41,109 bases of DNA from Armatimonadota bacterium (GTDB lineage Bacteria; Armatimonadota; Zipacnadia; Zipacnadales; UBA11051). The notes beneath the pieces are model-generated. The model searched no databases. It was not told the origin of the DNA and saw only the letters and a program-made list of their open reading frames with translations. Position 1 is the stretch's first letter, and each line of letters opens with the position of its first letter. Shown piece by piece: positions 1 to 41,109 of the stretch. Made by a program: the position numbers and the translations under genes. Location: contig JABLXH010000038.1 in NCBI GenBank assembly GCA_013178155.1, positions 1 to 41,109 of the forward strand. Reading direction: 5' to 3'.

Positions 1-36
1 CCAGAACCTGTAGGTCCCCGACGCGGTAGCAACGCA

Positions 37-73
37 GGCCGCGGTCCCTGCCCGTGGACCGCGGCCTTTCTTC
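37..73 (+). terminator. Rho-independent terminator-like hairpin
   Basis: A perfect 11-bp stem (GGCCGCGGTCC, 37-47, pairing with 56-66) has an 8-nt loop and is followed on the plus strand by TTTCTTC. The T-rich tail points to termination of a plus-strand gene lying left of the window. It also sits about 27 bp past the stop of the minus-strand SDR gene, so it could serve both converging transcripts, although there is no T tract in the minus direction. Confidence 0.7.
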
Positions 74-93
74 ACCACCGCAGGCGGCAACCA

Positions 94-855
94 TCACCAG
101 ACGGTATAGCCCCCATCAATCACCAGATCGTGCCCTGTCGTGTAACTCGCGGCATCCGAAGCCAGATACACCACCGCCCCCACCAGCTCCTCCGGCTCCG
201 CCATGCGCCCGAAGGGGATGTAAGGGTACCAGCCATCAAAGTACTGCGGGAACTGCTTGGTGAGCTCGCTTAGTGTGTAACCCGGGCTGATGCTGTTGAC
301 CCGCACGTTGTACTGGGCCCACTCCACGGCCAGGCTCTTTGAGAGATGGATGACACCCGCCTTGGAGGCATTGTAGGCGCACTGGGTCTGGGGCCGGTTG
401 GCGATACGCCCGGACATGGAGGCGATGTTGACAATCGCGCCTGAGCGCTGCGGGATCATGGTCCGCGCTGCCGCCTGGCAACACAGGAACGTGCCCTTGA
501 GATTGGTGTCCACGACCCTGTCCCAATCCTCCTCGCTCATCTCCTCCGCTTTGGCCCAGATGCATATCCCGGCGCTATTGACCAGCACATCAAGCCGCCC
601 CAGCTCCGCCGCCACCCGGCCAAAGGCCTCGCCTACCGAAGCACGCTTGGTCACGTCACACACGATGCCGAGTGTGCCGTCGCCCATCTCCTGAGCCGAC
701 TGGGCCACACGGTCCTCCAGAATGTCCAGCAGCGCGATCTGACAGCCGTACTCCTTGAGCGCCTCCGCGCACGCCCGGCCGATGCCACGGGCCCCGCCGG
801 TTACGGCTGCCACCTTGCCCTGCAACTCGAACAACTCACGAATGGGTCGCGACAT
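94..855 (-). CDS. SDR-family NAD(P)-dependent oxidoreductase
   Basis: A 253-aa classical short-chain dehydrogenase/reductase of normal family length. The cofactor motif TGGARGIG is at residues 19-26, NSAG at 93-96, and the catalytic set is N118, S146, Y161 and K165 (YNASK). Asp44 at the end of the second beta strand favours NAD(H) over NADP(H) by the usual rule. The C-terminal GGYTVW end is typical of sugar/polyol SDRs. The ATG is preceded by GAGGAGG with 6-nt spacing. It begins 30 bp after the heparinase-like gene on the same strand, so the two are probably cotranscribed. By analogy with alginate-type pathways it could reduce an unsaturated-uronate-derived keto sugar, but the substrate is not readable from sequence. 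Cytoplasmic: no signal peptide. Confidence 0.9.
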   Translation of the reverse strand: MSRPIRELFELQGKVAAVTGGARGIGRACAEALKEYGCQIALLDILEDRVAQSAQEMGDGTLGIVCDVTKRASVGEAFGRVAAELGRLDVLVNSAGICIWAKAEEMSEEDWDRVVDTNLKGTFLCCQAAARTMIPQRSGAIVNIASMSGRIANRPQTQCAYNASKAGVIHLSKSLAVEWAQYNVRVNSISPGYTLSELTKQFPQYFDGWYPYIPFGRMAEPEELVGAVVYLASDAASYTTGHDLVIDGGYTVW

Positions 856-885
856 GGTTGTCCTCCTCGCTGATTCGCGCGGCTC

Positions 886-3561
886 TTACCCGGTGTCACG
901 GATATGGAAGTAAGAGACCGGTGCACTCCGCACGAGGTGCGGTCCGGTGAAACTCTGGTGGGGCTGACAGATGAACTCCGCCTGCTGCGCCGCTGCGTTC
1001 CAGGTGAAGCCGGGATCCTCCGCGACCGTCAGCCGCAAACCCTCGGGCACCCGCTCCGACTGAAGCACCATGAACGCCGACGTACGCTGCCCGGCGTGGT
1101 CCAGCAGGACCACGGTTCCGTCTGGCGCGAGCAGTTCTCCGGCCACGGTGAGGGTGCGGGCGGAGCGGTCCACCGCCAGCAGCGAGGCGCCTGGCCTGCC
1201 GTAGGCGGTGATGGACGCGTCGCCGAAGGACACCTGGCCGTCCACCACCACGCCACCAATGCCCCCTCCGGACCAAAGGGCAGCCAGTTCGGCATCAGCC
1301 TGCACTGGTCGGCCCTCCCAGGTTGCCTGCAGTCCTGCTGGCCGCAACAACACCAGCCCGCGCCAGCCAGCGGCGGTTATCTGCAGGGCCAGGTCTGCAC
1401 CCGCCCAGTCCAGGCGCTGCACGTCGAGCGCCGCCTCTGCCTCAGGCATCAGCTCCATCACGGCGGCAAAGACCGACTCGCCGCCCTCGCGCCGCCACAG
1501 AGCGAAGGGACGCCAGAAGTCGCGCAGGTTGTCGTCGTTTTCGTTCGCTCCCCGCACCGCCGGGTTGCGTCCCAGTACCAGTTGGTCGCCGGACTCGGTC
1601 AGCAGGTGCACCCGCAAGTGCGCGGCACCCTCGGCCAAGGAGTGCTCCACCGTCACCACCGCTGGAAGCGTCCCCGTCGCCTTCTGCAAGTCGCTCAGAT
1701 AACCGTAAGCGTAGTCCGATTTGAGCGTAAGCCCACTCTCACCCTCATTCGCAGCCTCGACGAAGTCTGTGCCGGGAGACAGGAGCGTCGGCAGGGGCTG
1801 AGTCGCCAGCGCCTGGCCGCCGGACATCGCCGCCATCGTGCCGGGAAGGTCGGCACAGCCATGCAACAGGTAGTCCTGCCTCTGCCCGCCCGTGACCGCA
1901 AACAGGTCCACCAGTACCGGCCGCGCCCCGGGCGGCGTCAGTGCCAGGAGGGTGCGGCGGTACGTGCTGACGAGGCCGGGGTAGACAGTCGGGTTGTCCA
2001 CGGAGAGGACCTGACAGTCGGGCATCGCCAGAAAGCAGCGGAGGCTGCCGAAGGTGGTCGCATCGGCGGCCTGGTTCCGGGCGTCCACCACCACCGTGTT
2101 GTGCGCGACGGTCGGCAGCGTCCAGGCGCGGTCCCTGCTGTGGGTGTAGCCGAGGTCTGACAGCAGCTCCTGTCCCTGGGCGAAGAGCACCAGGCTCAGC
2201 CCGTCCCAGTGCCGATGTCCCAGACCCGGTGACCAGGTCAGATGGGCCTGCCATTGATCGTGACCCTCGCCTCCACCCAGTACGCCGTGCCCCAGAGCCG
2301 GCAGCAGCAATGGCTGCGAGCGTTGTAGAGCCGTGCCTTTCTGCCACCACCAGGTGTCGTGGACCGGCACATAGCGGCCGTTGGGCAGCCGCATCAGCTC
2401 CAGGCTTTCCTTGGCCCGGCGTATGCCCGGCAGGTCGCTGGCGAGGTCCAGGTTGTCGAACCGGCGCCCGGTGACGGGGTGCTGGTATCCGGGCGGATCG
2501 CTGTACCCCCTGGCTGCCGACAGCACACTGCTGAGGTTACCGACCACCTGGGAGTGATAAGACGGGGTGCCTTCGCTCCACGTCCCGTCGCCGAAGAAGC
2601 CGGAATCCACGAACCTTTCCAGACGACCCACGCACTCGTGTACCCACTCCGGCCGCCCCAGGACTCGACCAGCGCGGATGATGTCCGCCCACATGCCAGG
2701 GCTCATGTTGCCAAGGTCGTCACGGTTCGCCAGCACCTGCTCGGCTGCCATGGTGAAAAAGCTCAAAATCTCGGCATCCGCGTCATGGCCCTTCTCTGCC
2801 GACAGCCTCTGCAGTTCACCGCTATCATGGATCAGGTCGTAGGCCTCCACCAGCTGGTCGGGGAGGTCTGCGTAGGCCCACCATGTCCAGCGTGCGGTGC
2901 GAAAGCCCGGCCGGAAGTCCTTGGGGTCTACCGGGCCGTCGTAGATGACCTTCTCCTGGAAGGGGTAGTCGAAGTGGTAGCAGTACCCGGGGTACACCTC
3001 AGCGAAGCGCTGCAGGATGAGTGCACAGCGGCGTGCGTACTGGACCTCGCGGGTCAGGTGGTAGGCCCGGGCGAGGTTGCGTGCCGCCGTCTCCATGTAG
3101 CGGATGCGATGGTAGTCAATCCGCGCCCCGAAGTAGTGCCGGTATCCCTTGGCGTCGGCCCAGTAGGGGTACTCCTGCGGTTCCCCGCGCGGGTTGTGGA
3201 CCCGAAGCACCTCAGTCATTGGGTACTGCTCGCTGGGGTATTGGTGTCCGCAGTAGGCGCAGCGCATCGTCTCCGGCTGCGCCAGGCTCCACGGCTCGTA
3301 GTTGGCGTCCTTTCCGCCCTGGAACTGCCCCTCCTGCAGGCCAGCGGTGCAGTTGGGGCAGTCGGTGAAGTAGATCCCGGACTGTCGCGGGATGACGGCT
3401 AGCATGGCGGCCTCGTCGAGCTCCATGACCGGCTCCACCAGCCGCCGATAGCCGTCGGCGTCACTCTCTCGCAAGGGGACTGCCAGAACCGGGTGTTGCG
3501 CCATGGAGGCGCCGGTCAGGAGAACTGCCAGTAGCAGCATGAACAGCACCGACAGAGGCAT
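886..3561 (-). CDS. Secreted heparinase II/III-family polysaccharide lyase-like protein
   Basis: An 891-aa protein with an N-terminal signal peptide (hydrophobic residues 3-18, cleavage likely near SMA-Q). An alpha/alpha toroid-like middle part carries the lyase-type block GDGTWSEGTPSYHSQ (about 325-338, with Y335 and H336 as candidate catalytic residues). The heparinase II/III-like beta domain follows, with H449-R-H451-W-D and H487-N488. Known members cleave uronate-containing glycans by beta-elimination. The exact PL family (12, 15, 17 or 21) cannot be assigned by eye. Unusual for a secreted lyase is a CPNC...CAYC pair (C68, C71, C101, C104) just after the signal peptide, which looks like a zinc ribbon. 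It lies upstream of the SDR gene, 30 bp apart, which suggests a lyase plus uronate-reductase pair (inference). Confidence 0.85.
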   Translation of the reverse strand: MPLSVLFMLLLAVLLTGASMAQHPVLAVPLRESDADGYRRLVEPVMELDEAAMLAVIPRQSGIYFTDCPNCTAGLQEGQFQGGKDANYEPWSLAQPETMRCAYCGHQYPSEQYPMTEVLRVHNPRGEPQEYPYWADAKGYRHYFGARIDYHRIRYMETAARNLARAYHLTREVQYARRCALILQRFAEVYPGYCYHFDYPFQEKVIYDGPVDPKDFRPGFRTARWTWWAYADLPDQLVEAYDLIHDSGELQRLSAEKGHDADAEILSFFTMAAEQVLANRDDLGNMSPGMWADIIRAGRVLGRPEWVHECVGRLERFVDSGFFGDGTWSEGTPSYHSQVVGNLSSVLSAARGYSDPPGYQHPVTGRRFDNLDLASDLPGIRRAKESLELMRLPNGRYVPVHDTWWWQKGTALQRSQPLLLPALGHGVLGGGEGHDQWQAHLTWSPGLGHRHWDGLSLVLFAQGQELLSDLGYTHSRDRAWTLPTVAHNTVVVDARNQAADATTFGSLRCFLAMPDCQVLSVDNPTVYPGLVSTYRRTLLALTPPGARPVLVDLFAVTGGQRQDYLLHGCADLPGTMAAMSGGQALATQPLPTLLSPGTDFVEAANEGESGLTLKSDYAYGYLSDLQKATGTLPAVVTVEHSLAEGAAHLRVHLLTESGDQLVLGRNPAVRGANENDDNLRDFWRPFALWRREGGESVFAAVMELMPEAEAALDVQRLDWAGADLALQITAAGWRGLVLLRPAGLQATWEGRPVQADAELAALWSGGGIGGVVVDGQVSFGDASITAYGRPGASLLAVDRSARTLTVAGELLAPDGTVVLLDHAGQRTSAFMVLQSERVPEGLRLTVAEDPGFTWNAAAQQAEFICQPHQSFTGPHLVRSAPVSYFHIRDTG

Positions 3562-3632
3562 CGCGACCTCATGCGATAGCGTAGTCTACCCGCAGGTTCG
3601 GTGCGCCTGGCCCTGAGTCCTGCCGGGAAGCG

Positions 3633-3667
3633 CTGCGGCCTGCCCAGTACCGCTGAGCAGGCCGCAG
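3633..3667 (-). terminator. Terminator-like hairpin after beta-helix gene
   Basis: A perfect 11-bp inverted repeat (CTGCGGCCTGC at 3633-3643 with its complement at 3657-3667, 13-nt loop) lies 26 bp beyond the stop of the beta-helix gene and 72 bp before the start of the heparinase-like gene. No clear T tract follows on the minus strand, so it is a weak or factor-assisted terminator or an mRNA-stabilising hairpin. It likely separates the two transcripts. Confidence 0.5.
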
Positions 3668-3692
3668 GTGTCACCTGTCCACTGACGCCGCG

Positions 3693-5975
3693 CTACCGCG
3701 CCAGCATCATCCGCGTCATGGCGATCTGCTGCTGGCCCTCGGGGCCGCGAGCGGTCACGCGACAGAGGTACGCCCCGGCGGGCACCTGCGTGCCGGCGTT
3801 GGACCTGCCGTTCCAAAGCAGGCTGTTTATCCCCGCCTTCCCCTGCACTGGCGGCAGCGCAGATACGACTCGCCCGGCGATGTTGAGTATCTCCGCCTGG
3901 ACCTCGGCCGGAGCGCTAAGAGTGATCACGATCTGGGCGCCGCCATTGCGGGTCGGCGCCGCGGCCACGGTCATCGCCCCGGCGGTCCGCACACTGGTCG
4001 GGATGACACCGCCAGCAAGCGGGCTGTAGTCCACCAGGCCACGACTGGGGTCATCGAGCTGATCATAGATCTTGCCGTCAATGACGCTGGCCTGAGTGCT
4101 CCCGAAGTCGTTACCCTCGGCCTTGATGTCGTTACTGGTGTAGTTGGCGATAGCCGAGCCAGACTGACCGATAAACCTGTTTCCGCCGTCGTCCAAGGTG
4201 CTGGTGTTTCCCAGATTACCCAGATTCGGCTGCGCATCATTGTCTATGAGGATACCAGTCGAGCCGAGCCGTATCGTATTGCCGGCGACAATAGGTCGGC
4301 ACTCATATCCGTAGATGTACAGACCGTAGTCTCTCTGCTGCAGGATGGTGTTGCTGGCGATCCGGGGCGAACCGTTGCTGAGGTAGATACCCGACGACCC
4401 AAAAGCCTTGCTGCCCACGGGAGCGCCAATTGTATTGGCTTCGATGACGGAGCCACTGCGGACGAAGTCCAGGTATAGACCATAATTCTTCGCGAGGATC
4501 TTGTTCCCTTGGCCCGCTGCCCCGACTACCAGCCCGCCGGGGCCGCCGGAGACATAGACTCCGTAGTTGCCGGGCGCGGGTGTGGTGCCGTCGGCCAGCC
4601 AGCCAATGTAGTTGCCCAGTATACGATTGCCCAGGGCGTTGTTGCCGTAGACGGAGACCCCATTCTGCCTCGCCACGATCACGTTCCGTTTCGCCGCCGT
4701 GTTACCTCCGACGGTGCAGTATGCACTGCCGCTAAGGCTGAGGCCCGTGTCGCTGTTCGGCAACGGTTTGTCGCCGGTGCGATTGAGGCCGATATAGTTG
4801 CCGACCACGTAGGCGCCCTGACAGCCGCCCATGCTGATTCCAGTTGAGTTGGCCGAGATGATGTTGCGAGCAGCCGCCGTAGTGCCCCCCACATAGGCTC
4901 GCGGGCAGTTGTCCAGATAGACTCCGGAACTGCCGTTCCCAAGCGCTGCCCCACCGTTGGCATCGGTGCCGACACGATTGCCCTTGATCTTTATGTCCGG
5001 ACATCCATTGGCATAGATGCCAGAGCTGTCGTTGCCGGACACAACGTTCCAGCCCAACGTGGTGGTGGCTCCGATGAGAACGTCCGAGCAGTTATAGAGG
5101 TAGACACCATAGCTGCCGTTGGGACGGGCTTGAGTGCCTGCCAGGTTGGTGCCCACGCGGCAGTTGGCGATGCTCAGACCCACGACCCGAGAGCCGTTGA
5201 TGCCGTTCTGATTGTTGCCACTCAACACGGTCTTGATGGGTAGTCCCGGGCTGCCGATCGCAATGTCGCCGCAAAGGTATAGGTAGATGCCGTCGCCGGT
5301 GTTGGGCAGAGCGGTGCTCCCGTCCGCGGCAAGACCACAGAGCAGATTGGTAATGGTAACCCCGCCCGAGAAGTAGACATAGATGCCATTGCCGAGGTTG
5401 CCGGCGATGATATTGCGGTCCTTGGGATCCGTGCCGCCAATCTGGGCGCCGGAAGCGGAGGTGATGCTGATGCCATCGCCCGCGTTCGGTTGGGGAAGGC
5501 GACCGCTGCGATCGGTGCCGATGTAGCACGATCGGATGGTGCAGTTCTCGCCGCCTACGCTGATGCCGCTGGAGGTGCTATAGCAGATACACAGCCCCCG
5601 CAACACGCAGTTCGCTGCTGATGAGGCGACATTGAGAATTCCGGTCTTGAGGTCGCCCGAGATTGTGATGTCGGGCTTGCCGTCGTAGTTGATGTCACCA
5701 TTGATCTCCGTTCCGGGCTCGGTCAGCGTGAGTGTCCCGAATCCACTGTCACCAACGTGGATGGTCCCGCCAGCCAAGCTGACGTCGAACAGAATCCGGT
5801 TGGGGACGCCGTCTGAGTTCGCTGTAGCCAGTTTCGACCGCAGGGTCCCAGGCGACCCATCATCGGCCAACGTCATGACCGTTAAGTCCACCGGGGGAAG
5901 CGCGGGCGCGGCGCTAATCGCTTGCACAAGCGCCGCCAGAACCATGAGGCTTAGCAATCTGGTACGTGCTGTCAT
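3693..5975 (-). CDS. Secreted right-handed parallel beta-helix protein with C-terminal FlgD-like Ig domain
   Basis: A 760-aa protein with a signal peptide (about 1-23, cleavage near SAA). Residues about 30-80 form an N-cap like that of CSLREA/pectate-lyase-type helices (DDGSPGTLRSKLATAN). A long body follows (about 90-640), rich in short repeats such as NGI/GIYL/GVYVS, NRIxGN and IGGT...RNVI. These are hallmarks of parallel beta-helix coils that bind or cut polysaccharide. The last ~85 residues (AEVQAEILNIAGRVV ... LLWNGRSNAGTQVPAGAYLCRV) match the FlgD-like Ig fold often used as a C-terminal sorting or spacer domain in extracellular enzymes. No lyase catalytic constellation is obvious, so binding or structural roles are possible. 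The start is the ATG preceded by AGGAGG with 8-nt spacing. Confidence 0.85.
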   Translation of the reverse strand: MTARTRLLSLMVLAALVQAISAAPALPPVDLTVMTLADDGSPGTLRSKLATANSDGVPNRILFDVSLAGGTIHVGDSGFGTLTLTEPGTEINGDINYDGKPDITISGDLKTGILNVASSAANCVLRGLCICYSTSSGISVGGENCTIRSCYIGTDRSGRLPQPNAGDGISITSASGAQIGGTDPKDRNIIAGNLGNGIYVYFSGGVTITNLLCGLAADGSTALPNTGDGIYLYLCGDIAIGSPGLPIKTVLSGNNQNGINGSRVVGLSIANCRVGTNLAGTQARPNGSYGVYLYNCSDVLIGATTTLGWNVVSGNDSSGIYANGCPDIKIKGNRVGTDANGGAALGNGSSGVYLDNCPRAYVGGTTAAARNIISANSTGISMGGCQGAYVVGNYIGLNRTGDKPLPNSDTGLSLSGSAYCTVGGNTAAKRNVIVARQNGVSVYGNNALGNRILGNYIGWLADGTTPAPGNYGVYVSGGPGGLVVGAAGQGNKILAKNYGLYLDFVRSGSVIEANTIGAPVGSKAFGSSGIYLSNGSPRIASNTILQQRDYGLYIYGYECRPIVAGNTIRLGSTGILIDNDAQPNLGNLGNTSTLDDGGNRFIGQSGSAIANYTSNDIKAEGNDFGSTQASVIDGKIYDQLDDPSRGLVDYSPLAGGVIPTSVRTAGAMTVAAAPTRNGGAQIVITLSAPAEVQAEILNIAGRVVSALPPVQGKAGINSLLWNGRSNAGTQVPAGAYLCRVTARGPEGQQQIAMTRMMLAR

Positions 5976-6014
5976 CCTGTCGTCCTCCTGTACAGTTGCA
6001 TGGCCGCCTTCTCT

Positions 6015-6036
6015 GCAGACCTTCGCGAGGGTCCGC
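6015..6036 (-). other. Short hairpin in UroD-like/beta-helix intergenic gap
   Basis: On the minus strand GCGGACC pairs with GGTCTGC (7 bp including one G-U) around an 8-nt loop. It lies in the 106-bp gap between the UroD-like stop and the ribosome binding site of the beta-helix gene. It could be a weak terminator or processing hairpin. Nothing else recognisable is in this gap. Confidence 0.25.
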
Positions 6037-6081
6037 AGTCTCTCCCATCCGTGTCGTCCGGCCCCTCACGTCACCTCCCCA

Positions 6082-7326
6082 TCAGGGCGCAAACTCCGCT
6101 GTCACCTCCTGGGCGATGGACGCCCACTCCCAGAGTCGCTGCGGTTCATAGCGAACGGTGCTGATGTCCTTCAGCACCACTTCCACCACGCAGCCGCGCA
6201 GCTTCTCCAGGTCCTCGCGCAGTTCCCGCCGTGCCACCTCCGGTACCCAGTCATCGTAGGCCAGCACCGCGGGGTTCGGTTTGAGCGAGATCACATAGTC
6301 GGTGCCGCAACGCTCGGCCATCAACGCCTTATCGGCCCGCGGACTGCAGGAGATCTTGCGCAGGTTCGGTACTCTCCGCAGCAAGTCTACCTTGTGATGG
6401 AGCTGTTCGCAACAACCATAGTAGTTCAGACCCCACTTCTCCAGAAACCGCAACTCGTGCCGCAGCGCGAACTCCCAATGCATTTCGGGCGAGACCTCCG
6501 AAAAGATCTGCGGCGTCGCGCAACCCCACAGGTCTCGGGGGGTGACACGCTTGGGGTCATACCCCGGTTGCGGCAGCTCCGGCGTCGCACTGAGACCGCC
6601 CGAGCCAGCCATGCCGTTGGGTCCTGGCAAAGACAGCAGGTTCTGCTCCTCCCACTGCCGCAGCCGATGCAGGTGAGCGTCCACCAGGCGCTCCATGCAG
6701 GCATTGACCAGTCCGGGGTTCAGCACCATGTCCAGCATCGCCCGGTCCACGCCATACCAGGTGATCAGATCATCCCAGGGCGCGAACCACACATGGGTGA
6801 TACCTCGCTTGACCACCGGCATGATGTCGCCAAACAGCTCACACAGAAGCTCATAGTGCCTCTGGGTGGCGGCTTCGTCGTGCGTCACCTCAGGCATGCG
6901 TATCTTGGCCACATCGTCCAGCGAATGGAACTGCTCATGGAAATGCCGGCTCGCCAGACCGCTGCTGGTCAAAACATCGGACTCCTCGCTGATGCCCACG
7001 CCGGTATCGTGGATAGCGTAAGGGCAAACAACCGCTCCCTCCGCAATCTGGTCATCGGGGAAATGCCGCCACTGATAGAGCTGCATTCGCAGGCCGCTCT
7101 CGACCCCGCGCGCCCAGTCGCCCTCGCAGCGGCACGTAAGCTCATCCTCCCAGTTCATCTCATGCCAGGGCACCTGCAGGATGCATACCAGCGGTCGGGT
7201 CGGCCGCAACTCGTTGAGTTGCTGCCATTGGGCCAGCTTCTCTTGCTGCACGGGCAAGGCAGCGCCGTCGGCGACCTGCTTCATCAGTTCGCGTAGAATC
7301 GCGCGGTCTCCGTCGGTCATGTTCAT
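6082..7326 (-). CDS. Uroporphyrinogen decarboxylase-superfamily protein (not HemE)
   Basis: A 414-aa protein of the UroD/MtaA TIM-barrel superfamily. This is supported by the C-terminal half, with the block YYGCCEQLHHKVDLLRRVPN followed by LRKISCSPRAD and a late strand VVLKD. The N-terminal MRQAGRYLPEY-type substrate motif of true HemE is absent, so a haem role is unlikely. Relatives include methyltransferases that move methyl groups to corrinoid or coenzyme M, and many unassigned proteins near glycan genes. The frame opens at a GTG at 7356, but the ATG at 7326 has an upstream GGAGG (12-nt spacing) and fits the family N-terminus better. It lies 45 bp after the FAD oxidoreductase gene on the same strand, so cotranscription is likely. 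Confidence 0.75.
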   Translation of the reverse strand: MNMTDGDRAILRELMKQVADGAALPVQQEKLAQWQQLNELRPTRPLVCILQVPWHEMNWEDELTCRCEGDWARGVESGLRMQLYQWRHFPDDQIAEGAVVCPYAIHDTGVGISEESDVLTSSGLASRHFHEQFHSLDDVAKIRMPEVTHDEAATQRHYELLCELFGDIMPVVKRGITHVWFAPWDDLITWYGVDRAMLDMVLNPGLVNACMERLVDAHLHRLRQWEEQNLLSLPGPNGMAGSGGLSATPELPQPGYDPKRVTPRDLWGCATPQIFSEVSPEMHWEFALRHELRFLEKWGLNYYGCCEQLHHKVDLLRRVPNLRKISCSPRADKALMAERCGTDYVISLKPNPAVLAYDDWVPEVARRELREDLEKLRGCVVEVVLKDISTVRYEPQRLWEWASIAQEVTAEFAP

Positions 7327-7371
7327 ATCAAAAGTCGGCCTCCACGTTGTTCGCACTGCGGCCCAGACGGT

Positions 7372-8925
7372 CTATAGCTCGTTGTAGAGCTCTTTGGGCA
7401 CCATGTTGCCGAGGTTCAACACAAGGTTGGTGTCCAGGGCGCGTTTGAGCCGCGCGATTTCGCGCAGGCCCTCCCGGCCCAGCATCAGTTCCAGGTAGGG
7501 CACGCGACGCCCCTCCACCAGCACGGTCTTCTTGCCCACCCCGTGTTCCCCGGAAATGACACCACCCAACCTGACCGCCTGCCGGGCAAGGTCGGCGTAC
7601 AGCTCCCGCACCAGCGCCAGTTCAGCCTCATTCTGGGTCAGGAAGTTCACGTGAAGGTGATAGTCACCAAGGTGCCCGAACATCACGTAGTGTTCACCCG
7701 GCCGGGCGAAGGCGGCCCTGAAGCGCTGGCCAGCCGCATGGTAGGCGGCGAGAAGCTCGCGGAAGCATCCGGGTGGGGCAACGAAGTCTGTGCCCATCTT
7801 CTGGCTACCGTGCTGCCGAACGTAGCTATTGATGCTCTCCGGCAGCGAATGCCGGAACTCTCGCTGTTCCGTCAGGTCAGCAGGCGTATCCGCAAACCAG
7901 TCTTCGACCATCCCGTGGGCCTCAAGAGCGTCCATCAGCGGGTCGAGCTGCTCCAAGTCGCCCGCCAACTCCACGAACACCGCCGCGCCGAAGGCCTTCC
8001 CCTCCAGCACCGGGTGTGACATGAAGCGCAAAGACGCCCCGTCAAAGTACTCCAGGGCCAGGACCGTCAGCGCTCCAGCCTGGCTCGCGGCTCGCACTGC
8101 ATCGGCGAAATCCAAGGCCTGCGTCTCCGTCTCAAAGAAGGCCAGCTCGCCCAAAATGGGCGCGGGCAGCTCCGCCAGCGTCAGATGAACCTCGGTGATG
8201 ACACCCAGCAGACCCTCAGACCCCACAAAGAGGTCTACCAGGTCCATGTCTGGGCGGCAGTAGAGCGCCGAAGCGTTCTTCATCTCGGGACTGCAGTAGC
8301 GCGGCAGTGGCAGTCTGTAGTCCTGTCCTGCCTGTCCACGGAAACTGATCTCGCCCACGCTGGCCCGCACCTCCCCGCGCTCCACCCGCAGGCTGTCGCC
8401 ATTGGGTAGAACCACGGTAAGCCCCTGTACCCACTGCCGCGTGGCCCCGTAGTGGAAGCTGCGGGCGCCGGAGGCGTTCGTGGCCACACTTGCCCCGAGC
8501 AGCGCCGTGCGCTCAGTGGGGTCAGGAGGGTAGAACAGACCGGGGGGGAGCATACGTTCCAGCACATCCAGGGGGGTACCGGCGGGCACCCAAGCCTCGC
8601 GTCGTTCCCGGTCCACGCCCAGGCTGAAGGTCCGCCCGTAGTGCTCAAGGCTGATACTTTCGCCAGGATGCTCGCCGACCTCGCGCAGGTCCTCCGTCGC
8701 CAGCGCCCAACCGCCTCCGGTTGCCACCCGCCCGCCGGTGATGCCGGTCCCCGCCCCCGAGACCGTCACCGGCACGCCTCGCGCATTGGCCTCACGCAGC
8801 AACTCTTGGACCTCGGCCGTCGAGCGTGGGAAGTAGACCGCCTCGAGGCCCTCGGCCTGGAAGAGGCCGCTTTCGTCGGTGCTGAAGCGGGTCAGCGTAT
8901 CTGGGTCGTCACGACACGTCACCAT
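7372..8925 (-). CDS. GlcD-like FAD-binding oxidoreductase (PCMH/VAO type)
   Basis: A 517-aa flavoprotein of the glycolate oxidase subunit GlcD / D-lactate dehydrogenase family, near the usual ~500 aa. The PCMH FAD-binding domain starts with FPRSTAEVQELL (32-43) and contains the pyrophosphate loop SGAGTGITGG (56-65), then SVATNASGARSFHYGA and VGSEGLLGVITEV. The C-terminal FAD-linked oxidase domain has GHLGDYHLHVNF and SGEHGVGKKT, the histidine-bearing motifs typical of 2-hydroxyacid oxidation. It likely oxidises a 2-hydroxy acid, perhaps a sugar acid. Electron acceptor and substrate are not visible. Its start overlaps the end of the methyltransferase gene by 17 bp, indicating translational coupling. 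No partner GlcE/GlcF gene is in the window. Confidence 0.88.
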   Translation of the reverse strand: MVTCRDDPDTLTRFSTDESGLFQAEGLEAVYFPRSTAEVQELLREANARGVPVTVSGAGTGITGGRVATGGGWALATEDLREVGEHPGESISLEHYGRTFSLGVDRERREAWVPAGTPLDVLERMLPPGLFYPPDPTERTALLGASVATNASGARSFHYGATRQWVQGLTVVLPNGDSLRVERGEVRASVGEISFRGQAGQDYRLPLPRYCSPEMKNASALYCRPDMDLVDLFVGSEGLLGVITEVHLTLAELPAPILGELAFFETETQALDFADAVRAASQAGALTVLALEYFDGASLRFMSHPVLEGKAFGAAVFVELAGDLEQLDPLMDALEAHGMVEDWFADTPADLTEQREFRHSLPESINSYVRQHGSQKMGTDFVAPPGCFRELLAAYHAAGQRFRAAFARPGEHYVMFGHLGDYHLHVNFLTQNEAELALVRELYADLARQAVRLGGVISGEHGVGKKTVLVEGRRVPYLELMLGREGLREIARLKRALDTNLVLNLGNMVPKELYNEL

Positions 8926-9571
8926 GGGAGCAGACCTTTCGTCCCGTCGCCAGCAGCACGGGGTACTCCCGCACCGCGCCCTCGGATCCCCGACGGACCA
9001 TCACGTGCGCCACGCTCACCGCGACCGTGGAGAGTCCGGCGGCCACCAGGAAGCTGCGCATCTGCTGCTCAGAGAACCCGTGGTGGACATCGCCAACGCC
9101 TTCGCCGTGGAAACTGCCGTCCTCGGCCTCCAGGTCAGCGATGGCCATATAACCACCCGAGCGTAGCAGACCGCCAAGACGCAACACCAGGGAGGCCGGG
9201 TCCGAGATATGGTGCAGGGCCATACTGCTCACCACAAAATCGAACTGCTCCGCCGGCGGCGCCTGAGTAGTCAGGTCCAGGCACCGGGTCTCCACGTTGG
9301 CCACCCCGGCGGCTCTCAGCTTCTCAGACAGCACGTCCAGCATCCCCTGCGCGTTGTCAACCGCCACCACCCTCGCAAGCCGCGAGGCCAGCAGGAGCGA
9401 AAGGGTGCCAGTCCCGCATCCGTAGTCCATGGCGACCCAGTGGTCCTGCAGTGGCACTCGTTCAGCGATCGCCGCGGCCAACGCCCGGGCGCGCTCAGTC
9501 CGGGCAGCGTCCTCGTCCCAGGTTCGCGCCAGCGCGTCAAAACCGAGCGGCCCCGCTGGCATCAGTTCCAT
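8909..9571 (-). CDS. Class I SAM-dependent methyltransferase
   Basis: A 220-aa Rossmann-fold methyltransferase. Motif I is MDYGCGTGT (48-56), followed by the acidic residue D72 that binds the SAM ribose (VVAVDNAQGML). DLTT is the post-II loop and FDFVVSSMALHHI is motif IV. The layout resembles the UbiE/Methyltransf_11 group acting on small molecules. The substrate is unknown. The gene overlaps its upstream neighbour (PHP-like, 10 bp) and downstream neighbour (FAD oxidoreductase, 17 bp), so the three products are probably made in fixed ratio and act on one pathway. Confidence 0.88.
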   Translation of the reverse strand: MELMPAGPLGFDALARTWDEDAARTERARALAAAIAERVPLQDHWVAMDYGCGTGTLSLLLASRLARVVAVDNAQGMLDVLSEKLRAAGVANVETRCLDLTTQAPPAEQFDFVVSSMALHHISDPASLVLRLGGLLRSGGYMAIADLEAEDGSFHGEGVGDVHHGFSEQQMRSFLVAAGLSTVAVSVAHVMVRRGSEGAVREYPVLLATGRKVCSHGDVS

Positions 9572-10899
9572 CCTCCGGCCCTCGCCGCGGCCTCGATCAG
9601 GTCCCGCGCCTGCTGTGGCCCCGCTTCACGGAGTCGCTGCGCCACCGGCTCCGTCAGCGGCGGTAACTCGCCTATGGCAGCAAAGTACCTGTTCTTCTCC
9701 ACGGGCGGGCGGTCGTCATCCACATACGAGACGCCGGCATAGCGCAGCAGGATGGTCTGTCCCACCATGACCCTGGCGCCATACAGGAAGCTCTGTCGGT
9801 GGCGACTGAGTACCGGTCCGTTCAGGTCATCCACGAACGGCAGCCCCGCCCGGTTCATCTCAGTGCCGATGTTGAGGGGCAGGTGCAAATCATTGGCCGC
9901 TGCAACGATGGCGTCGAGGTTCGCAACCTTGGTGGCTCGCTCCTCGGGGTCCTTCAGGTTCCAGTTGCGGTCGGGAATGATGTTGAGCGCCACGCAGCCC
10001 TTGCTCATCATCAGTTCCAGGAGGCCGTGGGGGTCCGCCTCACCTTTACTGGTCCCATCCAGCCATGTAATCATGGGCATGGCCCGACACGACAGCACCC
10101 ACTGGCAGAAGTCCTCAACGGGGGGAAAGGTGTCTGGCGAGGTGGGAATGTAACCCAGCCCGCCACGCTTGACCAGCTTCGCCCTCACCCACTCCTCCAG
10201 CGTCGGCGTGCCCATGGCCTCGCGCACGTCACAGATCTGCTTGTCCAGGAGCTGGGCCCAGAACTGGGCCACCGCCGCCGGCTCGACAAACGCCGCCGCG
10301 GCCTTGTTGAGGTAGGCCCGGATGATATGGCGCTCGGTTGCCGCGCCGGCAGGGGTGAGGGGCAGCACGTCGTGGTCATAGTCCACCGCGATCTGTGGCA
10401 ACCGATCGTTGATCCTTTGCACCAGCGCGATGTTGCGCTCCATGGCCCCGTTGCGATAGACGCAGGTCAGGATCTGCTCCTGGGGTGAGCCGGGCGGCAA
10501 CTCCCGCCCGAAACCAGCCCCCATGATGTAGGTGACACCCGGCTCGCCTGGTGAGCTGATGTCCATGTTCGCCAACTCCCGCACGTACACCCGCGTCTCC
10601 AGGTTCACCGTTGTCCGCAGGCCCAATAGCTCCCCCGCCGCCAGGAACTCCTCCAGACCATCGAGCACATCGAAGTCACAGAGCCCCGCCGCATAGAGGC
10701 CCGCCTGTCGCGCCGCCCACGCCACGTGCGATGGCGACCAGCCTTCGGCGTTGTAGGAGAAGAAAGAGTGGAAGTGCAGGTTCAGGTTCTCGCTGGGGGC
10801 CGGTTCAGTGCCCGGTTGCGAGGCCAGTTGCTCAAGAGCCCTGCGCCGCTCGGCGGCGTCAAAGGAATCCAGTTGCTGAAGAAGGGCGTCATCAGCCAC
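9562..10899 (-). CDS. PHP-domain-like protein
   Basis: A 445-aa protein with a GTG start preceded by GAGGTG. After a ~37-residue helical leader comes a PHP-type metal-binding start, NLNLHFHSFFSYNAEGWSP (H42-x-H44), with H58, then CDFDVLDG (72-81) where PHP proteins normally have TDHD, and E101 in NLETRVYV. The His of motif II is therefore replaced, and the downstream histidine motifs are not clear to me. Known PHP proteins are phosphoesterases or nucleases using two or three metals. Here the metal site is altered and the activity is uncertain. It is the first gene of a minus-strand run and overlaps the methyltransferase gene by 10 bp. Confidence 0.65.
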   Translation of the reverse strand: MADDALLQQLDSFDAAERRRALEQLASQPGTEPAPSENLNLHFHSFFSYNAEGWSPSHVAWAARQAGLYAAGLCDFDVLDGLEEFLAAGELLGLRTTVNLETRVYVRELANMDISSPGEPGVTYIMGAGFGRELPPGSPQEQILTCVYRNGAMERNIALVQRINDRLPQIAVDYDHDVLPLTPAGAATERHIIRAYLNKAAAAFVEPAAVAQFWAQLLDKQICDVREAMGTPTLEEWVRAKLVKRGGLGYIPTSPDTFPPVEDFCQWVLSCRAMPMITWLDGTSKGEADPHGLLELMMSKGCVALNIIPDRNWNLKDPEERATKVANLDAIVAAANDLHLPLNIGTEMNRAGLPFVDDLNGPVLSRHRQSFLYGARVMVGQTILLRYAGVSYVDDDRPPVEKNRYFAAIGELPPLTEPVAQRLREAGPQQARDLIEAAARAGGWN

Positions 10900-11035
10900 G
10901 TCTGGTGCACCTCACTGGCGGGTTCGTGCGTCGCGCATAGTATACACGGTTTGCCACGGCAGGGGTACGCCTGCGAGGTCTATGCTCGTCCAGAAGCGAA
11001 CCTCTCTGTCCCAGCTTTCCGCCAGGAGCGTGCCG
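10900..11035. promoter_or_regulatory. Divergent intergenic region with possible minus-strand -10 box
   Basis: This 136-bp gap separates two divergent genes (PHP-like on minus, UroD-like on plus), so promoters for both should be here. TATACT on the minus strand (plus positions about 10938-10943) matches a sigma-70 -10 box at five of six positions. I see no convincing -35. AGGAG at 11024-11028 is the ribosome binding site of the plus-strand gene. Confidence 0.35.
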
Positions 11036-12076
11036 ATGAGTCCCCGTGAACGTTGGTTGGCTGTGCTCAACCGCCAGGAACCTGATCGCCTGCCGCTGGA
11101 CTACCGAGCCACACCCGAGTTCAGTGCTCGCCTCATGGCCCATCTCGGCTACGAAAGCATGGACCGGGTGTTCACTCGTCTGCACATTGACCCGGTCTAT
11201 GACGTGGGCCCGCGCTACGTCGGCCCGCCACTGGAGCCGGGCAAGGATGTCTACGGAGTGGGCTATGCCGACACCCGGTATCACGGCGGTGTCTACAGCG
11301 ACGCAGTCTACCACCCCCTTGCCGAGTACAACTCGGTTGCCGAGATCGAGGCCAACTACCAGTGGCCTTCACCTGACTGGTGGGACTATTCTGTGATCCC
11401 GGCCCAGTATGCCGGGCATGAAGACCAGGTGATCCGTGGCGGGCATTGCGAGGAGTTCGCCATGTACAAGTTTCTGCGCGGCGTTCAGCAGGGCTATCTG
11501 GACTTGTGTGACCATCCCGACATCGTGGACTACTGCCTCGGCAAGCTCTACGACCTGAAATACGAGCAGATCGCCCGCACGTATGAGCAGCTCCCCCACG
11601 GTGCCATCATCTGGACCTGGGTTGCCGAGGACGTCAGCACTCAGCGCGGTCTGATGATCTCTCCGGACCACATCCGTCGCCACTTCGCTCCCCATTACAA
11701 GCGCATGATAGACCTGGTCCACGAGGGCGGCGGCTATGTATTCCATCACAGCGACGGCGCCTGCCGCGAGGTGGTGCCATTGATGATCGAGCTGGGGATA
11801 GACGTGCTGGACCCGGTGCAGTGGCGCTGTGCCGGCATGGACCGCGCCGGCCTGAAGCGCGACTTCGGCGACCAGGTCATCTTCCACGGGGGCATGGATA
11901 ACCAGCAGACGCTGCCCTTCGGCACGGTCGAGGACTGCCGCCGCGAGGCCTTCGAGGACATTGCCCTCCTGGGCCCAGGCCTGATCTACGGTCCCTGCCA
12001 CAACTTGCAGGTAGCGAACCCCCCGGAGAACGTCGTCGCCATCTACGACGCGGCCTACGAGGCGGGAGGCGGGTAG
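11036..12076 (+). CDS. Uroporphyrinogen decarboxylase-superfamily protein (second copy, not HemE)
   Basis: A 346-aa protein with a family-like opening (MSPRERWLAVLNRQEPDRLPLD) and a C-terminal half carrying HHSDGACREVVPLMIELGIDVLDPVQ, then VIFHGGMDNQQTLPFGT and GPCHNLQ. This is the common layout of MtaA/MtbA-like and uncharacterised UroD-superfamily members. In MtaA-type enzymes the His-x-Cys of this region binds zinc; here it reads His-Ser-Asp, so a canonical thiol-activating zinc site is not evident. The HemE N-terminal signature is missing. An open frame begins at 10982, but the ATG at 11036 has AGGAG 7 bp upstream and matches the family N-terminus. It is 96 bp ahead of the sugar importer genes and may be cotranscribed with them. 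It differs strongly from the UroD-like gene at 6082-7326. Confidence 0.85.
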   Translation: MSPRERWLAVLNRQEPDRLPLDYRATPEFSARLMAHLGYESMDRVFTRLHIDPVYDVGPRYVGPPLEPGKDVYGVGYADTRYHGGVYSDAVYHPLAEYNSVAEIEANYQWPSPDWWDYSVIPAQYAGHEDQVIRGGHCEEFAMYKFLRGVQQGYLDLCDHPDIVDYCLGKLYDLKYEQIARTYEQLPHGAIIWTWVAEDVSTQRGLMISPDHIRRHFAPHYKRMIDLVHEGGGYVFHHSDGACREVVPLMIELGIDVLDPVQWRCAGMDRAGLKRDFGDQVIFHGGMDNQQTLPFGTVEDCRREAFEDIALLGPGLIYGPCHNLQVANPPENVVAIYDAAYEAGGG

Positions 12077-12172
12077 GCGAAGCTCTCGGTTCGTGGGCGG
12101 TCGTCCCGCCAGGTGGTCCGCTATGTGTCGAGCAAGCAGGTCGGCGCCCGGTCGGGGTGAAATGTAAGCAGC

Positions 12173-14719
12173 ATGGCTCCGCCGGGCCTCTTGGGCCCGG
12201 AGACACGCTGCCGAACGAGGCGCCCGAGTTTGCCCGGCCCAGTACCTCCCATCCTGACCTGTCGTAACCTGCGCAAGGAGTACCCTGGCCTCGTTGCTCT
12301 GGACGGAGTCAGCCTCACCATCGCACCTGGAGAACTGCATGCGCTGGTGGGCGAAAACGGCGCCGGGAAGAGCACGCTGGTGCAGATCGTCGCTGGTCAG
12401 ATCGCTCCGGACGGAGGCGAGCTGCTGCTCGACGGCCAGCCAGTCGCTTCCTTCTCTCCACGCGTGGCGCGTTCCATGGGCGTGGCCATCGTCCCCCAGC
12501 ACCCGGACCTGTTTCATTCCCTTACCGCTCTGGAGAACCTCTTCGTCGGCGAATGGCCCCGCGGAAGAGCCGGCTGCGTGTCGTGGCGGGAGATGCGTGA
12601 GCGTGCACGGCTTGTGCTCGCTGAGATGGGAGTGGCCCTCGACCTGAACGCCCGTGCCGGTGACCTCACCGTCGCCGAACGCCAGCTCCTGCAGATCGCT
12701 CGCGCGCTCGTGGCCAACGCCCGGCTTCTCATTCTTGACGAGCCCACAGCCCCGCTGGGACAGGAGGAGACCGAGCGGCTCTTTGCCTTGCTGCGCCGTC
12801 TGCATGGACGCGGGGTGGCGATGGTCTATATCAGCCACCGGCTGGCCGAGGTCTTTGAGCTGGCCCAGCGCGTGACCGTGCTGCGTGACGGCCGCCTGGT
12901 AGCCACCCTCCCCCTGGCCGGCGTGTCACGTGAGGAGCTGGTTCGGCTCATGGTGGGCGAGAGCCCCCAAGAGGCCTCGACGTCCGAGCCGAAGCCGGTG
13001 CCTGAGCGTCCGCCCCTTCTGGCAGTCGAGGGCCTCACCGTCCCCGGCAAGGTCGCCAGCCTGAGCTTCTCAGTGGCGCCGGGGGAGGTACTGGGTCTCG
13101 CCGGCGTGGCCGGTTCGGGCCGTAACGAGGTCCTGCGGGCCATCGGGGGTGTGGAGAGGTTTGCGGCGACCAGCATCCGCATCGCCGGTAAGCCAGTTGC
13201 GCCGCTCTCGCCCGACCGTGCTTTGCGGGCCGGGATCTGCCTGGTGCCGGCCGACCGACACCACGAGGCGCTGGTGCTGCCGATGGCGGTCCGGGAGAAC
13301 CTCACCCTGGGGTCACTGGGCCGCTGGGCCTCGCGGCTCGGCCTGATCCGGCACCGCGAGGAGGCTACCGCGGCGGCCGAGTTGTCACACCGGGTGGCCG
13401 TCAGAGCGGTCAGCACGGAGCAGGCCGTGGCGACCCTCTCGGGGGGAAACCAGCAGAAGGTAGCCCTTGCTTCCCGACTGGCTGTCCAGCCGCGGGTGCT
13501 GCTGCTGGAGGAACCGACCCAGGGGGTTGACGTGCGCGCCCGGTCGGAGCTGCACCGTCAGATACGCGACCTCGCCGCCCACGGTGTGGCCATCCTGCTG
13601 GTCTCCTCGGATCTGCCTGAGCTGCTGACGCTAAGCGACCGAATCGTCGTGCTGCACCGCGGCCGACAGGTCGGTGAGTTCAGCGCCGCCGCAGCGACCC
13701 AGGAACAGGTGCTCGACCTCGCCCTCGGAACGGCGGAGCGGGGTGTGAGCCACATGGCCGCAGGCCGGCACCCCCGACCGCTGCGGGAAGCGGGGCTGGC
13801 TGCGCTCCTGGCGCTCTTCTGTCTCACCGTGGGTCTGCTCGCCCCCAGCTTCGCCACGTTTGCCAATCTCGCCGACATCCTGACCAACAGCTCCTACTTT
13901 CTCATCGCGGCTGTCGGCATGACCATGGTTCTTCTCACGGCCGGTATCGATATCTCCATCGGCTCTATGCTGGCGGTCTGTGCGACCGTCGCGGGCGCCA
14001 CAGCGGCAGCGGGGTGGCCGGTGGGCCTGGTGGCCCTCAGCACGCTGGCTGCGGGGCTGGCCCTGGGAGTGCTGAACACGGCGCTGATCGTTCCTGGACG
14101 CATTCCGCCGATCATCGCGACCCTGGCGACCCTCACCCTGCTCCGTCACGGGCTGATCCATATCACCGGGGGGCGGTGGATCAACCTGCCGGTGGCCTTC
14201 CGGAACGTGGGTCTCAGTGCGCTGCTGGGCATCCCGCTCCCCATCTGGGTGGCCGCCCTGACCGCGCTTGCCACCTGGCTCTTTCTCGTCTGGACACGGA
14301 CTGGACGCTCGGTGTATGCCGTCGGTGACAACCCCGAGGCGGCCGCTCATCTGGGCGTCCCCGTATCCCGGGTCAGGGCCACGGTCTACGTCCTGATGGG
14401 ACTGCTCATGGGACTGTCGGCCTTCGTCTATGCCGGTCGCTGGAGCGCCATCCAGACCAACGCCGGGCAGGGGTTGGAGATGGTGGTGATCACGGCTGTC
14501 GTCGTCGGCGGCACCAACGTCTTTGGCGGCAGCGGGACGATACTGGGCACGGTCCTGGGCGTGCTGCTCATCGCCTGCATTGGCGGAGCGCTCACGCCCT
14601 TGCACATCGAACCGGTCTGGGAGAAGGCCTTCCAGGGCGCGTTGATCCTGGTGGCAGTGATCGTGAACACCCGACAGGCATGGGCCAGGACACGCTCGGG
14701 GCGCAGGGGGTCGTGCTGA
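12173..14719 (+). CDS. Fused CUT2 sugar ABC transporter ATPase-permease
   Basis: One uninterrupted 848-aa frame joins an RbsA/LsrA-like tandem ATPase to an RbsC/LsrC-like permease. NBD1 (about 27-265) has Walker A GENGAGKST (60-68), signature LTVAERQ, Walker B LLILDEP and H222. NBD2 (about 282-520) has the degenerate P-loop GVAGSGRNE usual for this class, plus LSGGNQQK (422-429) and LLLEEPTQG. From about residue 528 (an internal Met codon at 13754) follow hydrophobic helices with GMTMVLLTAGIDISIGS, the conserved CUT2 permease signature. Normally these are separate genes. The true start is uncertain: ATG 12173 lacks a strong ribosome binding site and the family homology starts near residue 27. 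The stop overlaps the next permease's start (TGATG), so the importer is translationally coupled. Confidence 0.9.
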   Translation: MAPPGLLGPETRCRTRRPSLPGPVPPILTCRNLRKEYPGLVALDGVSLTIAPGELHALVGENGAGKSTLVQIVAGQIAPDGGELLLDGQPVASFSPRVARSMGVAIVPQHPDLFHSLTALENLFVGEWPRGRAGCVSWREMRERARLVLAEMGVALDLNARAGDLTVAERQLLQIARALVANARLLILDEPTAPLGQEETERLFALLRRLHGRGVAMVYISHRLAEVFELAQRVTVLRDGRLVATLPLAGVSREELVRLMVGESPQEASTSEPKPVPERPPLLAVEGLTVPGKVASLSFSVAPGEVLGLAGVAGSGRNEVLRAIGGVERFAATSIRIAGKPVAPLSPDRALRAGICLVPADRHHEALVLPMAVRENLTLGSLGRWASRLGLIRHREEATAAAELSHRVAVRAVSTEQAVATLSGGNQQKVALASRLAVQPRVLLLEEPTQGVDVRARSELHRQIRDLAAHGVAILLVSSDLPELLTLSDRIVVLHRGRQVGEFSAAAATQEQVLDLALGTAERGVSHMAAGRHPRPLREAGLAALLALFCLTVGLLAPSFATFANLADILTNSSYFLIAAVGMTMVLLTAGIDISIGSMLAVCATVAGATAAAGWPVGLVALSTLAAGLALGVLNTALIVPGRIPPIIATLATLTLLRHGLIHITGGRWINLPVAFRNVGLSALLGIPLPIWVAALTALATWLFLVWTRTGRSVYAVGDNPEAAAHLGVPVSRVRATVYVLMGLLMGLSAFVYAGRWSAIQTNAGQGLEMVVITAVVVGGTNVFGGSGTILGTVLGVLLIACIGGALTPLHIEPVWEKAFQGALILVAVIVNTRQAWARTRSGRRGSC

Positions 14720-15750
14720 TGCGTCACGTTCCCGCCCTCGGGATCGCCCGCGAGGACTGGGTGCTCGCGGGGCTGCTACTGGCTACCGTGGTCGTCGTCA
14801 GCCTGCTGACCCCGGCCTTCCTGCAGCCGGAGAACTTGTTGGAGATGTCCAGGTTCTTTGTGGAGACCGGGCTGATTGCCCTGGCGATGGCGCCAGTGAT
14901 CATTACCGGGGGCATAGACCTGTCCGTCGGCTCCATTGTCGGTCTCAGTGTCGTGGTCATGGGACTGGCCTGGCGTCTTGGACATCTGCCTCCCGCCCTT
15001 GGCGTACTGACGGGCCTCTTCACCGGCCTGCTGTGCGGCCTGGGCAATGGCCTGTGCGTGGCTCGCCTGCGTCTGCCACCGCTCATTGTCACACTCGCCA
15101 CCATGGCGCTCTACCGCGGCCTCGCCCTCGGCCTAGGGGCCAATGCCCCGGTCAGCGATTTCCCTCCGGCTTACTACGAACTCGGCCAGGCTTACTACAC
15201 CATCCCGGGCGGCCTGCAGGTGCCACAGCAGTTGCCCATCCTGCTGTTGGTCCTGTGCTTCGCCTGGCTGGCCCTGCACCGGAGCGTTCTTGGACGGTAT
15301 GTTTACGCCATCGGCCACAACGAGCGCGCCGCCTGGTTCGCCGGGGTGCCTGTGGCGCGGGTCAAGATGGCGCTTTACGCCTTCTGTGGCCTGGTGAGCG
15401 GCCTGGCGGGTGCGATCTACCTCTCCCGGGTGGCCACCGCGAAGGCCGATGCCGGCACACTGATGGAGCTGGACGTGATCACAGTCTGTGTGCTGGGCGG
15501 TGTGAGCATCACGGGCGGACGTGGCGGCGTAGCCGGGACGATGCTGGGCTTGCTCATCGTCAGCAGCCTCGTGCGCGGGCTGACGCTCGCCCGGGTACCT
15601 TCCGAGGACCAGAAGATCGTGCTAGGCTTCGTTCTGCTGCTGGCCGCCACGGTCTACCAGCTCCTTCAGTGGCGCGGTGGCCGTTCCGGCCCGTCGGGGA
15701 GCAGGTCGTCGGGCGACGAGCGCCGAATCCCCACTGCAGAAGGGGAGTGA
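14719..15750 (+). CDS. CUT2 sugar ABC transporter permease
   Basis: A 343-aa integral membrane protein of the BPD_transp_2 family (RbsC/LsrD/RhaQ-like). It has about nine or ten hydrophobic helices and the conserved MAPVIITGGIDLSVGSIVGL near residue 50, with CVLGGVSITGGRGGVAGT toward the C-terminus. It pairs with the permease half of the upstream fusion to make a heterodimeric channel. The start is the ATG in TGATG overlapping the upstream stop; an in-frame ATG at 14680 would overlap the previous gene by 40 bp and is less likely. Its own TGA overlaps the ATG of the binding-protein gene in the same way. Confidence 0.92.
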   Translation: MRHVPALGIAREDWVLAGLLLATVVVVSLLTPAFLQPENLLEMSRFFVETGLIALAMAPVIITGGIDLSVGSIVGLSVVVMGLAWRLGHLPPALGVLTGLFTGLLCGLGNGLCVARLRLPPLIVTLATMALYRGLALGLGANAPVSDFPPAYYELGQAYYTIPGGLQVPQQLPILLLVLCFAWLALHRSVLGRYVYAIGHNERAAWFAGVPVARVKMALYAFCGLVSGLAGAIYLSRVATAKADAGTLMELDVITVCVLGGVSITGGRGGVAGTMLGLLIVSSLVRGLTLARVPSEDQKIVLGFVLLLAATVYQLLQWRGGRSGPSGSRSSGDERRIPTAEGE

Positions 15751-16829
15751 TGACGGTGATACGTGGACTGCTGCTGGCCGTGCTGGCGTGTGGACTCTTG
15801 ATATCGGTCTCTGGGTGCACCAGGACAGGCCCTCAGCGGGGCGAAAGCCCGACCACAGCGGAGGGCGCCTTGCCCCCTACGGGTACCCCGGAGGGCACGG
15901 CGTCGGCGGCGAAGATCACCGTGCTCATGGTGCCGAAGTTGAAGGGCATTGACTACTTCAATGCCTGCGAACGGGGGGCCAGGGAGGCCGCTGAGGCGCT
16001 GGGCAATGTGGAACTGATCTTCGATGGGCCTGTTGAGGACAAGGCTGACGCTCAGAACCAGCTCATTGACGGCTATATCGCGCAGCAAGTGCACGTCATC
16101 GCCGTATCGCCCAACGACCCGGACTCCATCGCGCCGGTGCTCAAGAAAGCCCGCGACAGGGGTATCCACGTCATCACCTGGGACGCCGACGCCAACCCGG
16201 AACGGTCGGGGCGGGAGTTCTTCATCAACCAGGCCTCGGCGGAAGCCGTGGGCCAGGCCCTGGTGGACGAAATGGCGGCGCAGAAGGGGCCGGAAGCCCG
16301 GGTGGCCATCGTCACGAGCTCACTGACCGCGGCGAACCAAAACGCCTGGATCAAGGCCATGAAAGCCCACATGGCCGCCAAGTACCCCAGGATGACGCTG
16401 GTGTGTGAGCCAAAACCCAGCGAGGAGAACCAGCAGTTGGCCTTTCAGGTCGCCCAGGACCTGCTGAAGACGTACCGCGACCTGGACGGCGTCTTTGCCA
16501 TCTCATCGGTGGCCTTCCCGGGTGCCGCCGATGCCGTGCAGCAGGCGAAACTGAGCGGGAAGGTGGCCGTCGTGGGGCTTGCGACCCCCAAGCCCATGAA
16601 GCAGTGGGTGGATGCCGGCACAGTAAAGACCGTCATCCTGTGGAACCCGGTGGACCTGGGCTATGCCACCATCCAGGCCGCACGGGCGTTGGTGGACGGC
16701 CAGCTCGCTCCCGGCACCAGGACCCTGGCGGCGGGGCGGCTGGGGAACCTCACCGTGGTCGGCGATCAGGTGCTGCTCGGCCCGCCGATGAAGTTCACGG
16801 CGGAGAATATCGCGCAGTACGACTTCTGA
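15750..16829 (+). CDS. Sugar ABC transporter substrate-binding lipoprotein, LsrB/RhaS-like
   Basis: A 359-aa periplasmic binding protein (Peripla_BP_4 type) with a lipoprotein signal ending ISVSGC, so Cys at about residue 23 would be lipidated. The ordering of signatures follows LsrB and RhaS: VPKLKGIDYFNA, SPNDPDSIAPVLKKARDRG, TWDADANPERS, FINQASAEAVGQALVDEMA, ANQNAWIKAMKA, and AVVGLATPKPMKQWVDAGTV. Compared from memory with E. coli/Salmonella LsrB, Lys and the TWD Asp of the AI-2 pocket are kept, but the Asp before Gln-Asn is Asn, and the Pro and Ala in the hinge loop are replaced. AI-2 is therefore doubtful and rhamnose or a similar deoxy sugar is more plausible. The start overlaps the permease stop (TGATG), with AGGGGAG upstream. 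Confidence 0.88.
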   Translation: MTVIRGLLLAVLACGLLISVSGCTRTGPQRGESPTTAEGALPPTGTPEGTASAAKITVLMVPKLKGIDYFNACERGAREAAEALGNVELIFDGPVEDKADAQNQLIDGYIAQQVHVIAVSPNDPDSIAPVLKKARDRGIHVITWDADANPERSGREFFINQASAEAVGQALVDEMAAQKGPEARVAIVTSSLTAANQNAWIKAMKAHMAAKYPRMTLVCEPKPSEENQQLAFQVAQDLLKTYRDLDGVFAISSVAFPGAADAVQQAKLSGKVAVVGLATPKPMKQWVDAGTVKTVILWNPVDLGYATIQAARALVDGQLAPGTRTLAAGRLGNLTVVGDQVLLGPPMKFTAENIAQYDF

Positions 16830-16859
16830 GCTGCAGCCCGGGGCCGCGGCGTGCTGGAG

Positions 16860-19800
16860 CTACCGCACCTCGAAGGCGCCGGTCGCCACGGCTCCATTCC
16901 AGAGGCTGCGGACCTGCACCGTCCACCGCCCGGCCTGGGCGTTGGCCGGGAGTCGAATGGTGCGCTGACAGATGGCATCGGTGGTGCAGGTCAGGCCCGA
17001 GAAGGTCTGGTACTCCCGCCCATCGGGCCCTCGGACCGACACCTGCAACAGATAGTTGCCTCTGATGGCCTCGCCGCCCAGGACGCACCGGTACTCGACC
17101 GCCTCGCCGGCGGCGTGATCGCCCCCCAACCCCTCCAGCGCCAACCCAACTGGATCGGAGGGAAAGATGCCTAGCAGCCGTGTCTCACCCCACCGGCACT
17201 GCAGGTCCATGCTGTAAGCAGGCCCCGCGACGATGCGCTCGCCAGTGACCATGTCCCGCACCACCCCACCCGGGGGCACATGCGGCAGCGTTACCCGGGT
17301 GGCCGCGTCGCGGCACTCATGGTTGATCACAAACACCAGGACGGTGCCCTGAGGCGTTTCTCTCAGGGCAGCCTCTATGCCCGGGTTACTCGAGAAGACG
17401 TTCGCATTGATGCCGTCTGCCGTCGCCGCCTGGCGCAGAAGGTCGAGGATGGCGCGCGCGGTGCGGCCCTCATCCTGGCTCAGCAGGGCGTCGAGGTAAC
17501 AATCCTTCACCGGGAAGTTGAGCAGAGTAGCGTGCCCGGCTCCCCACGAGCGGCTGACCACCAGCTTCGCTTCCCCGCCGTCGCGATAGCTGCGCCGGCC
17601 CCACAGCTCGACGCCAGCTTCCGGCACGGAGATCGGCTCCTGCTGCACTTCCGCGGTTCCCTCAACGCTCATCAGCGGCTCAAAGACGCCCAAGGGCCGC
17701 TTGTTCTCATCAAGCGACGGGATCTCATCCATGACCAGTCGCCCGCCCCCCCGCACCCAGTCACGGATCACCTCGGCGTCCGCGCGTTTGAGCAGATGAA
17801 TATCGAAGAGCACGAGGACCTGGTAGCCGTCCAGGCTCCTGCCCGCGAGCTGCTCCTCGTGGATGCAGTCCAGCTCCCCGAACGCCTGGCGGAACGCCTC
17901 CAGGGCCACCATCACGTTCCAGTACTCCTCCTGCAGCAGTACGTGTTGCGTGCGCGGAAAAAGGAAGGCGGCCTTGGCCCGGGGCACTCGGCTGCGCGTT
18001 AGTAGCGGGGCTACTGTCCGCACTTCGTTCATGACGCCCCGGTAGGTCTCCCACCACTGTGGGTCCTCCGGGATGCCCCAGAAGGTGTTCAGGTAGTCAC
18101 AGCCGGCTGCAATGGCAGTGTAGGTCAGCTCGCGGGGCGACCAGGGGAACTGCCGTCCGGGAGCCCCAGGAGCCAGGTTCTCGCCCCAGCCGGACTCCAG
18201 CCAGAAGCCCAGTTTCTTGCCGTAGGTGTAGGCCAGGTTGCGCATCTCCGCGAAGGCCATGTGGACGCCCGCCATCCTCGGCAGGCGGTTCTCGCCAAAC
18301 TTGCCGGTCCGGAAGTCGGTGGACAGATAGGGGTAGATGTCATAGTTCACGGCGTCAAACGGCGCTCCCCAATGGAAAACGTCATCCACCGCCCAGAAGC
18401 CCTGGAAGTTGCGTCCCGCAGCCCCGAAGGTGCAGTGCGAGTCATGGGTCAGTTCCACCCAGAAGTCCGGGTAGGCGGCCTTGACCATTTCGTAGGCCTG
18501 CCGCCAGTCAGCCGCAAAGCAGTCGCTCCAGAAGTCCACATACTTCAGCCACAGCGCTGGGTCTCCCATGGCCTGCTCACGGGTCGGCATCTCGATGCCG
18601 TAGCGCCGGCGAAACTCCGCTCGCGCCGGCGGCCGGTCGTCGAAGGTGTCGCCGCTGACCTGGAAGGGCTCGTCCATGTAGCCCTGTACATTCAGCAAGC
18701 GCGGAACCTGGCGGCAAGTCTCCACCGCTGCCTCTATCCGCGGCCGAAGAGCCTCGCGGTACTCGGGGGAAAACACAGACACTGGCGGGAGACCCTCGCG
18801 CTGCAGGAGCGAGAAGTCGCCCTGAAAGGAGTAGCTCACGGCCATGCCCCGCCGCTGGGCATAGTCCTCGGCGTAGTCGTAGGGTGATCCGGGGGCGGCC
18901 CCGAGCCGGTGGGCGGAGAAGGTCAGCGTATTGAAGCCGTGGGCGATGATGTCGTCTATCTCGCGTTCGATGGCCGGTCGGTCCAGTGTCTGGAACTCAG
19001 AGAGGCGCATGGTCGTGGGGAAGAAGTCGGCCAGATCCAGTCGGGGCACCACAGTGAAGGTTGCCCCGAAGCTGTCCTGGATCTGATCGCCGATGCGGAC
19101 CGTCACCACCAGGCGGTAATCGCCCTCGGCCAGGTCGGGAACCTCATAGGCCCAGTGGTAGGTACCGTCGGTCACCTCGCCTGCGAGTTCAGCCAGCTCC
19201 CTGTCCCATGGGTCAGTGATGGTCGCGCGAACCTGGCGGCCGTCATCCACTATGCCCGTGAGGTCACCCACGAAGCGCACGGTCATCCCCTTCGCTACCA
19301 CATGCCGATTGCCGACTACCGAGACCGGGTTCACGACCTCGGTCACGACGCTACGGTGAAAGATCGTGTGACCGGCACCGTCGGTGGCGGTCAGGTCCAG
19401 GCGCCACTCGCCATCGGCGCTGGCGTCACGTGTCTCCTCGCCCTCCCAACGGACCTCGCTCATCTCGCCCGCCCTGAGCGGGCACCGCTGCACCTCCGTC
19501 TCCTGCCCGTTGTGGGTCAGGGTCGCCCGCAAGCTGCCATCAACCGCCGGCCCCAGCCCCTCGAGCGCAAACCCCAGCTGCACGCCGGCTCCGCGCCGAA
19601 GTGTCGCCGGCGGATAGGTTGTGGCGCCCACGCTCAGCCCCTCCGTCTGCCCTCCGAGCCACAGGATTGCGGCCGCCAGCAGGTCGTCACAGAGGTCGCT
19701 CGTGGCCAGACCGTCGCCCTGCACCAGCGAGTCCACAAGCACGATGCGTCCCCGGCCGTACCCGGCGTAAAGCACGACGGGGCTGTCTCCAGCACTGATG

Positions 19801-20753
19801 AGCACTCTGGCCCCAGGACGCGCCTCCACGCCGCGCAGTCTGTGGACCTCCCCGAACCGGTCGGTGATTCCGTTCAAGATAGGGTGTGGTCCGTGGAGGG
19901 TCAGGCGTCCGGTGAACTCCAGGCCGCGGTCAACGATGGTCGTGTAGTTGACCATCGGCGTGATATCCTGCGCCGGCCGCCAGTCGGTATCGTCGAAGTC
20001 GAGTGTCTGCCACCCCGGCTCCTCTGCGGTCTGGAACTTCCAGGCCCGGTCGCTTGTGATGAGCTCGCGGGTGCCATCAGCATACTCGATGCCGATCTGG
20101 GCGAAGAAGCCACCCGGGCCGTCCACGTTCCGCGCCCGGAAGGCCAGGACGTTGCGGCCCACCCGCAAGCGCTCCGCGATGTCCCAAAGCTCGTGGTCAT
20201 ACCAGCTCCAGTGCTCGCCAATCTGCTCGCCGTTGAGGTAGGCGGTGTAAAGGTTGTCGGCCGTACAGCGGACAAAGGCACGTCGGACAGCCTTTGCCAC
20301 GGTGAAGCTGTGGCGGATGTAGCGCACATGGTCGGGGGTCTCACCCGGCTGGGTGCCGATCCAAAGCCAATCCCCGGAGTCGTCCGGAAAGAGGTCAGCG
20401 GCGCGCACATCCGCGGGTGCCGCAGCGCCCAGAGCCCGCCACAACGTGGCGGTGCGGGGCAGGGTATCCGGCAACCCGGCGACCAGGACACCGCCGCCAC
20501 CGCCGACGAACCGCTCCAGCTTATCCGCCTGAGCCAGTGCCGCTGTCTCCGATCCGCCACCAATCACCACCACATCCATCTGGTCCAGCAGGTCCGGACT
20601 GTCAGCGGTCTCAACGCGGTCAGCCAGGTTTTGGAGCGCCGCCGCCACCGGCAACCCCGGCCCATCGGCACTCAGGTCGAGCACTCTGATGGTCTGAGCT
20701 TCCGTCTGCATGGCCATCACCATGAGCAGCGTGGTAACTGACAGTGCGCGCAT
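16860..20753 (-). CDS. Very large secreted GH42-like glycosidase with jelly-roll insert
   Basis: A 1297-aa protein with signal peptide MRALSVTTLLMVMAMQTEAQ. Approximate order: Rossmann-like glutamine-amidotransferase-fold segment (22-110), galactose-binding jelly roll like that of GH2/GH78 enzymes (150-260), return to the Rossmann-like segment (280-370, KGRG-type 'GYGRGRIVLVDS' strand), two beta-sandwich domains (380-570), TIM barrel (575-980), trimerisation-like Rossmann domain (980-1110), and C-terminal beta domains. In the barrel E695 (GYMDEPFQ) fits the acid/base and E853 (FWLESGWGE) the nucleophile of clan GH-A. GH42 is the nearest match. Substrate unknown. The open frame extends to 20897, but the ATG at 20753 has GAGG 8 bp upstream and begins the signal peptide. 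It converges with the importer operon, leaving a 30-bp gap. Confidence 0.8.
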   Translation of the reverse strand: MRALSVTTLLMVMAMQTEAQTIRVLDLSADGPGLPVAAALQNLADRVETADSPDLLDQMDVVVIGGGSETAALAQADKLERFVGGGGGVLVAGLPDTLPRTATLWRALGAAAPADVRAADLFPDDSGDWLWIGTQPGETPDHVRYIRHSFTVAKAVRRAFVRCTADNLYTAYLNGEQIGEHWSWYDHELWDIAERLRVGRNVLAFRARNVDGPGGFFAQIGIEYADGTRELITSDRAWKFQTAEEPGWQTLDFDDTDWRPAQDITPMVNYTTIVDRGLEFTGRLTLHGPHPILNGITDRFGEVHRLRGVEARPGARVLISAGDSPVVLYAGYGRGRIVLVDSLVQGDGLATSDLCDDLLAAAILWLGGQTEGLSVGATTYPPATLRRGAGVQLGFALEGLGPAVDGSLRATLTHNGQETEVQRCPLRAGEMSEVRWEGEETRDASADGEWRLDLTATDGAGHTIFHRSVVTEVVNPVSVVGNRHVVAKGMTVRFVGDLTGIVDDGRQVRATITDPWDRELAELAGEVTDGTYHWAYEVPDLAEGDYRLVVTVRIGDQIQDSFGATFTVVPRLDLADFFPTTMRLSEFQTLDRPAIEREIDDIIAHGFNTLTFSAHRLGAAPGSPYDYAEDYAQRRGMAVSYSFQGDFSLLQREGLPPVSVFSPEYREALRPRIEAAVETCRQVPRLLNVQGYMDEPFQVSGDTFDDRPPARAEFRRRYGIEMPTREQAMGDPALWLKYVDFWSDCFAADWRQAYEMVKAAYPDFWVELTHDSHCTFGAAGRNFQGFWAVDDVFHWGAPFDAVNYDIYPYLSTDFRTGKFGENRLPRMAGVHMAFAEMRNLAYTYGKKLGFWLESGWGENLAPGAPGRQFPWSPRELTYTAIAAGCDYLNTFWGIPEDPQWWETYRGVMNEVRTVAPLLTRSRVPRAKAAFLFPRTQHVLLQEEYWNVMVALEAFRQAFGELDCIHEEQLAGRSLDGYQVLVLFDIHLLKRADAEVIRDWVRGGGRLVMDEIPSLDENKRPLGVFEPLMSVEGTAEVQQEPISVPEAGVELWGRRSYRDGGEAKLVVSRSWGAGHATLLNFPVKDCYLDALLSQDEGRTARAILDLLRQAATADGINANVFSSNPGIEAALRETPQGTVLVFVINHECRDAATRVTLPHVPPGGVVRDMVTGERIVAGPAYSMDLQCRWGETRLLGIFPSDPVGLALEGLGGDHAAGEAVEYRCVLGGEAIRGNYLLQVSVRGPDGREYQTFSGLTCTTDAICQRTIRLPANAQAGRWTVQVRSLWNGAVATGAFEVR

Positions 20754-20864
20754 GCTGGAAACCTCGCTGTAGTCACTTCTCGCCCGCGCGATGGCTGGGT
20801 CCCGCCCGCAACGCGACCTCGCGCCCGCAACCGACGTTCCTGCCGCTTCGCCTGGGCACCGGGG

Positions 20865-20887
20865 GACTCCTCCGGCCGTCAGGAGTC
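20865..20887. repeat. Inverted repeat, possible operator
   Basis: GACTCCT (20865-20871) and AGGAGTC (20881-20887) form a perfect 7-bp dyad around CCGGCCGTC. It lies between divergent genes, about 112 bp from the GH42-like start and 47 bp before the TTGACG box of the ASRT gene, a reasonable place for a regulator site. A chance hairpin in GC-rich DNA is also possible. Confidence 0.3.
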
Positions 20888-20933
20888 GCCGCAACATTGC
20901 GCGAATCTTGGGCTGTCGCCGCGGTCACACCCC

Positions 20934-20962
20934 TTGACGACCTGCAGTGACTGGTGTTTCAT
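20934..20962 (+). promoter_or_regulatory. Candidate sigma-70 promoter for ASRT-family gene
   Basis: TTGACG (five of six of the -35 consensus) is followed after 17 bp by TTTCAT (four of six of the -10 consensus), about 113 bp upstream of the ATG at 21076. Spacing is ideal, and TTGACG stands out in this GC-rich gap. Unproven. Confidence 0.35.
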
Positions 20963-21075
20963 GTACAGCCGGCACCGCCGTCTCGGGGCCATGAGACAGA
21001 CTCCCGGAAAGCAGCAAGTTTGCGCACCGATGGCTCAACGGGGCAGTTGCTCCGTCTCGCAGGAGAGATACGCAA

Positions 21076-21453
21076 ATGGCAAACGGCCATGGCCGCAAAG
21101 TCTGGATCTTTCCCGATGGCGACCTGCCGCCGGCAGGCGACCCCAACCTGCCCCTGGAGGGGCATGAGTCGCTCATCGTCCTCAACACGGGTGATGAGGA
21201 CGCGCAGATCGAGATGGACGTCTACTTCACCGACCGGGAGCCCGAAGTGGGGTTGAGACTGGTGGCTCCGGCCCGCCGCGTCACCTGCTTCCGCATGGAC
21301 AAGCCGGTCGGCGACCGCCAGTTCCAGGTGCCCTTCGGGCAGTATGCTTTGCGCCTGCGGTCCGATGTGCCGATCGTTGCCCAGATCGGCCGTGCTGACG
21401 TGCGCCAGCCCAACCTGGCTTACTACACGACGATGGGGTACGGGCTGGACTAG
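21076..21453 (+). CDS. ASRT-family (sensory rhodopsin transducer-like) protein
   Basis: A 125-aa soluble protein matching the Anabaena sensory rhodopsin transducer family (PF07100) along its whole length. It opens with GRKVWIFPDGDLPP, then ESLIVLNTGDEDAQIEMDVYFTDREP, a central RRVTCFRMD, and closes with YALRLRSDVPIVAQIGRADVRQPNLAYYTTMGY. Known members are small beta-sandwich proteins forming tetramers. Most genomes with the family lack rhodopsin, and a sugar-related role has been suggested. No rhodopsin gene is in this window and glycosidase genes flank it on both sides, which fits the sugar-related view. The ATG has AGGAGA 9 bp upstream. The start of the next gene is 192 bp away across a repeat cluster. 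Confidence 0.85.
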   Translation: MANGHGRKVWIFPDGDLPPAGDPNLPLEGHESLIVLNTGDEDAQIEMDVYFTDREPEVGLRLVAPARRVTCFRMDKPVGDRQFQVPFGQYALRLRSDVPIVAQIGRADVRQPNLAYYTTMGYGLD

Positions 21454-21457
21454 GTGT

Positions 21458-21607
21458 TGTCACTCCCGTGGTCGGAGCGCTCACGTGAGCGCGACGCCGT
21501 CTGCCAGGCCTGTCACTGCCGTGGTAGGAGCGCTCACCTGAGCGCGATACCGTTTGCTGCACCAACACTGCAGAGAAAGGCTGTCGCGCTCTGGTGAGCG
21601 CTCCTAC
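21458..21607. repeat. REP/REPIN-like palindromic repeat cluster
   Basis: Two direct 43-bp copies, 21458-21500 and 21511-21553, differ at five positions. Each contains a short hairpin; in copy one GCGCTCACGTGAGCGC (21477-21492) is a perfect 16-bp palindrome. A third, inverted copy of the core lies at 21584-21607 and matches the complement of 21524-21547 at 23 of 24 positions, so copies two and three form a long cruciform around a ~36-nt spacer. A doublet of inverted REPs is the arrangement called REPIN in other bacteria. No RAYT transposase is visible here. Confidence 0.8.
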
Positions 21608-21645
21608 TCCTCTGTCGTGACCTCGTGCCGACCGGAGACCCTGCG

Positions 21646-23910
21646 ATGAAGATCACCGACACCATGCCCTTTGCCCGGGAGCTCATCTCGCCCACCTACG
21701 CGGAGAACTACCGCCGAGCTGGCGCGACCGCCGGCCCCAACGACGTCACCATCGGTCCGGACTGGGCGCTGGCGCTGTATGCCACCGACGAGTTGGCACA
21801 GGTCGCCGCCGACCACCTGCGCCACTTCCTCATCGACGCCATGGGCACCGAGCTGGCTTGCTGTGGTACCAACCGGCGGATTGTGCTGGACGTGGACCCG
21901 GCGCTAGCTGAAAGCCCCGAGGCTCACCGCCTGCGGGTCACGCCGGATGCCGTCGACGTCACCGGCGCCGGACCGGTCGGCGTGCTGCAGGGCGTGTTCC
22001 GGCTGGAAAACCTCATGCGTGAGCGCGGGGGCCCCTTTGTCCCGCTGGGCGAGGAAGTCCGGACCCCTCTCTTCAAGCACCGCATCCACCGCTCACCCCT
22101 CTCGCCCTTCTACGTCGAGGAACTGACCGGCGAACGCGGCGACCCCTTCAATGCCGACTGGTTCTCCCCCGGCATGGACTACCCGGCGTACATCGAGGAG
22201 GACGCCGGGCCAGACATGTTCTACCATGACAACCTGCTGCTGCGGATGGCCGAGCACGGCTTCAACGCCATCTGGCTGCGCGGCTCCTTCCGGCACTTCG
22301 CGAAGTGCAGCGTCTTCCCCGAGTTCGGCCGCGACTCCGACCGGATCCTGTCGCGCCTGCGGGCTCTGGCTCAGCGTGCAGGGCGCTTTGGCATGAAGGT
22401 TTTCCTGTACCTCAATGAGCCGCTGGGAATCGCCGAGCATGACGAGTTCTTCGTGAACCACCCCCAGTGCCGCGGCTCGGCCTCGGTGTTCAAGCCGATG
22501 ATTAACTTGTGTTCCAGCACGCCCGAGGTGAAGACCTACCTGCGGGAATCCGCCGAGTACATCCTCAGCCACGTGCCCGAGTTGGCCGGATTCGTGATGA
22601 TCACGGCCTCCGAGTACCCCAGCCACTGCTGGTGCCGGTCGGGGATCAACCCCGAGAACCCCAGTGAGCGCATCGGCGAGGTGGCCTCCTGCCCGCGTTG
22701 TCGCGAGCGTACGCCGCAGGACGTTGTTGGTGAGATCGTCGGCCTCATCCGCGAGGGCGCCACGGCGGTCAACCCTGAAGCCGAGATCATCGCCTGGAAC
22801 TGGAGCTGGGCGATGTGGGAGGAAGACCCGCAGGAGAGCGTGTTGGCCGCGCTGCCGCCCGAGACCATCGTCATGGGCGACTACGAGCGCGGCGAACCGA
22901 CGGAGGCCTGTGGCTTTGCCTACACCAATGACGAGTACAACATCAAAGTCGTCGGCCCCAGCCAGCGCTTCAAGGGTGTGGCGAAGTTTCTGCAGGACCG
23001 CGGCCGACCGGTCTATGCCCGCATCCAGATCGGCACTACCCACGAGAACCCCGACATCCCATACCTGCCGGTGCCCACGCAGATCGCCCGCAAGTACCAC
23101 ACCCTCCGCGAGACCGGCGTTGCGGGCCTGATGACCTGCTGGAACTTCGGCAACATGCCATCCCTGGCGACCGAGGTCGCGGGGGAGTTCACCTGGGCCC
23201 CGCAGCCCAGCGTCGAGGCCGGCCTGCGGGCCGTCGCGGCCCGGCACTTCGGCCCGGAGGCCGCAGACGACGTAGTCGCCGCCTGGGAAAGGCTGAGTGT
23301 GGCCCACAATGATTTCCCCGGCAGCATCCCCGTGATGTACAACGGCCCCATCAGTCGCGGCCCGGCCTTCTTGTTCATCTTTGACCAGGTAGACAAGAAG
23401 TTCCCCAACTCCTGGCTCCTGGAAAAGGACATCGAGGGAGACCGGCTCGATTGGGCCGTTCCCTTTGGCCCGGAGAAGGTACTGGAGTGCTACCGCTCCG
23501 AGGTGGCCAAGGCAGCGGATGGCCTGGCTCTCCTGGAGCAGGCCCTGGCGCGCGCTACCGGCGATGATCGGCGCCGCCTGGCGCGTGAGCTTGGAGTGGC
23601 GAAGTTCCATGTCATTCAGACCACCAGCGCCGCGAACGTCGTGGACTTCCTTCTGACCCGCAATGCCTATTACGCCAGCACCGACCCGGCGGAGAAGATG
23701 CGGCTGCTGGACCGCATCGAGGCTATCTGTCGCGATGAGGTTGCCAACGCCGAGGCCTCTTTGCCCCTTATGGCGGCTGACCCGCGCCTGGGTTGGCATG
23801 GCGAGGCCTATGGCTACATGATCAACCGCGAGCTGGTGGAGCAGAAGCTGGCGCGTCTGCGGGAGCTGCTGGACATCCGCCTGCCCGCGGAACGGGCGGT
23901 GTTGGCATGA
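21646..23910 (+). CDS. Glycosidase-like TIM-barrel protein with GH20/GH67-N-type domain
   Basis: A 754-aa protein without a signal peptide. Residues about 35-130 form the small alpha/beta domain found before the barrel in GH20, GH67 and GH84 enzymes (LYATDELAQVAADHLRHFL ... VGVLQGVFRLENLM). A TIM barrel then runs to about 500 and a helical C-terminal region to the end. Candidate acids include E258 (LYLNEPLG) and E323 (MITASEYPSHCWC). A CxC plus CxxC set (C328, C330, C349, C352) follows E323 and resembles a metal site, as in DUF4838-like proteins. I cannot assign a GH family or substrate. The start is the ATG with GGAG 8 bp upstream, seven codons inside the longest frame. Its stop overlaps the DUF89 gene start (ATGA). 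Confidence 0.7.
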   Translation: MKITDTMPFARELISPTYAENYRRAGATAGPNDVTIGPDWALALYATDELAQVAADHLRHFLIDAMGTELACCGTNRRIVLDVDPALAESPEAHRLRVTPDAVDVTGAGPVGVLQGVFRLENLMRERGGPFVPLGEEVRTPLFKHRIHRSPLSPFYVEELTGERGDPFNADWFSPGMDYPAYIEEDAGPDMFYHDNLLLRMAEHGFNAIWLRGSFRHFAKCSVFPEFGRDSDRILSRLRALAQRAGRFGMKVFLYLNEPLGIAEHDEFFVNHPQCRGSASVFKPMINLCSSTPEVKTYLRESAEYILSHVPELAGFVMITASEYPSHCWCRSGINPENPSERIGEVASCPRCRERTPQDVVGEIVGLIREGATAVNPEAEIIAWNWSWAMWEEDPQESVLAALPPETIVMGDYERGEPTEACGFAYTNDEYNIKVVGPSQRFKGVAKFLQDRGRPVYARIQIGTTHENPDIPYLPVPTQIARKYHTLRETGVAGLMTCWNFGNMPSLATEVAGEFTWAPQPSVEAGLRAVAARHFGPEAADDVVAAWERLSVAHNDFPGSIPVMYNGPISRGPAFLFIFDQVDKKFPNSWLLEKDIEGDRLDWAVPFGPEKVLECYRSEVAKAADGLALLEQALARATGDDRRRLARELGVAKFHVIQTTSAANVVDFLLTRNAYYASTDPAEKMRLLDRIEAICRDEVANAEASLPLMAADPRLGWHGEAYGYMINRELVEQKLARLRELLDIRLPAERAVLA

Positions 23911-24776
23911 AAGCGGCCGCCGCTTGCCTGCCCTGCATGGTGTCGCAGGCTCACAACACCGCCCAGTACTGCACCGCCGACCCGGCCCTGCAGCAGGCCA
24001 TCATCCAGGAGGCTATGCGCGCCTACAGCAGCGTCGAGCTGGACGCCTCACCGGCGGTGCTCTCGCAGATCGCCTACGAGATCTGCCGCCGCATGACCGG
24101 CGTACAGGACCCGTTCGCCGAGGCCAAGCGCCAGGCCAACGAGGCCGCGCTGAGGCTCTATCCCGAACTCAGGGCGCGCCTGGACCAGTCCTCCGACCCG
24201 CTACGCGACGCGCTGGTGTTGGCAGTTGCCGGGAACATCATTGACCTCGGCATCGCCCAGGAGTACGACCTGGTCGAGGACATCGTCAACCAGCTCGAGC
24301 GCGGCTTCGACCGTGAGGACCTGGCAGGCTTTCGCACGGCAGCGGGGAGAGCGGGGCGCATCCTGTATCTTGCCGACAACGCCGGGGAGATCGTCTTTGA
24401 TCGCTTGCTCATCGAGGTGCTGGGGCCAAAGCGCGTGACACTGATGGTCAAGGCCGGGCCCATTGTCAACGATGTGCTGCGGGCCGACACCGAGCAGGTC
24501 GGGCTGGCCGAGATGGTGCAGGTCGTGGACACAGGCAGCAACTTCTTTGGCTTTCCCTGGGAACATATCAGTGAGGATGCCCGGAATGAGTTCCGGGCTG
24601 CAGACCTGGTGATTTCCAAGGGCCACGCCAACTTCGAGACCGTGTCTGAACTCGGTGCCGAGGCCGACAAGACATGGTACCTGCTCAAGGTCAAGTGCAA
24701 CGAGGTGGCTCGACAGTTGGAGGCTAGCTGTGGGGACGTCGTGCTGATATCGCATGCCGCCATGCGCGCGCGGTGA
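23907..24776 (+). CDS. DUF89/ARMT1-family metal-dependent phosphatase
   Basis: A 289-aa protein of the DUF89 damage-control phosphatase family, subfamily I by its N-terminal CLPC (C7, C10). The metal-binding core is present: LADNAGE with D157, N158 and E161, VNDVLRAD near 187-194, and SKGHANFE (237-244). Characterised relatives dephosphorylate sugar phosphates and other phosphometabolites, removing toxic or aberrant species. The start overlaps the glycosidase stop as ATGA, so the two are translationally coupled. This suggests that it clears a phosphorylated sugar by-product of this pathway (inference). Cytoplasmic. Confidence 0.85.
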   Translation: MKAAAACLPCMVSQAHNTAQYCTADPALQQAIIQEAMRAYSSVELDASPAVLSQIAYEICRRMTGVQDPFAEAKRQANEAALRLYPELRARLDQSSDPLRDALVLAVAGNIIDLGIAQEYDLVEDIVNQLERGFDREDLAGFRTAAGRAGRILYLADNAGEIVFDRLLIEVLGPKRVTLMVKAGPIVNDVLRADTEQVGLAEMVQVVDTGSNFFGFPWEHISEDARNEFRAADLVISKGHANFETVSELGAEADKTWYLLKVKCNEVARQLEASCGDVVLISHAAMRAR

Positions 24777-24827
24777 GCACCGGTCAACGCCTTTTGGCGA
24801 TCACCTCGAACGTCTGAGGGCTTTGCT

Positions 24828-25778
24828 ATGATCCGTCCGACTGTCTTCCTGCTGGCAGTACTGAGCGTCCTGCCCTCCTGGGCCCTCTCTGAGAGCAAGC
24901 TCAGTCTCCACCTGATCGCCCAGTACACTCCCGGCGCGCGGCAGGTGGTGGCCGCCGGGCCACGAGTACTGAAGGTGCTCGATCTGGGCCCCGACATGCT
25001 TGTCGCCTTGCGAGACTACAAGCAGCGTCATCCCGCCGGAACGACGGTCCTGCGTATCTACACCACCAAGCATTACCCCCTGGACGCCAACCCCGAACGG
25101 GCAGCACGCGACTACTGGGAGACGGCGCTCCGTCCGCCACTCAGGAGCCTCTCCCCTGCCGACCGCCAGCTCATTGACCTGCTGGAGGGGCCCAACGAGT
25201 GCGAGGCCTACCCGGCCTGGCAGTCTTCCGCCAATGCCGCCTGGTTCGGCCGCTTCTGGGCTTCTCTGGCTGACCACATGGCCTGGTCAGGGTTCCGGCC
25301 GTGCATCGGCAGCATCCCGGTGGGCAACCCACCCGGGAGTCCAGCGGAGGTTGAGGCCAAGCTGGTAGCCTTCGCCCCAGCGTTCCGCGCCGCCAGGCGC
25401 CACAACGGCGCCTGGAGCTACCACGCCTACTCCCTGGAGTACGGGACCGATGTGGAGACGGAGATCTGGTACAGCCTGCGCTACCGGCGGCTGCATGAGG
25501 TCCTGCAGCGCAGGTTACCCGAGGTGGCCGACCTGCCCTGCGTGCTCACCGAGGGGGGCATAGACAAGGGCGGCAATCCGCGCGAGGACGGCTACCAGGC
25601 GCGGGGTGATGCCGCCCGCTACCAGCAGTGGCTGGCCTGGTTCGATGCCCGCCTGCGCGAGGATCCGTATGTCCTGGGCGTCACCCTGTTTCAATCCGGC
25701 GACTTTGGCGGCTGGCCATCGTTTGAGACCGAGCCGATCACGGCGTGGCTGGCAAGCCATCTCCAGGGCGCCCGCTAG
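24828..25778 (+). CDS. Small secreted clan GH-A-like glycosidase
   Basis: A 316-aa protein with signal peptide MIRPTVFLLAVLSVLPSWALS. The mature part is TIM-barrel sized, with LLEGPNECE (E124, acid/base candidate at the end of strand 4) and VLTEGGID (E242, nucleophile candidate at strand 7), plus SYHAYSLEYG in between. This is the clan GH-A pattern. Family assignment (GH5-, GH39- or GH128-like) is not secure. GAGGG lies about 7 bp before the ATG. It follows the DUF89 gene by 51 bp on the same strand and converges with the next minus-strand gene, leaving 30 bp. Confidence 0.7.
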   Translation: MIRPTVFLLAVLSVLPSWALSESKLSLHLIAQYTPGARQVVAAGPRVLKVLDLGPDMLVALRDYKQRHPAGTTVLRIYTTKHYPLDANPERAARDYWETALRPPLRSLSPADRQLIDLLEGPNECEAYPAWQSSANAAWFGRFWASLADHMAWSGFRPCIGSIPVGNPPGSPAEVEAKLVAFAPAFRAARRHNGAWSYHAYSLEYGTDVETEIWYSLRYRRLHEVLQRRLPEVADLPCVLTEGGIDKGGNPREDGYQARGDAARYQQWLAWFDARLREDPYVLGVTLFQSGDFGGWPSFETEPITAWLASHLQGAR

Positions 25779-25808
25779 CCGCGAGAACCTTGCGCTGGCG
25801 CCACCGCC

Positions 25809-28800
25809 CTACTCGCTTCGCTCCAGTCGAATGCTCTCGATGCGCACCGTGTCCCCGATCTGGCGGTAAGGCGGGTCTATGCGCAGAGCGGTGATGGTCC
25901 GTCCGGCCCACAGGCTATGGTCCCCCACCGCGATACGCACCTCCTGCACGCCCGGACCGCCCGTCGCGCCATAGGTGATCTCGCGAGACGGGGCGAAACC
26001 TCCCCCGTCTTCGGTCGCCCAGAAGACGCTGCCGCCACCCCCCGAACACTCCATACGCAGCACCAGGACATCACCCGCTCTCCCCTCGACGTGCAGCGAT
26101 TCCCTTGACATGTAGGGATCGGCTCCGGTGACGGTGGTCTGCAACGCGCCTTCCGACACCGCCAGAGCCTGCAGGTCGTGGTCAGCGTGCCAGCCGTCCA
26201 GGCCGTCGGCGAACCGGAAGTCGAGGCTCATCCGTGGCGGTGGGGCCCATTCCACCTCCTCGCGAGCGATACCCTCGAGAAGCAGCCGGTGCCGGCCATC
26301 CCGCACCACCCGTACCTGCACCGTGGCAGTGGGCTCGTGCCACCACCAGCCCGCATCGTCGCTGGCGTAGAGGTCACTGACTGCCGGCAGCACGGCTCCG
26401 TCCAGCACTACCCGGCTTGGACGGGTGACTGGCAGGATCGTAATGACACCTGGCTGGCCGGTGGCGAAGGTCGCGGTGGCCTCGAGCCTGTCGCCCCTCC
26501 ACTGTGCGTCGCCGAGGGCCGCCCGCGCCTGCACGCACAGATGCTCTCCTCCCTGCCGTACCGCCAGCCGGTCCTCCACCACGTGCTGCCCCAGCGCCCG
26601 GAAGCTCTCCCGCAATATGCTGCTGGGCTGGAAGCAAGGGGGCGTCTGCCCATGCAGACCCGGGCGCCCCGGGATGAAGTTCAGGGCGTCGGGCCACTGC
26701 GCCAGCCGAGGCCCTTCGATCGCCTGCTGGTACATGGCGCTGCGCACCAGGTTATCTGCTACGCGCTGCCAGGGGAAGGACGTGTCATAGCGCGCCAGGT
26801 CTTCCAGTGCCTGGGCATAGGCCAGGCCGTTCCATTGCACGGCTACCCCGAACCAGCTCAGGACGTAGCCGGTGGCGCCGAAGACAGGGATGCTGGCGCC
26901 CTGCATGGCCGGCTGATCCTCCGGATGCCAGACATAGACAAAGGGCAGGCCGGAGCGGGCCCAGTACACGGCATCGCGCAGGCAGGCGGGGTCGCCCGTC
27001 AGGCGATAGCCCTCCAGGAAAGCGCTGACCGCTTGCGCCGAGGCAAGGATGTCGGGCGTGTGCACCGGCACCTCCCAGACCTGCGCGGCCCGCGGCACGC
27101 GGAATTGCCGCAAGCCGTCAAGGGCCTTCAGCCCTGCGGCCGTCGCCGCCCTGTCACCGGTCTGAAGCGCGAAACTGAGTACTGTCTGCGCCCTTGACGC
27201 TGACAGGCCCACTTCGGAGGCGCCGACCGGACCCAGTACGTCATAGTTGACGCCACTCTCCGGCCATTCCCCGGCCCTGTCACCGCTGAAACGCCAGGTG
27301 CCGTCGGCGTGCTGCGAGGCAATCAGACCGCGCACCTGGCGAGCCAGGCCGAGAGTGGCCGCCGGGTCCGGCCCACGCTGCAGGCGCAGTTCGCGCGACC
27401 GCTTGTCGCCGCCCAGCACCTCGGCCGCCAGCTCCTCGGCCTGCTGGGCCACGGCACCTCCACCCAGAAGCCGCGCCCCCCAAAGAAGCTCGTCGGCCGG
27501 ACCATCGGTCGGGTGGAAGCCCACAATCAGGTCCGAATACCAGCGATTCCACTCCGGGTTCCACAGCGCCCGGTCCTTGAAGTAGCCCTGGAGGCTGAAG
27601 GCAATCTCTGCCTGCAGATCACCACGCGGGAACGGCAAGGGCTCCGGGTAACCATGCTCCGCGTACCAGCGGTCCAGCGTCACCAGGCTGTCAGGGGCGT
27701 TGGCGGCCGCCAGGAACTGCTGTCGCAGCACCAGGCGCTGGCCAGCCCGCAGAGCGAGTGGCTGTGCGGCCCGTCGGCTGTTTTCCGGTACACCACGGTC
27801 CACTCCCGGGAGGAACAGACCCATCAGATGGTTGTTGTGCCCTTCGAAGCGATTGGGGCTGGCGAAAGCGAGGCTTGCGGCTCCGGCTGTCCGGTATGAC
27901 GCCTGCTCTGACGGGACATCCCAAAGCAGACCGACCGTCGTCTTGCCAAAGCGCATGCCCACCGCCGGCACAGTCACTTTGTGCGGGTGGGGTACGTAGC
28001 GGACGCGGTCGGGATGCTCAGGCTTGATGTCCAGCGCGTTGGACGATTCCTCCCCGGCCACCAGCCACTCGAGGCCCGGCAAGATGGCGTCGTCTCTGGG
28101 CGCCCCAACCCCCTCCGCGCAGTAGAGCATGGGGCCTTCCAAACAGGTGATCCCGGTGGCCGATTCCGGTGTCGCCCGGAACTCGCAGCCGATCAGGTCA
28201 CTGCCGGCCTTGGCGCTGAAGCGCCACTCCAGGCGCCACCGACATCCCGCCAGGTCGGCCTGGCCGGTCAGGCGAAGTTGCGCCTGGCCCGCGCCGCCGC
28301 TGGCCTGGGCCTCCACGGCGCCCAGCGCCACTTCAGCGTTCTCGGCGGCAATCAGACCCAGTCGTGGCACGATGGCCACGGTCGCCCAGCGGGTTTCTTC
28401 GCGCGCTTGAAGGCCCGCCAGACTGTAGCCACCACTGTCGCGGCAGATGACCAGACGCGCCCGCTCAGAGCCGACGACAGCGCAGTCGGCGTGCACACTG
28501 GCATAGACCGGACCGACTGCCATGACCGCGCAGTCCTGCGGCAGACGTTGGGCCACGACCAGCCGCGTGGTGGCTTCTCCCTCCAGACCAACGACAGCGG
28601 CCCTGGCGCGGGCCAGGCTGTCCGGCCGACGCGCCCGCACCGTCCAGGTCTGCACGACCGTCTCCTCCCCGGGCCGCAGACGGACCGGCTCTCCGGTAGC
28701 CATGACCTCAAGACTGGCGGGCAGCTCGAGCCGGCAGACTGGCGCGGGGGCGATGGCATGGCCGTCATTGCGGACCACCAGGCCGATCTGCTGGCTCTGG

Positions 28801-29729
28801 CCCACTCTCATCACCATTCGCTCGCAGCGGAGAGCCGTCACGGTCACCTCCGGCTGGAGGGTGAGGCTCGCCATGGCCTCCTGCTCACCCGCCGCGGCGC
28901 TGACCTGTAGCTGCTGGCCCGCCACTGTCCGCTCACCGGACACGACCCACTCTACGGTGGTCCTGGCTCCAGGTCCGATGGGTTCGAGAGGTTGCTCCGC
29001 GGCGGCCGTGTTGAGGCCCTGAGGCAGACGCGCCTGCGCCAGCCCGGCCGGTGTCGGCCGATCGCCGACGTTTGCCAGAGTGAGGCTGAGAGTGCCTTCC
29101 TCGCCCTCCCGACCCGGGCTCTCAAGGAACTCCAGGCCCGCGACCTGAAGCACCGGACCGACTTCCGGCACCCATTCGATGCCGTCCAGCCAGAGCTCGC
29201 CGCTATTGGCGTACAGCCGGGCGCTGACATGCACCCATTTCACGTCCTGTGCTTCCGAGTAGTCGTAGGCCATGGCCCCACGGTGCCATTGGCCGTCGCC
29301 CACATGCGCGGCCGGCACCCGCCAGACCGTGCGACCAGCGCGGCCCACCTCCTGCGGCTTGGCGTCCATCGGGATGACCTGCACGGTCAGCGCGTCAGGC
29401 GGCTCGGCGGCAACAGCCTTGTACCAGAAGCGCAGGCCCCCGCGCCGCTGGGACAGCATGTCGTCCTGGCGCCCGGAGTTCAGTTCCCACTGGCGGTTGA
29501 GGCCGACCTCGCCGCTGGTGCCTGGCGCCCGGCGCAGGCACAGGGCCCGGGCACCATCGGGCGTGTCCGTGGCGACGACTTTCAGGTCACCCATGAACTC
29601 CCATCCGGGCGCTCTGGTGCCGTCCTCATTGGCCAGCTCAAAGCTGCCGTTGGTCACGGGGTTGTCCTGCGCCACGACCAGACTCCCAGGACTTGCCAGC
29701 AGGATCAGCGATAGCAGCGCAACTCGCAT
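25809..29729 (-). CDS. Large multidomain secreted protein, six-hairpin-like domain with binding modules
   Basis: A 1306-aa protein with signal peptide MRVALLSLILLASPGSLVVAQ. Order, approximately: an N-terminal jelly-roll carbohydrate-binding-like module (22-170, opening NPVTNGSFELANEDG), two NEW3/CARDB-like Ig folds (200-360; NVGDRPTPAG, VVRNDGHAIAP), a large beta-sandwich (380-680), an alpha/alpha-toroid region (720-1060) with repeated helix pairs such as RQVRGLIASQHADGTW and ASAQAVSAFLEGYRLTGDPA, then a beta domain and a C-terminal binding module ending in ALRIDPPYRQIGDTVRI. The fold order recalls six-hairpin glycosidases, but catalytic acids are not identifiable by eye. The ATG at 29729 has GAGGAG 8 bp upstream and begins the signal peptide; the frame is open to 29885. 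Last gene of the run, 40 bp after GH36. Confidence 0.65.
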   Translation of the reverse strand: MRVALLSLILLASPGSLVVAQDNPVTNGSFELANEDGTRAPGWEFMGDLKVVATDTPDGARALCLRRAPGTSGEVGLNRQWELNSGRQDDMLSQRRGGLRFWYKAVAAEPPDALTVQVIPMDAKPQEVGRAGRTVWRVPAAHVGDGQWHRGAMAYDYSEAQDVKWVHVSARLYANSGELWLDGIEWVPEVGPVLQVAGLEFLESPGREGEEGTLSLTLANVGDRPTPAGLAQARLPQGLNTAAAEQPLEPIGPGARTTVEWVVSGERTVAGQQLQVSAAAGEQEAMASLTLQPEVTVTALRCERMVMRVGQSQQIGLVVRNDGHAIAPAPVCRLELPASLEVMATGEPVRLRPGEETVVQTWTVRARRPDSLARARAAVVGLEGEATTRLVVAQRLPQDCAVMAVGPVYASVHADCAVVGSERARLVICRDSGGYSLAGLQAREETRWATVAIVPRLGLIAAENAEVALGAVEAQASGGAGQAQLRLTGQADLAGCRWRLEWRFSAKAGSDLIGCEFRATPESATGITCLEGPMLYCAEGVGAPRDDAILPGLEWLVAGEESSNALDIKPEHPDRVRYVPHPHKVTVPAVGMRFGKTTVGLLWDVPSEQASYRTAGAASLAFASPNRFEGHNNHLMGLFLPGVDRGVPENSRRAAQPLALRAGQRLVLRQQFLAAANAPDSLVTLDRWYAEHGYPEPLPFPRGDLQAEIAFSLQGYFKDRALWNPEWNRWYSDLIVGFHPTDGPADELLWGARLLGGGAVAQQAEELAAEVLGGDKRSRELRLQRGPDPAATLGLARQVRGLIASQHADGTWRFSGDRAGEWPESGVNYDVLGPVGASEVGLSASRAQTVLSFALQTGDRAATAAGLKALDGLRQFRVPRAAQVWEVPVHTPDILASAQAVSAFLEGYRLTGDPACLRDAVYWARSGLPFVYVWHPEDQPAMQGASIPVFGATGYVLSWFGVAVQWNGLAYAQALEDLARYDTSFPWQRVADNLVRSAMYQQAIEGPRLAQWPDALNFIPGRPGLHGQTPPCFQPSSILRESFRALGQHVVEDRLAVRQGGEHLCVQARAALGDAQWRGDRLEATATFATGQPGVITILPVTRPSRVVLDGAVLPAVSDLYASDDAGWWWHEPTATVQVRVVRDGRHRLLLEGIAREEVEWAPPPRMSLDFRFADGLDGWHADHDLQALAVSEGALQTTVTGADPYMSRESLHVEGRAGDVLVLRMECSGGGGSVFWATEDGGGFAPSREITYGATGGPGVQEVRIAVGDHSLWAGRTITALRIDPPYRQIGDTVRIESIRLERSE

Positions 29730-29769
29730 GGGGTCATCTCCTCTTCCGACCGGCCGGAGCGCCCGCTGT

Positions 29770-32307
29770 CTACGGTATCCGCCGGTAGCGCACCAGCAGG
29801 CTCTCGCCTCTGGAGAGGTGTACTTCCAGTCCCTGACGCAGCTCCTGCCCTGTTGTCTCGCGCTCCGTCGTCTCCAGATCCTCACTGATGAACTCCAGCG
29901 CGTACCGCCCTTCCGGCGCCACGGCCCGCAGCTCCAGCGCCAGGGCCGGATACGGGCTCTCGCCGCGACGGTAGGCGTAGACCACCCCGGCGTCCAGGTC
30001 CGGTCGGTGGGCCTGATACGCGCTCCAGTGGTCGGGCGTGGTGGTCGGACGGGTCAATGCATAGAAGTCGCCATACCAGTACTTCTGGTTCGCCTTGGCC
30101 TCGGCCACCAGCGCCTGCGCCCGCGCCAGAGGGAAGTCGGCGGCGCGGTAGTCCAGCTGCGTGATGAGTCCGCCGGTCTGAGCGCTCCGGAAGTCGTAAG
30201 CCACTGGCGTCCAGGCGCACGCAGTCTGCAGGACCACGTACTGGCTCAGCCCCGCGACCTGGGCCTGGTTCCAGTCCGCGTGCCCTGGTGAGCAACTGGT
30301 GTCACTGCGCCACAGCGGCACTGACCTTGAACACATCTCCAGGTCAATCCGCCGTCCGCCGCTGGAGCAGTTGTCAATCATCAGTCCCGGGTGCCGCGCC
30401 AATAGCTCATCCCACATGGCATACAGGCCCTCAACATACCGGATCTCGGTCATGCCCTGGCGGTCGGGAGCATCGGCGGCCTGCCAGTAAGGCAGCGGGT
30501 CCATGTTGAAGTCGTTGCGGTAGACATCAATGCCGTACTCGGCGATCCGGCGGGAAAGCAGATCCGTCAGCCAGCGCCGCGCCTCCGGGTCATTGAGCCG
30601 GAACAGACCGCCCTGCTCGCCGCCGAAGACGAACTCCGGGTGCTCGCGGGCGATGCGGCTCCCCGGCGCCACGCGCTCGGGCTCAAACCAGACGATGAAG
30701 CGCAGGCCCTTGGCATGACACGCCTCACTGACGGGCTTCAGGCCGCGTGGGAACTCCTGCGGCTTGGCCTCCCAGTTGCCCACACCGTTGGGGAAGCCGC
30801 CGGGGAACCAGGCCGCGTCAAACCAGTGCGTATCGCATCCCAGCGCGGCTGCCGCCTCCACCGCCGCCAACTGCCCGGCCTCGGTGGCCCACTCGGGCAC
30901 TGTCCAGCTATAGCGGTCGAAACACTGCGAGGCCACGGGCAAGCGCACGGGGCGGCCGTTCAGACGCGGGGCGTAGTGGGTCAGCATCAGCCGCCGGAAA
31001 CGGTTATGCGCCGCCTCACGGTCCTCTCGCCAGGGCATGATCAGGATGCGCGGCGTGCGGATGGTCTCGCCCGGGTGCAGCAGCAAGCGGGTGCGCTCCA
31101 TGCCGGCAGTCAGGTGCGTCGGTCCCGTGGCCGCGCGGTCCAGGTCTGACGCCCACTGGCCCGTCCAACCCACGGCCACGATGAGGCCCTTGTCGGCGTA
31201 CTGCAAGTCAAAGAAGGGCACGGCGCTGATGGACGAGGGTCGCCCGCCCGTCGGCGCCATGTGCAGCTTCTCCCCGGGCCCCAGCAGAGTGGTGGTGGGC
31301 AAGAAGGACTGCTCGCCGCAGGCGTCACCCTCCAGGCGATGGACCAGCAGGGGCACTTTCCCGTAACCGCTGCGCAGCGTCGCGTCCAGAGCCTGAATGC
31401 CCTCCAGCAGCGGCGTGTCCTGGGCCCCAGTGTTCTCAAAGTGCAGCAGCCACTCGACAGCGGGCGTGCCGTCGAAGCTCTTCACTTCGGCGCGAACCAC
31501 CAGCCCCGTCGCCGGATCGCGCCAGCGGGCCGCGTACCGCGTTCCGTACGCGGTCGCCTCGCTCTCGACGCTGTGTTCCCACGTCGGCAGCAGCTCTGCC
31601 GAGGGCCTGCCACCGTAGGTGAAGGCGAAGGGCGGTGCGGTCCCCAGGACAAGCGTGTCGAGCTGGTTGTCATCGAGCCACACCCGCGACCCGTCAGCCA
31701 GCAGGAAGTGGGCGTCGGCCCAGTCCGCCTGATCATGCGACGGTCCGTCATCAGTCGCGTCCACCTTGAGCACCAGCTCCCGGGTTGCCCCGTCGAGAGC
31801 CAGGTCCACCGCCACCGGCTCCTGCCCGCCGCGCAGTATGCCGCTGCCCCAGACCTCTGCCCCTCCTGCCTCGATACTGAAACGCACACTGCCGCGTTGC
31901 CCGCCAGTATCAGCGTTGTTGTCCACACCCACCAGAGCCCGGAAGTTCGTGGCGCCCTCGGGCACAGTCACCGCGATCTCACTGTTGGCGTGGGTCCCCA
32001 GACCGTGGGCGAACTCCCGTGTGCCGAGACGCAGCGGCGTACCGATGCACGAGCGGCCAAACTCCAGCACACTGTGGTCCTGCCGCCTGACTGCGAGCGC
32101 CACGCGCGGCCCACGTAACGCCGGATGTTGCCCGGTAAAGGCCGCCGCGCACCACTCCTGGACTTCTTGCACCTCGGCCCGACTGGCGGTCACGGTATCG
32201 TTGGGAAACCCGGTCGGAATCTCGGAGTCAAGCATGGCCCATCCCTGCAGCCCAGCGGCTGCCCAAAGGAGTAACGGCAGTGCATAGTGTCTTGTGCCGC
32301 GCGTCAT
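29770..32307 (-). CDS. Secreted NPCBM-GH36 alpha-galactosidase
   Basis: An 845-aa protein with a signal peptide (about 1-24). An NPCBM carbohydrate-binding module covers about 75-210 (FAHGLGTHANSEIAV, ALVGVDNN). The GH36 N-terminal beta domain precedes a TIM barrel with HWFDAAWFPGGFP, FIVWFEPERVAPGS, DVYRNDFNMDP (D599 nucleophile), DNCSSGGRRIDLEM and LWRSDTSC (D669 acid/base), a full set of GH36/GH27-clan hallmarks. Usual activity: release of terminal alpha-galactose. In most GH36 enzymes the nucleophile motif reads KWD; here it is RND, as in some NPCBM-containing relatives, so alpha-N-acetylgalactosaminidase or other specificity is possible. The start has GAGG 9 bp upstream. It lies 76 bp after glycerol kinase, same strand. 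Confidence 0.88.
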   Translation of the reverse strand: MTRGTRHYALPLLLWAAAGLQGWAMLDSEIPTGFPNDTVTASRAEVQEVQEWCAAAFTGQHPALRGPRVALAVRRQDHSVLEFGRSCIGTPLRLGTREFAHGLGTHANSEIAVTVPEGATNFRALVGVDNNADTGGQRGSVRFSIEAGGAEVWGSGILRGGQEPVAVDLALDGATRELVLKVDATDDGPSHDQADWADAHFLLADGSRVWLDDNQLDTLVLGTAPPFAFTYGGRPSAELLPTWEHSVESEATAYGTRYAARWRDPATGLVVRAEVKSFDGTPAVEWLLHFENTGAQDTPLLEGIQALDATLRSGYGKVPLLVHRLEGDACGEQSFLPTTTLLGPGEKLHMAPTGGRPSSISAVPFFDLQYADKGLIVAVGWTGQWASDLDRAATGPTHLTAGMERTRLLLHPGETIRTPRILIMPWREDREAAHNRFRRLMLTHYAPRLNGRPVRLPVASQCFDRYSWTVPEWATEAGQLAAVEAAAALGCDTHWFDAAWFPGGFPNGVGNWEAKPQEFPRGLKPVSEACHAKGLRFIVWFEPERVAPGSRIAREHPEFVFGGEQGGLFRLNDPEARRWLTDLLSRRIAEYGIDVYRNDFNMDPLPYWQAADAPDRQGMTEIRYVEGLYAMWDELLARHPGLMIDNCSSGGRRIDLEMCSRSVPLWRSDTSCSPGHADWNQAQVAGLSQYVVLQTACAWTPVAYDFRSAQTGGLITQLDYRAADFPLARAQALVAEAKANQKYWYGDFYALTRPTTTPDHWSAYQAHRPDLDAGVVYAYRRGESPYPALALELRAVAPEGRYALEFISEDLETTERETTGQELRQGLEVHLSRGESLLVRYRRIP

Positions 32308-32383
32308 GGGTACGTACCTCGTCACCCCACCGATCACTGCTTGCGGCGCCTTACGCCCGGCCTCCTCAACCCTGAGGTCGCGG

Positions 32384-33871
32384 TCACGCCCATCCCTTTG
32401 CCCGTTCCACCGCCCGCCGCCAACCGTCGAGCAGTTCCTCGCGCCGCCCCTCCGGCATCGCGGGCTCAAAGCGCCGCTGCACCGCCCAGTTCGCGGCCAA
32501 CTGCTGGCGGTCCTGCCAGGTGCCCACTGCCAACCCCGCCAGGTACGCCGCCCCGAGGGCCGTCGTCTCTACCACCGCCGGGCGCACCACGGGCACGCCC
32601 AGGATGTCGGCCTGGAACTGCAACAGGAAGTCATTGGCCGCTGCTCCGCCGTCTACACGCAGTTCCGGCAGTGGCGCCCCCAGATCGGCTTCCATCGCTC
32701 GCAGCACGTCGGCGGTTTGGAAGGCCATCGACTCCAGCGCCGCCCGCACCAGATGCGCCTTGCCCGTACCTCGCGTCAGCCCGACCAGCAGCCCTCGCGC
32801 CGTCTCGTCCCAGTGCGGTGCCCCCAGCCCCACGAAAGCCGGCACAAAGTACACCCCACCGGTGTCCGGCACTGACTGCGCCAGGGCCTCAGTGGCGGCC
32901 GCGCTGTCAATAATCCCGACCTGATCGCGCAGCCACTGCACGGCGGCCCCGGCGATGAACACGCTGCCCTCCAGCGCATACTCAACACCGCCGTCCACGT
33001 GCCAGGCGATGGTGGTCAGCAGCCCGTGCCGCGAGGTCGCTGCCTGCAACCCGGTATGCATCAGCAGGAAGCAGCCGGTACCATAGGTGTTCTTTGCCAT
33101 GCCGGAAGCAAAGCACGTCTGACCGAAGAGCGCCCCTTGCTGGTCGCCTACCATCCCTGCCAGGGGCACCTCGGCGCCCAGCACGTCACTCCGCAGGGTG
33201 CCCACGACAGCGCTCGATGGGCAGACCTGCGGCAGCATCGCGGCCGGAACCTCCAGCGCTTCGAGCAGCTCTGGATCCCATTGCCCGGTGTGGATGTTCA
33301 GCAGCATGGTTCGGGAGGCGTTGGAGTAGTCCGTCACATGGGCCCGCTCACGGGTCAGGTTCCAGGCCAGCCAGGTGTCCACGGTGCCAAAGAGCAACTC
33401 CCCGGCCGCCGACCGCCGCCGGGTGTCAGGGAACTCGTCGAGGATCCACGTCAACTTGGTTCCTGAGAAGTAGGGGTCAATAACCAGACCCGTGCGTGAA
33501 CGGACCCAGTCGTCGCCGAGTTCGCGCCGCAAGTCATCGCACAGTCCAGCGGTGCGCCGACACTGCCAGACAATGGCTCGCATCACCGGGCGTCCGCTCT
33601 TACGCTCCCACACCAGGGTGGTCTCACGCTGGTTGGCGAGGCCCACGGCAGCCAGCTCGTTCGCCGACAGGCCTGCCTGCTGCAGCGCCTCGCGGGCGGC
33701 GGCCACCTGCCCCGCCAGGATCTCCTCCGGGTCTTGCTCGACCCACCCTGGCTGCGGATAGTGGCAGTTCAGGGGCCGACTGGCCGTCGCCACCGTCTCC
33801 CCCTCCGGGCTGAAAATGAGCGCTCGCGAGCTGGTGGTACCCTGGTCGAGAGCCATCACATACCGAGCCAT
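32384..33871 (-). CDS. glpK: Glycerol kinase
   Basis: A 495-aa FGGY kinase of standard GlpK length, transferring ATP phosphate to glycerol to give sn-glycerol 3-phosphate. It begins with the phosphate loop [11 protein letters not shown]. The glycerol-binding residues known from E. coli GlpK are all present in context: NQRETT (R82, E83), DPYFSGTK (Y134) and GDQQGALFG (D243). [13 protein letters not shown] and [14 protein letters not shown] are also GlpK-specific, arguing against another FGGY sugar kinase. The start is the ATG with AGGAGG 5 bp upstream; the frame is open to 34066 but overlaps the GH172 stop. A 176-bp gap with a hairpin separates it from GH172. No glpF or glpD is in the window. 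Its place before an alpha-galactosidase is unusual. Confidence 0.95.
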
Positions 33872-33889
33872 CGAAGCCTCCTGCCAGCG

Positions 33890-33909
33890 ACTGCCCTGCG
33901 GCGGGCAGT
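33890..33909 (-). promoter_or_regulatory. Hairpin in glpK leader
   Basis: ACTGCCC and GGGCAGT form a perfect 7-bp stem with a 6-nt loop, 18 bp upstream of the glpK ATG and just before its AGGAGG. It lies within the 176-bp gap after the GH172 gene. It may act as an operator, an attenuator, or a weak terminator for the upstream transcript. No T tract follows. Confidence 0.35.
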
Positions 33910-34047
33910 GACTACACCGAACCCGGCCACCCGCGCGATCGCCGCTGCTTCGGGGTGCCCGGGCCATTGCGCTGGCCTGCCGCCTGGATGCGCGTGAAGG
34001 GACAGTCCGGCAAGGTACGGTGTGCCCAGGCGATGTGCGGCGTCGTC

Positions 34048-36378
34048 TCAGCCGGGCGAGTAGCACATGGCCTGCAGCTCCAGGACTGTCCAGGGGGGAC
34101 TGTCACTGCACGGACGGAATTCAACCGCAATGCGTCGCTTGCCGGCTGTCAGTGGGGCGGGCACCTCGAAGTCGCTCTCGGCCAGACGCATGAAGCGGTT
34201 CTCATCGGGGTCGTACCAGTCCCCCGCGTATTGGCCATCCACAAAGACAGCCGCCCGTTGCCGCCCCTCCCACTGATCCAGAACCCGCCGCAGGCGCACG
34301 CCAGCACTGGCCGGATCGAGTCTCAGCAGCAGGCTGAGCGGCTGGGTTGACCGCAGAGCCCCGAAGGTCCACCTTACCTTGTCATCACTGCCCTCAAAGA
34401 ACCCGCTCACCACACCGCGGGTCATGCCCGAGCCCTGCAGCTCGTGGCCTGCCTCTGAGGCGGGGTCCCCGATCTGCGCCGAGTCGGTCTGATTCAGACC
34501 TGCGCCCGGCTGATGATAGTAGTAGGCCAGGCTCGTGTAGCCGGAAACGGTATCATTGGTGGCGCCGTGCTCGACGACCAAGCGCACACCATCCAGAAAC
34601 CGGATCGGCGCTTCCAGGTGGAAGCGATAGTAGCAGGACCGCAAGTCATAGATGCTCACGCCGCGCCCGCGCGCCTGGGCCGTGATGTCGCCCACGCAGC
34701 CGTGAAACGGCGTATGATGGTCAGCGTTGGGCCAGCAGGCGCAGTGGTAGTAGTCCTCGGTCCCTCTCCCGTACAGCTGGGGCGTGCGGCTCCGGTCACG
34801 GTAGAAGCGGATGTCACCCTCGCAGTAGTGGCCGCCCACCATGGTATGCACCACGCCGACGAACTGCCCGCGGCCTCCGGTGTCGAGGAACAGGTAGTCA
34901 CGTCCGACGCCTGTGGCGGGACCATGGTTGAAATGGGTGCGGAAGTATCCGGCTGTGGCCCCGGGATAGGTCTCGTCGGTGCAGGCGATCTCCCAGTTGA
35001 CCCGCACCCGCTCCTCTTCGGCCTGGTTCTCGATCACCAGGCGTGCTCCTTCCCAATAGGGCATAGGGAAGTAGCAGTATCCGGTATCGCCGCGCGTGCC
35101 GATCATCAAAGAGGGCACGGGCTGCCAGGAGACTCCGCAACCGAAAAGGATGCCCAGGGGAGCGTCCACGCTGGGAGCCTCTTCGCCGTCCCAGTAGATG
35201 CGCAGCCGGGCGCCGGCGAGGGCCGAGTCAGAGGTGGGGCTGATCCGCAGCTTGATGGCCCCAATGGCACCAGCGCCGGCGAGCCGCGCGATCTCCGTCT
35301 GGCCGCCGGGCGCCACTGAGGCCGCCCCTCGAATCCTTTCCCGGTAGTCCCATGTCTTGGGGTCCTGGCCGATGTGCGCCCAGTCCGCACAGTAACGGTC
35401 CTCATCCTCCCGCGCCCGCTCCCAACTGGCCCGTGCCGGGTCACGGTAACGCTCGTAGATGTAGTGGTTGAACGGCAGCGGGGCCGTGGTCAGGATGCGA
35501 CAGCGCTCCCGGAAGGGCAGCGGGACAAACGACCAGTGAGCCTCGGCGCGCCACTCTCCTGTGCTCACGCAATGACGCGAGACCAGTGGCCAGCGGAACT
35601 GCGGAGTCAGCCCGTCGTAGAGGTCCGACTGGTCGGCCTCAACGTAGGTCTGGCCGTCCAGTTCCACCCGCAGTCGCCCACCGACCAGACCCCACATGCT
35701 GCGGACGCAGCCCGGCCCCAGCGAGTCCATCAACACGCGCCATTCCTGACCTGTCTCAAAGTTGTCCACCACCAGCGCCGAGCCGTCCGGGCGGCCGAAG
35801 GCGATGTCGTCCACGTAGAAATCGACCTGCTGCTCGCAGCCCCAGTCCACGTGAAACAGCAACCACAGCCGGCTCACACCGGCGCGGGGGACATCACGGA
35901 CATCAAGGACGACCTCGTTCCACTCGCCGGCCCTCAGGTCGTGGATGAGCAGATCCGTGGACTCCGTCCCACTTTCAACACGGACGCCGTAGTCCACGCC
36001 GCCATCGGCGTAGGTCGGCCAGACCCATAGCCGCAGGGTGTCACAGTCCGACACGGTCAGCCCGGCGGACAGCACCTTGATCAGGGAGCGCCACCCCGGG
36101 CCGCCGGCCTCCCGCAGAATCCGGTGGCGCAGCGCCCCCCGACCACTTTGAACGTGCTCGTTGCTGTACTCGGGGATAACGCCCTCATCCGGCGTCGTCC
36201 AGCCGCAGAGCCCCGGTTGGATGCCCTCCTCGCTGCAGAGCCAGAAGCCACCATCATCGTTTGGGCCCTCCTTGTTGTGACCGGAGGTTTGAAACACGGT
36301 GATTCCAGGCTGGATGAGAGGCAGAAACTCAGCGCCCACCGAGGACATGCCGGGCTCTGGGTATCGAGTCGTTAGCAT
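34048..36378 (-). CDS. GH172 (DUF2961) glycosidase with N-terminal binding module
   Basis: A 776-aa protein. Residues about 75-195 form a jelly-roll module ([20 protein letters not shown] ... [12 protein letters not shown]). The DUF2961 core occupies about 220-680, with the paired motifs CEGDIRFY (E520) and GRGTEDYY (E541). Their 21-residue spacing equals that of the two catalytic Glu reported for bacterial GH172 enzymes (as I recall E270/E291), which act on alpha-D-fructofuranosides and D-arabinofuranosides. A further beta-sandwich closes the protein. No signal peptide is visible, unlike most large neighbours. The ATG has AGAGG 8 bp upstream. It lies 42 bp after the penicillin-acylase-like gene. 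Confidence 0.85.
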
Positions 36379-36420
36379 AGTGGCGACCTCTTCCGCCAGG
36401 AGGCGGCCGCGCGGGTGCCC

Positions 36421-38490
36421 TCAGGGCTTGAAGGTGAGGAACTGCTCAGACTCCACGTGCCCTTCGAGACTGCCCGGCTGAAAGTAGGTGTCCTTGAGCT
36501 TTAGCTGACTGAACAGCTTCTCGCCCTGGTCAAAGTAGTGCGGTGAGTCCGGGTGGTCGCTCTGGCCGTATGGCGTCGCGGAAAAGGACCGCACATTGCC
36601 TGGTTCAAGCACCACCAACTGTGTCCAGGACTGACCGCTCTCACCGTACGCGATGCCGGTCTGTTCGTCCAGCCGCGTCCCAATGGCCCGCAGTGTGCTG
36701 CCGCTCCCCGCGTCGCCCCCAGGGGCCGGATAGGAGCGCTCCCCACGCTGGATGCGGTGGATGTCGCCCCAGGCGACGGCCGTCTTGCCGTAGGTATCAT
36801 AGAGATGTCGCACCGCCGCCAGTACCGCCATACGGATAGCATGCACCTGCTTGTCGTCCAGGCGCTCCTCACGGTAGATCGGGTCGAAATCAATGCCCGC
36901 CTTTTGTGCCGCCTCCAGCAAGGCCTTGTAGAACGGCCCGGCGGTCGTCTCGGCGGTGAGGTAGCCATCCCAAGCCATGAAGGCCGTGAGCGCCTCGGCC
37001 AGGCCGGGCTCGTTGGTGATGATCTCCTCCGGCACCCCCTCGCGCGCCTGGCGCAGAGCCGCCTGCCAGTGCTCCACTCCCTGGGCGTGGGTGTCGAGCG
37101 TGATAGCGATGGCCTCCTGCACGGTCATTCTGCTGGCAGCGTCCAGAAGCTCCCGGCCACGAATGCTGCGCGAGTGGTCGTTACCCCAGCCCCAGACCTC
37201 GGGGGGGTAGTCCTCCGCCTTCAGGGGAGACCCCACCATCATGAACTCAGGCCCGCAGTTGTTGTTCTGCATGTAACCCTGGGGCGGATTCCCCAACTGC
37301 ACCAGCCGGTCCGGCGGGTACAGGCCCTGCCACTCCGTCTTACTGGTGTCGCCAGGCACTGGCAACGTGAAGTCATAGCCAGGCGGGCGCACCGGCACTC
37401 GCCCGTTGCGAAAATAGAAGATGTTGCCCTCGACGTCAGCGACCATCGTGTTCTGCTCCATGAGTTGGAGCATGAACAGCGCGTCCTTGAAGGCTGTCAG
37501 GGTGGTGGCCTGACCCATGCGGTAGAGCTGCGTCACCAGGCCCACCTGATCGAAGTATGGGCAGGCCACCGCGTAGGCCCGGTGCCCCTCTCGCAATATG
37601 ACCGGACCGTGGTGTGTACTCTCTAGTTCCCGCACCACCGGCTCGGCTCCTTTGACGGTGATGCTGACCTGGCGCACCGTCATCTCTCGCCACTCTCCAT
37701 CGTAGCGGTACCGGCGGGGGTTATCCGGGTCACACTCCTCGACATAGATGTCCGCGGTGTCCGGTCCACCGGTGGTGTTGGCCCACGCCAGGTGCTGGTT
37801 GTGGCCCAGTCCCAGAGTCGGTGCGCCCACCGGGCCAAAGCCACAAAGGTTCAGGCTGCCGGCATGCAGGCGGAACTCATAGAAGCGAAAGGGACCGTCC
37901 CAGGGGATGTGGGGATCAATGCATATGATGGTGTGGCCCTCGGCAGTGCGCTCCGGCCGCACGGCCCACTCATTGCTGGAGAAGGGCAGCTCCACCTCGC
38001 CCCGGCGCTCCAACTCCGACGCCGCGGTGCCCAGCGGCCATTCAAAGATGATGGCCCGACCCAGCGCCAGCGCCATCCAGGGCTCGATCGGCGGCGCCCA
38101 CTCCGGGACTTCCTCAGGGTGCGCCGCCATGTAGTCCGTCACCCCGCGCTGGAAGGCCTCGATGGCCGCACGCACGTCCGCGGGAACGCTGGCGTACTTC
38201 TCCCGACAGACCTCCTGGTGCCCGACCAGGTGAGCCCGCCAGTCATGCTCGACCCAGTCGGGACCGAGGGCCTCAGCCATGGTGCCCGCACCCCAGCGGT
38301 AGTTCCAAAACAGTTGCTCCAGCCGGTCCTCGGCCTGAGCCCAACCCAGACCGTAGGCCCCCCCGGGTTCTGTCTCGGCGAAGATGTGGGGCACGCCCCA
38401 CTCGTCGCGCGCAATCCGGACGGTTTCGGCCCGAGCCAGACTGGCCAAGGCCGCCAATACCAGCACTGCCGTCAGTGTCTCCATCCGCAT
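36421..38490 (-). CDS. Secreted penicillin acylase-family Ntn hydrolase
   Basis: A 689-aa precursor with signal peptide MRMETLTAVLVLAALASLARA. It has the family start IARDEWGVPHIFAETEPGGAYGLGWAQAEDRLEQL, a spacer, and the autoprocessing site with the N-terminal nucleophile Ser in PFSSNEWAV (S172 by alignment to SNxW). HHGPVI and the later GNNHS-like WGWGNDHSRS support the family (PF01804). Known members hydrolyse amide bonds of penicillins or acyl-homoserine lactones; many environmental members are unassigned. The substrate may be any N-acyl amine. The start has AGGAGG with 6-nt spacing. It is the first gene of the minus-strand run that continues through GH172, glpK and GH36. Confidence 0.9.
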   Translation of the reverse strand: MRMETLTAVLVLAALASLARAETVRIARDEWGVPHIFAETEPGGAYGLGWAQAEDRLEQLFWNYRWGAGTMAEALGPDWVEHDWRAHLVGHQEVCREKYASVPADVRAAIEAFQRGVTDYMAAHPEEVPEWAPPIEPWMALALGRAIIFEWPLGTAASELERRGEVELPFSSNEWAVRPERTAEGHTIICIDPHIPWDGPFRFYEFRLHAGSLNLCGFGPVGAPTLGLGHNQHLAWANTTGGPDTADIYVEECDPDNPRRYRYDGEWREMTVRQVSITVKGAEPVVRELESTHHGPVILREGHRAYAVACPYFDQVGLVTQLYRMGQATTLTAFKDALFMLQLMEQNTMVADVEGNIFYFRNGRVPVRPPGYDFTLPVPGDTSKTEWQGLYPPDRLVQLGNPPQGYMQNNNCGPEFMMVGSPLKAEDYPPEVWGWGNDHSRSIRGRELLDAASRMTVQEAIAITLDTHAQGVEHWQAALRQAREGVPEEIITNEPGLAEALTAFMAWDGYLTAETTAGPFYKALLEAAQKAGIDFDPIYREERLDDKQVHAIRMAVLAAVRHLYDTYGKTAVAWGDIHRIQRGERSYPAPGGDAGSGSTLRAIGTRLDEQTGIAYGESGQSWTQLVVLEPGNVRSFSATPYGQSDHPDSPHYFDQGEKLFSQLKLKDTYFQPGSLEGHVESEQFLTFKP

Positions 38491-38550
38491 GCCCTTCCTC
38501 CTGTGGACAGGAACACGGGCGCATTGGCGCCGCCGTGGCCATCTGTGGAG

Positions 38551-38576
38551 GGAGGGAGGCCCGAAAGCCTCCCTCC
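38551..38576. terminator. Terminator-like hairpin before penicillin acylase gene
   Basis: A perfect 10-bp stem, GGAGGGAGGC (38551-38560) with its complement at 38567-38576, has a 6-nt CCGAAA loop. It lies 60 bp upstream of the acylase start and 70 bp past the stop of the orphan minus-strand frame. There is no T tract on either strand, so termination would be of the GC-rich type. Confidence 0.45.
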
Positions 38577-38646
38577 TCGTCGCTCAACGGCTCGCGAACA
38601 CGAGACGTTCGTCCCTAGCGCTTGTACCGGCCCATCGGCTGCTGCC

Positions 38647-38901
38647 CTACGGGGCCGGCTTACCCCCTGTCCCTTGGCGCCGCTTCTGCGTCATCTGCTC
38701 CTGCTTCCCCTGCATTGCCTGCGGGTCCTTCATCCGCGCCTGGTCCTCTGCGGGGATACCAGAGTAACAGCCGCGACTGGGCAAGATGGGCGAATCGCCC
38801 AAGACCCCCACTTCCGCCGGCCGGGTGATCGGGCCCAGTGACGGCCACGGAACCGGCGCCGCCACGTGACGCAGCGCGAGCTCGCACGACAGTGGGTACA
38901 A
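38647..38901 (-). pseudogene. Orphan short reading frame or 3' gene remnant
   Basis: This frame is open from 38946 to a TAG at 38647. It has a natural amino-acid mix (DANARLPIVRLYPLSCEL ... VGVLGDSPILPSRGCYSG) and a Lys/Gln-rich tail (KDPQAMQGKQEQM, TGGKPAP) rather than the Arg/Pro/Ala look of shadow frames. Third codon positions are mostly G or C. There is no ATG or GTG: only a TTG at 38901 could start it, without a clear ribosome binding site, and the coding look continues upstream of that codon to the TGA at 38947. I read it as the 3' end of a degraded or frameshifted gene, or a small unrecognised protein. No family recognised. The rest of the 38491-39037 gap shows only the hairpin and the upstream region of the next gene. 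Confidence 0.35.
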
Positions 38902-39037
38902 CCGTACAATGGGCAGGCGGGCATTCGCATCCAGGTCTGCCGGGATTCAGGGTATCCTCTCGGCCCACGCGGTCGGGCAGGCTCCAGAGCAGTTGACGAA
39001 GAACCACAGAGCGATGACATGCACAGGAGGTCGTCGC

Positions 39038-39484
39038 ATGCAGTACACTGAAGGTGCCCTGGGGCGCGTGTTCGTTCTGCGGCTGCAGCAGGGCGAACCC
39101 ATGCCTGAGACCCTCGAAACCTTTGCTCTGGATAAGGGCATCACCCACGCGGTGGCCCTGATGGTGGGAGGGGTGGACGCTGACAGCCGGCTCGTGGTCG
39201 GCCCCGAAGACGGTGCCGCCAGGCCGGTCAACCCGATGATTGCCACTGTGCCGGGGGTGTGCGAGGTCGCGGGCGTGGGATTCCTGTTCCCCGATGAGAA
39301 GGGCCGCCCCATGCTGCACATGCATGCCGCCTGTGGCCGGGGTGACCGGACTGTGACGGGGTGCATCCGGGCGGGTGTGGTCACGTGGCAGGTGCTGGAG
39401 TTGGTGGTGGTGGAACTCACTGGCCTGCATGCGGCACGAATCCCTGATCCCGCCACCGGCTTTCGGTTGCTGCAGTGTGAGTAG
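39038..39484 (+). CDS. PPC/DUF296-domain protein
   Basis: A 148-aa protein of the PPC (plants and prokaryotes conserved, DUF296) family, usual length for bacterial members. It opens GRVFVLRLQQGEPMPETLETFALDKGITHA, has an inner strand GVCEVAGVGFLF, and the conserved LHMHAACG, whose His-x-His binds metal in solved structures. The ending (VLELVVVELTG) is also typical. Bacterial PPC proteins form trimers; their biochemical role is unknown. In plants the domain is paired with AT-hooks, absent here. The ATG has AGGAGG 7 bp upstream; the frame is open to 38909 but without coding character. The GH30-like gene starts 33 bp downstream, so the two are likely cotranscribed. Confidence 0.88.
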   Translation: MQYTEGALGRVFVLRLQQGEPMPETLETFALDKGITHAVALMVGGVDADSRLVVGPEDGAARPVNPMIATVPGVCEVAGVGFLFPDEKGRPMLHMHAACGRGDRTVTGCIRAGVVTWQVLELVVVELTGLHAARIPDPATGFRLLQCE

Positions 39485-39517
39485 CGTGCCGCACCCGACC
39501 CATCCCGGAGCATTGTC

Positions 39518-41109
39518 GTGCTGCGAATGACGCTGGCATTGGGCCTGTGCCTCGCGCTGTCGGTTGCCGCCGACTGCGGGCTGTGCGCTCTGGTTGTTGT
39601 TGAGCCATGTCTCCGCTACCAGACGCTGGTGGGCTACGGGCAGGGGAGCATGGACCAGCGCAACGTGCCCTGGTACACGGAGCTTGCCGCGGCCGAGCGC
39701 GAGCGGCTGCTGGACCGGCTCTACACCCTCAGGGGCGACGGGCTGGGGCTCACTATCTGCCGAACCTACATGTGCGCTGGCGACGCCCTCGGCCATGCGC
39801 ACTTCAGCCGCCGCCCCGGTGGCCTCCCCGCGCCACTGGGATATGAGCCCGCTGATGGGGTCTACGCCTGGGACGGCCATGAGGCTTCCCTGTGGCATGC
39901 CCAGGGCGCCCAGCGGCGGGGAGCCATGATGGTGGCCTTCTGGAACAGCCCCCCCCACTGGCTGACGGTCAGCGGCTGCACCTCTGGCGCTGCCGACGGC
40001 GGGCCGAACCTGCGCCAGGGTCTGGAGGACCGCTTCGCCCGGCACGTGGTCGCCGTCCTGAAGCACTACCGCGATGCCTGGGGGGTGGATTACGAGCGCG
40101 TCTCGCCCATCAACGAGCCGGAGGCCGACTGGTGGCAGGAGAACGGGGGCCAGGACGGCTGCCACGTGGACGCTGCGCAGGCAGTGACACTCATCAACGC
40201 TCTGGACCGGCGCCTGCGCGGCGCGGGCTTGCGCTGCCGCCTGCAGGCCTTTGAGGCGGCCTATGCGGGTAGCCTCGGCTACCTGGACCGGCTCCTGTTT
40301 GACCGTCAGGTCCGCTCTGCGCTCGCCGAGCTGACCTGCCACCAGTACATCGCCGCCCCCGGGTCGTTGCGCCGCTGGCGCCAGCGCGCCCGGGCCCATG
40401 GCAAGCCGCTGTGGATGAGCGAATGGGGCGACTGGACCAACCAGGGGCTGGAGCTGGCTCTGAACTATGCCAGGAAGCTGCATGAGGCCCACCGCGTCAT
40501 GCAGGCAGAGGCCTGGTGCATGTGGGAACCTGGCTTTCTTCTCGCGCAGACAGAGGGCAGGCTGGAGCCTAACGTGGCCTACTATGCGGTGGCGCAGTTC
40601 ATGCGCTTCGCCCGGCCAGGGATGCGGGTCATCGAGGCGACAGACACGACCGCAAAGACTACGGCCTACCTGGACGAGGCGGGGCGCCAACTGGTGGTCA
40701 TCACCGTGAACGACGCCGGGACCGCGGTGCCCATGCGCTGCGACCTGTCCGCCTTCGAGGGGTTGCGGGAGGTGCGGGCCTGGCGCACTTCGGAGCACGA
40801 ACGGCTGGCTCCGCTGGCTCCGATCCCCTGCCGAAAGGGCTTCGCCACCGAGTTGCCGGCAGAGTCGGTGACCACCTTCGTCGGCGAGTACCGGACACTG
40901 AGCTCGCCGCTGGTGGCCAACGGCGGGTTTGAGACGGGAGGTCTCGGGCCGTGGCGCGGGGAACCGGAGGCGTCAACGGGTGTGCAGCACAACTACCCTC
41001 AGGGGGGTCTCTGCGACGGCTTCATTGACCTGATCGCGGGTCAGAGCGGCCGTCTCTGGCAGGAGGTAACCGGCCTCGAGCCGCGGGCGTGTGGTTGTAG
41101 TGGTACTTC
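39518..41109 (+). CDS. GH30-like secreted glycosidase, 3' end cut by window
   Basis: At least 530 codons, open to the window end. GTG start with GGAG 7 bp upstream; an ATG three codons later is an alternative. The signal-like stretch MTLALGLCLALSVAADCGLCAL precedes the GH30-type opening YQTLVGYGQGSMDQ. The barrel carries MMVAFWNSPPHWLT, SPINEPE (E200, acid/base) and LWMSEWGDW (E302, nucleophile), then AWCMWEP. The side beta-sandwich usual for GH30 follows (about 365-460), then a binding-type module starting VANGGFETGGLGPW. GH30 covers glucosylceramidases, endo-beta-1,6-galactanases and xylanases. The subfamily is undetermined, though the pattern recalls beta-1,6-galactanase-like members. It is not seen as a closed frame because its stop lies beyond 41109. 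Confidence 0.8.
   Translation, partial: MLRMTLALGLCLALSVAADCGLCALVVVEPCLRYQTLVGYGQGSMDQRNVPWYTELAAAERERLLDRLYTLRGDGLGLTICRTYMCAGDALGHAHFSRRPGGLPAPLGYEPADGVYAWDGHEASLWHAQGAQRRGAMMVAFWNSPPHWLTVSGCTSGAADGGPNLRQGLEDRFARHVVAVLKHYRDAWGVDYERVSPINEPEADWWQENGGQDGCHVDAAQAVTLINALDRRLRGAGLRCRLQAFEAAYAGSLGYLDRLLFDRQVRSALAELTCHQYIAAPGSLRRWRQRARAHGKPLWMSEWGDWTNQGLELALNYARKLHEAHRVMQAEAWCMWEPGFLLAQTEGRLEPNVAYYAVAQFMRFARPGMRVIEATDTTAKTTAYLDEAGRQLVVITVNDAGTAVPMRCDLSAFEGLREVRAWRTSEHERLAPLAPIPCRKGFATELPAESVTTFVGEYRTLSSPLVANGGFETGGLGPWRGEPEASTGVQHNYPQGGLCDGFIDLIAGQSGRLWQEVTGLEPRACGCSGT

Follow-up and report, generated by a model that had tools for sequence, protein, structure and literature searches.

The window, that is, the whole 41,109-nt stretch of DNA that was analysed, contains at positions 21458-21607 a dense cluster of repeats, and the question is what these repeats are and how they came to lie there. 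An earlier note described them as three copies of a hairpin-forming element within 150 bp, two direct and one inverted, and all three were found: copy 1 at 21471-21494 (+ strand, GTCGGAGCGCTCACGTGAGCGCGA), copy 2 at 21524-21547 (+ strand, GTAGGAGCGCTCACCTGAGCGCGA) and copy 3 at 21584-21607 (- strand, GTAGGAGCGCTCACCAGAGCGCGA). In the explanation that we hold with high confidence they are three GTAG-type REPs, two of them arranged as a REPIN-like inverted doublet, and belong to a family whose dispersal, in trans, is very probably the work of a RAYT encoded on contig C130 of the same genome.

The 24-nt element is laid out as a GTAG foot, GA, a 6-bp stem enclosing a 4-nt loop, and a final GA, and is predicted to fold into a hairpin (-6.8 kcal/mol for copy 1). 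The sequence of copy 3 is identical to the genome-wide consensus, and in copy 1 the foot is changed to GTCG. Copies 1 and 2 lie within a direct, head-tail duplication (21458-21557, + strand) of a 47-nt stretch that includes flanking bases (21458-21504 and 21511-21557, 87% identity, spacing 53), and therefore look like the product of a local duplication. Copies 2 and 3 are the left and right arms of the head-head doublet (21524-21607, assigned to neither strand), which has a 36-nt spacer and as a single strand would form one long hairpin; the arms differ at one base, which bears out the 23/24 match counted previously. The 84-nt fold of this pair reaches -36.3 kcal/mol compared to -13.7 for shuffled sequences (z -9.8; 0 of 200 shuffles as good), and the pair is the longest close inverted repeat of the 41-kb window. 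If the window is taken by itself, GTAGGAGCGCTCA, a 13-mer, is no more than modestly over-represented: allowing 2 mismatches it matches five times, compared to a mean of 1.12 in shuffled sequences (one of 100 shuffles reaches five).

All three copies are contained in a 192-nt gap between two + strand genes, and the cluster starts 5 bp past the stop codon of the upstream one. The earlier note had placed it between glycan genes, which does not hold for the upstream neighbour (21076-21453), an Anabaena-sensory-rhodopsin-transducer-like (ASRT) gene (PF07100, E 1e-30), and holds only weakly for the downstream one (21646-23910), a glycoside-hydrolase-like (GH) protein with a weak GH20b match that scores 24.1 bits against GH20 domain 2, under the 26.1 cut-off. 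We compared seven relative loci, chosen among the matches to the downstream gene. ASRT homologues 75-85% identical were present in six of them, and in five (L126, L127, L130, L131 and L132) the homologue is directly upstream, so that the gene pair is kept. The GTAG element is absent from the ASRT-GH gap of these five, where the gap is also shorter than in the window; L126 and L127, for instance, have about 90 nt. The ASRT homologue lies farther off in L128, and none was found within the L129 locus.

Copies and a RAYT gene in the host genome

The host genome assembly (5.53 Mb, 211 contigs, 95.6% complete) was searched for further copies. The 13-mer occurs exactly 11 times, against none for the reversed-pattern control, and 45 sites match the 20-nt core of the element when 3 mismatches are allowed, against two for the control. 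The family is thus dispersed and mostly extragenic, as expected of GTAG REPs, with a copy number that is low for REPs. Two stem subfamilies, GCGCTC/GAGCGC and GCGGTC/GACCGC, have the foot and the ACCA loop in common, and the loops of the family are ACCA, ACCT or ACCG. A generic pattern allowing one mismatch gave 44 sites, 24 of them with exact head and foot (GTAGGAGCG...CGCGA). Nine copies have kept one and the same 24-nt sequence, which argues for a fairly recent spread. Intergenic positions account for 33 of the 45 sites, in surroundings that are predicted to be about 90% coding (binomial 3e-23; the calls rest on a simple home-made codon-usage gene caller). The other 12 are inside predicted genes and include two head-head pairs, at G000:C141:23619-23691 and G000:C112:119011-119076, in frames of 889 and 363 aa, so that some REPINs may have landed in coding DNA.

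The 45 sites group into 22 singlets, 10 doublets and one triplet. Neighbours less than 150 bp apart form 12 pairs where 0.07 would be expected at random, seven head-head, four tandem and one tail-tail; the seven head-head pairs are inverted doublets, as in REPINs, and the one in the window folds into a hairpin. The spacers of these REPINs are 16-45 nt long, with no common sequence seen by eye. Three singlets are accompanied by an inverted partner in decayed form (score 18-21 of 24), a score of at least 18 being reached by 7 of 1100 random positions of the same loci, a control that may land beside real copies. The singlet to doublet ratio is 2.2 (22:10), or 19:13 if the decayed partners are counted, while REPINs are expected to give a ratio under 2.

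A Pfam Y1_Tnp search of the genome yielded two genes, on C113 and C130. The C130 gene (C130:18253-18726, - strand; L013 1363-1839) scores 106.8 bits with the RAYT model NF047646 (cut-off 80) and only 17.3 bits with the IS200 model, and its sole PDB match is the E. coli TnpA_REP 4er8 (1.6e-10). It is flanked by its cognate REPs, with one on the 3′ side (18213, +) and an inverted pair on the 5′ side (18750, +; 18819, -); a RAYT bordered by the same element is what the earlier note had suggested looking for. A search of the genome with the C130 protein gave no second match at E 0.001. Since other copies and a RAYT gene both exist, the RAYT/REPIN reading proposed there is supported, with the reservation that doublets are not the main form of the REPs in this genome.

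The reading frame of the C130 RAYT (158 aa) is intact, and its tyrosine motif, YMLGNPV, has the Y-x3-NP form and aligns with that of 4er8. Its HUH motif, however, reads HLR, with Arg in place of the second histidine, whereas His (H-x-H) stands there in the remaining 33 of the 34 RAYTs aligned. In PMC3733652 the HUH motif and the tyrosine are conserved across all RAYTs aligned there. The protein is thus related by descent to RAYTs, with its catalysis doubtful: because HLR replaces H-x-H, it may no longer cut DNA, and with Arg in the place of the second histidine it is doubtful that it can still move REPs. The HLR motif is either catalytic damage or an error of the 211-contig draft.

RAYTs and elements in related genomes

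Matches to the C130 RAYT were obtained in 41 of 61 genomes (its own included), the best identity to any relative found being about 41%. The RAYT model scored above cut-off in 86 of 201 sampled genomes of the window's phylum, which indicates that REP/RAYT systems are frequent in that phylum. An inverted GT[AG]G pair with matching arms brackets the gene, within 450 bp on both sides, at 17 of 34 RAYT loci, and does so in 0 of 680 shuffled flanks; these loci comprise 30 among the matches listed and four others, and several are truncated where their contigs stop and were scored as misses. Tandem GTAG/GTGG hairpin arrays, with stems that differ by lineage, border the RAYT genes of L047, L048, L049, L056, L063, L066 and L068. 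On a Candidatus Chlorohelix plasmid a 16-bp tandem repeat array lies directly 3′ of a RAYT-like gene (L110 1946-2138).

The generic pattern GTAGGAGCG-n10-CGCGA was found exactly in 17 of 121 genomes. In 10 of the 121 it occurs at least 5 times, with a control count of 0 in those 10, all of which also gave a RAYT match; the rest of the 17 have one or two matches, which equals the control level in other genomes. Two genomes out of the order's 41 show the loop type of the window's family: the window's own, with 37 sites, and G001, with three. In related genomes the elements keep this head and foot, while their loops are different and their stems covary. A TTCY-loop REP pair on a single contig (G006:C374:9756-9852) is typical of another family of the order, f3; this contig is perhaps misbinned or reflects transfer.

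Covariation was evaluated on 28 different 24-mers, taken among the matches listed, whose head and foot are exact, a set that omits the window genome's own sites with a mismatch in head or foot and a few sites of G050, G051, G083 and G112. In this set 97% of cells are paired and 34 are changed on both sides, a level reached in 0 of 500 shuffles, the outer three of the six stem pairs being fixed by the search pattern and hence uninformative. The elements of related genomes can be read as a code, with a constant foot, a lineage-specific loop and stems altering in compensated pairs. This fits what PMC8266576 reports for group 3 RAYTs, for which positions in GTAG and in the loop are important, and it makes the question of which part of a REP a RAYT reads testable by RAYT/REP swaps.

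A tree of the RAYTs, built without L057, L062, L071, L075 and L077 (frames truncated or over-long), placed the C130 RAYT at an unresolved base, its nearest rows by path being L047, L046 and L045. The clade sets tested were picked after viewing an earlier tree. A single clade for the GTAGGAGCG-type RAYTs was neither rejected nor shown (p 0.31 for four own-phylum rows; p 0.22 for nine GTRGGA-type rows), and a single clade of all RAYTs of the phylum was rejected (p 0.0004).

Mechanism and alternatives

The copies, their hairpin and pairing, the intergenic bias, the flanked RAYT, the insert-free orthologous sites and the covarying stems were observed directly; that the C130 RAYT moved these copies is what we infer. 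By analogy with RAYT biochemistry elsewhere (PMC8266576; PMC3116915), with the lagging strand exposed as single-stranded DNA the RAYT would bind the hairpin together with its 4-nt loop and the GTAG foot, its tyrosine would cut nearby, and strand transfer would copy or move the REP unit into other intergenic DNA. Against this explanation we count the HLR motif, the excess of singlets over doublets, the unlike spacers, the low copy number, the 12 of 45 sites within genes and the unresolved tree.

The position of the cluster, 5 bp past the ASRT stop codon and between two + strand genes, and the very stable 84-nt fold would also suit functional RNA hairpins of an ASRT-to-GH transcript (terminator, attenuator or mRNA-stabilising), repeated by chance or convergence. 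We consider this very improbable, as the 24-mer is found again at numerous unrelated loci and is missing from the five relatives that retain the gene pair. Identity with an Rfam RNA or an intrinsic terminator was rejected: Rfam gave only sub-threshold microRNA models (best 31.8 bits, compared to a gathering score of 78), and the cluster has no terminator-like site with a T run. A secondary regulatory role of the cluster is possible. Slimmer still is the chance that the repeats are MITEs or terminal-repeat remnants of another transposon, such as a DDE element or the IS200 TnpA element on C113 (L012). The genome does encode such an IS200-type TnpA (NF033573, 61.5 bits, cut-off 55), but the element borders the RAYT and not the IS200 gene, from which its closest copy on that contig is some 12 kb away, and its build, a GTAG foot set 2 nt from a short perfect stem and a tail of GA, reproduces the GTAG-1 layout given in PMC3733652. 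With no copy near it, the C113 gene was rejected as the source of the repeats.

A variant compatible with dispersal by the RAYT, to which we give a substantial minority share of belief, is that the family is a fossil, its spreading RAYT dead (HLR) or lost and its copies decaying. The replacement of HxH by HLR, the exact head and foot in only 24 of the 44 generic-pattern sites, the predominance of singlets and the three decayed partners would all agree with it; the nine identical copies and the intact RAYT frame speak against it, and a one-residue difference in a 211-contig draft could be an assembly error. It is improbable, in our estimate, that the RAYT is cleavage-dead yet still binds REPs, is kept for a role in the host and reads foot and loop but not stem sequence; this idea draws on the loss of a metal-binding His together with the intact frame, the flanking REPs and the two compensated-stem subfamilies that share foot and loop.

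Comparison with known systems

The repeats are a RAYT-associated GTAG REP family, each a short palindrome that carries a tetranucleotide of the GTAG type on one side, and in architecture they are like the Pseudomonas and Xanthomonas REPs of GTAG-1 / RAYT group 3. With GTAG-1, as described in PMC3733652, they share the GTAG foot, an unpaired dinucleotide between foot and stem, a short stem and conserved bases on the opposite side; GTAG-1 dimers, in Pseudomonas, Xanthomonas and others, are mostly 20-100 bp apart. The Xanthomonas REPs GTAGGAGCGCGCTCGCGCGCGA and GTAGGAGCGCACCtGGGCGCGAC (PMC2817692, Table 1) have the GTAGGAGCG head and the CGCGA foot in common with the window element. The window's family differs from GTAG-1 in its ACCA/ACCT/ACCG loops and in a host genome that does not look proteobacterial, although a non-proteobacterial GTAG-1 host may already have been published.

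The doublets here resemble the REPINs of Pseudomonas fluorescens SBW25 (PMC3116915) in being inverted pairs that form one hairpin with conserved arms and a less conserved spacer, in being mostly intergenic and in having a RAYT encoded in the genome. They differ in that singlets outnumber doublets (22:10), spacers of 16-45 nt are unlike one another and copies are far fewer; REPs usually exceed 100 per genome (PMC2817692), and the 45 of this family are few.

The C130 RAYT is likely to be a member of RAYT group 3 / TnpA_REP subclass 2.5 (PMC6006769; PMC8266576), of which the published subclass is mostly limited to Xanthomonads and Pseudomonads. It has in common with the group the DH-L context of the HUH motif, WQ, D at the position of E. 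coli E100 and Tyr-x3-Asn-Pro; its length is 158 aa compared to about 151, and foot plus stem take 12 nt here and 10-13 nt in the short REPs of the group. Its second HUH His is Arg, and YMLGNP stands in place of YI[VI]ANP. The nearest plasmid-borne RAYT, from Pseudomonas, is 41% identical and lies beside GTGGGAGCG...CGCGA repeats.

The earlier note had regarded the occurrence in a seemingly distant phylum as noteworthy. The host genome is indeed not proteobacterial-looking, its RpoB matching E. coli at 962.7 bits, under the top PDB matches (1147.6 and 1093), and no paper linking RAYTs with Armatimonadota was recognised in the literature searched. GTAG REPs beyond the Gammaproteobacteria, however, are already published, from Planctomycetes/Verrucomicrobia, Cyanobacteria and Chloroflexi (PMC3733652), and the family therefore belongs to a known kind. 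REPs and REPINs are seldom described beyond Proteobacteria, and the unusual point here is the HUH residue. A Pseudomonas/Xanthomonas-style REP architecture, together with its RAYT, is extended to a genome of non-proteobacterial appearance.
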